From Microcyclospora pomicola (taxonomy: Eukaryota; Ascomycota; Dothideomycetes; Capnodiales), in contig NHNY01000001.1 in NCBI GenBank assembly GCA_002786065.1, positions 1,736,001 to 1,800,000 of the forward strand: a stretch of DNA of 64,000 bases, given 5' to 3'. Positions 1 through 64,000 of the stretch are shown piece after piece. A program made the translations under genes and the position numbers. Under the pieces are notes generated by a model that did not search any database, was not told the origin of the DNA, and saw only the letters and a program-made list of their open reading frames with translations. Each line of letters begins with the position of its first letter. Position 1 is the stretch's first letter.

Positions 1-1071
1 CCAGCTTTCTGGCTTCGTCGGCCTAAGGTATGTAACAACACGAGCTTTAGGGACGTAATGGGAGAGATCCACTGGTGTTAGTTCTAAGTCTAGCGCTACA
101 GCCATCGCACGGAATGAGTTCCGACCGGCAAGCGTCCCATCAAGCAAGATGCGAGCATTTACATCATCAGCTCCCTTTCAAAGGCGCAAAATCGCAACAA
201 GATCATCCAAGTTCAAGTTGGACGGTTCGAAGGATATGGATGGTCACCCAACCTGCCAACCTGCCAACTTGGCACAACCCGGCCATGGATCACGAACTCG
301 CGCTACACTCCGCTTGGAAATAGAGCTTCAGAACTTGGCCTGACTTGGATTGACTTTGTGCTTACGATAGCATGATCCCAAGTTTGACAGGTCGATGAAT
401 CCTTCAGCAGCGCATCTATCCCATTGATCGTGGTGTCCAAGCCAAGTTGAGTATCTTTAAACTCTTGCAGGGATCGAGGTGGCCCTGAGCAAGGAATGAA
501 GGAGGTGTCGGTGCGTACCTTAGGTCTGCAGTCTGACAGGAACGAAGGACGATGACCGGTGCAACCGGTAAAGTGTGCTCCCATCGTCACTGATCAAGTG
601 CCTCACTTCTCCCGTAAGTAAACCACCTGGAAAGCCACGGAACGCAGTCGGCACGATATGATGGCAATCGGCACGTATGCATTGGGTCATGATACTACAT
701 TGCATCTCGGAGGCAGCGGATGTCAGAAGCGTGAGGTAAGCTTTTACACGCGCTCTAAATAGCGCCTGCACACATCCCTGTGCTCTCTTGCAGTCGTGTT
801 TGAACGATCTCCGACCCACCCGCACCCGCTCCAGCACCCTGAGCAATACCTGATTTAGCCGTCGCGCATTACATAGTGATCGAGGTGCGGATCCCCCGGG
901 CTGACAGCCTGGCAACTTTCCAAGATGATCAGTTTCTTTCGGGTGACGACAGACAAGCATGAGAGACTCCAGTCTCTTATACTGGTGAGCACGAAAGATC
1001 GGGTCATTTCTCACTCCATATCTTGAGCATACTTGCGCCAGCTCTGAAACAACTAAGGCCATCTCTCCAAC
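1..1071. other. left-edge intergenic DNA, no gene seen
   Basis: Only short overlapping ORFs on both strands, none with a recognisable domain or a convincing start. The longest, on the minus strand at 520-1062, has no protein-like motif. The last ~100 bases probably hold the leader of the PH-domain gene that starts at 1072. Confidence 0.5.
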
Positions 1072-2211
1072 ATGGATTCAATCTCAAAGCCGCAGCTTCC
1101 GCCTACACAAGACCTGAAGCTCTCAAACCGCACAGATGATCTTGGATCCGATCCGTGGCTAAGCAGCTGTTCTCTCCCTCCTCATTACGATGACGACCGA
1201 TCAGAACTGCCAGCATATGATTGCAGTGTATCGATCGTGGGAGACTTCTTATGCAAACAAGAGCTTTATCGAGTTCATTGCCCTGCCACGGTACGAAACT
1301 GGCAAAGAGTGCAAGTTGAGCTGCGAGGCACGTTACTTATCCTTCGACGCCCGGGTAAGAGTCCTTCGATGAGATGTTATACCTTGCAGGCAGGTGACGC
1401 GGGACTTGCGATCGACTACTATCGTCGCTCTCACGTCCTCCGCATCCGCGTCGAGGGTCACCAAATGCTTCTCGCGGCAGCTCACCCATCCGTGATCACG
1501 GAATGGGTGAATCAACTGCACGCGGCCATTGCAGTGAGCTTGCCGCTCGAAGACCGAGATGAGACGAGGTACAGTACTTTCACCATGCCAGAGAAAGTCG
1601 ACTTGCCCCAACCAACACTGCTGGACAGAATGCGGCGAAATATGAGAGAGAAATATGTTGCGCCACCATGGCTACGTCGAGCACGCTTGACAGGTGATCC
1701 GGGCTATGCTCAGGCTCGACAGTCATGCTTGATGCTTGCATTCCCTTCTGGAGGTCTCTCAAATCCAGACTTGGCCCATGATCGGGCCATCGGCGTGGAC
1801 TACGGTGCGCGCCCATCTACCTCAGGGAGTACAAATATGTCTGCTCTATCGAAACCGTCCAAGACACAATCTCACTGCCAGCCAACTTCACATCCAGATC
1901 TGCTGAAAAGCCCTAACGCGCCATTACCTGCTTTGTCGACTGAACTGTCTATGCGTCAACATGTTTCGCCAAGCTCAGCTACATCAGACAAACGTGAGAC
2001 CAGAACGATGCTCAGAGGTCATGCAGCAGATCCGCGGGCGCGACTGGACTACACCAAATGGTGTACACGCGTTCTTCCCTATAATGCTCCTTGGAAAGAT
2101 GCGCGATATGTTCGGGACGGGAAAATGGTATCTATTCCGAGCCAAGCGTTCTTGTTTCCAAGGACAGTTGTGGTAGCGCCAGCCGAACTAGAAACAGTGC
2201 CACAGACGTGA
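1072..2211 (+). CDS. PH-domain protein
   Basis: Single-exon gene of 379 residues. Residues ~50-155 read as a pleckstrin-homology fold: a first strand (VGDFLCKQELYR), a basic strand-loop (NWQRVQVELRGTLLILRR), and a closing helix with the PH-typical tryptophan (VITEWVNQLHAAIAVS). The rest is Ser/Pro-rich and probably disordered. A C-terminal stretch (YTKWCTRVLPYNAPW, then RDGKMVSIP) resembles the tail of a group of ascomycete PH proteins. PH domains of this kind bind phosphoinositides or protein partners at membranes; the substrate here is not visible. The ATG is preceded by CAAC, a good fungal start context. It converges on the minus-strand gene at 2697. Family call fairly sure, role unknown. 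Confidence 0.75.
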   Translation: MDSISKPQLPPTQDLKLSNRTDDLGSDPWLSSCSLPPHYDDDRSELPAYDCSVSIVGDFLCKQELYRVHCPATVRNWQRVQVELRGTLLILRRPGKSPSMRCYTLQAGDAGLAIDYYRRSHVLRIRVEGHQMLLAAAHPSVITEWVNQLHAAIAVSLPLEDRDETRYSTFTMPEKVDLPQPTLLDRMRRNMREKYVAPPWLRRARLTGDPGYAQARQSCLMLAFPSGGLSNPDLAHDRAIGVDYGARPSTSGSTNMSALSKPSKTQSHCQPTSHPDLLKSPNAPLPALSTELSMRQHVSPSSATSDKRETRTMLRGHAADPRARLDYTKWCTRVLPYNAPWKDARYVRDGKMVSIPSQAFLFPRTVVVAPAELETVPQT

Positions 2212-2696
2212 AGCGCTTCTGAAACTCAAGTAGAGGCGTCATCATCGCATGGCTAGGCTCGACTGGTCGATTCTCAATCGAAAGCACAAATTATGATCGC
2301 TTCTGTATTCACATTGGGCATGCAGTTAGATGCTGCATCAAACTCTTTTAGAGGCTGTCCCTTGACTCGAGTTTGGCGTGGGCTTCAGGGAAGGATCGAC
2401 CTCGGGGCAAAAATCATTTCTCTTATCCCAAGCCCCGAGAAACTTTCAGCGCCAAAGCTCTAAAGCGTATACAGATGAGCCAGTAGATCAGAAGGATGAC
2501 ATTTTGTATAAAAGCGACTTTCCTACTAACTCAAGTTATGACTTGCGCTGCATGTTGTGCACTACCTATACATCCAACAAAGCAGCCGGCCAACGAAGTA
2601 CCAGCCGTGTCTTGACGTTGGGACTACGCAGCGCATGATTTGAGGCGTTGAGGTGATAGTCATTTGCAGTCACTAAGATAGGGATCGCCAAGAAGA
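2212..2696. other. convergent intergenic region
   Basis: Space between two convergent 3' ends, presumably both 3' untranslated regions. A short plus-strand ORF at 2378-2638 has no motif. Nothing else seen. Confidence 0.5.
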
Positions 2697-3263
2697 TCAA
2701 GCCGCAGGCATCTCTATCGGTTTCCCATTGCTCTCCGTCACATCCAACGCCACCAAAAATCGGCTCACCATGTTGTAGCCTGCGACCGTGATCGCCAGCT
2801 CAACCACTTGCTGCTCGCTCCACCGCGCCTTGACCTTCTCGATGGTCGCCTCATCAACTTCCACGTTCTTGGTGCTTTGCTGAGTGTAGTCAAGAACCAG
2901 AATCTCGTCCTCGCTCAGCACGTTCTCATCGCGTACATTGCCCTGTAAGACGGCCTGGAGTGCCTCGCGAGACGTGCCAGCATTCAGCGTGAGCGTCGCG
3001 TGCGAGTTCCATTCGTATGTGGCAGAGTTCAGAACGGCAATATAGCAGATGGCGAGCTCAGCAAGGGCTCGCGGGAACGAGGACTGTGACCTGATGGCAC
3101 CGAGGAGAGAATTGTATCCATCTGCTATCACAGGATTGTGCAGCAGAGCCAGGTCCAATGGAATCAATGGTCGTGGAGCACGCCGAGCTCGGATGCGATC
3201 GTAAATTGCTGCGGTCTCTGGCGTGGGATCCGCTGGGTCGGCGGGGGCGTATGGAATGCGCAT
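2697..3263 (-). CDS. carboxymuconolactone decarboxylase / AhpD-like protein
   Basis: Intronless, 188 residues, normal for fungal single-domain members of the CMD/AhpD-like superfamily. The family core is at residues ~65-110: the helix ELAICYIAVLNSATYEW followed by a histidine, then the glycine turn and second helix (LNAGTSREALQAVLQGN). The N-terminus (PADPTPETAAIYDRIRARR) is the usual leader of this group. The CxxC pair of peroxidatic AhpD is absent (NSATYEW occupies the site), so a thiol peroxidase role is unlikely. A decarboxylase, lyase or small-molecule role is an inference. It is transcribed away from ERG11 with 626 bp between the starts. Confidence 0.85.
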   Translation of the reverse strand: MRIPYAPADPADPTPETAAIYDRIRARRAPRPLIPLDLALLHNPVIADGYNSLLGAIRSQSSFPRALAELAICYIAVLNSATYEWNSHATLTLNAGTSREALQAVLQGNVRDENVLSEDEILVLDYTQQSTKNVEVDEATIEKVKARWSEQQVVELAITVAGYNMVSRFLVALDVTESNGKPIEMPAA

Positions 3264-5577
<2,314 letters not shown>

Positions 5578-6563
5578 GTGGATATTGCGTGAGTCACCCA
5601 CTCGTGTTTGGTACATATCCGGAGCCTTTCGACCTCCGTGTTGCCGAGCAAGGTCGGTGGTAGCGACTCGCGACACCGCATGGTTCTGTACTTCAATTGA
5701 CCCCTTTCTACGTTTCTTATCGATCCGGCCTTTTGAATCATCCCACACGTGTACGTATCGTGCAATGACTTCTTACATATTGTAATTGGACATGAACAGC
5801 GAAAAACAAGCTTCGACAGTCTATCTACATGGAACTCGATGTCCCATTTGGAGTCGTCTTCCAGAGAGGTTGGGGTCCAGACAATGTGCGAACAAAATCA
5901 ACAGACACTCAATGGGTCTTCGATATGAGCCAAATCACGATTGTCAAGGATGTATAAGTGGGACCATTCATTTTGAGCGCATATGTAACGTGGTCACTGC
6001 TCACTTGATTGTCTTCCAGGAATCAGGTACAGAAACGTATACACCTAGTAAATTAACGTGTGCGGGTGATGTAGTGCTTGCTTGGCTTACTCGCGAGTAT
6101 GCTCTACAGACTATGGTTCAGTCTCACAACCTTGGGGAGCAAAGCCTCGCAATCGGTAGGGGCGATTTCTGTTCAGATGCCGTCTAGTTTCACCTGAGCA
6201 GAGAGTTCAAGAGGTGTCCGGGGCTTTACTTTCATGGGCTTCAGAAAGAGATGTCCACTGTTGTGCAGCCTCACTTAAATTGCGAACCGATGGGGCTGTT
6301 CCTTCACATCAGCATGCTACTTCATTGAAATTGTCACAGCTCGCTCACTCGCTCACGTCCGCCAGCTCGCATGTGGAATCAGCGCCTCGATGCACGTGCT
6401 CGGAGTGGTTGAGAGAGAGAGGACGGATATCATCATCCAGAGGTCTTCGAAATATCTCGATGACCTGACCACAACCTCGACACTTACATTCGACATCACT
6501 TGATGATCTCGGACACACCGGCCCACAACTGCTGCGCTGCTCGATCACAGCAGCCACAACAGC
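5578..6563. other. intergenic region
   Basis: ERG11 3' region followed by the promoter of the 6564 gene. A 133-codon plus-strand ORF at 5786-6187 has no recognisable domain and no clear support; it was not called as a gene. Confidence 0.45.
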
Positions 6564-8851
6564 ATGGATCGATCACCTTCCAACTCAAACATGGATAGCT
6601 ACGATACACTGTACCGTCGGACCATTGAGCTGGAGGTCGAGGCTAAGTTCCACCGGGCGGAGAACATTCGCTTGAGGGACACGGTCGTCCACCTAGTCAA
6701 CTCGGCGAACGAAAGCAAGTCGACTCTGCCGTTTGCTGAAATCGGGCAGTTGCAGATTGAGCTGGCGACGGTCCGGGCAGAACTGGCTTCCTTGCGTTTC
6801 AACCAGGTCATTGGTCGGGGCGACAAGCGGGACAATGATGCAATCGAGTTGGGGATTCCAGCTGGGCGATCGAACAGAGAGGAACAAATGCTCAGTTGGG
6901 CTGCTAGTCCAGTCAACCCAAGGTGAGTCTCCCCGCAGTCTCGTGGCGCTCTTGTCGACTTCGAGTGACAGCTGATTGTGAAAGCAGCGGCCATCAGAGT
7001 GACTTTCCTGACGAGGGGTCTCGAGGTCCCCAGAAGATCGAGGAAGATCTACTAGGCTGGCGAGGCGAAGAATGCGAAGAGATGAAAGGTTGGTCACCTC
7101 CGTTGGATCTTACAGCGCAATCATCATCTAGAGATGCCGCACGCCCCATCGAACACTCCAGAGACGCGGGAAGAAAATCAGACAGCCTGGATCCACCGCT
7201 GCACAGGAGATTTGATCGACCTTTCCATGACCACGAGCGGCGGAAGATCACAGGGTTCGCTACCTGGATTGAAGACTGGACCGAGGATGAGGTAGACGCA
7301 GGCTGGAAAGACTTTGCCAATGTCAACCCATCCCGCTCCAGCATTGAGTGGAGGCAGTATTACGAGACTGTGGTTCGACCTCATCTGGTTGCGAAAGGCC
7401 AAATCCATAATGAGACCAGGACCGATGGCCATCTATTTACAAGCGATGAGGGCGATGACGGAGCCCCTGAAGAAAAGTCAGGTGAAGCAAAGGATTCCGA
7501 CGAGTCCAAATGGCCTCGAGACGCAACTTCAGTCACGTTGGCGAAGGTTCAAAAGCCCGAAGATGAATGCCTGATCACTATCGAGGCCTGTCCTGGAAGT
7601 GATGAGGTAAGGACCAAGAGGGGCTTGCCGGGAGAAGCGCTCGAAGCTTCAGAGGAGCAGGGCCTCACATGTTCGACAGTTTTCGATGAGAGTAAAGGAA
7701 GAATTGAGCTCACAGCCGAGTTCACGCCATATCCGGATTCTTTAGTCCGCCTTCACCACGCGGGTGACTCAAACACGGATGCCGAGCGTCTTGCAAGTCC
7801 CGCAGTCACAGGATGTGATGTCTCTAAACATCACGAAATTTCGAGTGGAAAGGTCTCGTCACAAACGTCAGAAAAGGAACTCGAATGTTCGGGACAACCT
7901 AGTGGCCCAAGAAGCCTTGACCTTGCAGACGAGGTCACGACCGAGATTGAAACGTCAGACTCGTCGATCAAGCGCAAGACTGATCGCGGAGACACTGATC
8001 AGTCTGCATCACGCAGCATCACTCAAGTTCCTGTGCCCGGGTCTGACCAGAACTCGCATCAAGTTCGAGGCCATATCGGGCCGACGACTCTCCCAGGTCT
8101 GCAGGATTCTAGATGGCGGCCTGATCGATCTAGTGGGAGCCGTGGAAGAAATGTAGCTCTGCGCCGCAACGTGTGGCCTGGTGAAGACCAGGACGTGCGA
8201 TTTAACCTGCAATGCTCCGACATTTCTCTCCAGCACACGGTTCTGATATCCAACCTGGAGCCAGGTACTGCCTTGCAATGGGTCCTGGAACGTGTCTATG
8301 GCGGTCCGATCGTTTCAGCAACATACATCGAGACATCAAAGCGGTTCCGCAACGTAGCTACAGATACGGTCATGGTAGTCTTCTTCGATGCTGCTCACGC
8401 TCGCGCTTACGTCGACTCTTGTGCCGAGAATGCGTCAAGCATCAAGGCTGCAATGGTGGAATCTCCGACCTTCAGCTGTGCACTCAAGAAGCGCCGTGCT
8501 CTCGGTTCAGCTCTGAACACTACAAAGAGAAGTCGAGTGCTGTGTCTATATCACCCTTTTGCGGCTATGACTCCACAGCAAGCTCTCTCGGATCTCCACA
8601 ACCTGGACCCGCATTTTGAAGAATCGGTCAACCAGCCCCTGAGGATGAAACAGAGCGAGAAGGGAGCAATATTCATCGAGTTTGCGTGTATTCAGAAGGC
8701 GCATAGGGCGAAAGAAGCCTTCGAAAGCCCGTACAGTACCCTTCATGGCTTCAGCAAAGGGTTTGGTGCAGATCCGTGTGACAGACCACTGCACAAAGTG
8801 AACCAGCCCATGGTCCACTCTCGTCGTACAGATCAAGGAGGGGCCAGTTGA
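6564..8851 (+). CDS. RRM-like hypothetical protein
   Basis: Two exons, 6564-6922 and 6988-8851, joined by a 65-bp GT-AG intron (donor GTGAGT, acceptor AAAGCAG) with matching phase, giving 740 residues. Residues ~12-100 form a predicted coiled coil (LYRRTIELEVEAKFHRAENI, later IGQLQIELATVRAELASLR). A long acidic, Ser-rich, probably disordered middle follows. Residues ~530-620 look like an RNA-recognition motif (HTVLISNLEPGTALQWVLER, then TVMVVFFDAAHARAYVD), and ~635-720 could be a second, weaker one (VLCLYHPFAAMTPQQALSDL, GAIFIEFACIQKAHRAKEAF). Paired RRMs suggest RNA binding, but the aromatic RNP residues are poorly kept, so this is tentative. I do not recognise the specific protein. Confidence 0.7.
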
Positions 8852-10905
8852 CTACCCTGAGGAACGTCCAGACCGAATCTAAGAAGGCTTATCAGACAAG
8901 TTGCCGGTGCTGAAGTGTACCAGCAGCATCGTGGAAGTAGTGATGTGGTGCATGAGCACGACCACGACCTGCGGAGTGCCCTGATACTCTGCCCTAGTCT
9001 TCAGATTCGGCCCTTGAGAGCACTGAATGTCCAATGGAGCACCAAACATTAGCACGTCAGCTTGTGGACCATGGCTGATTGGAGGCAGTAAAAGTCTCGA
9101 AAGTGCAATGCTCCGGCGTGAGCTAAGATAGGGCAGAGTCCTGGTAGTCATGTAACATGTTCCCACTCCCTTCCTCCCTTCTTCCGTTTGCCTTTCCCCC
9201 GCATCTTTGGTATCGGTATAGCCATGTCCTGGTGCAGGTATTGGCCAGCGTAGATGGCACATGTTTGATACAAGGACCGAGGCACTGTCTGTGGTGGTGG
9301 TGGGTAATTGCTTTGCGAGGCATAGCTCTAAGGCGCGATTGCGTGGTATCGGGCTACCGGTGGTCTTCCTCTCGTAGCGTGAGGTGCATATTCTGCGCAG
9401 CCACCTTGAAAAAGACACTAGAATTGAGGAGCAAAGCTAGCTCCGCGCGACGTTCGTTAGTCAAATCGTGCAGCGACCGTGGAAGCATAGAGTTGCCCCG
9501 GAATGTGCCACAAGGTGAAGTCAAAACTGTCACTGTCAGCCGCTCGAACGCTTTCGTTTACCCACATGGATGGTTCACATGCTCAACCCACGGCTTCTGC
9601 CACAGAACTCAATCTGCTGGTGCATAGTGATAGCGGACTCCATACTTTGGTCTTTCGCGATCCAAGATCTCCTCAGACTAATCTAGCGTATGGGCGACGA
9701 GTGATCTAGGCTTTGTACTGCAGAATGTGAGCTCCCTTCGTGTCCAACAGTCATGGAGATCATGGCGTTGCGTGGCTGCTGCAGTCGATCACTGATCACC
9801 ATCGTTGTGGCGCGCTAAAATCTCCCGCGATGTCTTCAGAAAGTCAGACGGGGCGACTAGTGGACGCAAGTATGCTTGTCGAAGCTCTGACTACTGACAA
9901 CACATGCTTGCATTGGCAAAAAAAGGCGTCGTCAGCTCAGAGTCAGGGCCAGGCAGTGCAGACCTACCGAGCTAATTGTTTACCGGAGCAGTACTCTCAA
10001 GCTCAAGAGGTGAGTTCAGCGCGGGCACATAGTCACGTCTGCCACACCACGCATCTCAAATTTTGGTCATGGTATCATTTTTCGCTCGTCGCGCGAGCCT
10101 CGTAGTCGTTCTTCGTTGCTCAGACCAATCGGCGAATGTAGATTCGTGCTTAGTGCAAGGGGCTTCCAGAAAATGCGTTTCCCCGCAACTCCACGAAAGA
10201 ATGCGAGCTCGTGCAAGCCACGTTTCCAAGGATCTGCAGCGAGAGTTACTGGAATCGGAACCTTTGCCGCTTGCTTGGCCGCCTAACATAGCTCCAAGTG
10301 AGACTTTCGGTGTACAGTCTGGGTCCGGTAAGTATGCTAGGTGGAAAGAAGAGTAAAGAGAGCCGGTCGTTGGACGGGTGGCGTGGAAGCTCGGGCAAGG
10401 TTTAAGGTTGATCGACACTAGACGCGCGCCTTGTCCTTACAGTACCGTATCTCTGGCTCAGCATTACAGATTTCATCGTTGGAGATCGACTTCCATCGAT
10501 GGCTCCCTGTGTCGATTCAGCGGCTACTGTATTGCTTTCCTGATGTTGTGAACAGGAGACAGCAACAGTCTCGAGTCTCGAGCCAGTGTATATCTGTCCG
10601 CGTGAGAGATCGAGCATCTAAAGTCTTCGGGAACGAAATAAACCTTCTCGAAGGTCTAAAATACCGCTTACCGGCCTGACCTGACTCCACTACCTCAAGT
10701 CCAATCGGGCACGCCATAATGGCGCCAATCAACCGACTGATTCTTCTAGCCTTAGGTTTCAAAGGCTATGTTATGGATCAGAGGCCTCGGCCGAAGCTTT
10801 GGAGGTCCAGTTGACCACACGAGGTGGAGTCAACCTCGCCCAGCCTGCATGCTATCGATCTCGCTGACAATATAGCACGAGGTACTCGATCCAAAGATTA
10901 TAAGT
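8852..10905. other. 2-kb region with only a doubtful exon
   Basis: Several overlapping ORFs without motifs. The best candidate is an ATG at 9830 opening 60 codons that end exactly at a consensus donor (GTGAGT at 10010), with another consensus donor (GTAAGT) at 10328. All three frames between are open for long stretches, so no exon chain can be fixed. The rest probably contains the promoter of the haloperoxidase gene. Confidence 0.3.
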
Positions 10906-12475
10906 ATGCCACGGTGGTCTTCCTTCCAGTGCGTTTCTAGACAGCACTGTGCTATTCCATTCAGCTTCAACCTCAAAGATGAGATACTCGTTCTCCTCGC
11001 AAGCACAGTGGCTGCCTTTCCCCGTGCCGCCATGGATGCTATGACTGCTCCTTTTCTTGAAGGTGTCATGCATCCTGGCGAAGTCTTGAAGAGACGGTCT
11101 GGAACTGCTCCACAAGGATCAGGAGCTCTACCTCTCAGCCCACCTCCCTTTGACGCTGCTTCACAATTGATCGATGTCTCTGGGACGCACGCTGTATGTT
11201 CCCGTCATCTACACAAGGCACCCATACTCTGCTGACTAGCGTTGCAGTTCGTTGCTCCATCATCTACCGACGCCCGAGGAATGTGTCCTGGACTCAATGC
11301 ACTTGCGAACCACGGCTACCTTCCACACAACGGCCAAGCGACCATCGCCCAGCTCATCCAAGCCACCACCAGCGTTTATGGTATGGGCGAGGACTTGGCC
11401 ACTTTCCTGTCTGTCTATGGTGCTGTTGTGGACGGCCCTGGGACTGGCTGGTCCATCGGCGGTGGTCCTCACACAGGTATCGGTGGCTCCCACGGCAACT
11501 ACGAGACCGACAGCTCGCCTTTCAAGAGCGATTTGTACCAGTATGGCAGCAATGAGAAGCTGGTGTTGTCGCAATTCAAGGATGTAGGTCGACTCCCACC
11601 CCTCACGTGAAGGATCTCAAGCATAACTAATCAACCATCCAGCTCTACAACCGTCAACCAGCAGATGCGACTGCCAACTACAACATCGAAGTCCTCCGAG
11701 ACTTCCGAGGCTCTCGCTTCCAGGAGTCCATCTCCAAGGTAAGACCCGCAACCACCAACCTGACCGTATGGATGCATGTACTGACGATACCGCAGAACCC
11801 GTACTTCGCGTACCAGCCGTTCACCGGCATGGCCGTCAGCCAAGCTGCCTTCACCTTCATCTACCGCTTCATGGCCAACCACACTGCCGAAGCGCCGGAG
11901 GGCGTTCTCAACCGAGACGTGCTCAAGAGCTTCCACTCCGTCACCGGCTCGGACGACAATCTGAGCTGGACCTTCGGCCACGAGCGCATCCCAGCCAACT
12001 GGTACCGTCGCAACGAAGCGGACGCCTACACAATTCCCTACTGTAAGCGATCCACTCCCCATCATTCTCCATCCGCCCCTACTAATGCCATCCCTCCGTA
12101 GTCGTGACCGACATCCTCTACTTCGTCGAGAAGTACCCCGCCGTCGGCAGCATCGGCTGCAACACCGGCACGGTCAACAGCTACCAGCAGCTCGACGCGG
12201 CCACCTACAGCAACGGCGCCTACTCGGCCAGCCAAGCCGCGGCCAGCCCGCTGTGCTTCGCCGCCGACGTGCTCCTCGTCGAGCTGCCCGTCATCACCGG
12301 CCTGACCAGCACGCTGCTCGCCCCGCTCGTCTCGGTGCTCAACAACGTCACCGCCGAGCTGCAGTGCACCCAGACCATCGGCAGCACCAACCGCACCGTC
12401 TTCAGCGTCTGCCCGGGCGCCGCGCTGTATGACGGCCCGACGGCGAATGTCGCCCCCGGCGCGATTCAGTCTTGA
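10906..12475 (+). CDS. secreted heme-thiolate haloperoxidase/peroxygenase (family 2)
   Basis: Five exons: 10906-11193, 11248-11583, 11643-11738, 11796-12042, 12102-12475. All introns are 54-59 bp GT-AG and phases agree, giving 446 residues. The heme-binding motif of the chloroperoxidase family is GMCPGLNALANHGYLP, with Cys109 as thiolate ligand; the distal acid is the Glu of NYETDSSPF (Glu182). Such enzymes use hydrogen peroxide to halogenate or hydroxylate small molecules outside the cell. The hydrophobic ILVLLASTVAAFPRA looks like a signal peptide, but the only in-frame ATG before it (10906) adds ~24 polar residues. An ATG at 10979 (MRYSF in another frame) suggests that the true start is uncertain, perhaps through an unseen 5' intron. 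The C-terminus is long and Ala-rich. A second family member lies at 54976-56006. Confidence 0.88.
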
Positions 12476-13580
12476 GAGGATATGTAGGGGGTTTAGAACG
12501 CGGCATGATAATGATGAACGAAGTGCAACTCAATTATGTCTCACGTCCTCGTCTCACTGTGTACCTCCTGTGACCGATGCCAATAGCGTGCCGATAGCGT
12601 GTCAACAGCCTGCAAGTAAGTAGAACAATCTGACAGAAATTGAAGCGGGATTGGAACGAGAAAGACAGTGAGATGCAAGAGGGGAGCTGTGCACACGGAA
12701 CGCACAAGGACAATGAGTTATGGCAGCGGTAGGCAGGGAGGTAGCGAAGTTGACTGACTCGACAAGAACTTCATGGTAATGGTTATAGTAGTAGTACAGG
12801 GGAAAGCAGCGCTAACAGACAGCCAGACAGATGGCTTCCGGAAAAACAGAGGGCTTTGCACGAAACAGATGCTCCTGCAAGCGCAGAACCCTGCGATGTC
12901 CTGGCCACTGTGTCCCACGATTAGATGGCCACGGTGGTCGCAATGTTCGTGACCGCCACGCCAAAATCATCAGCAACTCGCTTAGAAAGAGACAGGTCGA
13001 CCAAGCAGAAATGGGAATTCATGAGATGAGCTGAGGCGGTCTCGTTGGTGTCTTCGACACACATGCGATCGCCCCGCCCTGTTCCATTGTGATCTGTCCG
13101 AAAGCTAGGCTCGGAAGCTTGCGGGGCGTCAATGTCGTTTCACGCTTGATTAAGAAAGATGGATCAAGCCTCGATACCGTCGGATCTGTTATTGAGGATT
13201 GCTGTGCTTCGGTGTTAGGGTATATGTGTAAACTGGAGGACGTCCCAATCCGTTGCGTTTTGTTCGGCGAGAGCATAGAGCGGCCAGTCGATGGGTAGAG
13301 ACATATACATGCTGAAGCTGAGCATAGCCGACGTGAATTTATGCAAGCAAAAAACTGGATGCGCAAGATGTTGCTTATGCAAGTTGAGCCTGAGGATTCT
13401 GCTATGTGGTCCAGGTGTGAAGCTCCTGGAGTCATGCTGAGCCCAAACAGTGCAGGAAATTGATTGTGCTGGAGTATCCGCTCTGCTCTTCTCTGATATT
13501 CGCTCTTGTTCATGACGACGGGTGTTGTGAATTTCGTAGTGTTGCCATCATTCGTCTGATGGTTGTCACCGTGGCTGTTT
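12476..13580. other. convergent intergenic region
   Basis: Lies between the 3' ends of the haloperoxidase (+) and RhoGAP (-) genes. A minus-strand ORF at 13019-13690 overlaps the RhoGAP tail in another frame and has no motif. Nothing else seen. Confidence 0.5.
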
Positions 13581-15936
13581 TCAGCCGACCACCGAAAGCT
13601 TTGAACTGTTCGCGAGCCGGTTCCCTTGGCCGTTCGAGGTAACTTGTAGATTGTACGATGATGCTCCGGCACGTTCGTCGCGGGAACCAACGCCTGCAGG
13701 CTTGTAGGTCTCAGGCACCCGATTCTCCGGTCGGCGAGGAGCTATCGGGAAAGCGGCTCCTTCATCATGATGAGCCATGGTACTGTGGGCATCCTCGTAC
13801 TGACTAGCTGGTCGGCTGGCGCCACTCGTGCTTCCGCCGCTACTGAGAGCACGCTCATCAGCAGTACCCAAGATCTGGCGACCATTCGAGCGATCTGACA
13901 TGCTGGCAAGATAAGCAGGATCGGTGCGAGCAGCTACTGCGGATGGTTGTGCAGCTGGTGCAGGAACCTCAGAGATCTCGCCGTTCTCATACGCGAGCTC
14001 ATACTCTAAGAATCGTTTCTCCATATAGCATCCTTGCCAGCAGTGCCTCCAGTCTCCAACCAGATAGTTGAACAGCCATCGATCGATGCCGAGAGCCGGC
14101 TGAATACAGATTGACAGATTGTTGAGGTCCATCTTGTTCTTTTCCTTTTGCGACAGTAACAAGCTAAGGTGGCAAGTGATCGCGAATAGGAGGTAGTAGT
14201 TGAAGGGCGACAACTCCGACAGCGCATTGCGCAACATATCGGGCGCTGGCTGACCCATCTTGGCAAAATCCGGATTCTGCTTCGCCAAGTCATCAGCAAG
14301 GCGATCCTGGACGTCTTTCGGCATGATGTCCGTAGGCAGCTCGCGAAGCCATGCCTTTAGCATACTGCTGATGCTATTCTGATCGTTGATCTCCTCATCA
14401 AGTAAGTCGATATCGTATTCGGTGTCAAAGCGGTGTTGCCACTTTTTGATGTCTTGGTGACTTCCCGGTACTCGATATAGGCCTTCGGACTCGCAGTGCT
14501 GGTTGAGGTAGCTATGTCACGTGTTAGTCAAGCTCGAGTATTGCACGTGTCTCGATTGGGACTTACTCGATGCAGCGCCACGGCAGTGCTGGCATCCAGT
14601 ACTCGGTCTTATCTCTGCATGAATCCAGATTCTTGCTTATCCTCGTGAGGCGGGTCTGCTCCACGAGCGGTAAGTTGATGACTTTGCATTTCCGGTCGTG
14701 CTCGATGACTGGAGCAGGCTTGTCATGACTGCTACTACCAGATCTGGTCATCTTGCCCCCAAGCCGACTGAAGATGTTTCCACCGCCAGTTTTGTTCCTG
14801 ACGGCATTCTTCGCGCCTGTCATGAAACCTGTTTTCTCCTTTTCCTTGGTCGCGGGCCTACTATCGTTGTCCTCGCTTTCGCTAGCTATGGCACGTTCGG
14901 CAGACTTTCCACGCGTTTGCTTACTCTTGGCAGCTTTGAGCAGGTCGTTGTCCGGCCATTCGGATGAGAGCGGCGCCGTCATTGGAACCTGCCCTTGATA
15001 GTGCTTGAGGTTTGTGTCGATTTTGTTCTTCGAGTGCGAGTCTCGCCGTGACTTGGTTCGCATCAGCGGATTGCGGAATGTCTTTTCTTTCCGTTTCGCT
15101 ACGCCCATGTCGTCACTTTGCTGTGTAGTCGCTTCAGGCCGCGTGATCGTAGAGGGTGGAAGACCTGCTATGTTTTCACATAAGTTAGATTCCGGATCTC
15201 TGTGCAAGTGATTATGTGTTATGTATAGCATGCAATGGCATACGGCAGGTGGCAGATTGCTGTTGTCGTGTTTGTGATTATGAGAATGATGTGGCTCGGC
15301 TTTCAAGGTCACTCGGTGATGCCACGAAAGATTTGAAACACTGTGGGGGATCAGGCGATCACAAGCCTCACAGCTGCCATGCAAGAGTTTCACATGTGAT
15401 GCACACAACAAACGCCAGCTAAGCGCACGCGCGGTGCCAAGGATCCAAACAAGAAGAAAGGGAATCTCACCTTCACCTGATTCTTTGGACATAGTCTCGG
15501 CACTGCGTACCAGGCTCAGCTCCGCCGTACTGCCTGGATTCTTTTTCAAATGGTAAATCTTGGACATGCTGCTGCTCCCAGGCCTATAAGACTCATCGTC
15601 CTCAGGCTTCAATTGTCCTTGCGCCTTTAGCTCTTGCTCGGGAGAAACGCGATTCTTGAAATTGCTCATGAAACCATTCTCCGACGGGTCTCGGCTGAGT
15701 TGAGGTGACGTTGGTGGAGACTGTGGGAGGGGCGTGAGGTGTGCGGTGTTGGCTTCGCTTGCTTCACCGGGCATTCCGCCGATAGACGACAGGTCGACGC
15801 CGATGGGACTTGTGCGGGGAGCAGAGTTGTCGTCAGGTGCGCGATTGTCCAGAGCAAGATCGGCAGGTTTGTTCGCGCGCGGAGGCATGCTGCGAGGGCT
15901 GGCGGACTGGGCGGTGAGCCCCAGAGTGTCCGTCAT
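13581..15936 (-). CDS. Rho GTPase-activating protein
   Basis: Three exons on the minus strand: 15936-15471, about 15167-14567 and 14511-13581, with matching phases, giving ~665 residues. The RhoGAP domain straddles exons 2 and 3. The arginine-finger motif is GLYRVPGSHQDIKKW, followed by LKAWLRELPTDIMP and SPFNYYLLFAITCHLSLLL, then KMDLNNLSICIQPALGI, all in family order. The domain stimulates GTP hydrolysis by Rho-type GTPases controlling polarity and cell wall. The first ~350 residues are Ser/Pro/Lys-rich and disordered; the C-terminus is also disordered. Intron 1 (~300 bp) is unusually long for this window and has a NAGNAG acceptor (CATAGCAG) that could add or skip one alanine. Read as one ORF, intron 1 adds a spurious Cys/His-rich segment. 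Confidence 0.9.
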
Positions 15937-17723
15937 GGGCGTTCACCGGTCGCGTGGACGATCGAGAGGGCAGGCCGACAGTGCTAGCAGGGCATCGATT
16001 GGAAATAGCAGATGTGATATCTCTCTACTCTTTCTTTGACCACGGACCAAATGCGATGTCGTCGGAATGGCGGATGTTCTCCTCTTTCAACAATGTGAAG
16101 TCGACCCCGACGACGCAAGAGCAGCCGCACCACGACACAGCCGGAACAGCACGATGCGCAATCGAAAGCTGAACAGCGTCAGACGGCTGAAAGTCGTGTG
16201 ATGTGAGGATGGCGTGTCCAGCGGCAGGTCGGCAGCTGGGATCCGAGCAGACAGGAACAGGAATGGCGGCCTCGAATGGCGCCGGGATCCCAAGCGGACA
16301 GGGAAGACTGGAACAGTCGCGACGAGGAGCAGAGACAGCTCGGTGTGCGATGGCGAGGTGACAGGACCACCGGCGGCGACAGTGCGCGGGTGTGTTTGGT
16401 CGGTGAGGTGGAAATGTGTCGGTAGTGGCCTCGTGGGAGCAGCGTGGTTGTCGCACACCAGCGCTTTCACATCCGAGACAGCGGGAGGGAGTGGGTCCGG
16501 AAACTCGGCTTTGTATCGTATGTTTACCCGAAATACATTGACCACTTCCAATCGCAATCACTCTTTGGTACAGCGGAGCTGGATAGGGTGTTGTAGAAGA
16601 GCGCGGGTATTGATGAGGCGATAGAGCAGTCAGCAAGCTTTGAAGCGGATCTTGCGATATACTAAGAAGCATGCGGGACTGCAGGATCACGGCGGGGGTT
16701 AGGAGGTGAGTAACGAAGATGGAAATTAGCGCAAAAGTATGGGGTACAGAGGCGTGAGGAGCAAAAGAGCAACGTAAGTGGATTGAAGCGCCCTGGGCTT
16801 GCCTATGGCCTTGGCTTCAGCTTGAGTGTCTTTTAATGCGGATCGAGGAGGCTCTATGAGGGGATCTGTAAGGTAAGGTAAGGTAGGGATGGCTGACATG
16901 CAGCCTGTGCTGACCTTGTGAGCTGCATAACATCTCATCCCATGGTCGCAGCATTCCATCCCCAACCAAGCATCGATCGCCCCGACCCCTGGCTCTGATG
17001 TTCGATACATATACCTCCGAGATAGCGGAGGGGTGTACCTGGCTGATCTAGCTCCCGTCGATGGCAGATCTGGACTTCGACCCCGAAGATATAGCTCTCG
17101 GTACGCAACATACGTGCTACATACACCGCCATGGCTTGAATCGATCGAGCTGAAAGTCATATTCGCGGCAGCAGTAAGCTCAGCGGCGGCAAGATCTGTT
17201 CGGGATCTGTAAGTATATATGCTACTTGCCTGCCTATATCAAGCCTTCGTTTCAATAACACACCTTAACATCAATCCGTGGGCCGCTCGGCATCAGCTCC
17301 GTACAGTTCGCCAGTCGCGCCAGACTTCCATCCAAGCATCATCACGGATATAGTCGACATGTGCGGTATGTTCTGCTTCTAAGATGACGTTGAAACAGGC
17401 ATCTGCCGTGGACGGTCGAGTGCTAGATCAAGGTAGGCACAGTATGTGTTCCCTGCGCCCAGCCGAGGCTCTAACCTAAGGTATTGTATTGCTCGTCTTG
17501 TCGTCGTCCAGGGTCCAGCGAAGATCGTCGCAGGGGTCCATGCTCCGCTGTGCAAAGCGTCAATTTCGTGGACCTCACTCTGATCGCATCCGAGTCTGAC
17601 CACAGCCGCGAACACCTCCAGCCGACTAGCATTCGAAAATACCACCGCACAGACTTGGGAGCATTACCGCACCACTGCGCGCACGTTCTGCCAACACTTC
17701 GAAGATCACCATAGGATCGACCG
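15937..17723. promoter_or_regulatory. long divergent promoter of the RhoGAP and BET2 genes
   Basis: A 1.8-kb region between two divergent starts. It holds a triple TAAGG-type repeat at 16869-16887. ORFs at 16025-16690 and 16726-17160 (minus) lack any motif and were left out. A long 5' leader for the RhoGAP gene is likely but not provable from sequence. Confidence 0.4.
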
Positions 17724-18941
17724 ATGTCTCTGGCTGCGGGTCCTGGTCGAGGAGGTCACGGACTGCTACCCGATGAGTTGACGCTTGTTGTGGACAAACA
17801 TGTGGCATACATACAATCTCTGGACACAGTGCGTACTCCCACCAGACCAATCCGCCGCTATCTGGCCTTGATCTGTTCTCTCGCATACTCCCTCCCTCGT
17901 CGCTGACTGACGCCTTCAGTAGCGGAGAAACGAGCTCGAATATCACCTCACCGAACACCTTCGCCTCAGCGGAATCTACTGGGGACTCACAGCACTTCAT
18001 CTGCTCGGAAGACCTGATGCACTCTCTCGCGAGGGTGTGCTGGAGTATGTGCTGAGCTGCCTGCACGAGGACAAAGAGAAAGGAACCGCAGCATTCGGTC
18101 ATGCGCCGGGTCATGATGCACATATGCTGTCCACAGGTTACGCGATACAGATTCTTGCAGAAGTAGATGGGCTAGCGGATCTCGAAAAGAAGCTTCCCCA
18201 AAGCAAGGAAAAGATCGGGCGCTTCATCTGCAGTCTGCAGCAGCCGAATGGCACTTTCGCTGGCGATGAGTGGGGTGAGACAGACACGAGATTCCTGTTC
18301 AGCGCATGCTACAGCCTATCTCTGCTAGGACTCCTGCCCAGCTCAGCCGCTGCCGGCCAAGATGAAATTCGTTTCATCGACTTGCCAGCCGCTCTTGCAT
18401 ACATCAAGTCCTGCCAGAACCACGATGGCGGCTTCGGCATCTCCCCCGGAGCCGAGTCTCATTCGGGTCAAATTTATGTCTGTCTTGGCGCCCTCTCCAT
18501 TATGGAAGAATTAGACTCGGTCCTGGGCGAGAGTGGTAAAGATCTCCTGGGGGCATGGCTCTCAGAGCGCCAACTTCAGTCCGGCGGGCTAAACGGCCGA
18601 CCCATGAAATTGGTTGATGTATGTTACGGATGGTGGGTACTCAGCAGTCTGAGCATGATTCAAAGACTGCACTGGATTGACAGAGCTCGACTCATCAATT
18701 TCACGCTCGCATGCCAGGATCCAGAGGAGGGTGGCATTGCGGATCGTCCAGGCGATATGGTCGATGTCTTCCACACCCATTTCGGACTTTGTGGGCTGAG
18801 CTTGCTGGGCCATGATGGGTTGGTGGAAGTCGACGATGTGTAGTGAGTCTTGAGCCAGGATCTCATTGCTGTCACAGTTGACTGACGTGTGCGACCAGCT
18901 GTATGCCGAAGCCTATCGTGAATAGGATACTTGGACGATGA
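17724..18941 (+). CDS. BET2: Rab geranylgeranyltransferase beta subunit
   Basis: Three exons: 17724-17828, 17923-18842 and 18899-18941, giving 355 residues. The product is the catalytic beta subunit of Rab GGTase (GGTase II), which adds geranylgeranyl groups to Rab C-terminal cysteines with the alpha subunit and Rab escort protein. Exon 1 ends in YIQSLDT and exon 2 continues RRNELEYHLTEHLRLSGIYW, the normal family start. Prenyltransferase repeats run through the protein (GGFGISPGAESHSGQIYVCL). The zinc ligands are the Asp and Cys of VDVCYGWW and the first His of VFHTHFGLCGLSLLG. Exon 2 reads into a stop right at a GTGAGT donor; after the 56-bp intron the frame gives YCMPKPIVNRILGR, the conserved family C-terminus. 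Confidence 0.95.
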
Positions 18942-20022
18942 AGGCCATCTACTCATGAAACACAATCTCTACGAGACATCACGACATACCGCAGCGTCGG
19001 GTATGCTCTAAAGGTAGTCAATACTGGCCATACAACCGTATGCCATGCGTCATATCGGGCAGGCGAGTATGCACATATTATCGCCAAGATCCTGGCTACT
19101 TGAGACTTGCTTCACTTGCAACAAGATGCCCGCTAAGGTAAATTTCATACAAGCCCGTGACCGAAGGTGGGTTGCGCAATGAGATTGGGCTACAATGCAA
19201 GAGGAGAGCGATCACTTGAGCTACGAGACAATTGGCCTGCGGGTTTCACTCTACACGTGGTGGCTACTCCGGCTCATCGCAGCTGCACCCAGCATATCTC
19301 CTGCTCGAGGATCTGACGAGAGTGGTACTTGTAGAAGTGATTCAAACCTCAGTCAACAAATGCTTATATGGTGATTAGAGTGAAGTGTGGTGAGATGCAC
19401 GTGGATGAATGCTCCATGCGCAGAGATTTGGCCACACTCCTGTTGCGCTGAATCTGCTTTCGGGCATCAGGTGAGATGGTTCTTGCGCTATGGCTTTGCT
19501 ACTGCCCTTGGAACAACATCCCGACTCTTCCAACCACCACTCTTTCCTGCTCTTCGACACCTCCGCATTACTCTCTTTCCTGTTTGTGACATTAGCATCG
19601 AGGGCCGCGCCGTCGAAGCCGTCATCTCACCCTTTGGCAGCCAGTCACTTGTTTCCTCGTTTCATCATCGTCCACAAGCTGGATTCCACCTGCTCACCAC
19701 CTCACCCTTTCTTCCTCGTTCTTCACGCTGCCTCACTCTCTCTGAATAGAACTCCATCAGCACTTTCTCCCTCACCCTCCTTTTGGTACCGCACTTGTCA
19801 CTCCTTGGGCTTTCGTCCTTCATTCTCCCATACCAGACCTGAAGGTGCTGTTTCCAGCACCCATCACTCGGCCACTCTCTCCTCCAGCACTACTCTCAAG
19901 CACCTTCACCACTGCCTTACACCTAGCCTTCCGATCCCATCTTCGACTCGGCTGGCTGCCGTTCGTCATTGGACGGCTGATCACCACCTTCAGCACAGTG
20001 TGTCTTGACACATCCAAGAACG
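18942..20022. other. intergenic region with CT-rich leader
   Basis: The stretch ~19490-20010 is strongly pyrimidine-rich (long CT runs), as is usual before active fungal genes, and probably carries the promoter and 5' leader of the gene at 20023. ORFs there (19387-19749, 19490-20008) are low-complexity readings of this tract. Confidence 0.5.
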
Positions 20023-21960
20023 ATGGCGTACCGTGGCTCCCGAGGTCTGCTCTCCCAGGCCGTGGCGGCAGAGATACCATTGCATTGTAACATCTGTCCC
20101 AAGAAACCGGACTTTTCTGATGTCAGTCATCTCCTCACGCATGTTGCCAGCAAGGGCCATCTGAGCAACTACTACAAGATGAAAGTCAAGGGGAGTTTGG
20201 ATCCAGCCGTCAAGAGAACCGTGGATGAGTATGATCTTTGGTACGAAGAGTGGGACGTCCAAGATCTGATGGGGGAGCGAATGAAGCAGAAAGAGAGGAA
20301 GAAGGGTGGCCATGCATCTGCTTCAGGTCCACGCAAAACCACGTCGGCGCCGTCACAGCAACGACCAGGATCCACCTCCAAGCGTCTGAGCTCTTTTGAT
20401 GCATCGTCGCTCTCGACGACCTCCGCACGCAGCACTCCTGGTCTGGGTGCCGGTGCTCATACCACCGCGCGTCGTGTGTCTCGACTGAGGGACAGCATGC
20501 TGGACCCACATCTCGACCGTCCGATCAAGCTTGAATCACCTTCACGCTCGACCACACCCATCTTCTTCCGCCCTGCCGACCCTTCAGCAATGCGAGGATC
20601 ATACGCGCCTATGATGCATACCTGGGGTGGCGTTCAGTATGGTGGGCAAACTATGGACGACGGAAGTACGGTTTCAAGTGAATCTGGAGTGTTTGATTAC
20701 GTCCACCGTCCAGCTCGTCGAACTCGTCACCATGTCAGTAACTCGATCGACTCCTTGCTCAACGACGAGGAGCCGGATGAAATGGAGACCATCTCTGATG
20801 CCGCCCGACTAAAGGGAGTGTTTTGGCAAGGTATGGCTTGTTTTGACTCTGCAACTCCAGATATGAAACGCAAGCGCAACCAAAAGAAGTCACATTCCGT
20901 TGTCGAGCAACTCATGGCCACCAGCGAGATCATTGAGCCCATGGAGATGGTGTTCGACACCAGCGGTGCTCTCAGACGTGAGCGAACCATTACCGGCAAC
21001 CCAGATCTTGACGATGATGACAGTCCTATCTCTGGCGAATCATCCCCACCTCCAGAAGAGCCGCCCACGAAGAAAAAGAAGAGGCCAGTACCTCGCGTTG
21101 CCAGAAAAGCACTCGCGGACAGGAATCCTAACAGCGGCCGTACCTTCAGCCGTGGCATCGGACAGCTTCCTTCATACGGCCTCTCCCGTCGGACCAAAGC
21201 GTTCACACCGTATCTTGACGTCGACAACGACGATGACCTGACTTTTGGTGACTCGAAGCCACGCAAACGCAGTGGTTTGAGCATCCACCGCGACGATACT
21301 GGGCCCGACATCACGTTTGATACCCCGCCAAGTGGATACACAACATATGTCCCGCCTGCATCGCAACCAATACAGATGCGTAATAGTCTCTCGATGGCGG
21401 ATCTGCCAGAATTTGGGTTTACTGGGCTCCCACGTTCCACGGACAATACTCCGCCTTATGGCATGCCGCATCACTCCTTCAGTACAGGACCTCACGACCA
21501 TAACTTTGATCACCATCGCGTACCGATGTATGGGCTCACGAGCACATTTCCCGGCACGTTCCGACCAACCAACAATCACCCCTCGGCGCACAACTTTGCG
21601 AGCTTCGGGCAGGTCAACAACCACTACTTTCACTCCAGTAACGTCGCCTCGCACATGTCCTTCGTTGGACAATCCCTTGGGTTTGGCCCTCCCACTATTG
21701 CCAATGACCTTGGCTTTCCCGTCCAGTCGAACTATCAGCCGTGGGACAACCTTTTCGCGAACCCTAACGGTGTCATGCCAAATGCTGCAGCTGCCGGTAC
21801 CCCTGCTTTGGATGCGGACACAGAGGTCATCCTTGACGCCGACCCTGTTGCTGCAGATGGCGGTTTTGCCGACAATGTGCAGCATGCAAGTCCCTCTGGC
21901 GAGCAGGACGACGATCAAGCGACAGTGTCCGATCCAGAAAGCGATCATGGTGGGCAATGA
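20023..21960 (+). CDS. C2H2-type zinc-finger hypothetical protein
   Basis: Single exon, 645 residues from the ATG at 20023; the frame stays open a few codons further up but without an ATG. Near the N-terminus is a U1/C2H2-like finger: CNICPKKPDFSDVSHLLTH with a further His in SKGHL (Cys22, Cys25, His40, His46). It is followed by a charged helix (WYEEWDVQDLMGERMKQKER) and a basic KKGG stretch. The middle has a nuclear-localisation-like basic run (PTKKKKRPVPR). The C-terminal half is rich in Pro, Ser, Asn, His and Phe and ends very acidic. This points to a nuclear or chromatin protein, but I do not recognise a named family member. Confidence 0.75.
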   Translation: MAYRGSRGLLSQAVAAEIPLHCNICPKKPDFSDVSHLLTHVASKGHLSNYYKMKVKGSLDPAVKRTVDEYDLWYEEWDVQDLMGERMKQKERKKGGHASASGPRKTTSAPSQQRPGSTSKRLSSFDASSLSTTSARSTPGLGAGAHTTARRVSRLRDSMLDPHLDRPIKLESPSRSTTPIFFRPADPSAMRGSYAPMMHTWGGVQYGGQTMDDGSTVSSESGVFDYVHRPARRTRHHVSNSIDSLLNDEEPDEMETISDAARLKGVFWQGMACFDSATPDMKRKRNQKKSHSVVEQLMATSEIIEPMEMVFDTSGALRRERTITGNPDLDDDDSPISGESSPPPEEPPTKKKKRPVPRVARKALADRNPNSGRTFSRGIGQLPSYGLSRRTKAFTPYLDVDNDDDLTFGDSKPRKRSGLSIHRDDTGPDITFDTPPSGYTTYVPPASQPIQMRNSLSMADLPEFGFTGLPRSTDNTPPYGMPHHSFSTGPHDHNFDHHRVPMYGLTSTFPGTFRPTNNHPSAHNFASFGQVNNHYFHSSNVASHMSFVGQSLGFGPPTIANDLGFPVQSNYQPWDNLFANPNGVMPNAAAAGTPALDADTEVILDADPVAADGGFADNVQHASPSGEQDDDQATVSDPESDHGGQ

Positions 21961-23380
21961 GCACACTAAGCCGGATGATTGTACAGCGGGATGGCTGATA
22001 GCAGCCCGTTCGGTAACATCTTCAACAATATCTACATGTCAGGGATCGTGCATGCCGCCCGATCTGACGTACAAGGTCGTGGCTGTCATGCCTTACTGTC
22101 GGCCGACTCGTTGCACCCACACCATGATTACCGAACACGCCCGTGCGAGGAGCAGTATTTGGTAGCGAGTCATGGGTGGTATGTGTTGACTCTGCGAGAA
22201 CAAGTCGGGGTTGAGCGTCGAGTTGATGTATGCGCCGCAGGAAGGATGGACATTCAATGGCAACACCTTTACGTCGGCAATGGCTGTCGACCGATTTGCT
22301 AGAACTTGGTCTCCCGTGAAACACACTCGTTGCATGTCACGACATCATATCAGAGTATGTAGAAAACATGTCCACAAAAGATGGTTTTGGTAGGATTTCT
22401 GACTACCTTTCGGTGCCCTGTGATGTCCATCATGATCTTCAGATGCCTTTCTCCTCCAGATCACTTTGGCCAAAAACCTGGCGATCGAGTGGTATTGTGC
22501 CTCGCGTATACATCTCAGTGAGGTCAGACATGCTGATACAATCACGCAACCGCGAGGATCTGCACATATTTCTCCCATTGGCCAGGCATGACGACTCTGG
22601 GCACGATGATCTGAGCGAGAGCTCCACTGCATGACGACGTGGCCCAAGAGAGATAGCCGACCATGGGCCAAGCTCATGTCCTTCTTGGGCCCTATATCGT
22701 TGCTAGTGGCGCCACGTGCCCTGCTTGATCTGTTCTCGAAGGCTGGGCTCTGCGGGGAATATCGAGCATTCGCGTCGTCATATCTGTAACGGTGTTCACC
22801 GACCAGCCAGCACAGTCCATCAGTCCATCGTGACCATGGAAGCCAGGGTGAGGCGGCGATGAGAAACTTGGTTTGTGCCGTTCCATCCCTGCAGTGAAGT
22901 GTGGGTAGTGTGGCTGAGGTGACGCGTGGCTGTGCAAGATGTGGCGCACCTAGGTCGCTTCAGGAATTCGATCTGTTTTCGACTTCATTCCCGGTTCACA
23001 AACCTGCTTTCCCGTGCCCTGGTTCTGATCTTCCTGGCGCTCGGCAACGTATCATGTGTCCGAACAGCGGTGAAGATGACGGGATCCCGGTTTCGCATGT
23101 CGCCTTTGCTGGCTCGATCGAGATGCCTGTGCGCATTCACTGGAGCATGTGACGTAACGTGGTATTCAATGCTGGGTTGATGTGTCCGATGGCAGAGTGA
23201 ATGTTGGTTTTCACGGGATACATAAAGGCAGGTTTGAAAGCACAAGCCGAGAGGTTTGTTCTTCTTCATTTCATATACCACCTTCCACCTGAAAGTCTCT
23301 CCATAACAACACTTCCACAAACACTTCCTCTTGTGAACTCTTCTTCCATCACTCATAACCTCATTCACCTCTTCGCGATC
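21961..23380. other. intergenic region
   Basis: Holds the 3' region of the zinc-finger gene and the promoter of the 23381 gene. The last ~130 bases are CT/CA-rich leader. The frame of the next gene is open back to 23201, but those 60 codons are non-conserved in look and were treated as leader. Short ORFs on both strands show no motif. Confidence 0.45.
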
Positions 23381-25411
23381 ATGGGTATCATCGCCAAGAT
23401 CGAGGAGAAGCTCGGCGCGGGCTCCAAGAACGAGACCGAGACTGCTCAAGATGGTTCCCACATCGGATACACTGGTCAGTCCACTGGCTCTGGCACAGGC
23501 ATGGTAGGAGGAAACTCCTCCAGCCATGCCACCGGCACATCTGCTACCACCAGCGGCCTCGACAACTCAGCGTCAAGATATGAGACTGGTACTGGCACAG
23601 GTTCGGGCTCTCAAGGAGTGAGCGCCAAGACAGCGGCGTTGATGGGCCATGCCTCCTCGAACACCTCCGACACACCCAACCTACCCGGCCAGTTCGACAG
23701 CAGCTCGCATGGCGACCGCAGCCATGACCTCCGCCACGCCGGTCAGAGCTCCACCGGCAGAGACTACGCCGGTGCTGACATGAGAAGCACTGGCACCACC
23801 GCTCAGTACCCCACTGGTAGCACAAACACTTCTTCAGGCCAATACCCCACCAGCTCGGCGACGGGAACCACCACAGGCAGCCACAGCTTGCGCCACCCCA
23901 CTCAGAGCGTGACCAATGATGCGTATGGTAGCTCCACTGGTGCTCATGATCGTCAGGGTCTCACTGGGGACAGGTATGGTCGTGATGAACCCATCGGCTC
24001 CGGCGGCCAGTATTCTTCTACGGGCAGTGGAGTCGGACAGACTACAAGCGACTACAGCGGTGCCACAGGTACCTCCGGCCAGTACCCAAGAGAGACTGGT
24101 GTCGGACAAGGGTCAACTGGTTACGGTAGCACTGCTGGGGGCCTTGGCCAGACCTCGAGCGGTTATGATGGCACTTCCGGCCGGAACGAGTATGCCTCGT
24201 CTGGCACTGGACTAGGCCACAGCTCCTCTGGACAGCACAGTGGCTCTCACACTGCCAGAGATACTGGTGTTGGTGCTGCAGCGGCTGCTGCAGGTTACGA
24301 AGCCTCTCGTCATGGACACCACGATGGTTCGGACAGACATGGTCACGACAGCACCTCTGACAGGACTGAAGCCCGTGAGCCATATGATCCCTACAGCTCC
24401 GCAGGCCAGAAAGCTGCTTTCGACGCGAATGCAAAGTCTGGCACGACCCACGAGTCTGCTAGCCACGGCCTTGGTAGCAGATCTGCCGTTGACGATCGTG
24501 ACACCACATCTTCTCGACGTGACACTGACAGCACTGCCACGAGCACCGGACCACGCAAGACGCTTGAGAACAAGGACGCCATCCCCACAGCCGGTGGCGA
24601 GAAGCTCGGAAGTGCAAGCGGGCCCAACCAAGGGTACAGCACCAAAGGTGGCAGTGCGCTTGAGGATAGCTACGACAACACCTCATCCAGCACGGGCCGT
24701 CATCACGACAGTCACCTTGGCCGCGACGCCGCTATCGCTGGCGGTGCTGGCGCAGTCGGAGCTGGAGCATACGAGTCTGAGCACAACAGCAACCGCGAGA
24801 ACAAGCCGTCTACGCTTGACAAGATCCTTCATCGCCACCCCAACGAGAGCAAAGACAAATCTCACGACTCGTACGATTCATATGATAAGCATGACAAGCA
24901 CGACAGGCACGACAAGCATGACAACACCACAGGCCTGACCGATCGCACTCGTGACCACGGAAGCCACACTCAAGACCGCTCCTACACCGGTGCTGACCGC
25001 AACACCTCCAACACCGCACAAGACATCTCATACATGCACCCCTCTGCACCCATCGGTACCTCCACCAACGACTCCGGCGCGTACGACCAATCCTCCTCTC
25101 GCCATCACGGCGCGGCCGGCCTTGGCGCCGGTGCGGGAGCTGGTGCCCTGACTGGCGCTGCCCTCAGCCACCACAACGCCAACAAGGACTCTACCACTAC
25201 CTCCACCAACCCATCCTCTGGTTATGGCAGCGGCACCACCGGCGGCACCACCGGCGGTCTCTCCAGCCTCGGCCGCTCGTCCCACCAACAGCCATCTGAG
25301 CACACCGTTTCGAGCGGATCGAGAGATCATTCGGGCATCGGCCAGCACTACCAAGCCGGGTACGAGGCTGGTTACCAAGCTGCTCTGCGTGACGCCCGCT
25401 CGCAGCGATAG
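23381..25411 (+). CDS. disordered Ser/Thr/Gly/His-rich protein, LEA-like
   Basis: Single exon, 676 residues from the ATG at 23381 (context CGATCATGG); 60 upstream codons in frame read like leader. It opens with a short amphipathic helix (MGIIAKIEEKLGAGS) and then is almost wholly low complexity: repeated GQ, TGS, SSTG and QYP words (ATGTSGQYPRETGVGQGS), three Ala/Gly-rich patches (GVGAAAAAAGYEASRHGHHD; IAGGAGAVGAGAYESEHNSN; GLGAGAGAGALTGAALSHHN), a HDKHDRHDKHD run, and an amphipathic end (YQAGYEAGYQAALRDARSQR). No catalytic domain. Such hydrophilic glycine-rich proteins with short helical ends are often stress or desiccation proteins; that role is an inference. Confidence 0.8.
   Translation: MGIIAKIEEKLGAGSKNETETAQDGSHIGYTGQSTGSGTGMVGGNSSSHATGTSATTSGLDNSASRYETGTGTGSGSQGVSAKTAALMGHASSNTSDTPNLPGQFDSSSHGDRSHDLRHAGQSSTGRDYAGADMRSTGTTAQYPTGSTNTSSGQYPTSSATGTTTGSHSLRHPTQSVTNDAYGSSTGAHDRQGLTGDRYGRDEPIGSGGQYSSTGSGVGQTTSDYSGATGTSGQYPRETGVGQGSTGYGSTAGGLGQTSSGYDGTSGRNEYASSGTGLGHSSSGQHSGSHTARDTGVGAAAAAAGYEASRHGHHDGSDRHGHDSTSDRTEAREPYDPYSSAGQKAAFDANAKSGTTHESASHGLGSRSAVDDRDTTSSRRDTDSTATSTGPRKTLENKDAIPTAGGEKLGSASGPNQGYSTKGGSALEDSYDNTSSSTGRHHDSHLGRDAAIAGGAGAVGAGAYESEHNSNRENKPSTLDKILHRHPNESKDKSHDSYDSYDKHDKHDRHDKHDNTTGLTDRTRDHGSHTQDRSYTGADRNTSNTAQDISYMHPSAPIGTSTNDSGAYDQSSSRHHGAAGLGAGAGAGALTGAALSHHNANKDSTTTSTNPSSGYGSGTTGGTTGGLSSLGRSSHQQPSEHTVSSGSRDHSGIGQHYQAGYEAGYQAALRDARSQR
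24885..24924 (+). repeat. 9-bp coding repeat (His-Asp-Lys)
   Basis: Tandem variants of aagcatgac / aagcacgac encode a KHDKHDRHDKHD run inside the disordered protein. Length is likely to vary between strains. Confidence 0.8.
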
Positions 25412-26132
25412 ATTTCCACGCCATGCAGGGCGCTGTGAGTAAGGGATCGGGAAAAGTCAAATAGGCAGAAATTTGCTTAATGAAGAGAGGGATTGTTGTA
25501 GGACTGGCCATGCCCTTACCTAGCTTGATGACTATGGCCGCTTGTCCTCCAGACAGAGTGGTAATCAAAATGTGGTGATTGTGTAATTGATAGCAGATAG
25601 TGAGAAAATGAAATGATTCATGATTATCTTGGCATCAATGGCTCATGTGACAAACTTCCTTCGTAGCGATTAATTGTCTTGCTTGGATGGTGCTTATACA
25701 AGTACAGACATACAGTGGTGTACAGCTGAAACAGTCCCCTGCCTGCGGGTTTCATCTGCGGACTCTTGTACAGTACGTCCACTGATTTCTGAATACAACT
25801 GCTACTTGAGATAGTACGGGTAATTCAACTGGAATACTCTTGATGGGATCTATCCCACCCAGCTCCTAAATTATCGAAAGGTTCCTGACTACCTTGATTG
25901 GAACCATAACTTCTGCTGGGAAAGGGGAGCCATTCAGGCAGAACACCACTGTACAGAGAGGCGACACGTCTCTGCCTGCTTACAAGGTGGTAGTACCACT
26001 GCGCATCATGATTTCTACGTCGACGCGTTTCGTCTTGGGCTTCCCCTTACCTTCTTCGCCCATTGCTCCAACATCTTGAATCTCTGCACTTCATGTCTCG
26101 TCCCAGCACTCCCGTTCCCGCACTTATCCATC
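25412..26132. other. convergent intergenic region
   Basis: 3' regions of the disordered-protein gene (+) and the MAPEG gene (-). A short plus ORF at 25894-26079 has no motif. Nothing else seen. Confidence 0.5.
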
Positions 26133-26673
26133 TTACAAAACCATCTTCAATCCCATCGTAGCCACCAAGCCATACAGCCCGAACTGCGCCAGCCAGAACC
26201 CGCTCCCGATCAGCCTGCCGCTGCCGTTCGTCTTGTCCGCGCGGGTGTACCCGATCATGTACATGGTGCGGAAGACCAGCCAGGCGGCGCCCAGCGCCGA
26301 CGTCGTCAGGGGCCACTGCAGGCCGGCGATGACTAATGAAATAGACACCGATGGCATGTTCTCCAGAAAATTGTAATGACTGCGCTGTGCACAATTGAAC
26401 AAATACATCGCCTTGCGCAGCTCGGGTGTCTCGGCGTTATGCAGGTCGTAGCTGTCGGCGTAGGCGGCAGGGTAGCCCATCTTGGCGGCCTTGCGGAAGG
26501 TCGGGACGCGCATGGCGTGCCAGAGGCCGAGGAAGAAGGTGCCGGCGGTGGTGAGGACGACGTAGCTGGGGGTGGGAACGGTGAGGTCAGTCTTGCGGGT
26601 TCATTGGGGCGTGGTGTTGGGGCGGGTGAGGTTACCCATATTCCTTTGGCACGGCGATAGTGAGGGCCGACAT
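26133..26673 (-). CDS. MAPEG-family membrane protein (microsomal GST-like)
   Basis: Two exons, 26673-26636 (38 nt) and 26565-26133, separated by a 70-bp GT-AG intron; 156 residues, the normal length. The N-terminus reads MSALTIAVPKEYGYVVLTTA and enters the first membrane helix directly, which supports the tiny first exon. The family motif is YLFNCAQRSHYNFLENMP (Arg, His, Asn, Glu conserved). Four hydrophobic helices are visible, the last ending GLVATMGLKMVL. MAPEG proteins of this mGST3-like branch act in ER/outer membranes as glutathione transferases or peroxidases on lipophilic substrates. Its promoter side carries a TTACCTTACC-type repeat ~80 bp before the ATG (26753-26765). Confidence 0.92.
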
Positions 26674-27764
26674 GGTGAGCAGGTGAGACAGAGCTGGCGT
26701 GGTTGGAATGCGAAGATTGAGAACTTGCTGAGAGGAAGAAATGGTATGGAAAGTAAGGTAAGGTGATGATCAATGGACGAGGAAATGGACTGAATGAAGG
26801 AGGTCGATTCTAGACTTGCCGTTTGGACACCACGTGAAAGCTATAGCGGGACGGTTTGGTGTGCGACGTGCCACGCCGGAAGCATTGGACGCAGAAGATG
26901 CTCCGTACCCGTCGGCGCGGGGCAATCTTTGCGTGAAGCAGCTAATGAGCATCGCTGTCGTGCTCAAGGACCGGCGAGATCATGTAGCTAACGATCATAT
27001 TCATCCGAGGGAGATCGAGGAGAAGCCGAGCCGAAAGTACCATAGGCGGGAATCAGCCATCACGATTGTTGAGCGTCGAGGAACCTGGAATGTTGCCACG
27101 ATGGGGATACCCATGCGTGAGATACACTCTCATTGCAGGTATGAGCCTCGACGGCAGTAGTCGACATGTCGAGGGTCTGTTGTCTTGTGTGCAGAAGATT
27201 CTGGTGTTGAATTCCACACATACGGTGAGCGGTCTGACACAGGATCAATGATCACGTGACCTAGCATAACATCTCACGAGGGATCACATGGCAACGACAA
27301 CATCGATCCATGATGATTGTGCTCGGACTTAACAAGATCCACACACCCTCCAGGTGATATCGCCTCCTGATGACGAGATGGGTGATGGGAAGACACCAAC
27401 CTGACTTCCGTGGTGGTTTGAGAAAGACAAAACAAGCTCGTCTTCAGGACACATATTCGATTCCAGGATCCATGGTATCTCTGAGCATTCGCAGGTTGAC
27501 CGAGACTCAGTAGCAGGACGCTTGCTTGGAAATGCCCAGCACGATGGACCACTGATCGGCCCGAGACGCAACTCCCATGCAAATGTCATTCAGAGGAGCT
27601 CCATCCTGATCGACGTCATCCAGTCTCTTGCATCACCATTCGTCAATTCCGTCAGGAAAATAAGTCAATGAACTTCAGCACATCTCACCATCATGCCAGA
27701 CTCGAGACACGAAGCATTTCTTGTCTCTCTCGGTCGTCCTTCCGAACCTAAGAAACCCCTTACA
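26674..27764. other. divergent intergenic region
   Basis: Lies between the MAPEG (-) and TIM-barrel (+) starts. ORFs at 26816-27160, 27274-27582 and others lack motifs. The upstream in-frame ATG at 27693 of the next gene falls here. Confidence 0.45.
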
Positions 27765-28823
27765 ATGGAGTCGCTTGATAGAATTCCGACGTGCTACGCT
27801 TCCGTGTCCATTGGTTGCAAGGAAGAACATACTCTGCCCAAGAAGCTAGATGCTATCGCTGCTGCTGGATTCCAGGCCATCGAGCTTGGATTTCCTGATC
27901 TGCTCGCTTTTGCGAACCAGCATCAGAAACCGGACCAGCAAGCTGATGGTCCAGACAGCATCAAGGAGGATGACTATGACTCACTGTGTGCATCTGCAAA
28001 GGTTGTCAAAGCCATGTGTGATGCGAAAGGCCTCAAGGTCTTGATCCTGCAGCCATTTTCCAACTTCGAGGGCTGGCCGGAGGGCAGTGCGGAACGCAAA
28101 GCCGTGTGGGAGCGGGTGAATGGCTGGGTGCGCATCATGGAAGCCGTCGGAACAGACATGCTGCAGGTGGGGGCATCAGATACGCCAGCTGAAAAGATAG
28201 GAACAGATCGAAATCGATTCGTAAAAGACTTGCAGGAATTGGCCGATCTGCTCGCCAAGAAGAATTTCCGGGTCGCCTATGAGAACTGGTGTTGGAGCAC
28301 ACATGCTCCCGACTGGGAGGACGTCTGGTACATTTGCAAGGAAGTCGATCGTCCGAATTTCGGCCTATGTCTCGACACCTTTCAGTCCGCGGGAGGCGAA
28401 TGGGCGGATCCTACCACATCTTCCGGCATGGTGGACGATGGCCGTACCGCCGAAAAAGTTGAGAAGGACTGGAAGGCTTCATGCCAACGCCTATCTGAGA
28501 TCGTGCCGGCGGACAAGATCTTCTTCTTGCAAATCAGCGATGCTTACAAGCCCAAGCAACCGTTCTCGAAAGAGCCGGACCAGGACGGTCTCAGACCAAG
28601 AGGGCGCTGGAGCCACGACTTCCGTCCATTGCCCTTCGAAGGCTATCTGCCGGTCGTTGACTTCGCACGTGCAGTGCTGAAAACCGGTTTCAGGGGATGG
28701 TTCTCGTACGAAATCTTCGATGGAGGCGAAGAAGGCAAAGGCAAGACGTACGACATGCATGAATTCGCTAGTGGCGCGATGCGATGTCAGGAGAAATTGC
28801 TGAAGGCATGTGTTGAGGAGTGA
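27765..28823 (+). CDS. 3-dehydroshikimate-dehydratase-like sugar isomerase/epimerase
   Basis: Single exon. From the ATG at 27765 the protein begins MESLDRIPTCYASVSIGCKE, 352 residues; an in-frame ATG at 27693 would add 24 non-conserved residues. It is a xylose-isomerase-like TIM barrel. The first strand and helix read TCYASVSIGCKEEHTLPKKL; then AAGFQAIELGFPDLLAF, VAYENWCWSTHAPDWEDVW, the metal-site strand FGLCLDTFQSAGGEWADP, KIFFLQISDAYKP, and late FEGYLPVVDFARAVLKTGF with GWFSYEIFD. Glu, Asp, Gln and Glu at strand ends match the divalent-metal site of the QutC/qa-4/AsbF group. 3-Dehydroshikimate to protocatechuate is the best-known reaction, but related enzymes are sugar epimerases, so the substrate is not certain. 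No quinate-cluster genes lie next to it. Confidence 0.82.
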   Translation: MESLDRIPTCYASVSIGCKEEHTLPKKLDAIAAAGFQAIELGFPDLLAFANQHQKPDQQADGPDSIKEDDYDSLCASAKVVKAMCDAKGLKVLILQPFSNFEGWPEGSAERKAVWERVNGWVRIMEAVGTDMLQVGASDTPAEKIGTDRNRFVKDLQELADLLAKKNFRVAYENWCWSTHAPDWEDVWYICKEVDRPNFGLCLDTFQSAGGEWADPTTSSGMVDDGRTAEKVEKDWKASCQRLSEIVPADKIFFLQISDAYKPKQPFSKEPDQDGLRPRGRWSHDFRPLPFEGYLPVVDFARAVLKTGFRGWFSYEIFDGGEEGKGKTYDMHEFASGAMRCQEKLLKACVEE

Positions 28824-30995
28824 GAACCCAATTTCGTCTCTCATGAGCTTTGTTCGAGAGCAAATCAGATGTCAGAACCGCTTCAGTCGCCACGCGTAGC
28901 AGGCTATCCATGCAACGTTCCACAAGGCTTTAAATGCTTCTAGCTTCTCACGCTACTGCGCTGCTTGTACCCCTGCACATCCGCCAGTCCAGCCACAGTG
29001 ACGAAGCCACAATCTATATCCGAGATTCCGTGTAGAGAGAAGAACACTCGTTGGATCTTGGCGGTGGCATTCCTAGGCAGCCGCATATCAAATGGCAGAT
29101 GGTGTTTCACGCTATTTATGATGTGCAGGAAGTACCGAGATAACCGGAGGAGCGGTCAGGCGTGGCGTCGCAGCGGCGCTGAATGTGAAACATACAGTAC
29201 TGGTAAACGCGGGCAGTCTGCCTCGCGAGCACGACGCTTAATTCATGATGACTTTTGCCTTGACGGCTCTTACCTCCTCGTCCGATGGGCAAGGCCGGCG
29301 TCACATAGGCCTTGCAGAATCTGGACCGGAATAGGCCCAGCATTATCTTATCAACAATTGATTTGCATGTTATATGATGTCGCAATACTCCATGATGGGT
29401 TTGCGCCGTCGTTCTCCTCGCCTTTCGCCAGGTAAGTCGAGTCGACTACCACACGGCGCTGGTGGTCGAGCAGAGAGAGAGGCCGCCGTCTCATTCGGGA
29501 CAAAAGATTGCGGGAAAGTTCAGCAGGCCGGTGTCTCGACTACTGCAGGTACATCCATCTTTACAGCACGACCAACAAGCGAATCTAGACTCGTGTCCGC
29601 CTTGCATCGGCGTCACACGACAATAACATGTAATGGGCGAAGAGGCTGATGATCGGCACTCTGACGTGGCAGTCTAGGATTCGAGGAAAGACGGGATAGA
29701 AGTGTAGCCACTAGACCATTAACCCGGCTAGATGCATTTGGGCGGGATGATGATACTTCTGACAGTCGTGGTTGCGCTAAGGTCCATGCGCGGACCTGCA
29801 TCGCAATCCCTGCCGGATCAACTTCTCGACGATGATGGTGTGCCGCTTCTGACCCTGCCTAGACAGTGTCCTTGGTACCGGCCGAAAACGCGCTTCGAAA
29901 TGCAGTAAGCAGCCACGAGTCCTGCAAGGTTCGGCTATCGAGGGCGATGTTGTGAAAGATAACAACCTGGTCACCAGGCCAGGATGTAGTTTGGGCGGGG
30001 TCGTCGTACCTAGACCTCTAGAGTATTCTTAGAATAAATGGCGCACGTAGCTGCAACTCTAGAGATGAAGGTGCGGACTTCCAGAAGGGAAGAGTTGGTG
30101 CCTCGACAATCCGAAACGTTCCCAAATTCCAGGAGCTGATGATCGATCGGCGTGCATCCGCAGGTTCTACGGACTCACAGGCGTTGTGCCTTTGGCCGAT
30201 GCTACATCACCTCCAAAGCAACGAAAGCGGTGGACTCACCTATGGCCCAAACGATAGTCTTGCAGTCCAACTGGAAGGGCCAAACAGTCGGGTACTCGTG
30301 GCAGTGGTCATGGACAGCGGCCGTCGTGCGGATTACTGAGTCGCCGAACTATATGTATTGCATGACCAGAATCTCGACCGCATCGTCATGGGAATCCTTG
30401 CTAGCTGATGCTGCCACGCGATGGACCTGCGCATGTCACGCCTGTTCTCCGGCAGTAGGGGCAGATGCCTTTCCATTTGCTGCTAGGCTCCACCAGCTGC
30501 CTGATGATCCCTCCGTATCCGCTTCTGCTAACCTTGCTACCTCTACGCCTCGCGCCGTTAGCCTGAAGGCATTGTTCGGAACGTCGGACGGATACAATGG
30601 CTAGGTTAATTTCACGGCTGAAGTTTCCATCGGGCGGTGAGTTCCAGCCATCCGACTCCCGACCAGGATTTGGTCACGACGACAATCAACGTCGCTTTAC
30701 TTGGTATCGCCCTCTTCTTGGCGTTTGCTGGAAGCGCAGTGGAGTCAGCGTCTATACCGATACACACGCACTATGTCAGCACATCATCACCGCCCGGGCG
30801 ACATAACAGCGCATGTTCGCCCACTTTACTCCTTCACTCTTCCCTCTTCATCATTCGTTCTCCACACTCTTTTCCTGTCAAAGAGCAAAGCATCTAATAC
30901 CTTTCATCCTCATACTTTCACCGTTGTTCGGTGCCACTTGATATCACATATCACTCACACATTCTCCGGCGTTCCAACACAGGCCGTACTTCACG
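28824..30995. other. gene-poor region; leader of the small gene at its end
   Basis: No domain found in any frame. ORFs such as 28965-29435 and 30152-30604 show no motif. The segment ~30830-30960 is CT-rich and fits the promoter and leader of the small gene at 30996. A tRNA-like fragment is described separately. Confidence 0.45.
29678..29718 (-). other. tRNA-like fragment (box A and box B remnants)
   Basis: On the minus strand TGGTCTAGTGG (29718-29708) matches the tRNA box A consensus, and TCCTCGAATCC (29688-29678) resembles box B. The two lie only ~31 bp apart instead of ~45, no anticodon arm fits between, and the acceptor ends do not pair. It is not a working tRNA; a decayed tRNA or tRNA-derived element is possible, chance is not excluded. 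Confidence 0.3.
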
Positions 30996-31275
30996 ATGCC
31001 TTCTCCGCCAAAGTGTGCTGTCTGCCAGAAGGTGATCGGGAACGACTCCACTGCCACCACTTGCGAGCTTTGCCTCCTGCAAGATCTGATCACGGTTGGT
31101 ACGTCTCCATCATGATCGATAATCACCATTTCCCTACACGTCAAGCTCGTCGGTCGGCTTCGCGTCCATGTACTGATTGTGTCAAGCGCCACCGCCCAAC
31201 CCATACCCACAGCTGCAGGAGCTGCAGAACGTCACGGCTGCCAAAGGCATCATCAAAGCTCCTAAGGGATGGTAG
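30996..31275 (+). CDS. small tetra-cysteine protein (two exons)
   Basis: ATG at 30996 follows a CT-rich leader. Exon 1 reads MPSPPKCAVCQKVIGNDSTA then TTCELCLLQDLIT, with two CxxC pairs (Cys7, Cys10, Cys23, Cys26) that could bind one zinc. It ends at a donor, either GTTGGT at 31095 or the stronger-looking GTACGT at 31099. With the first donor and the acceptor ending at 31212, exon 2 (31213-31275) reads LQELQNVTAAKGIIKAPKGW and stops at TAG, 53 residues in all. With the second, the frame differs and ends near 31264. The first gives the more protein-like tail. Repeated CTGCAG offers three in-frame acceptors. I do not recognise the family. Confidence 0.45.
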
Positions 31276-31531
31276 CCACCTCTCGCCAACGCTCGCTACC
31301 CAGTAATCACGACACACCCATAGTCCACCACCCAACTTACAGTCCATCATCGTGGACGTCCTGTCTTTATCATGACCGACCTTACGCACCTATTATGTAA
31401 CAACACTGAACTACTCTATCGATCACCACGTCTGCATGACAAGAAAGGAGGGAAAGCGCGGGCGCTGCTGCTCCGATGAATTGAGGACACAATACATCGT
31501 TACGATACAAGGCATTATAATGTAGCTATGT
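31276..31531. other. intergenic
   Basis: 3' region of the small gene; nothing recognisable. Confidence 0.4.
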
Positions 31532-31984
31532 ATGGATCATAGAGCACTTCCATCTCTTGTGTTACTTTTACTTGGTGTTGTGTCTCTGTATTCCTCCTGC
31601 CGGACTATTCGCGTTGGTGATTCGACCACTAATGTCTACCATTACATTGAGCAGATCGTACAAGGACCCTACAGGGTTGGACTGCTCACTCACTACTGTG
31701 AACATGCGAGCTTGCCTGTACAGTTTGGTGTTATATCCACTAGTCTCATGGTCTTCGATTGGTTGTGTCCCGTGGGGAGTAGTCTCAAGCCTGGCGCTTC
31801 CATTGCCCTGTACGACTGGAGATCACAACAATTCAAGAATGACCGCACTCGAGTATTCTGCGCAGCCACCATAACTCATGCAGCAAAACACGGCTTGCGG
31901 TCGTACCAACAAGCTGATATACGTAGTATGAATTGGGGCTCCAATGGATACATCGGGTCAGCCAAGTGTCCCGCTGGGATGTAG
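31532..31984 (+). CDS. doubtful small secreted protein ORF
   Basis: An ORF of 150 codons whose start (MDHRALPSLVLLLLGVVSLY) looks like a signal peptide, followed by six further cysteines spread over ~130 residues. No family recognised. A second frame over the same bases is also open for 105 codons (31557-31874), which argues for caution. No intron signals were needed. Called only as a candidate. Confidence 0.2.
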   Translation: MDHRALPSLVLLLLGVVSLYSSCRTIRVGDSTTNVYHYIEQIVQGPYRVGLLTHYCEHASLPVQFGVISTSLMVFDWLCPVGSSLKPGASIALYDWRSQQFKNDRTRVFCAATITHAAKHGLRSYQQADIRSMNWGSNGYIGSAKCPAGM

Positions 31985-34969
31985 CATGGACGCTTAGGTG
32001 GTGGAGCCAGATCGTGACACGTCAATGTCTCACTAGAGGTGTGATACTGAAATCTGATGCTTTCGAGCGGCTTAGTAGAATTGGTGTAGAGCGTGTTGGT
32101 GGAAGGGTCGGGAGTTCGACCTCGTCCATCATTAGCTTGGCGCAAAGGACCCCTGCAAGCTGGGGTCATTCATACACGTTAGACTGGATTCGAGGGCAGA
32201 CTTGCACGTTCTTGCCCCGTGGACGCTGCAGGGATGTGCCGATAGACTCTCGGTAAGCACTCAGGTGAGACGGACCAGAGGGTCCGTTAGCGATCAATGG
32301 CGGTGTTAGGGCTTCGAGCGGCATCCGGATCCTGGCGGATCTGCGGGATCTTCAACCTCAAAGATTGTTTCGAGTCTGGAGGTCCACGCTGCCGGTATCG
32401 TTCTGGGACGGTCTGTTGAAGATCATGTATGCACTAGGGGAGGCGTGGACAGAGCATGTAATCAGCTGTGTTCGGCGGGGTGAGTGGAGCTCAAATGCCG
32501 CGGTTCGTCCGCTCCCGTGACAGCTGGGTTATTGTGGACATCTACGATAATGGTGAATGTTATCGTTCGGCAGACCCGATGCGCGAGGCGCACGTTGCCC
32601 TCCTTTGTAATGCTAGCCTGACGCATGGGGTCGAACAGAAGTGCCAAGCGTGCAGTAGTCAAAGCACTTACAGTGGTCTTAGCAGGATCGCTAGATCGTG
32701 GTTGCGGTTTCCGGCTGGATATGGCCAGTTTTGTGCCAAACACAATTGCGTTGTACAACCAGTTCTACCCACACAATCGCTTCTAGCAGGGACGACCAAT
32801 CATCGCCAAGATCAGCACACCCTTTCGCATCTGGGATGGCGCTTGCATCGAGTACTTGTTGTCCGAGAACTTGACTAAGCAAGAAGCTATGCCATGATAT
32901 CTACACCGCTCTCGCATCTCCAGAACTTGGTCCAGGAGCAGCTTGTAACATCTACCATCGAGAATGATTTGCTTTGATGAGGTGACGTCAATGTTGGCAC
33001 TTGGTCTTGGTTCTCCGTCGGGTGGGGCCGGCCCTCCGAGCATTGGCTTCCGTTCGTCGCGAACGTGCGCCATCGCCGTTGCATCGAAGCTAATGACGAT
33101 CGATACACGCGATAGGATCTGGTAGACACCACTTCGACATGCTACGTGCTGCTCCCATTGCAGCTCGTACCGAAAGCGACATCGAGGTCACTGCTCTGGA
33201 CATGGTGATGATCTTCCGCTTCGCACAGGTATGTCCAGCCGCCAAGTCTGTGGGCATTGACTGCCAGGCATTAAGCCTGTGGTGGTTGTTTGTATCTGTG
33301 CGACCGCAGTTGATGTTGAAAACGGCGCGGCAACATTGGGGTTCTGAGCCGAACACGTAAAGAGTCAGGATCCAGGCTCGGCATATGACACAAACAGACC
33401 GCGTTTACTGATTCCGCGCTCTGACGGAGACATGACTTCTCAGCAGTTTCTCGCATTCAGCCATGTGAAAGTGGTATTAGCGTTTGTGGCTGGTACCTTA
33501 CTCCCATTTAACTTCGAATGGTCAGGTTGTCATGATGGAGGGTTCCAATCCCAAGGCCAAGTATGCCCAGAGCTCTTGGACCAGGTTATCTTGGACTCTG
33601 CAGTTGTCAGCTAGCTTATCCACGGCAGAGTGTAGTAAACGTGTGGGTGGTTACAAGAAATCGTATCAACGAAACCATCAAGATTGGTACTGGGACCGGC
33701 AACACTGCGTATCATCGTGCACAGCGACAGGCATTCCGATACGAAGTCCATTTCTCTGTGCCTGTACTTGAAAACGTCTGACAGTCCAGGTGATACTCAC
33801 CGATGCTGATGCAGTTGCAACAAAAATAGGAGAAATGACCGAGCAGGACTTGTAGTCAAAGTCTCGCACGCACACACGCGGGAACGGTCCCCGGGCTCGC
33901 CACCTGATGCAAGACACTCATGTGCTATCAACCTGGTGGTAAGCGGGTCGTGTCACTTTGCATATCTGTCTTTGCGAAGCCGTCGAGCATCGGGGGAGTG
34001 ATCATCGATCGCTAGGATGCAGCATTAGTAGAGTCAAGCGTGACAGCCCTCGTCATTCTGGAGTTCGAAGCATTGATAGTGGATGAGACGCTCCAAAAAT
34101 GTCCGTGAACCGGTGACGAATGGCTCGTGCTGCCCCGTGTCCAGTGTAGTTGGTTTGGCACTTCCCCTCCCAAGGCCAAAGTGGCTTTTTTGACTGGTCG
34201 TCGTTGGCGGATACGGGCGCGGTACTCAAAGTTTGAAGCGCGTGCGGACACACACCTTTTGCCACCCACTCCATGGAAGGATGTTACGGTGTGAAATGTA
34301 CAGGACACGTCCTCACCGACTCTCTGCAAGCCGGAAGCACGAACGCATGGTGAACCATAGTTTGGTTGAGCGGATCCTGATGTGCAATCTCCTGTGTCTC
34401 GACGGTCCAGTAGGATGTCAGGAAGCCAGTCGCAGTGCAGTGGTTCGCCGGGGATCCCCTGGAACGCTGGTCCTTGCACAATGCAATCTCTTCATGTACG
34501 TGTATATTTCTGGTGGCATCGGTATGATGGAGTGTGCACACAGAAAGTCTGTGAGCAGAGTCAGAGCGTCTGGTCGATGCCTTTTTGCCGCGCCGCTGGC
34601 AAGATTTCGTGTCAGGTAGGCAACAGTGGCAAGGCTGGGGCGCAGTATGTCCGCCAGGAAGCGCTCGACGGCTTCGGACGCGCCGCAAAAGATCTGAGAC
34701 TCCAAAGCTCCTCTTTACCGGCCTCCAGTCTCTTGTCCCCTCGGCGTTTACATCTTCATGAAGTGTTCAAGACAATGTCTGATCCTACAGTCGCTTTGAC
34801 TACATATCCTTGACATTACCTCCGCAAAACGCCTCTACTCAAAAGAGCTTCCAGAGTGCAAAATCCACAGCTCGACTGCCAGACTCACATCCTTGCTACG
34901 ATACCAACGTCTGGCTACGATACCAACGTCTGGCTACAACGTAGCACGAATCAGCAGAACGAGGCTAGT
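31985..34969. other. gene-poor region, no gene seen
   Basis: Many short overlapping ORFs on both strands (for example 32468-32878, 32783-33073, 34012-34479) without domains, signal peptides or consistent splice sites. No transposon termini or known transposase words seen. A 19-bp tandem duplication sits at 34895-34932. Confidence 0.45.
34895..34932 (+). repeat. 19-bp tandem duplication
   Basis: Two identical copies of gctacgataccaacgtctg in tandem, followed by a partial third (gctac). It lies just before the ATG of the ORF at 34970. Confidence 0.9.
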
Positions 34970-35497
34970 ATGCAACAGTCGTACACGGCTTTCAGTATGA
35001 CACTCTTCTATGACACGGCGAAGAATATCATTCAACAGGTCCCGTCCCCCGGACCCCTCACTCATCTTCCATACCCTTCGCCTTGGCCTGAAGCTCTGGG
35101 ACATCTAGCCATCAAGAGAGGTGATACCTGGCAAGTACTGGACTGGCAGATGCTAAGAGCACAAGGATTGCAGAACGTGAAAAGTGTGAGACGAGAGGGC
35201 AGACCCATTGCCGCTGTACTGACATTGCATGCGGTGCCCAAAATACAGGAACCTGGACGGATGGTACGATTTGCTACCGTGATGCTGAGCGATACTTCCT
35301 ATCATATCAACGGGCGTTGTTCTCATTGTTACTGGCACCTATCGACTGGTGCACTTCAGAATCGGTTCGCGGTAGCTTTCAACAAGCCTCATGCGCGCGA
35401 AGTCCTGCATGCTGTGATGGATCCTGACACAAAGTCACCGAACAAGGCGACGACGCTACTCTGGCTCACCATCACAGGGATTCGCCGTTGGTCCTAG
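34970..35497 (+). CDS. hypothetical protein
   Basis: ORF of 175 codons from the first ATG (34970). The composition is protein-like, with balanced hydrophobic stretches (PIAAVLTLHAVPKIQEPGRM, MVRFATVMLSDTSYHINGR), a Cys pair (CSHC) and the tail TTLLWLTITGIRRWS. No domain recognised, no signal peptide. It stands alone in a gene-poor stretch; it may be a real orphan gene or a chance ORF. Confidence 0.3.
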   Translation: MQQSYTAFSMTLFYDTAKNIIQQVPSPGPLTHLPYPSPWPEALGHLAIKRGDTWQVLDWQMLRAQGLQNVKSVRREGRPIAAVLTLHAVPKIQEPGRMVRFATVMLSDTSYHINGRCSHCYWHLSTGALQNRFAVAFNKPHAREVLHAVMDPDTKSPNKATTLLWLTITGIRRWS

Positions 35498-37144
35498 ATC
35501 TCTCTCTTCATGGCACTTAGGGACGCTCAGACCGCATGTGGATCTTGGATATGCCGCTGCCATCTTGTCGCCACTTGCACTGGAAATTTACCGAAGCCAA
35601 TGAGCGTGCGCGAGCTCATAGCAAAATTCAAGCTCGCCTATCACACCAATAACGTCACCGAGTACGGTCCTTTTACTGGCCGGTGACGTGCTCCGGAGGG
35701 CCATGGCACTCGGCTGTCACATCGCTACACCGCATTCCCACCATGTGTTCGTTGTCGCACCGGCGGTCATGGGTCAATCGTGCAGGATTGCACAAAGCTT
35801 GTTTTGACTGCACGTCGCTCCGTCAATGGACTTGAGCCTGACTTCGCGCAAGGCTGCACCTATGTCGTAGCGACCTATGTGGAAGTGCCCCATGAGGTGG
35901 TACTGGAGCAAGGTAAGTTGACCTGCTTCGGTGTGTTGGTTGGTATCCATATGTGTATTGCGGGTGGAAAAGCGTGAGCTTTCTGCGGACTCAGCAAAGC
36001 GCACTTCGACAGGATTACGGGTAGACGAAAGGAACGCATGTCAGATCAGACACGCACATATAGGAGCCCTCTCAAGATGTTATAAGCTGTTCGCTCAATC
36101 TTACTGCTTGGGGGACTGTGCCGCGGAGGCTGAGGACGAAAGCGAAAGTGGCTGCAAATCGTGCATTAGCTGCGAGCGCCCGTCTCTTTGATCCAATGAA
36201 ATTGATCGCATGTACAAAGATCCATGTAGATAAGATGGAGACATACATTATTTGATGTACGATGCACAGAAGATGGTGTGAGGAGACGTTAATGCTCAAG
36301 TACCAGGAGTGTGCCGCCCTTTCGCTACTGTTGTTCTTTACCTCCTGTCGCTTTCATACTTTATACCAATGCGACACGACATCTTGTTTACAGTCTCACA
36401 GCCACGCCAGACTAAGCCCCTCTCTGTTCTTGTGGCAACGATGAGACCTGTCTGCCGAATCTCACTACGAACCAAAATCTCACTAGGTTGGGCCGTCACA
36501 CCGATGCCCTAGGCATGCCATTGCTACCCAACCGTCAACCACAGGTCTGATCTACGATCGAGTTCCACTCCGGGTTGCCGATATCTTCATGCAGAATTGC
36601 CGCAACGTTGCACTAAGGCATCTTGTTATGCGCGCTGCATACATTGTGCATGGTCGAAAAGCATGTTGGAGCTTGCTGGCGGCTGTACATCGAGGACATC
36701 TTGAACCTCGCATACCGAGGGGTGGCAGGCTGTAGCTTGACCAGATGGATCAGCTACGCGTGATGTCAAGTCTCGCTGGGTGAACAAATGAGCTAAGCTG
36801 GGGGCAGTGCACCAATCAAGCAGATGCTGTATCGGCTATGTCAAACTTTCCAAGCCGAACCACCCTTAGCCTTCATAGGGAGGCGGTGAGGAACACACCC
36901 AATATCCCAAAGATCGCACTGCTCGTCACGTTGTGTACGGCCACGTCGTCCTCGTACTGTGATGAATCCTGCAGATGCGTCACTCGTTTCCGGCAGCTTA
37001 CAAAATCTTAGAGGCTCCCCTTTTTCCAACTACGAACGTTTCGTCCTGTCAAGATCACATCGGGATTGAACCTCCACAAGATTCTCGAGCCATACACGAG
37101 TCGGATCCGGCGGGGCCACGACCTACGAGGCATAGTCCTGCACG
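35498..37144. other. gene-poor region, no gene seen
   Basis: Only short ORFs, none with a motif. Nothing else seen. Confidence 0.45.
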
Positions 37145-37939
37145 ATGTGCGATCACCAGCATGAAGATGGGATCGGGTGTTTCAGATGCGCGCGCCTTCA
37201 GCAAGTCATCCACTGGGGAGAACCTGCCGCCGTCCAACAAGAGAGGCAGCAACCTCAAGCATTGCCAGCTCAAGATTTGCAACTAAGCCAGCGGGAGTTG
37301 AGGGCGTGGTATCAGCAACGTAAGTATGGTTCGCTCCTGGACGACTGTGGTATGTTAACATTAGCAGATGCGCAATTGCAGGCCGAGTCCCAAGGGTCGA
37401 GCATGCAGGTGAATCCCAGACATATGTCCCTGCCCGACGAATCAGTTCAGCGCGACCAGTTGATGTCACTGCTTGAGAGCGAGCGACGTAGGTGCCAGCC
37501 CCTTCTCCCAACAGGAGCTATGCTGACTGGTAAAGCAGGTCCCATCAATGGGAACTTCAGCTATCCTCAGCATCTGGACTTTCAGCCAAATGTGCATTAT
37601 CGCGAAACTCCCTGGGCACCGTACGAGGCGAACCCTGAAGGCACGCCGGCCACCCGACGCCCAACAAGACATGCTCCATGCCAGCAATCGGACCCGCGCC
37701 ATGCGTCACAAGGACCTGCCGACGCTGTCGTGTCCAATAACGAGCCACGACAAGTCAACGATAGTCTCGGATCGCAACACCACTTGTCAGCTGCTGCACG
37801 GCATAGTTCCAGCAGGGATAACCGAGCAACCGCCCAAGAGAACATGAGCCTCCCCAGTCGTATTGAGCGTAATACTCAGCGGGCGACTCATACGGTACAT
37901 GATAGAGTTGCAGGTTCGGACAGTGACGAGTCCCAGTAG
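37145..37939 (+). CDS. hypothetical disordered protein with possible in-frame introns
   Basis: ORF of 264 codons starting MCDHQHEDGIGCFRCARLQQ (CxxC pair), then Gln-rich helices (QERQQPQALPAQDLQLSQRE) and a polar, probably disordered C-terminal half ending SDSDESQ. Two stretches look like spliceosomal introns yet have lengths divisible by three and no stop: 37320-37367 (GTAAGT...TTAGCAG, 48 nt) and 37489-37539 (GTAGGT...AAGCAG, 51 nt, with CTGAC branch site). Splicing would join WYQQ to HAQLQAESQ and ESERR to PINGNF smoothly and give ~231 residues. No family recognised. Confidence 0.42.
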   Translation: MCDHQHEDGIGCFRCARLQQVIHWGEPAAVQQERQQPQALPAQDLQLSQRELRAWYQQRKYGSLLDDCGMLTLADAQLQAESQGSSMQVNPRHMSLPDESVQRDQLMSLLESERRRCQPLLPTGAMLTGKAGPINGNFSYPQHLDFQPNVHYRETPWAPYEANPEGTPATRRPTRHAPCQQSDPRHASQGPADAVVSNNEPRQVNDSLGSQHHLSAAARHSSSRDNRATAQENMSLPSRIERNTQRATHTVHDRVAGSDSDESQ

Positions 37940-40473
37940 ACGAAGGAGCTGGATTGTCGACAACTTTGGCGCGGCTGTCAGGATGACAACATACACATAT
38001 ATGTACGACATAGTTTCCGATAATTCTTCCGTTCTTCGTCAAGGACTGGGCTTCCAGTGGGCATGCTCAAGAGATAATTTGCAATGCCGTCGCCGTTTTG
38101 AGCTTCGACCAGGCATATTTTATGCCACAAAGATATATCTCCGTCAGCATATCTTGAGGCCACGAATGACATGAATCTTGCTTGAATCATGTTTCCAGAA
38201 CTACGTTCACACAGTAAGGGTCGCCTACCTCCATCCATTAGCATAATGTAATGCGTGGTCTCCGCGCTCACCTGCTTTGATCCAGTTCCCGGTCAGAGCA
38301 ATAACGAAACATGCAACTGTGACATATCGGGCATGGGCCAGATCATCAAGATCATCCATCGACACTACCACTACCACTACATCTCGGAACGTACTCTGGT
38401 ATTCGGCTCTTCTCATGGATTTTGCGATAAATCTGCATTTGATGTGCAGCCAGGCTGCTGTGATCCTCTTGGACGCTCATCTTCCTGCTTGCACGCTAGT
38501 ATGCACTCCAAAGCGAACAGCGTCTTCTCATCAACACAACGTCAGTCGACCGGAACAGTCAACTAGCGAGCAGCAAATCGCTACGAGCTTCGTGACGTTC
38601 AGGTGCTTGTCATTTGGTGACAGACAGGCTCGTGCTTGTACAATTCCGTCGGCCAACAGAGTCACTCGAACTTGATTCACGGCGTCTCTTGTGGGATCCT
38701 GAACGTCTCTGGTTGAGTGACCGAGCTCCACTTCGCCAGGATCTCATGCTCTCGTGAACCCTCACGTATTGGAGCAGACCTCTACTTCAGCTGGTATTCA
38801 ACGAGTGAGTTCCAGACCGCGGCTTGTCTAGCATGATGCCATCTGCCCATTATGTCTGCGACAAGATTAGCGACTCTTGACGCTCACTAGTCGGCTATGG
38901 ATTGTAAGCAGTCTGCGACGATACGGACAAGAACCACGACATGCCGAATCGAGAAAGAGTGAGGTCGAAAGAAGGACAGCTGGGCCTTAGGATAGAGCCG
39001 CGCTCGGGCCCAACGTGTCCAAGGAAGCTTGGCAGAGTGGTGCGATGTCTATGGACCACTTGGCGACCTCCCCTCGGTCCCGGCATCGAGTGCGATGATT
39101 CGAGATGTCGCTTAAGCACAGGCTAGGAAGGATGATGGCGAACAGGCGGACTAGGTAAAACAGTCCGGTGCCCGGCTTTTACCAGCTAATTAGCGGCTTC
39201 CCCTTGCCTCTAGTCACATTCCGGATGACACCGCTACTTCGATTTCACTTCAATGAGTGACTAACTTCCTACTGTTGCATCCGGCTTCTGATGTCTCGCG
39301 GCTCATAGTCTCCGTCTACTGCGAGCGGGCTAGACGCATTGTACGCCATCAGCTACCGAACTGGGCTACGTTCTGGTGTCACGTCAACGCGCATGTGACA
39401 GTCCATCTTTCCCGACACCCGGAACCAGTGGGGACAGCTTCAGATGATGTCCTTCCTGCCATGGTTTGGATGGGGAGCATGACAATTCGATGGTAGACAG
39501 ATGCACAAACGTGGCCTTGATGCCAGTGCCCACGACTAGGCACAGTTTGTCGCCACTGCACCAGGCAGCACTCACACGTGATTTTCGGACTTGCAATAAT
39601 GACGAGCGAATCAGGTCCACCGCAGAAGACGATAGCCAGACCCATTTCAGAGCCCCGGTACTGACAGCTGCTCGCTACCTGATATTGCCGTCACCCTTCA
39701 CATCCGACCAATTTCCAGATGTATGCCGAACCACTAATAAAGCCCGTACTCGATTTTCTACCGACCAAGGCGAAAGTCTACCTCTTGGTAGCAGGGGCAT
39801 GGCTCTCCGTATGCTGGTCACAAGACTGAGAGCCATCAAGTACCTACCATTTCAGACGCGGCCGTGGCTCCACGCCCAGTCGCGGCATCGCACCAAAGCG
39901 CGAATTGACTGTAGAGGAGCAATAGTAGACCAGTTATAGGCCATGTCTCACATATGTGATTAGCGCAGCAACTACCTCTGCCCAACACTCATTATTCACT
40001 TTGCCGAATACGGTCTTCATTGATCTCAGCTTGATCTTCGCCATTCCACTTCTGAGCACTTGACACCTACCACAGCTTGTGCTTGTCATCGAGATTGGAG
40101 GTGATCTAAACATCCTGGACGGCTGGACACAAGCACGCTGTAAGTCGACGTTCGGGATATGCATGATGTCGTGCTTGTTACGGAACTCGAAGTGTTTCGC
40201 AGTATGGTCATAGTTGGTGGTACGGCTCAAATGTGATCAGGCATCATGTTAGAACACGAGCAGGAGAGCTCTTCACGTTTGAAAGATGTGAATGTACATC
40301 GCTAGCACTTTGTGCGAAACATATGGATATTACTTCGTCTACCTCCATGTATGTATGGCTGCTCGAGGGATTTGCGTCCGCGAGCTGATGTAATGGTTAA
40401 TGTGGCCATGCCAGCAATTCTATACGCCGGCCAACATGTACATGCACAACGAAAGAAAAAACATGGCGCTGGC
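37940..40473. other. gene-poor region, no gene seen
   Basis: Short ORFs only (for example 39466-39939 plus, 39934-40230 minus), no recognisable domain. Nothing else seen. Confidence 0.45.
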
Positions 40474-41953
40474 TTAAGCAGCACTCTTCGCAGCGACCTC
40501 GGCGCTCCACGCGATCTTCTCTTCCTTTAGCTTCTTCTTCACATACCAGATGGTAACAGCTGCCCAGATACCGCCCCAGATGAAAGGCACAGCCCATCCG
40601 ACCACATATGCGGCCTCGCCACCGATGGTGAAGATCAGGATGGTCAACACCACCGCCATAGTTTCCGCACCAAAAGCCCAGAACGCTCCGAGACGGCGCA
40701 GCATGGCGCGGAAGACATGCGAGGCTTCATAGCGCTTATTGAGCGCTTCCCGAAAAGCGGTGCCGCCGCTACCATCTACGGCACAAACATCCTCAATCAC
40801 GGAGTAGATGCCAGGACGTAATTGAGAGCCCTTAGGGATAGATGAAATGCGGATCGGAGCGGGCACCTCGAAGTATCGAAGCAGATCGACGATGAGGAGT
40901 TCCGTACCAAAAGCGTACATCATGCTGACCACTGGCATGGCCAGGAGCCGAATGGGAGGGTGCTCAGGAATGGTGCCTCTGTCATAGTTGTCAGTTTCTA
41001 CACCACAGAAGGATACTTTGAAGTCAGACGTACACAATCAACTCAACCATGATGATCACCCAGCCAACTGAGAAGTTCCAATGGAACCAATCAAGATATG
41101 ATCGCCGCGCCCCAATGACCCGGCAATTGCTTCCCTTCTTCCATAGTCGCCAGAAGCGCATGACGTACTCGAAGATACTGACACCGCCGAGTGCTGCGGT
41201 GACGATGGAAAACACGGTATTGGGACTCAGGCTTGTGCCGTAGTGCAGACCAAAGTACAAGCCAATCGGCATGAACACACAATCAACGATGATCAGTCCC
41301 CAAAAGCCAATGATCCACCATTTTCGAGGCCATAAAGAATAATCCAAGGGCGGCGGCTCTGGCTCGAACGCAGCATCGGTACTTGCGAGTGTGTCCATAC
41401 TGATGGGTTGTTGGGCGTTGCTATCATCATCGCCCACGTCCAGGGGTACAACAGCGGCCGGCATTGGGTCAGGGCTTGTCGCAAAGCCAGAAGATCTACG
41501 CCTGGACATCGTGAGAGATGGTCTGCCGAATGGTCCATCTCGTCTAACATCGAAGTCTCTACTATCTCTTCGACCGTAATCTGTACTTCGGCGACCAGCC
41601 GTCTCGATGCTCTTACGACCCACGGGACTCGTCACCTCGTCTGTAGTGCGGGATGTTTGTATGCTCTTTCGCCCGGGAAGCGAAGGGACATCTTCAACCT
41701 TTGTTCTCCCATCGAATTGCACGCTCTTGCGCCCGCCGACAGGGCTCTTGACTGATTCAGATGGTGTCCGGGGTGCGTCATTGGGGTTTCTCAGGCTCGC
41801 CGAGCTCTTTAGACTTGCTGGACTCTTTAGACTTGCCGGACTCCGTGGGTCGTCGCCTGCATCGTGGGCAGCGGCTTTGGCCATGCTCGAGTCAACTTGT
41901 AGAGGGCCATCGTGTCGCTGATCGAAATCGTGATGTTTTGGATCTTCCTCCAT
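40474..41953 (-). CDS. multi-pass membrane protein with RKS repeats
   Basis: Two exons, 41953-41034 and 40978-40474, split by a 55-bp GT-AG intron in phase (GVELIV-type helix continues into GTIPEHPPIRLLAMP); 474 residues. The first ~195 residues are disordered, with repeated phospho-site-like words (GRKSVQF, GRKSIQT, GRKSIET, GRRSTDY) and a SPASLK / SSASLR repeat. From residue ~205 several membrane helices follow (WWIIGFWGLIIVDCVFMPIG; NTVFSIVTAALGGVSIFEYV; WNFSVGWVIIMVELIV; then four more in exon 2), ending with a short basic tail. The frame is open 131 codons further upstream to an ATG at 42346, but that part looks like leader. I do not recognise the family; transporter or scaffold roles are guesses. 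Confidence 0.8.
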
Positions 41954-42596
41954 GGTCTGTTGGCTCCAGCTACTGATATGGCTCCAATGTATGTCGACCA
42001 ATTCCCGCGCGCGCGTGTTATCGAAGGCGACGAGTGCTACTATTACATGCGCGCCAAGCAGTATTGCAACGGGTTGGTGTTCCTTGGGATGGGATCTATC
42101 GGCTCCTCCGGAAGTGATGAAACCCGGCTGTTGCCAAGAATGCGCCGAGCTGGTGGCGGAGGATTGTACAGTGCAGATCGCAGAAGACGACGCAAGCGAA
42201 GCGAATAACACGATAACAATGATGAATGAAAGGGAGAATGCCGTGTGGGAAGAAGAGTAGGGGTGGTGGACACGAGGTAGTGTGCTTGCCACGGATTGCA
42301 CGCGATTGGCTGCAGTAGCGTGAGGTGAGCATGTCATAATAATCATCGCAGCAGGCTGACATCACCTCATGATACGGGACCCGGGACGCGAGTCTTGGCT
42401 ACAGCATGACCGCCGGCTGTGTGACACATCGCGAATCCATACAGCCTACAGGTAAATGATGTGAATACCTGCCTTGATGCACCTGGTGTTACTTTGATTC
42501 TGGCTTCGTAGCTTCTCCTGCGTATCCTATAGAAAGTCATTCCCGACGCTCCGCCGCTGTGAGTGATGTGATAGAGCTGCTATCACCGCAGAAGCG
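41954..42596. promoter_or_regulatory. divergent promoter of the membrane-protein and lipase genes
   Basis: A 643-bp region between two divergent ATGs. The minus-strand frame stays open across most of it. No specific element identified. Confidence 0.4.
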
Positions 42597-43775
42597 ATGC
42601 GCGTCGCACACTTCTTTCGCCCCGCCGTTCTTGGCTATCTAGGCGTTGTCGTCAGGGCCATCAGCGATCAGCAGCAACATCCGCTTGTGCCCTTCGCCGA
42701 TGGTCGAAACCTCTCCGTGGCCCTTTTCCAGGATCTAGAAGAACTGGCGCGCCTCGTCGACATCTCCTACTGTGTTGGAATCACCAGTCCAGGCATCAGC
42801 AAGCCTTTCCAATGCCTATCCCGTTGCTCTGAATTTCCCGGGTTGGAATTGGTCCGGACGTGGAACACCGGGCCTTTGCTATCCGACTCTTGCGGATATG
42901 TTGCCCTCGATCATGAACATGAGCGCCTGATCGTGGCTTTCCGAGGCACATACAGTATCGCGAACACGATAGTTGACTTGAGTACTGTGCCGCAAGAGTA
43001 TGCTCCCTATCCTGGCTCGGGTGGGGACGATGAGGATGAGGATGGTCAAGCTCATAAGCTGACGACGACTTTCGATGACCGTAAAGGGCCAAAATGCATG
43101 AATTGTACTGTTCATGCTGGGTTTCAAACTTCATGGCGCAATACTCGTGAGTGTATTCTCGCAGAACTGGAGGAGCAAGTTCGCCTTTATCCACGATACA
43201 AATTCCATCTGGTTGGCCACAGCCTGGGCGGAGCTGTTGCAGCGCTTGCCGGACTTGACTTTCAGGCTCGCGGATGGAATCCTACAATCACAACATTTGG
43301 TGAACCTCGCATCGGGAACAAGAATCTCGCGAGTTACCTGGATCAGAGGTTCGGACTCGTTGATCACTCCGACTCACGAACCGATGAGAACACGCTGCGC
43401 TATCGTAGAGTCACACACGTCGATGATCCGATACCTCTGCTGCCTCTTAGCGAGTGGGGGTTCGCCATGCATGCAGGCGAAATCCATATCTCCAAACCAT
43501 CGCTATCGCCAGAAATCTCAGATCTTCACCACTGCAAAGGTGACGGCGACCAAAGCTGTATTGCGGGTCAAGATCCTACAGTCACAGAGTCTCCTGAGGA
43601 TGGAGTTGCACCTCGCAAGAGGAATCTCTTGTCGTCAGTGGAGCACGAGGTGCACGACGTGATGCATGAACCATGGGGAATCCCGTCGAGGTATAAATTA
43701 TGGCAGCTGTTCTTTGCACATCGTGACTACTTTTGGAGACTTGGTCTTTGCGTTCCCGGTGGCGATCCTTTCTAG
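42597..43775 (+). CDS. secreted class-3 lipase
   Basis: Single exon, 392 residues. The N-terminus (MRVAHFFRPAVLGYLGVVVR) is a likely signal peptide. It is an alpha/beta hydrolase of the lipase-3 (Rhizomucor-type triacylglycerol lipase) family: the strand LIVAFRGTYSIANTIVDL (oxyanion region), the nucleophile elbow FHLVGHSLGGAVAALAGL (Ser209), the following strand ITTFGEPRIGNKNLA, the acid in THVDDPIPLLP (Asp276 or Asp277) and the base in FAMHAGEIHIS (His292). Cysteine pairs around residues 73-77 and 167-170 fit an extracellular protein. The C-terminal ~90 residues go past the usual domain end. It hydrolyses acylglycerols or related esters outside the cell; the exact substrate is not visible. 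Confidence 0.93.
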   Translation: MRVAHFFRPAVLGYLGVVVRAISDQQQHPLVPFADGRNLSVALFQDLEELARLVDISYCVGITSPGISKPFQCLSRCSEFPGLELVRTWNTGPLLSDSCGYVALDHEHERLIVAFRGTYSIANTIVDLSTVPQEYAPYPGSGGDDEDEDGQAHKLTTTFDDRKGPKCMNCTVHAGFQTSWRNTRECILAELEEQVRLYPRYKFHLVGHSLGGAVAALAGLDFQARGWNPTITTFGEPRIGNKNLASYLDQRFGLVDHSDSRTDENTLRYRRVTHVDDPIPLLPLSEWGFAMHAGEIHISKPSLSPEISDLHHCKGDGDQSCIAGQDPTVTESPEDGVAPRKRNLLSSVEHEVHDVMHEPWGIPSRYKLWQLFFAHRDYFWRLGLCVPGGDPF

Positions 43776-44208
43776 GCGGTGGGGACCGAAGTTGCCAGCA
43801 GCAAACCATAGCTAGTTGAGGGGTTCACGACGAGGAGACGACTTTCACGTACAATGCACGACATCTTACGATTATGAGACATGTTTTGTGACAAGTGCGG
43901 TGCATGTTGCCTTTCGTGTGTACTACACTCTCAGGCCAACGCTTTCCAACAAATCTTCAAACAGTGAGCGAGCGATACTACTATGCCTTTTAATAAGTGC
44001 CTAGGTTCCGGAGGAGAAGCACGCTCAATCTCGAATATTGAAGCACATGTACATGTTGTGAGTACATGAGATGGACCGAATACATGTGCGAGACAACCAG
44101 CACGTGACCCGCGAGCAGGTTGCAGCGGCTTGGGTCTTCTCCTCATCTTGCGTGCCATCTAACGAGCAAACCACCACGTAGTTCCCGTAACTTTGGCTCG
44201 CGTCCGTC
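43776..44208. other. intergenic region
   Basis: Lipase 3' region and promoter of the fusion gene that follows. Short ORFs only. Confidence 0.45.
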
Positions 44209-46678
44209 ATGAACAACCAGCAATGTTCGTACAGTGTCCCATATACCTCTTTGAACATATCACTCTGACCTTGAGCACTGCATAGTCCCACAATACCCAG
44301 CGCCACCGTATACTTTTGCACCGAACCCATATCCTGCGCAGCAAGCTCCATACCAGTTTCAAGCTCCGCCGCCGCAACAGCAGCATCAGCAACAGCAGCA
44401 GCAGCAACAACACCAACAACACCAACAGCTCATACAACCTCCACAACTCCGCCAGAATCAGCATCAGCATCAACCACCGCAATACCTCCATAACTTTAAC
44501 AACCCTGGTATCCCTCAGCCTCTACCTCCACCACCCTCACGGCGACCGGATACACAAGCATCCCAGACCAATCTTCCACAGGCGAGTACCTCTCGTCCTG
44601 TCCAAAAGAGACGAGGACCTACTCCACGAAGCCAAGCCAATCGTGACCGAACATCCAGAGACAATGCTGTTTCTCGGCGGCAATCGCCGGCTGGCGGGCC
44701 TGGTGCTCCCCCTCCGGAGTCCATCACCCCTGACAATATCGAGGAGGAACTCATGAACGCGCTCCAAGGAGACGGGTCAAACCGCGGCAATCAAGCTATC
44801 GAGGATGATAACGACGATGACGATCAAGATCAAGATGGAGAGATGGATGAAAACGAGCCCATATACAATCTGCCGCCTCCACCTGAAGGCAATTATGCCA
44901 ACGAGGAGGAACTGGAGCAGCAGATGCATGCCTGGTCACTGGGTCATGGTTACGAATGTGTCCGCAGAGCAAGCAAAAAGAACGCGCGTGGTACCGTCTA
45001 CAAACGCTATTATCACTGCAGCAGACATGGAAAGACAGCGCGTACCCCTAGAGTGGAGGATAGTATGCGCAAGCGTGCTAAGCGGAAGACTGGTCGGCTT
45101 GGTTGTCCGATGAGTCTTGCGGCAGTCGCTGTCGATCCAACCAATCCTAATGGCGAGTGGCAGATCCGTCATCGCAAGACTCACCATAATCATCCAGCAG
45201 AGGACGCTGTGACGCTCACAGGCCACCGCCGTAGGGCGAGGGGTGGCGACGTAGAACGGATCATCGACAGTCTATTCGGCATCGGGACACCCACTACACA
45301 GGTGCTCAAATTTCTGCAGAAGAATCACCCAAGTGGATTGTTCACAAGAACCGATGTAGCTAACATGAAGCTGAAGTTCAATAAGTATGGTACATGCGTC
45401 AAGGATGGTCTTCCCGTGCGGACTGTGACTGCTGGTAAAGGAGGAGTCCCTTCCGCTTGCCAGCGATGTCGTCAGAAACGGGTCAAATGTGACAGCGTAC
45501 GTCCCACTTGTGGGACCTGTCTGACTGAGGGAGCAGGATGCGAATATGATCACGAGCCGCAACCTTTTGTAACACCAGACAGTAACGATATGGACCAGTT
45601 CGGGCCGGATGTCAACGAAGCGTCGACTGCAGTGGTTCATCAGGAAGTGAATCAACCGGCACAGCGACGGCCACAGCATGCGCAGGCACGACCGACTCGT
45701 CAAGCAATGCGTTCTAACGAGGATGTCGAACGCGCGCAGCGTATCATGTCAGAGTTCCAGTCGTTTCAGGCTGATCACGTACGTCCGACACGACTTTCAC
45801 TCGAGAGCTCTGTTGTAGAACTGCTCGCCTCAAGCGCTTGTGGCAATGGCGATCTGTACAAGAACGTTCCGACCTTGATGTCAGCTACAGAGTGGCCGGC
45901 GTACAGCAGCATGATGGTAGAAGCGTCCATGAAGGAGAATACTTATGATGTGTTGGTTGGTGCGAAAAACGAACCAACTAATCCCGCCAGTGATTGCGAA
46001 GTCGAGACGTGGAATGAGTACATCAAACAGCTCGCCATTTACAAGCGCCGCAATGATATGCTACTTGCTTCAATCTGGGGTAGTCTGGCGCCGGCGTTCA
46101 AGACACGCGTTGCCAAATGCAAAAGTGCAGCTCAAGCATGGAATCTGGTCGAGGATATGTGCCAGCCTCATGGTAGCGATCAAGCTTTCAGGATGTTCTC
46201 CGAGCTGCAGGGCATCACTTTACAAACCAGCCGTGACCTCAGTGACTATATCCAACGAATCGAACAAGCTTACAGGGATCTAGTACGTGTGAAGATGTAT
46301 CAGCACCAGGCACAGGATTCGATGGGATTCTCATCGAACATCGCCACAAATCCGCGTCAATCCGTGAACGGAAACTTCTCCATTTCCACCATTACTTCTG
46401 GCAGTTCGACTACCAAAAGGAATGCCCGCTTGCTGGCTGATCCGTTCGACGTTTTCCCGGAAGAAAGCCTGTGCTTTCTCTTCTTGACCAATCTGGGACC
46501 ATCCTTCAGACCCTGGGCTGAAACAGTCTGCGCAACAAACAACGTAGGAGGCTTCGGGACCGGTATCAAGGTTGGATTCAAAGATCTCAGTCGGAGGGTG
46601 GTTGAATGGGAGTCCAGCAGACGTCGAGCAAATGCTAGCGGTGTCGATGCAAATAATGGTTATGCCAGAGTTCAATGA
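44209..46678 (+). CDS. FAR1-type + Zn2Cys6 + gag-like fusion protein, probable DNA-binding regulator
   Basis: Two exons: 44209-44224 (16 nt, MNNQQ) and 44286-46678, with a 61-bp intron (GTTCGT, CTGAC branch site, TAG); 802 residues. Without that intron the frame has no ATG before 44753 although coding-like sequence reaches back to 44286. Order: Gln/Pro-rich disordered N-terminus with poly-Gln; acidic patch; FAR1/WRKY-GCM1-like zinc fold (Cys230, Cys250, a GRLGCP turn, His306 and His308 in THHNHP); Zn2Cys6 cluster CQRCRQKRVKC plus CGTCLTEGAGC (residues 397-424, correct spacing); a linker; then ~534-786 resembling the copia-type gag (UBN2) domain (SAAQAWNLVEDM, SDYIQRIEQAYRDL, FLFLTNLGPSFRPW). 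No protease, integrase or reverse transcriptase lies nearby and no terminal repeats were seen, so this looks like a host gene that absorbed transposon-derived domains. Regulatory role inferred. Confidence 0.85.
44375..44428 (+). repeat. CAG/CAA tract (poly-Gln/His)
   Basis: Imperfect CAG, CAA and CAC/CAT codons encode a Gln/His run near the N-terminus of the fusion regulator, typical of activation or assembly regions; length variation between strains is likely. Confidence 0.9.
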
Positions 46679-47036
46679 ATTTCGTCATGGCGAAGGCTTG
46701 AATCGCCACAGCCGGAAATTTTTTATCATTCCTGCCTCATGTTCCTCACCACAAAATTGCGTAGTTTGAGAGACGATACACATACGTGAGATATATGGAT
46801 GTGTATATGTGTTTGCAGTATGCATGTGTAAGCTCAGATCAAGAGGTCTCACGTGACGTGTCAACAAAAGCGTTCCGATTGGCTGGCTGCCGTCTAGCTT
46901 TTGGGTGCTCCTTCTCGGGATCGAAGACATCACCAAACATCTTCATCTTCACACGCGCCGTCCGCAAGACAACCACAACACCTGCCATCAATTGCTGCTG
47001 CCTCAAGCGCTGAGGCACGCCGATTGATCCTCCACG
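46679..47036. promoter_or_regulatory. cytochrome c1 promoter with CCAAT and CACGTG boxes
   Basis: A CCAAT box on the minus strand (ATTGG, 46878-46882) lies 155 bp before the CYT1 ATG, as expected for a HAP-complex-controlled respiratory gene. A CACGTGACGTG word sits about 25 bp further upstream. Motif reading only. Confidence 0.5.
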
Positions 47037-48279
47037 ATGCTCAGCCGTGCGAGTCTGCGAGCCACCCGCGCTCTGGCCTCGGCGAAGAGCGCGGCTCCGA
47101 AGACTGCCAAGGTATGTTGAGATACACCGGGTGTGTTGGGCGTGGGAGGAAAAAGGCGTTAAACATGTCGGATATGAGCTTCGAGGTGTAATGAAGGGTT
47201 GTGAGTGATATGGAGGCTGACGGGCATGTTTCCACAGCGCAATGCTTCTTCCCAAAGCTCTTCCGAGGGCGCAGCCTGGACAAACACTGCTCTCCTCGGC
47301 TCCTCTTCTGCCCTCGCCGTTGGATCAGTCGCATGGTACTACCATCAGTTCGGCCGACCGGCTCAGGCTATGACGCCTGCTGAGGAAGGGTAAGCATATT
47401 CCAGTCTCTGACCTTGGTGCCAAGCTTCGACCGGGAGACATCTGACATGTTCTCTCCACAGTCTCCACGCCACCAAATACCCTTGGGAACACTCGAAGCT
47501 ACACAAGACCTTCGACCATGGCGCGCTTCGCCGTGGCTTCCAAGTCTACCGTGAGGTCTGCGCTGCTTGCCACTCGCTCAGCCGTATCCCATACCGCAAC
47601 GCAGTCGGTAACTTCATGACGGTCGATGAGGCTAAGGCCCTGGCCGAAGAGAACGAGTACGACACTGAGCCGAATGACGAGGGCGAGATTGAGAAGCGTC
47701 CAGGCAAGCTCTCTGACTACCTTCCGTCTCCCTACAAGAACGACGAGGCTGCACGTGCCGCGAACAACGGTGCGTTGCCTCCGGATCTTTCGCTCATGGT
47801 CAAGGCTCGCCACGGCGGTTGCGATTACATCTTCTCGCTATTGACTGGATACCCCGAGGAGCCGCCAGCAGGTGCTGTCGTGCAGGAGGGACTGAACTTC
47901 AACCCCTACTTCCCTGGTACCGGTATTGCCATGGCTCGTGTGCTTTTCGATGGCCTTGTCGAGTACGACGATGGAACCCCAGCCACGACTTCGCAAATGG
48001 CCAAGGATGTTGTCGAGTTCTTGAATTGGACTGCTGAGCCTGAGATGGACGACCGCAAGCGCATGGGCTGGAAGGTCATGGCTGTCGGAAGTGTGCTTTT
48101 CGCCATCAGCGTATGGGTCAAGAGGTATGTCACAAACTTCACGCTGGCCAATGTAGATCACAGTCTTGACTAACAACTCTACCAACAGATACAAGTGGTC
48201 CAACATCAAGACTCGCCGTCTCTTATACAACCCACCCGTCGCCGACAAACGCACCCCTGCTCAGGTTCACCGAAGATAG
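47037..48279 (+). CDS. CYT1: cytochrome c1, complex III heme protein
   Basis: Four exons: 47037-47111, 47238-47389, 47462-48124 and 48189-48279, all phases matching, 326 residues. It carries electrons from the Rieske protein to cytochrome c in the mitochondrial bc1 complex. The N-terminus (MLSRASLRATRALASAKSAA) is a mitochondrial presequence, followed by a hydrophobic sorting stretch (TALLGSSSALAVGSVAWYY). The covalent heme site is VCAACHS (Cys109, Cys112, His113); the Met ligand is in TGIAMARVLFDG. Other landmarks are KYPWEHSKLHKTFDHGALRR, ARHGGCDYIFSLLTGY and GLNFNPYFPG. The C-terminal anchor WKVMAVGSVLFAISVWVKR ends in exon 3, and the matrix tail KWSNIKTRRLLYNPP in exon 4. Confidence 0.97.
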
Positions 48280-49191
48280 ACTGCAGGACATGAAAAGAAG
48301 CATGAGGCGCTGGTAAGAAAGTGGGGATAAAGAGATGCGAGAAAAGGTTTTTGAAACGCCGATTCGGCATTGTATAGCGGCGGCAGTAGCAAGTCCTCCT
48401 TTGCGTTGTGTCTTGTTACTATTATCTCCACAGCGCAGCCGGCTCTTGTGGGAATATGCGCATCATATATTTTCCTCGTGTATCAAAGATCAGTGTTCTA
48501 CCACATGTTTGATCGTGCTGACTCGCTTCATAGCTCCATCAAGCGTGTGCGGTCCGAGCATTATCAAAAATTGTTGCATGACTTCTTGTGCCCCAAGCAA
48601 TTATACCTTAAGGTAGGTAAGGTAGAGACCTATCTCCCCGTAGCGTCCTTGCACGATTCTCTATACTTTCTGTATAAGGTCCGGGTGCTGCAAGTAGCGA
48701 GGTTGTAAAGAGTCACTACAGCACAACCTTCTTGTAACGGTAAAGGCTATAATGATGACCTTGCCGTAGTGACGGGATGGATTGCTCATCTCCCGATCGA
48801 TCATACCGCAAAATATCACGGATTCCTCGCTATGGTACCTCAGCTACGTAACGATCATTATCACTGCTACACCAAAGGATCGCTATAGTCGAAGTCGGAA
48901 CGTCCTCAAAGTAGCAGTACTAAGCCTGATTGGGGGTTGTGTATGCTGGCTTGAAAGCCGCCTGTCCCGCCCTTGACTTCATCCTTCCCGAGGCGGTCGT
49001 TATAGCGAGGCTGTGCTGATAGTAGGAATGTACATCAACATAGCCCAGCCGCTCCATACGTCATCTGAAATATGACGTGGATCGTCATTGGGGACATGTT
49101 AAGATATAGCGAGCGTGCTTTCCTTTTACCTACAACCTCTGCATAAACACGCTACAGTACTTTCGCGTCGATTACCTTTTCTAGCGACAAC
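48280..49191. other. intergenic region
   Basis: CYT1 3' region and promoter of the small membrane-protein gene. An AAGGTAGGTAAGGTAG repeat lies at ~48609-48624. ORFs at 48335-48708 show no motif. Confidence 0.45.
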
Positions 49192-49600
49192 ATGGAAAAA
49201 CAGACGAATAACGCCTCTGCGCTCGATGGAGCAGACGAGGAAGGAGGTGAGGCTACCTAGACTACATATCCCTCAGCTTCTAAATGCTCTACTGAATACA
49301 GCCTGCTTGCACTGTACACACCAAATTAACTCATGCTATGTAGGTATAGACCGGCAGTCTCAGCCTCCCACCAAGCCCAATGCCACCTGGCGAGAAGTTG
49401 TGGTCTGGCTCCTTTTTACTTTCTTGGCGCGCATTCTGTTCGTACTGGTAGGGATTTACGCTCTCGATCGGACCGTGTATCAGCGATCGATCAATATAGA
49501 CGACATGCCATGGTGGCATCTGTTCGGCGTCTTCGGCTTCGCGCAATTGGGTGCCGATGGATTGTGGTACTTGGTACGCGGACAGTCATCGCCTCCTTAG
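49192..49600 (+). CDS. small membrane protein, 103 residues
   Basis: Two exons, 49192-49246 and 49344-49600, with a 97-bp intron (donor GTGAGG, acceptor ATGTAG), phases matching. The protein starts MEKQTNNASALDGADEEGG, then a polar QPPTKPNATWREV linker, one clear membrane helix (VVVWLLFTFLARILFVLVGI) and a second weaker hydrophobic segment (WWHLFGVFGFAQLGADGLWY), ending VRGQSSPP. It could be an organelle or ER small protein. The intron removes in-frame stops and lets a conserved-looking N-terminus join the helix, which supports it as a real gene. Family not recognised. Confidence 0.65.
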
Positions 49601-49639
49601 CCTGGCGTTCATGTGCGATCAAAATGTGGGCGCTTTACG

Positions 49640-50115
49640 AGTTCTCTGGTTCGAGGACGCGACGGTCGCACTGGAAGCATGAGTGAAGTGTAGTCAGAAG
49701 CGGTTCCGACATCTTGTCGGGCTTTGACGAAGTAAAGCGACACTTGGAATGCTGCGGATCGGAGGCTCGGAGGATGACTTGATTAATTACCTAGCTTCAA
49801 TGTCTGCTTTGATCGTAACATGGACTATGGAGAAGTGACGCACTGGGATGTCCACATGCGTGTCCAATGGCTCCTGTTGATGGACAATAACAGAAAGATT
49901 ATATCAGCTCGATCACGGAAAGTCGGCGTGGGGTGAACATCGTACAAACGCTTCTTCGAGATAAAAGGCATCCAGGGATGAACATGGTCGAGAAACCTGC
50001 TTGCAATGTGGTACACTTGTGTCAAGTCTTCTGCCAAAGACGAGATTTGCTCAGAGACCGACACAGGAGCTGCCAGCGTTTCTACTTGTCCATGCCGGAA
50101 TATATATGGTCTCAA
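49640..50115 (-). pseudogene. fragment of a fungal-specific transcription factor
   Basis: A minus-strand ORF at 50115-49825 carries the start of a Fungal_trans regulatory domain: HVHPWMPFISKKRLYD then RADIIFLLLSINR, matching the usual pattern (HTWMPIISKKRLYE ... RADVALLLLCM). After this the frame loses similarity; a weak echo of the next block (AAFQVSLYFVKARQD) occurs in another frame near 49720. No Zn2Cys6 cluster or upstream exon was found towards 51.6 kb. It is best read as a truncated, decayed copy of a Zn2Cys6 regulator. Confidence 0.6.
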
Positions 50116-51643
50116 AAAATTGCATTATTGTTGTGTTAATTGACTGAAACCTAGGCAAGATCAGGTAGTAGAACCGTTCGCATCAGATTCCAACAATTGT
50201 TACACGGAATGTCAGCCTAATGGCTGCTGTGCGGCCTTGCCATTATTGTGCGCCTAAAATCGATCTTCCTCAGATATGTCTGCGTACCTATAAGGTACGA
50301 TACCCATGCCGCAGCAATCCTCAACACTCTGCCATGATCGGCATGCCGCATCTCCCGTGCCTTTAGATGTACTGCTTATCAGCAATGACCAAACAGCGTC
50401 TCACCGATGCTGTACATCTACACGTAGCAGAGCAAGGGGACCACGAATCAACTCGTGTACGGCTATCATTGAAGGATCCGGTGAGGCGGGCCAGCCTTGT
50501 ATGCAGCTTACATACATGTACCTCAAGGTTGTCGGCGGGTTCAACCAACGCTCCTCCCATACCGCCAGCAGGGTACATGTCGGTAGACAGCATGTATTCT
50601 GCTGACGGGAGGCCTGAGGTGAACGCCATCAGCCGCTAGAATGCCAACTTGGAGGTCTTGCACTGGAATCTGTATGCCTGATACGGCTAGCGGCCAATCG
50701 ACACGTTGCCGGTGATGAAACGTGCAAACCTCATGCGTACAAAACGCTTGCACGCGAGGTAAAGTGGTATTCAGCGTATGTGTAAGGTAGGCCCATGCCT
50801 CAAGCATTGGGTGCTTTCGGACCGTTGCCATGCATTTCTTCCGACCAGTGATCACTCGTATCTTCCAAACTTGCTCCTCGTCCATTTCAGCTCCTGCACT
50901 CCATCCCAACTCCTACCTCGCTACCACACTTCGGACGAAATGCTTACGCTACTCTAACGTGGTTGCTGTGCATCCTATTCGATTATGCACGGTACAAAAA
51001 GGCGTTCAGTGTGCAGTCCTTCTCAAGGCGACGTACAACTTCGTTTTTCAGCTCAACCTTTAGAGTACAGTACTCGTTTCGGAACAGAGAAGGTGGAGTC
51101 GAACCACGAATCTGCGCCCCGGGAAGGCTCCCACCAATGCTGCATATACCTCAGTCCTTTCGCTTTCAATTCGTTTCCTTCGTTACCGTCAGCTTCGCAT
51201 ACATGCGGGAAAGCATGTAAGGGAGCGTCGATCGGTAAGGTAGCATTGTAAGGCCGTTAACAGGGATGGAGCTGACTGCATTCTGGCTGAAGACTGGTTG
51301 TCACTGCTCCAAGCCCTCGAATCCTCCCATATACTCATCTCGAGTGATAGATGAATCCCTAATGTAACAACAGATGAGCCGGCTGAGACTCAGGCCGCAG
51401 CTACTCAGGATTTTGATGCGTACCGAAGAACCTCGTGACTGTGAACGGACAAGGACTCTCAGATATTAACAATAATACTTAATGACGGACTTCCTGATTG
51501 ACGGAATCCTGCGATCAGCAAAGGAAGTCACGGTCGGGCTGGACGGGGTCCGGCGGTAGTCCCAAGCATAAGGACTTGTATGTTGTAAGGTAGTCTTGGA
51601 TTGGTCCCATGCGATCAAACATACACTGCTAAACGTCGATATC
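50116..51643. other. intergenic region, no gene seen
   Basis: Short ORFs on both strands without motifs (50306-50639, 50541-50909, 50963-51251). AAGGTAG words occur at ~51236 and ~51588. The last part should hold the bZIP promoter. Confidence 0.45.
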
Positions 51644-52877
51644 ATGAACTGGACATCTCAAGCTAGCCCGCCATCCGACGGCCATTCGAGTTGTTCAGAA
51701 GCCACCTCTTGGGCGATAACGTCATCTTTATCCAAGGCATCACGCGGATCACGACAACGTGGCCGCGGTAGCACACGGAAGCACGTGGAGTCTGCTCCAT
51801 CGTGCACCAACTCGGACTCTGCTTCACCGATGCAGAAGCGTAGGCAGCAAGTCTACCAAGCGCAAAGGTACGTCCACATATGCCTAGCCTCGCATCCATA
51901 GCTTCTTGCTCATGTCATGTCAGGCGGCATCGCGAACGCAAAGTTGAATATCTGAAGTCTCTCGAAGAAGAAGTCGCACGCCTTCGACAGCTCGACACCC
52001 TGGTCAACAGCCAGAGAGACCTGCTGGTATGTCAGAGTCGTGCCTTTCGCCAATACTTTGCAGCACAATCCGACACCGTATTGGAGAAGCTGTCGCCAAG
52101 CGCTAATTCCGCCTCATCTGCACTCAGCTCTCTTAGAAGTGCGAGCGTCGATATCGGCTATGACGAAAGCATCGACAAGGAGCAGAAATTTTCCAACCTC
52201 GGTGATGTCGATGACTTCGTCCAGACCATCTGCAACGACGGCCAGACCATCACCAACATTTGTCCGCCAGCAATGTCACAGAGCAGCAACCTGGCGGCTC
52301 TCAATTTTATCCTCGCCTTGGAATGGCCATGCAGAGACCATCATCCCCAAGAGAGGATCAATCCTTTGACGATTGACCCAAGCGTCCAATCCTCTCAATC
52401 CGTCGACTTAAACCACCTGCATGGCCACAGTATGACCATGACGGCGGCAGTATACCGAAGCTTACCTCCGCCGGCATACTATCCTGTAGGCAGTAGCGCT
52501 ACATTGTTGGCCTCGTCGGCTGGACTAGAAGATCCATACACAGCAGCGTGCTACCTCGATGACTCGGAAATCGATAAGTAGGTCTTTTGTCGTGATCCCA
52601 CCATTGACACGTGGAGTTGAAAGCTAAAAGTTCGCAAAGGTTGGTCCGCTTGAGCGAACAACTGCAGTTGCATGACGCATTGACCACCCCGGCTCAAGCG
52701 TACTCGTACGTGAAGAAGATTGCACTCTCGGATGCGCAGTTACTGGCTTGCTTACGTGCCATCGAACCGGCTCTCACGTGTGCGGTCAGTTGTCTTGGGT
52801 TTGGAGCTACCGTTCCTACTGCCTTCTTTCTAGAGCAAGTGCAGCCGTTCACGCACGCTGTTAGTCGTTCAGAATGA
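51644..52877 (+). CDS. bZIP transcription factor
   Basis: Three exons: 51644-51867, 51924-52577 and 52631-52877, with 56- and 53-bp GT-AG introns, 374 residues. The basic region spans the first splice (QKRRQQVYQAQR joined to RHRERKVEYL) and runs into the zipper (LKSLEEEVARLRQL then LVNSQRDLLVCQSRAF). The pattern QxxYxAQRRHRERK is of the fungal Yap-like/AP-1-related type with a Gln replacing the first Asn; no Cys-rich redox domains are evident. A Ser/Thr-rich N-terminus precedes it. Exon 2 ends in SEID at a GTAGGT donor; exon 3 adds NSQRLVRLSEQLQLHDALTT and a helical tail. Exon 3 is the less certain part; if not used, the protein stops at 52581. It converges on the GST gene. Confidence 0.8.
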
Positions 52878-53009
52878 GAGGGCTGAGCGATATGCACATC
52901 AGAACGATTAGAATCGGCATTGGGTCTTAGCTATAGAATTCCGTGAATCTGCTGCTATACTCCACTCGCCCAGCGACCAGTCTAGTGCCATGATTCCCCT
53001 TCGATGCAA

Positions 53010-53815
53010 CTATGGTGGAAGACCATGTTCGACGCGCGCTTTCGACATACGATCCTTGATAGCACGCACTTCACTCCTCTCGTCGAGCTTCTTGATCCAC
53101 GCCGTGTAGTGCGGGTAATCTTTAGCGATGCTCTCCAATTTTCCCTGCTCCTTGAGCACGCCCTCGCCAACGGTGGCCCAAGAGACGAAGGAAAGATCGG
53201 CGTAGGTCGCCTTGTCTCCGACGAGCCACCCGCTGCCGTTACGTTGCAGGCCGAGATCAAGCACCCCGATGACACGCACGATCTCGTCCACGTAGCGTTT
53301 AATGGCCGATGGCAGCTTCTCCGGGTGGAAGCGGGCGAACCAAGTCGCTTGACCGAAGTATGGGCCCTGGCCTAGGAAGTGGACAAAGTCAGTCAGACTG
53401 CAGGCGGGGTTCAGCGAGTCCGATCAACATACCTGAGATCTGGAAGGCTAGCCATTGCTGTGCTTCGTACTTTTGCGGCGAAGTGCTGTAGGAGATGGCG
53501 CCATCCTTGTCGTACATGTCGACCAGGTACTGGATGATGGCCCCAGACTGTTCGGAGGGGTGAACATCAGCAAGCAGATCTTGGAGGCGAAAGTATAGGT
53601 CCACGAACCTCCCACAGAACAACATCCGTGTTGGGGTCTTGAATGGTCGGCAAACGACCATTAGGAGTCAGCTTGAGGTAGGACTCAGTCTTGGTCTCGT
53701 TCAACTCCAAGAAGTTGACCTTGTACGGGAGTTTAAGGGCGTCCATGACCATGGCGACCTTCCACGGGTTGGGAGCACCCCAGTGTCCCCAGAGTTCGAT
53801 CGGTTTGAGAGACAT
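53010..53815 (-). CDS. glutathione S-transferase, Ure2-like
   Basis: Three exons: 53815-53609, 53547-53433 and 53371-53010, with two 61-bp introns and matching phases, 227 residues. The thioredoxin-like domain starts IELWGHWGAPNPWKVAMVMD and includes NGRLPTIQDPNTDVVLWESG (the Glu-Ser glutathione contact formed across the first splice). The helical domain has AQQWLAFQISGQGPYFGQAT, WFARFHPEKLPSAIKRYVDE and GDKATYADLSFVSW. This pattern is typical of fungal Ure2p/nu-class GSTs, which conjugate glutathione or reduce disulfides and peroxides. An in-frame upstream ATG at 53908 would add ~31 residues (TIASRFPCLLRLSQP...) free of acidic residues and rich in Ser/Thr/Arg, possibly a mitochondrial presequence. 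Confidence 0.95.
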
Positions 53816-54975
53816 TGTCGCGAGCTTGTAGGTGGTTGATGCGTAAGTGGATGAGGAAATGGGTTGCGAGAGTCGAAGAAGACAAGGAAATCGTGAGGCT
53901 ATAGTCATTGGTGCTTTGCAGGACACAGGTGCACTTCACATGTGCTCGGCGTCGTTCCTGGCCGTGACCAAGAGCTCAAGTGGGCGGATCTCTAATCCGG
54001 CTTTAGGGGACCTATCTCCGCCCAGACACTCATCATGATCTGCGTCGACGTACGATTTGCGAGGTGATTTGGAAACATGCATACCCTGTCTAGGATTGCT
54101 GGCGATTGAACATTGTTGGATTCGTTGATCGGCGCTTACATGGACTGCATGTGGTAGTTCTATTCTAGTAAGCGGGAAAGCTTTGGAAGGTTCACGCTAG
54201 GGTTCGAGCGCTTGGTGATGGTGGGTGGCAAGTATTTGTGCTTCCGTGTCCATTCTGATCAGCATGCAACACTTCCGAGTTGGTATACTCACAGTCACGC
54301 AATCAAGTCAGCACTGGGGGCCATGATAATTCCCAACACCTTGCCACATGCTACACCTTGTTGTAACGAGTTGTGCCGAGCTGCACTTCTCAAACCAATC
54401 CTCGTGTCTCGTTCACTAGACCTCTTGAGCGGCAAATCAACCACTTGCTGGGAGTTTAGGCTTTCTCAGAGCCTCGCTACTAGGCGCGTCCAATTCGTCC
54501 ACGGACCTGGGGCCGAACCTCAGCGAGCCTGACGAGGCTTGTGCTCGCTAAGCTTTGCTAGAAAGGCGTCGGCTCAAGAATTCAGGATGCCCCACACATG
54601 GCATCAGCCACGTGGGTTATAGACATGTGGCAGATATTCCACGACATTAGACGTCAGGTTCAGAGTCTGGCGGACGGAATTCGCTCTACTACATATCTAA
54701 GTACCGGTCTGACTCTCGACACCCCAGATCAGGCCCTCATAACCTTGTATGGTACGTAAGGTCCTGGTCTTTTCCTTCCCAATGCAGCGACTATTGTCTA
54801 GGTCGCCGTGGCCTGGGCTTGCATAGCAGAGATCGCATGGCTTTGTTGGGCGGCGATATCTTCTGGCGTGAGAAGCTGCATATATGGATTTTTGATGGGT
54901 ATGGGAGTGGCTTCGACTGCACGCTTGTCATTCGGACCAACACCGGAAGCAGCGTATGGAGCAAAAGTCGGCACC
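53816..54975. other. intergenic region with possible 3' coding tail of the next gene
   Basis: Mostly the GST promoter side and empty sequence. 54798-54975 on the minus strand stays open in a frame different from the main haloperoxidase ORF and reads protein-like (ASATVTYEVPTFAPYAASG, later LLTPEDIAAQQSHAISAMQ), so the haloperoxidase may extend to 54798. Confidence 0.4.
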
Positions 54976-56006
54976 TCATATGTCACCGTTGCCGAGGCCT
55001 CCATAAGTGTCCCTGGGGCCGGCTTTGCCGTCGAGCGCGCTCGACGGCAAAGGCGATGGCGTGGATGTGACCGGAGCAGCCAGGATAGCACTGGACACTG
55101 ATAACACGAAATCAGATCCTCGCGGCGAGGTCGGAGGGTGCCAGCCCAGCTCATATGGGAACGACTCATTGTGGAACCAATACCTCCACCACTCGACACG
55201 AACTTCCGGGGTCGTGTTGTAGCTGGGGAGGTTGAAATCACCCATGACGGCAAAGATGAATCCTGCCTCGAACTCCTGGATAGGAATCGACTCCTCGAAC
55301 CATCCAGGTACGGTGTTGCTCATACTGAGCGACTCCCGCTGCAAGCGAACTTCGTTCATCTGCTGGTAGGTTACATGAGAGCTGCCCTGAAGCACAGCGA
55401 GGGACTGTTCAAAGATCGTCTCGTTGAAGTTCTGGTTGTCTGTGAAAGAGGCATCAGCTGGAAGGTAATCCATCATGTAATCCTCGCGAGAGAAAGAATG
55501 ATCGTGTTCAAAGGCATGCGGTTCGGCAAGGAGCGTCAGGTTGACCAGCGTGGTACCGCAGTCTTCTCCTGTCACATACTTGCAGACAGTGAAGGCATTG
55601 GTCAGGGCAAGGTCAATTGCGCTTTCCAGGATCCCGAACCTGGGAGTTGTAGTCAGTACAATCTGCTAATGTTGATCAGGCTGGTGGAGAAAAAGACGCA
55701 CTGGTTTTGAAAGGCATCGACGATGTCTTCACGCTCAAGCGAGCGCCCATCGTGCGAGATATACCCATGATTCGCCAGCGTGTTCAACGCCGGGCAAGCT
55801 GGAAGATGCTTAGTGACTGGAAAATCTATGCTTAAACGGTATCCGTCGTGTTGAATGAACATACGCGCTCGAGAATCTCCAGGCCCTGGAGGAACATAAG
55901 GCTGGGATGCCTGCTGCTGTCTCCTGACGGGAGTGTCGAGGGTAGGAAAAGCGGTGCTTGTTCCAAGCAGCAGCAGAAGAGCTTGCAGTGTCATTTTGGC
56001 TGGCAT
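54976..56006 (-). CDS. secreted heme-thiolate haloperoxidase (family 2), second copy
   Basis: Two exons, 56006-55702 and 55639-54976, with a 62-bp GT-AG intron, 322 residues as read. The signal peptide is MTLQALLLLLGTSTAFPT (a second Met at 55994 may be the true start). The heme-thiolate motif is PACPALNTLANHGYISHDG (Cys71), and the chloroperoxidase-type acid-base triad EHD is in AFEHDHSFSRED (Glu146-His147-Asp148). Later blocks are FEAGFIFAVMGDFNLPSYN and VEWWRYWFHNESFPYELGWH. Near the end a 30-bp perfect palindrome (55023-55052) interrupts the reading; downstream another frame is open and protein-like to 54798. Either a weak-donor 79-nt intron joins the two or the palindrome has shifted the frame. 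This copy keeps EHD, the other (10906-12475) has ETD. Confidence 0.88.
55023..55052. repeat. 30-bp perfect palindrome
   Basis: Arms ctttgccgtcgag and ctcgacggcaaag around a self-complementary cgcg centre; all 30 bases pair with their reverse complement. It lies in the 3' part of the haloperoxidase coding sequence. Confidence 0.97.
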
Positions 56007-56845
56007 GATTGTGCGGTATAGTCTGAAGTCTGAAAGTATGCTTGAGTTGATTGAGAAGACACTCCGGTGGCCTGATGCCAAATTCTTATACTGTGAGTCC
56101 ACAATCTATCGTTACATCACTTTCTCTCTCCATCCACTCAAACGATCATTTGCCACTCGCGCTGACAGATGTTACATCTTGATTTCCAGTATGCTCCTTC
56201 AAGTGTCGAACAATTGCCAGGATCAAGACTCATCACCCCCCTCAGAGCAAGGCCAACCAGGTTCAACAGTCTTTGACGACACTGGGACTTTCATGGACGC
56301 CTGAGTCCCTGCATCTAGCAAGATCAGCTCCCGGTGGTCAGCCCCGTTGCGTCCTACTCGCGGCGGTGTTGGGATCAAGGAATATGCCAACAATTAGACC
56401 AGTCATCATGACTCGGCAAATATAGGGTCTTGAAAGATGCCTCTATACACAACTCTTACTTGTGGAAGAAGCATAGAAGGACTAGCAATGTCATCCTTTG
56501 GCCTCAGAGTCACTCATGCAAGATTCCACAATCATTGCAACAAAGCGGGCTGTTGGAATCCTATCTGACTTATGGCCCCCGGCGCCTCAGCTTGCGCCTC
56601 CGAGATTCCATTGGGGAATGAAACAACCTGAACACCTACGTTTACGCAGTCTTATCGCAACACCGCAAGGAAGCCTGGTGATTGGTTCGACGTCCGGACT
56701 TCTTCCTTCGAGAAGGAATTCGTGCGTCCACGCATGCAGACTGCCACGTGAATGTCGCGTGGTCTTAAACATCTCATCTCCAGACTAACCCTACCTGCCT
56801 GTAAGTGCTCAGCCTGATCTCAACTTCAACTTCACATTTCACAAC
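56007..56845. other. divergent intergenic region
   Basis: Lies between the haloperoxidase (-) and ferric-reductase-like (+) starts. Short ORFs only; the last ~70 bases are a CT/CA-rich leader (tcaacttcaacttcacatttc). Confidence 0.45.
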
Positions 56846-58995
56846 ATGTCACGAACGCCCAGAAATTGTTGGCGACCATTGGCCGTGAGCCTGGTGCTCA
56901 CATTCGGACTCTCCTTTGGTCTGACGTACCGATCAGACGACTACTGCTATGCTGGAACTTGCGGCTCTCATCTGTTCCCCACCCAGGCACGAATACACGT
57001 AGCTGTCTGGTATTGCTGGCTGGCGATATCGGTCTTGTTGCTCGTCCTGCGTGGGCGACATTCATCTTTAAGCAAGGCACTGGGAAGACGAAGACTTCGA
57101 GGGAAGCTCCTGTTGCTCAAGTCGGGCATTGCTATCGGACCATGTTTGATAGCGTTCTGGATCGCAGCGCTGTACGGTATCATCGTTGGAGCTTGGTGGC
57201 CGAGGCTCAGTACTTACTTCGAAGATCGAGGCATCCGTGGTGGTGTCGATCATGGCAATTTTCGCCTGGCCGCTATCGCATTGACAGGCCACTTTTGCGA
57301 TGTTACGATGGGTATGGCAATCTTACCAATCTCGAGACACAGCTCTATGGCGTCAATGATGAAATTATCAGTCCATACGACACTCACCTTTCACATGATT
57401 GTCGCTTATACCCTCATGTCGCTCGTATTCATACATGGTATGCTTTACGTGTCATGGGTTGCGGTATTTGATTCATTGAGCGAGCGCCTTCGACAAGTCT
57501 TCCCAGGTAAGCTCGCACTTGCAACATGTTCGATTCTGAGTTGTTTGTATGGCTAATACCAGCTCCGGCAGTTCTCAATCCAACTTACCTCTACAACGAG
57601 ACTTGGCCAGGAAGTCACTCTGGTCTTGGAGTCTGGAGGGCGTCCCTGATATTCACTGGTATCGTGCCAGCTTTCATCATGCTCCTCATTCTGTTCACGA
57701 CGGTACCAAAAATTCGCCTGAAGCATTTTAACCTGTTCTACTTCACGCATCTCCTGGCTTTACCTGCTATCGTCATCATCTGTCTACATGCAAGCACAAT
57801 GTTTTACTGCCTGGCGCCCGGTCTAGCTATGTATCTTCTGGATTGGGGCATGCGCATTCATGAGCTTCGGCAAGCACTAGACAGCAATATTCGAGCTTTA
57901 GGGCAAGGCTGGTACATGTAAGTTTCGTCCGGTATCTCAAACGAACTTCCACTGACGGAACATAGTATTAGTGTAGCTGTCCCAAGAACACGCTTGCGAG
58001 ATTGCTCTATGAGGTCGCCGCTTGCGCATTTTTTCATTCATCATACCAGCTCATCCTGGATGGAAATTCACCCTTTCACAACAACGACTGCACTTGGGGT
58101 TGAGAATGCGTCTACTACTCCAGACGACCGTACAATCACGGCGCAATTTCTGTTCAGAACCAAACGTACGCGGTCTATCGAAGAGACCTTCGCTGGTAAG
58201 AAGCCCAACTTTGCCAAGGTCCTGTTCGACTTCGTGAGAGGACGAAAGCACTTGGAAGACCGGCTTCAGTGGACTGATAGGCTAGCTCAACATGCCAAGA
58301 CGGATAGCTTGAAGTCTTCAAGTACGACCACACCTGTTTCCGAGGAAGTCCTGAGCATCCATGATACTTCCTTGGAGAAAGCGACCGAGACCAGCAATCG
58401 ACAATTCTTCGGTACTAGTCAAGCTATTAGCCTGCGACTAGAAGGCCCTTACTACACCTCCTCCAGACCTGCCGATTACCACAGCGTCATATGTCTCGTC
58501 GCAGGGACTGGTGTCAGTGGCGCATTGGCAATTGCACAGGCATTCAAGAACCGGAATCTGGAGCGACCAGGCTGCGAACATGTCGTAAATCTTTCCAAGC
58601 CAGCAAAGGCCTTGATCAGACCTGACTCTAGCTCTTCGGATCATACGTCGCCGGAAACTTCGATCCAAGAACGTAACGATTCAGTCGGGACGTGGCAGAA
58701 GTGTATCATTGTATGGACGGTGAGGGAAGACCAAGCAATTGACCTCTCTCCTCTACTGGGCGTCCTTCCTCCAGGACTGGAACTTCGAGTCCATCTCACT
58801 GGCCCAGGCAGAGGTCGCCTCAATACAGACCTGATACTGGATGAATTCGTCAGCATGGAGGGTGACGCTGCTACCCACAAGACATGGGTATATATGTCGG
58901 GACCGAAGCCCTTCATCTTGTCCTGCGAACAACGGCTCAAAGCACGAGAGAGTCCGTCCACACTTGCGTGGTATGCTGCGATGTGGGAGCCTTAG
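56846..58995 (+). CDS. ferric-reductase-type transmembrane oxidoreductase
   Basis: Three exons: 56846-57506, 57563-57917 and 57966-58995, phases matching, 681 residues. The N-terminal half has ~7 membrane helices with the bis-heme histidines: TTLTFHMIVAYTLMSLVFIH (His183, His197) and THLLALPAIVIICLHAS (His283, His296). The FAD region has HPFTTTT after a SSSWMEI lead; the NAD(P)H region has LEGPYY, ICLVAGTGVSGALAIAQAF and near the end YMSGPKPFILSCEQRL. This is the Fre/ferric-chelate reductase architecture: electrons pass from NADPH via FAD and two hemes to an outer acceptor, usually Fe3+ or Cu2+. Intron 1 has two in-frame acceptors (57562 or 57571), giving or dropping three residues. Intron 2 is only 48 bp. 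Confidence 0.92.
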
Positions 58996-59962
58996 AGCAA
59001 CGCGAAATGACGGATGCCAAATATTTCCCACTGGACATTCTGTTCGCAAGTGATGCGCAGGTATATGTACTGAAGCGCAGAGACTAACGATATAGAATGA
59101 TGCGTATTTCGAGATTGCCCAAGCTAGATAGATGCTGCCAATTCTTCATTCCTTCGCTCTGCTTTGGGAACACAAGCTATTCCAAATGTTTGTGCTATCA
59201 AGACTGCGATTTCTGTATACCATCCCAAAATGACAATTATGCAGTGATAATGTTGCGCGGTCGTTCACCCAGAAGGGATCGTTGCTGATCACATACCATA
59301 AGAGGACGGTACAGGCCGGGTAGCAGCCGACGTCGCCTGACGATCGAGTGGGCGGTCATGTCAGATTCTGCCGTTACACCATGTTGGACTTGTCCCATGT
59401 TCCGGAGAGGGTCAATGCTGGGATCCTTACATTACACAAGGATAGCAGCAGGGTCTATGGTAGTATCAGCAGTGATCTTCAGCGGCGTGATCTACACAAT
59501 AGGGTCCACCGCAGTGTCAGCCGCCAGCCCCTACATTGATTCCATATCATAGGTAGGTACGAACCACATGACCTACCATACTTCTATGGATAATCCTACT
59601 CGACTGATTCCATTACATACTTACAGTAACGATCGTCGGGATCCTGCAATGTTGATTCCATATCACACAGGCAGTATCCTTTGCCGTATATGCAGTTCAT
59701 ACTAAACCGAGTCTCACCAATAAACAGGGTCTCAGGGTTCTGACCGCTATTCGTGGACGACGGACAGGAGTTTGGGACTGGCTATGTTTCTCATACCTAC
59801 GATGCGGCGGAGGAGCGTCGGTTGTGGAAAGACACGCTTGAGATACTGGGTATGAGTGTCACTCAGTCGTGAATAGGCAATTGACTAGTATGTGCAGACA
59901 AGATTCGTAGGGTACTGCTCTCACTGCCAATTTATCCATCTCAGAGATCGAATGAGCGCTAG
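58996..59962. other. intergenic region with possible dehydrogenase tail relic
   Basis: 59750-59872 (+) reads FVDDGQEFGTGYVSHTYDAA then EERRLWKDTLEILGMSVTQS and stop, resembling the last ~40 residues of short-chain dehydrogenases, but a stop precedes it directly and no upstream exon with a Rossmann motif was found. A hydrophobic ORF at 59358-59552 is unassigned. Confidence 0.3.
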
Positions 59963-61848
59963 TTATGTCGTGTAAATGAAATCCGGCCTAAGCGAGGACT
60001 CCGTCAGTATCTCCGTGGATCATGATGCGGGAAAACTCGTTCAAAACAAGAACGGGGTGGGGGAGAACATACTTCAAGTCACCCAACAATTCAATCTCAC
60101 TCTGGCTCTTCCCCTCGATTCGATAATCTCTACCCCCGGCTCGGCGCTTCTTATTCTCCTTCTCCAGCAAGAAGTGTGTGACGGTGCTTCCACCCAGCAA
60201 GAATAGGACCAGATACGCCAGGACTACTCCGTGTCCAATGGAGTATTGCGGGCTGTCCCTTTTCAGATAGATATTGGAGCTGACGACTCCGTTGAGATTG
60301 CCCCAACCGATGACGAAGCCGAGCGTGATGCCACGTTTGTACACTCCCTCTGTGTTGTTTGCCGCCCAGGTGATGGTGTTGGCTATGCAGGGATAGATGC
60401 CCAAAGCCCCGAGAAAGGTGCCTGCATATTTGACACCAGGACTCGTGGAGCCAAGAAGCATGCAGAACCCAGCGATTCCGAAGAATGACACGAATATGTT
60501 GCACAACCCTCTTCGACCTGTTCTATCTGCGGCCCAGCCTATCATGATTGTGAACGCAGCTGCTAAGGCGTATGGAGGCACTGAAAGTAAGTTGGCGATC
60601 GTAGAGCTTGTCCCTGCGATGCCGAGCTCCTGGATGATGGTTGGTAGGAACAGAGAGAAAGCATACAATGAGCCATCGCAGCCCATATAAACGATTGCGA
60701 AAGCCCAGGTCTTCCAGTCGCGGACCGACGCCCAGAAATATGACATCTTGAACTCTTCGTGCTCCGCCGATGACTGCTGATCAGCCTTCAGCCGACGGAT
60801 GACGCGAGCACGATCATCTGGCGAGAGAAACTTCGCCCGATCTGGAAAGTCATAGACGAGCCAGTAAGATGCGATACCGATCAGTATCGTGGCAAGACCT
60901 TCCAGAATGAAGATCCATGCCCTGTAGAAATGTCAGTACTGCAGCACGAGAGAAAGGTGAACTTGAACGTGCCAGCCGTGCTTTCCTCCAATGCCATCCA
61001 TTTGAGCAATTGCCGCAGCTAGGAGACCACCAAAAGATCCAGCAAGTGCGGCTGCAGAGAAGAAGATTGCTGCTCGAATACCGAGCTCGTCTCTTTTGTA
61101 CCAGCACGAAAGATAGTAGTTCACACCTGGAAACAGGCCGGCTTCGGCCACACCCTGTCGAGGTTGTCGTTGGTCAGCTGAGAAAGGATATGGAGACCTC
61201 GACTTGCTGCCTTTAGAGCATGTTCGGAACTGCTTACAAGGAAAAATCTCGCGGTCGCTAGCCCTGAGAAGTTATGTACCAAGCCCATGCATACCATGCA
61301 GATGCCCCACAAAGTCATGATGATCGGTAGGAAGACACTCGGTCGCAAGCGTTTGAGCAAGACGTTCGTCAAAGGTTCGAAAAGGGCGTATGAGACGAAA
61401 AAGAGCGATAAGGCGGCATTGTATTGGCCAGGAGTCATGTGGAGGTCGTCAATAAGACCTGCAGCGACACGACACAAGGAACACTGTCAGCATATACTGT
61501 GGCACTAATTCGTCTGCATAGGATGGTAGGAGCGCCTCACCATCGATCTTCGCGTTACCAATGTTCGTCCGGTCCAGGAAACTGACCAGGTAGAGGAGTG
61601 TGAGCCAAGGGATGAGCATGAAATCTAGTCTTCGGACGAGCTTTTTGTCCTGTGCGCGATCATTGTCAGCTTTGCGTTCCTTATCACTCATCACGAATGA
61701 ATACGCTCACGATCCTAGCTTTCTCTTCATCATCAAGACCGTAGTCGGGATCATCAGCGTGGTCAAGTCGGTCTTTACCACGAGCCCCGAACCCATCGTC
61801 CTGGTCGACAGGCGAGTCGGGCGAGAAAGTCTTCACGTCCTTGTCCAT
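59963..61848 (-). CDS. MFS permease, Dal5/Tna1 (anion:cation symporter) type
   Basis: Six exons on the minus strand: 61848-61711, 61649-61541, 61458-61238, 61154-60973, 60921-60073 and 59987-59963; phases agree, 507 residues, the family's normal length. Landmarks: first helix DFMLIPWLTLLYLVSFLDRT then NIGNAKIDGL; PGQYNAALSLFFVSYALFEP; GVAEAGLFPGVNYYLSCWYK; GWAWIFILEGLATILIGIAS; AADRTGRRGLCNIFVSF; ANNTEGVYKRGITLGFVIG; and the C-terminus GDLKPDFIYTT from the 25-nt last exon, matching the family end (GDxRPDFRY). Intron 4 (60972-60922) begins with GC, not GT; only that site restores the conserved GWxWIFI. Members take up allantoate, nicotinate, pantothenate, biotin or similar organic anions; the substrate is not readable here. 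Confidence 0.93.
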
Positions 61849-62572
61849 GATCGCTGCTTATTCGCGATAAGTATGTCGGCAACTACTCTTTAAGACGACT
61901 TTTCACACGAAGAGAACAGGCATGACCTTGCGATGATGCACGTCAAGATGGAAATAACCACGACCTACGGCTAGATGGATGGCACGTGCTCCAAGACACC
62001 TGCCCAACCAAGAAGGGATCAGCTGAGGTCGATGTACCGCACATGTGGGTTGTCCGCATGCATCTGCAGGTAGCGATCAAGCCCACTTCTAAGCTGCGCA
62101 CACCGCAGGAGTTGCCGGCGGAGAAGTATCGCCCGAAAGCGGGGATGCCATGTCAGGTACCGGGGTACGTCTACAAAGCACTCTCCTTTGGACCTCATCC
62201 TAGTCGATCTTTATCGCTAGCCATTAGTTCAACATCCGCCATAGGCTATATATCAAAGCTACGTGATGTGCCAAGTAACTCACTAGACACTTCTGTCCGG
62301 AGCCTCCTCTGGAATAACATTAGATGATACCAGTGAATTCAACATGAAGCGAAGCTTGGTCTTGTGGTTGTCCGAGGGAGTTCGCGTACACTATCTGAAG
62401 CGGTCACAACGTCCTCAACTCATGATCGATCTACATTAACCTCAGACTCCCCTGCGTAAAGATCAGAACACATCACTCGCTTGCTGTATCTGCTTGCTAC
62501 TCTCCCCAAAGACTCCCAGTCTTTGTATCGTTCTGCCGGACCTTGGTGCCATTCCCGTTCGTGGTCTTGTTC
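61849..62572. other. intergenic region
   Basis: MFS promoter side and the 3' region of the minus-strand gene at 62573. A plus ORF at 61986-62327 has no motif. Nothing else seen. Confidence 0.45.
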
Positions 62573-63100
62573 TCATCGCGAGCTCTTCTTCTGCTCTTCA
62601 ACATTTCGCGATCTATGCATGCCAGGTTTCCGACTTGGACTGCGATAGAAAGCTTCTGGGTCCTTAGCCAAGTCCACCCCGTCGTCGACATGGCCTGGTA
62701 CATCCGCACCCTTCAGCTCTTCGCCTCTCTCTCCCCGCTGCACCATTTCTTGGCCATCCGTTGGATCACCAAGCTCACCTACCGTGGCTCCGTGAACGGT
62801 CCTTCCCTGCATATTTCTTGCAGGGACTTTGACATTTTTCGCTGGTAGTGCCGACGACGATTGCAAGATGGTATTGCTTTGCTTGAAGGTCTTGTCCAAA
62901 CTGTCCAACTTCTCCACGTTATTCTGAGATTTCCAGACACAATCCGCACAAGAACCCGATCGCCGCTCTGTTGTCCCGGGCTTGAAGATCAAGATCTCGC
63001 AATGCTGACTCTTGAAGCGGATAGCATTGTCACAAGACTGCTCGACCACGCGGTCGGTGTGCTTGCAGCCCGAGAAGGTTATAAGGTGCCCCTTACACAT
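62573..63100 (-). CDS. Cys-rich small fungal protein
   Basis: From the ATG at 63100 the protein begins MCKGHLITFSGCKHTDRVVE, 175 residues; the frame is open further up but this start matches a common ascomycete pattern (MC...Y/F..C.H, then spaced cysteines). Cysteines lie at CKGHL, SGCKH, EQSCDN, QHCEI and SCADCVWK, plausible zinc ligands. The C-terminal half is polar and basic, ending SRNVEEQKKSSR. Function unknown. It has the same orientation as the Cys-containing partial gene at the right edge, and the two may be related neighbours. Confidence 0.5.
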   Translation of the reverse strand: MCKGHLITFSGCKHTDRVVEQSCDNAIRFKSQHCEILIFKPGTTERRSGSCADCVWKSQNNVEKLDSLDKTFKQSNTILQSSSALPAKNVKVPARNMQGRTVHGATVGELGDPTDGQEMVQRGERGEELKGADVPGHVDDGVDLAKDPEAFYRSPSRKPGMHRSRNVEEQKKSSR

Positions 63101-63617
63101 GTCTCTAGCAGAGAAGTTTGATGTTGCTGGCTGGAAGAATGCTCGTTCTGATGCAGCGATATCTGATCCTGATTTATCTCGAAGTACCTCGGAGAATGCT
63201 CGAATGTCTGGGTCTTGTCCAACTGTGCTACTGGGTTGTGCTAAGAAAGCAAGGCCACACCTTGGGCCTGCGCCGGTACATATTCTGACTCTGTATGCCG
63301 AATGCTTCACTCGAATATCCGACTTCTGGCATCACCGGAATATCGGTGGACCACCAACACTCTGATAGTTGCGCGAGCAAAGACAGCAAACAACAGAAGT
63401 GCCCTCAAGGGTAGGCGAACCATGACCATGCCGCAGCTTCGATGATGGTGCGACCCTGCTTGCGTTGCACACATATGAAACGTTGGCGACGTTGCACGAG
63501 CAAGCCGCTGGCTTCATCACTTGGAAAGCGCATTTCATGCTTGGTAAACGCCAACCACATCTCTATACTGAGTTTGGCGACTTCCAAGGCCGGCTGCGAG
63601 AGCATATTTCATGACAG

Positions 63618-64000
63618 TCAAGGCTCGGACGGCTGGAACATGATAGTGATGACTGCATTTTCGCGATGGCTTGTTATGAATGTATCGATCGCAAAATCTT
63701 GTTGAAGAAACATGAGGACCAGTTCAGGACCGTGAATCGTCAAATGCTCGTCACGAGAAATCCTCACCTTTCCCCATACCGCTTCGAACTGTCCCAACGT
63801 CCGTTGGCTTCGCACACGCCCAACTACACGCTTTACGCATGAAAGGCAGGATTTCATCTCTCGTGAAGGTCTCCTCGGACGGGACACCATGAAACCAATA
63901 TTCCACCCAAATGGCACGAGCAATGATCATTTGTCTCTCACATGTCGAGCACTTCTCGTTACCGAATTCGACGACGTTGGTAGCAGCTTTTTCAAGACTG
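63618..64000 (-). CDS. 3' part of a CxxC hypothetical protein, cut by the window edge
   Basis: On the minus strand from the window edge a frame reads EFGNEKCSTCERQMIIARAI, WVEYWFHGVPSEETFTRDEI, then LPFMRKACSWACAKPTDVG, clearly protein-like with a CxxC pair and a CxxxC. Unspliced it stops at 63751. A donor (GTGAGG) at 63767 and an acceptor ending at 63698 would instead join a short last exon DFAIDTFITSHRENAVITIM ending at 63618; both forms are possible. The start lies beyond base 64000. CxxC plus a Trp-rich helix resembles the Cys-rich small proteins common in Dothideomycetes, like its neighbour at 62573. Confidence 0.5.

Follow-up and report, generated by a model that had tools for sequence, protein, structure and literature searches.

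A conserved fungal host gene that combines a FAR1-type zinc fold, a Zn2Cys6 cluster and a predicted copia-type capsid fold

The gene lies at 44209-46678 on the forward strand of the window, the 64,000-nucleotide stretch of DNA analyzed here, in a genome that was searched as 23.4 Mb. The frame at 44255-46678 (+) consists of 807 open codons without interruption. Joining it to a small upstream exon gives a predicted spliced product of 802 aa, with the N-terminal start MNNQQFPQYPAPPY. Many homologues begin with a MNQQ...YP.. or MNxQ..YP pattern, and this common start supports the small first exon, as far as sequence comparison can. An earlier note on this DNA had proposed an 802-residue gene with a 16-nt first exon, and both the open frame and the homologue starts bear this out. 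On its upstream side the gene borders a class 3 lipase, and on its downstream side cytochrome c1. The features are listed below; Pfam and fold residue numbers follow the 807-codon frame, and protein numbering is 5 lower.

44209..44224, + strand: exon 1, 16 nt, encoding MNNQQ and the first base of codon 6
44225..44285, + strand: intron predicted from the sequence, 61 bases, GTTCGT...CTGAC...TAG, with CTGAC as the branch site
44286..46678, + strand: exon 2, encoding the remainder of the 802-aa protein, including the stop codon
44286..44800, + strand: Gln/Pro-rich N-terminal region, predicted disordered, with 38 Q and 33 P in residues 6-195
44801..44857, + strand: acidic stretch EDDNDDDDQDQDGEMDENE
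44876..45199, + strand: FAR1 / WRKY-GCM1 zinc fold (Pfam FAR1 match at 44933-45196)
45215..45418, + strand: three-helix stretch after FAR1 (GHRRRAR...RTDVANMK), a candidate paired-type helix-turn-helix
45455..45556, + strand: Zn2Cys6 binuclear cluster (Cys 397-424, protein numbering)
45851..46633, + strand: predicted copia-type capsid (CA) fold, N- and C-terminal domains (Pfam Retrotran_gag_2 match at 45929-46291)
46331..46435, + strand: disordered insertion in the capsid C-terminal domain, a poorly conserved loop of low pLDDT
46538..46579, + strand: Gly-rich hairpin NNVGGFGTGIKVGF in the capsid C-terminal domain, with short strands in the model

The three domains recognized in the earlier note all exceeded their Pfam cut-offs: FAR1 (E 2.4e-7, 31.8 bits versus 28.1), Zn_clus (E 2.2e-9, 37.7 bits versus 21) and Retrotran_gag_2 (E 2.8e-6, 27.4 bits versus 27.0, which is marginal for this protein alone). 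The Gln/Pro-rich N-terminal region has a pLDDT mostly below 50 and is less conserved, with a mean majority-residue share of 0.48. The acidic stretch could be tested in 65 of the 105 family-search proteins, and 52 of these have at least 12 D/E within the 45 aa before PPPPE.

The FAR1 profile matched 36/37 family members at E ≤0.01. Its zinc ligands form a conserved C..C..HxH set, Cys250, Cys279, His306 and His308 in protein numbering, and all four are kept in 84 of 88 aligned rows (the 802-aa protein and 87 homologues). Three of these had been named before, but Cys230 had been given in place of Cys279; position 230 is Cys only in the 802-aa protein, P0001 and P0003 (3/88 rows). The predicted FAR1 fold resembles the Aft2-DNA structure, and this similarity is the basis on which we suggest sequence-specific DNA binding here. 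The MULE (PF10551) catalytic core was not among the Pfam matches of the 802-aa protein at E up to 10. Further along the protein, the Zn2Cys6 cluster was found exactly where it had been placed, at residues 397-424 and correctly spaced. Foldseek related it to GAL4/HAP1/LAC9 (prob 1.00), and all six Cys are present in 87/88 rows. The Fungal_trans middle homology region was not among the Pfam matches at E up to 10; it is also absent from some zinc-cluster proteins.

Because the gag score was marginal in the 802-aa protein, we tested the match across the family. Retrotran_gag_2 matched 16/37 whole family members at E ≤0.01, and gave no match at E up to 1 in whole P0092 and P0095. When C-terminal pieces were scanned alone, 14/15 matched at E ≤1, with single values from 2.5e-11 (Vermiconidia, the best) to 0.13 (Fulvia). 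Precomputed Pfam lists named gag in 16/90 matches of the first protein search. A capsid fold match covered frame residues 533-793, that is, protein residues 528-788, in agreement with the copia-gag-like region previously placed at about 534-786. In the predicted model, 184/184 residues of the Copia capsid could be aligned at ∼9% identity, with both CA domains present. We found no CCHC pattern of a nucleocapsid knuckle in the 802-aa protein, and a CCHC-like match occurred in 1/105 family-search proteins, near the N terminus of that protein.

Two short elements of this part of the protein stand out. The GGFGTG of the Gly-rich hairpin (46538-46579) is nearly invariant across the family. A SSxVExLAxSSCGNGDSYK-like stretch at 45800-45865, just 5' of the capsid fold, is strongly conserved and is perhaps part of a new interface.

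All ten zinc ligands of the FAR1 and Zn2Cys6 domains are kept in 83/88 aligned rows and the capsid region is spanned by 88/88, so that, judged from the aligned sequences, the three-domain combination is more than chance. Three joined gene models (P0002, P0041 and P0044) were excluded from the alignment, as were the homologues that first turned up in the second and third protein searches. The five rows without the full set of ten ligands are P0085, P0086, P0087, P0089 and P0090; P0090 keeps only 53/182 FAR1-region residues and the other four have a length of just 467-515 aa, and for these reasons they are probably partial gene models. The mean majority-residue share was 0.79 in FAR1, 0.78 in the following helical stretch, 0.58 in the zinc cluster, 0.61 in the capsid match, 0.64 in the C-terminal tail and 0.26-0.36 in the linkers and capsid loop, a pattern that fits purifying selection on all domains. 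It might be argued that the architecture is an annotation artefact, made of chance domain matches or of a gene model joining neighbors, as the gag score is marginal in the 802-aa protein and some database models do join neighbors (P0002 with the lipase, and P0099). However, the window holds a single uninterrupted frame, the same ligands and capsid region recur in those 83 rows, and the capsid and zinc parts are backed at the fold level. We therefore consider an artefact extremely improbable and the three-domain architecture nearly certain.

The genome search for the FAR1 family returned one locus, the gene itself, and that for gag returned two, the gene and a relic with a stop. The latter (L007; G000:C16:117207-117605) derives from another copia-type gag and carries one in-frame TGA; its piece before the stop did not match the capsid part (hhalign E 0.18). 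When the whole 802-aa protein was compared with the genome, the other four matches covered the zinc-cluster stretch only. RVT_2 had no match in a genome search run without a positive control. The MULE transposase core was found once in the genome search (L009; G000:C58:423590-423859), as a relic with four TAG stops. Around the gene, no flanking repeats of at least 16 bases were present in 42000-48500, which, with the lipase and cytochrome c1 as neighbors, upholds the claim that neither terminal repeats nor pol genes flank it.

We also compared the tails of six joined gene models with the window; two matched (P0002 and P0099) and four did not, and it was through these models that the place of the gene was compared. 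In the nearest relative, the joined model P0002 carries this lipase immediately upstream, with 69% identity over 403 residues. In the joined model P0099 (Elasticomyces), a homologue of the window ORF 6908-8851 lies beside the family gene, its tail matching that ORF at 26% over 208 and 39% over 62 residues. This ORF is ∼35 kb from the gene in the window, and the P0099 join is a hint of kept linkage with shuffled order. The ORF itself (+ strand) is a 647-aa open frame without a Pfam match.

MULE and copia elements often carry FAR1 and gag domains, and the locus could on that account be a piece of a living transposable element and not a host gene. Against this, FAR1 has a single locus, the further whole-protein matches are confined to the zinc-cluster stretch, flanking repeats are lacking in 42000-48500, the gag and MULE relics elsewhere carry stops, and the lipase neighbor is common to the nearest relative. 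We give a living element hardly any credence, and regard the gene at 44209-46678 as a host gene with near certainty.

Three protein searches gave 90, 97 and 89 matches, or 105 distinct proteins overall; they require shared 5-residue words and may miss more distant relatives, and in the first and third, scoring was confined to the 8000 candidates with the most words in common. Carriers include Polychaeton (Capnodiales), Cladosporium (Cladosporiales), Neophaeotheca (Neophaeothecales) and Peltaster (order unplaced), and further Teratosphaeria, Cercospora, Fulvia, Zasmidium, Ramularia and Hortaea. Two distinct proteins each were found in Hortaea werneckii (P0095/P0096) and Teratosphaeriaceae sp. 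CCFEE 6253 (P0080/P0088), and the family gene has perhaps been duplicated in some lineages. P0001 and P0002 are filed under Quercus suber (cork oak), probably owing to contamination by a relative of Microcyclospora pomicola. Quick trees were built for the FAR1 part, from 33 rows, and for the capsid part, from 31 rows. They agree on the main groups, namely the window gene with P0001 and P0003, Cercospora-Fulvia-Zasmidium, and Cladosporium with Oleoguttula 5521. Many inner branches were weak, 14/30 (FAR1) and 11/28 (capsid) being left open, and Hortaea and some others were placed differently in the two trees. P0092, filed under Anthostomella pinea (Sordariomycetes), fell among Teratosphaeria-like fungi in both, a placement that we attribute to a mislabelled genome, contamination or transfer.

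The third protein search also gave three matches beyond the family. In hhalign, P0103, a 364-aa protein of Aureobasidium subglaciale (Dothideales), matched the family with a probability of 99.3 (E 7.9e-21); the alignment is confined to the FAR1 and helical part and places C, C and HNH at the FAR1 ligand positions. The Pfam scan of P0103 itself gave no FAR1, zinc-cluster or gag match at E up to 1. In P0104 the FAR1 profile scored below its cut-off (22.9 bits, E 1.4e-4), and neither the zinc cluster nor gag was matched. P0104 is a fungus-like protein filed under the bacterium Terriglobus roseus (MAG), and contamination is probable. The domains listed for P0105 mark it as a zinc-cluster protein. 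Because P0103 aligns over the FAR1 part only, this part was probably a host FAR1-type protein before the fusion. The earlier idea of a host gene made from transposon parts therefore holds for a host gene of FAR1-type, zinc-cluster and copia-type capsid parts, in a conserved family and without flanking repeats, whereas a FAR1 part taken straight from a transposon is not supported, given P0103. Most simply, an older FAR1-type protein gained the zinc cluster and capsid before the carrier orders split; this order of assembly is suggested by the sequences of one outgroup protein and a weaker one.

Computation shows the three domains and how well they are conserved, predicts a two-domain capsid fold, and finds neither a CCHC knuckle nor flanking repeats. 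For the 802-aa protein we infer a nuclear role, DNA binding, activation and oligomerization, and we think it fairly probable that this is a domesticated host gene encoding a nuclear DNA-binding regulator whose whole mechanism includes capsid-mediated association. The disordered Gln/Pro-rich and acidic N terminus would serve as an activation region. DNA binding would fall to two or three modules (the FAR1 zinc fold with the helix-turn-helix, and the Zn2Cys6 cluster) and take place at composite sites. At the C terminus, the copia-type capsid fold would link several copies of the protein into dimers or small ring-like oligomers, which, by analogy with what SCAN domains are thought to do in vertebrate zinc-finger proteins, may raise the affinity for clustered sites. 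The self-assembly that the earlier note thought possible would depend on this predicted fold, in a protein that lacks the zinc knuckle of Copia Gag. A bolder version, in which capsid-like lattices or closed shells are built in the nucleus on DNA and the many DNA-binding units per particle gather or package defined loci, strikes us as improbable. We know of no description of gene regulation by a capsid-like particle that gathers or packages loci.

Capsid-type proteins can also act in defence, as Ty1 p22 and mouse Fv1 do by joining or poisoning particles. The capsid domain might accordingly join or poison copia particles, the DNA-binding parts being secondary or silencing element promoters. A copia-type capsid fold is predicted, the genome retains one other gag relic and gave no RVT_2 match in the search run without a positive control, and Ty1 offers a precedent, its copy number being reported to be controlled by a Gag-derived restriction factor (PMC7055915). 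However, the ten ligands of the two DNA-binding domains are kept in 83/88 rows, and DNA binding therefore probably matters at least as much. Moreover, the capsid part is well conserved, unlike an arms-race protein, and the resident gag relic's pre-stop piece does not match it (hhalign E 0.18). We judge a defence role unlikely. Another rather unlikely reading is that the capsid is only a scaffold or partner-binding surface that has lost self-association, leaving the regulator monomeric or paired through Zn2Cys6. The family-specific SSxVExLAxSSCGNGDSYK stretch and GGFGTG hairpin, next to and in the capsid part, suggest a binding site of its own, and the C-terminal capsid domain contains a disordered insertion. 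Yet both capsid domains are present in the model, with every Copia residue aligned, and the SCAN domain, a CA-fold, is reported to dimerize (PMC3720700). We therefore favor the DNA-binding regulator held together by its capsid fold.

If this regulator is real, it would be a fungal parallel to SCAN, with a capsid from a different retrotransposon superfamily and both domains kept, and it draws attention to an unstudied regulator that is conserved in a large group of fungi. Its stepwise assembly, from a FAR1-type protein and then a zinc cluster and capsid, would be traceable, and if oligomerization were shown, capsid folds would emerge as a means of oligomerization that transcription factors have recruited more than once.

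Like the fungal regulators GAL4, HAP1 and LAC9, the protein has a six-Cys cluster of correct spacing, but without Fungal_trans among its Pfam matches and with the cluster mid-protein, between FAR1 and capsid. The yeast regulators Aft1/Aft2 share the WRKY-GCM1 fold but, to our knowledge, have no Zn2Cys6 or capsid part. Compared with the Drosophila Copia Gag capsid (8vvw, 8s41), the present one, known as a predicted fold, has ∼9% identity, a disordered insertion in its C-terminal domain and no CCHC nucleocapsid, and it lies behind DNA-binding domains. The earlier note knew of no described gene with this combination; none was among the best-ranked matches listed from the open-licence PMC library, but Wang and Han in 2021 reportedly counted 14 events of co-opted gag genes, three in fungi and four of copia type. 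Because fungal and copia-type events are said to be included, the gag part could already be in that list, and it is chiefly this that makes novelty doubtful. The host-TE fusions of a kingdom-wide screen in fungi (Oggenfuss 2024; PMC10799480), and co-opted gag genes, also combine TE domains with host domains and have persisted for long times. The main text of the screen contains no mention of FAR1 or Zn_clus; it refers to a fusion of a Bel-Pao gag with PEX14 and includes a count of gag-polyprotein protease domains (PMC10799480). Plant FAR1/FHY3 (FRS) transcription factors, described as derived from transposases (PMC6000157), are also host proteins with a FAR1-type C..C..HxH zinc fold; here that fold is fused with Zn2Cys6 and a capsid, and the Pfam MULE core is not among the matches. 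The nearest functional parallel is the vertebrate SCAN zinc-finger factors, in which a DNA-binding protein is fused to a capsid-fold domain that is likely capsid-descended and dimerizes (PMC3720700, PMC6525542). The SCAN dimer is described as a homologue of the C-terminal domain of the retroviral capsid (PMC3720700). The Ty3 capsid paper refers to CA as a double-SCAN fold and notes that Ty1 itself has no nucleocapsid (NC) (PMC6525542). The fungal protein differs in its copia-type capsid with both CA domains and in having FAR1 and Zn2Cys6 in place of C2H2 fingers; we propose that it works like the SCAN factors, not that it belongs to them, its oligomerization being suggested by that analogy.
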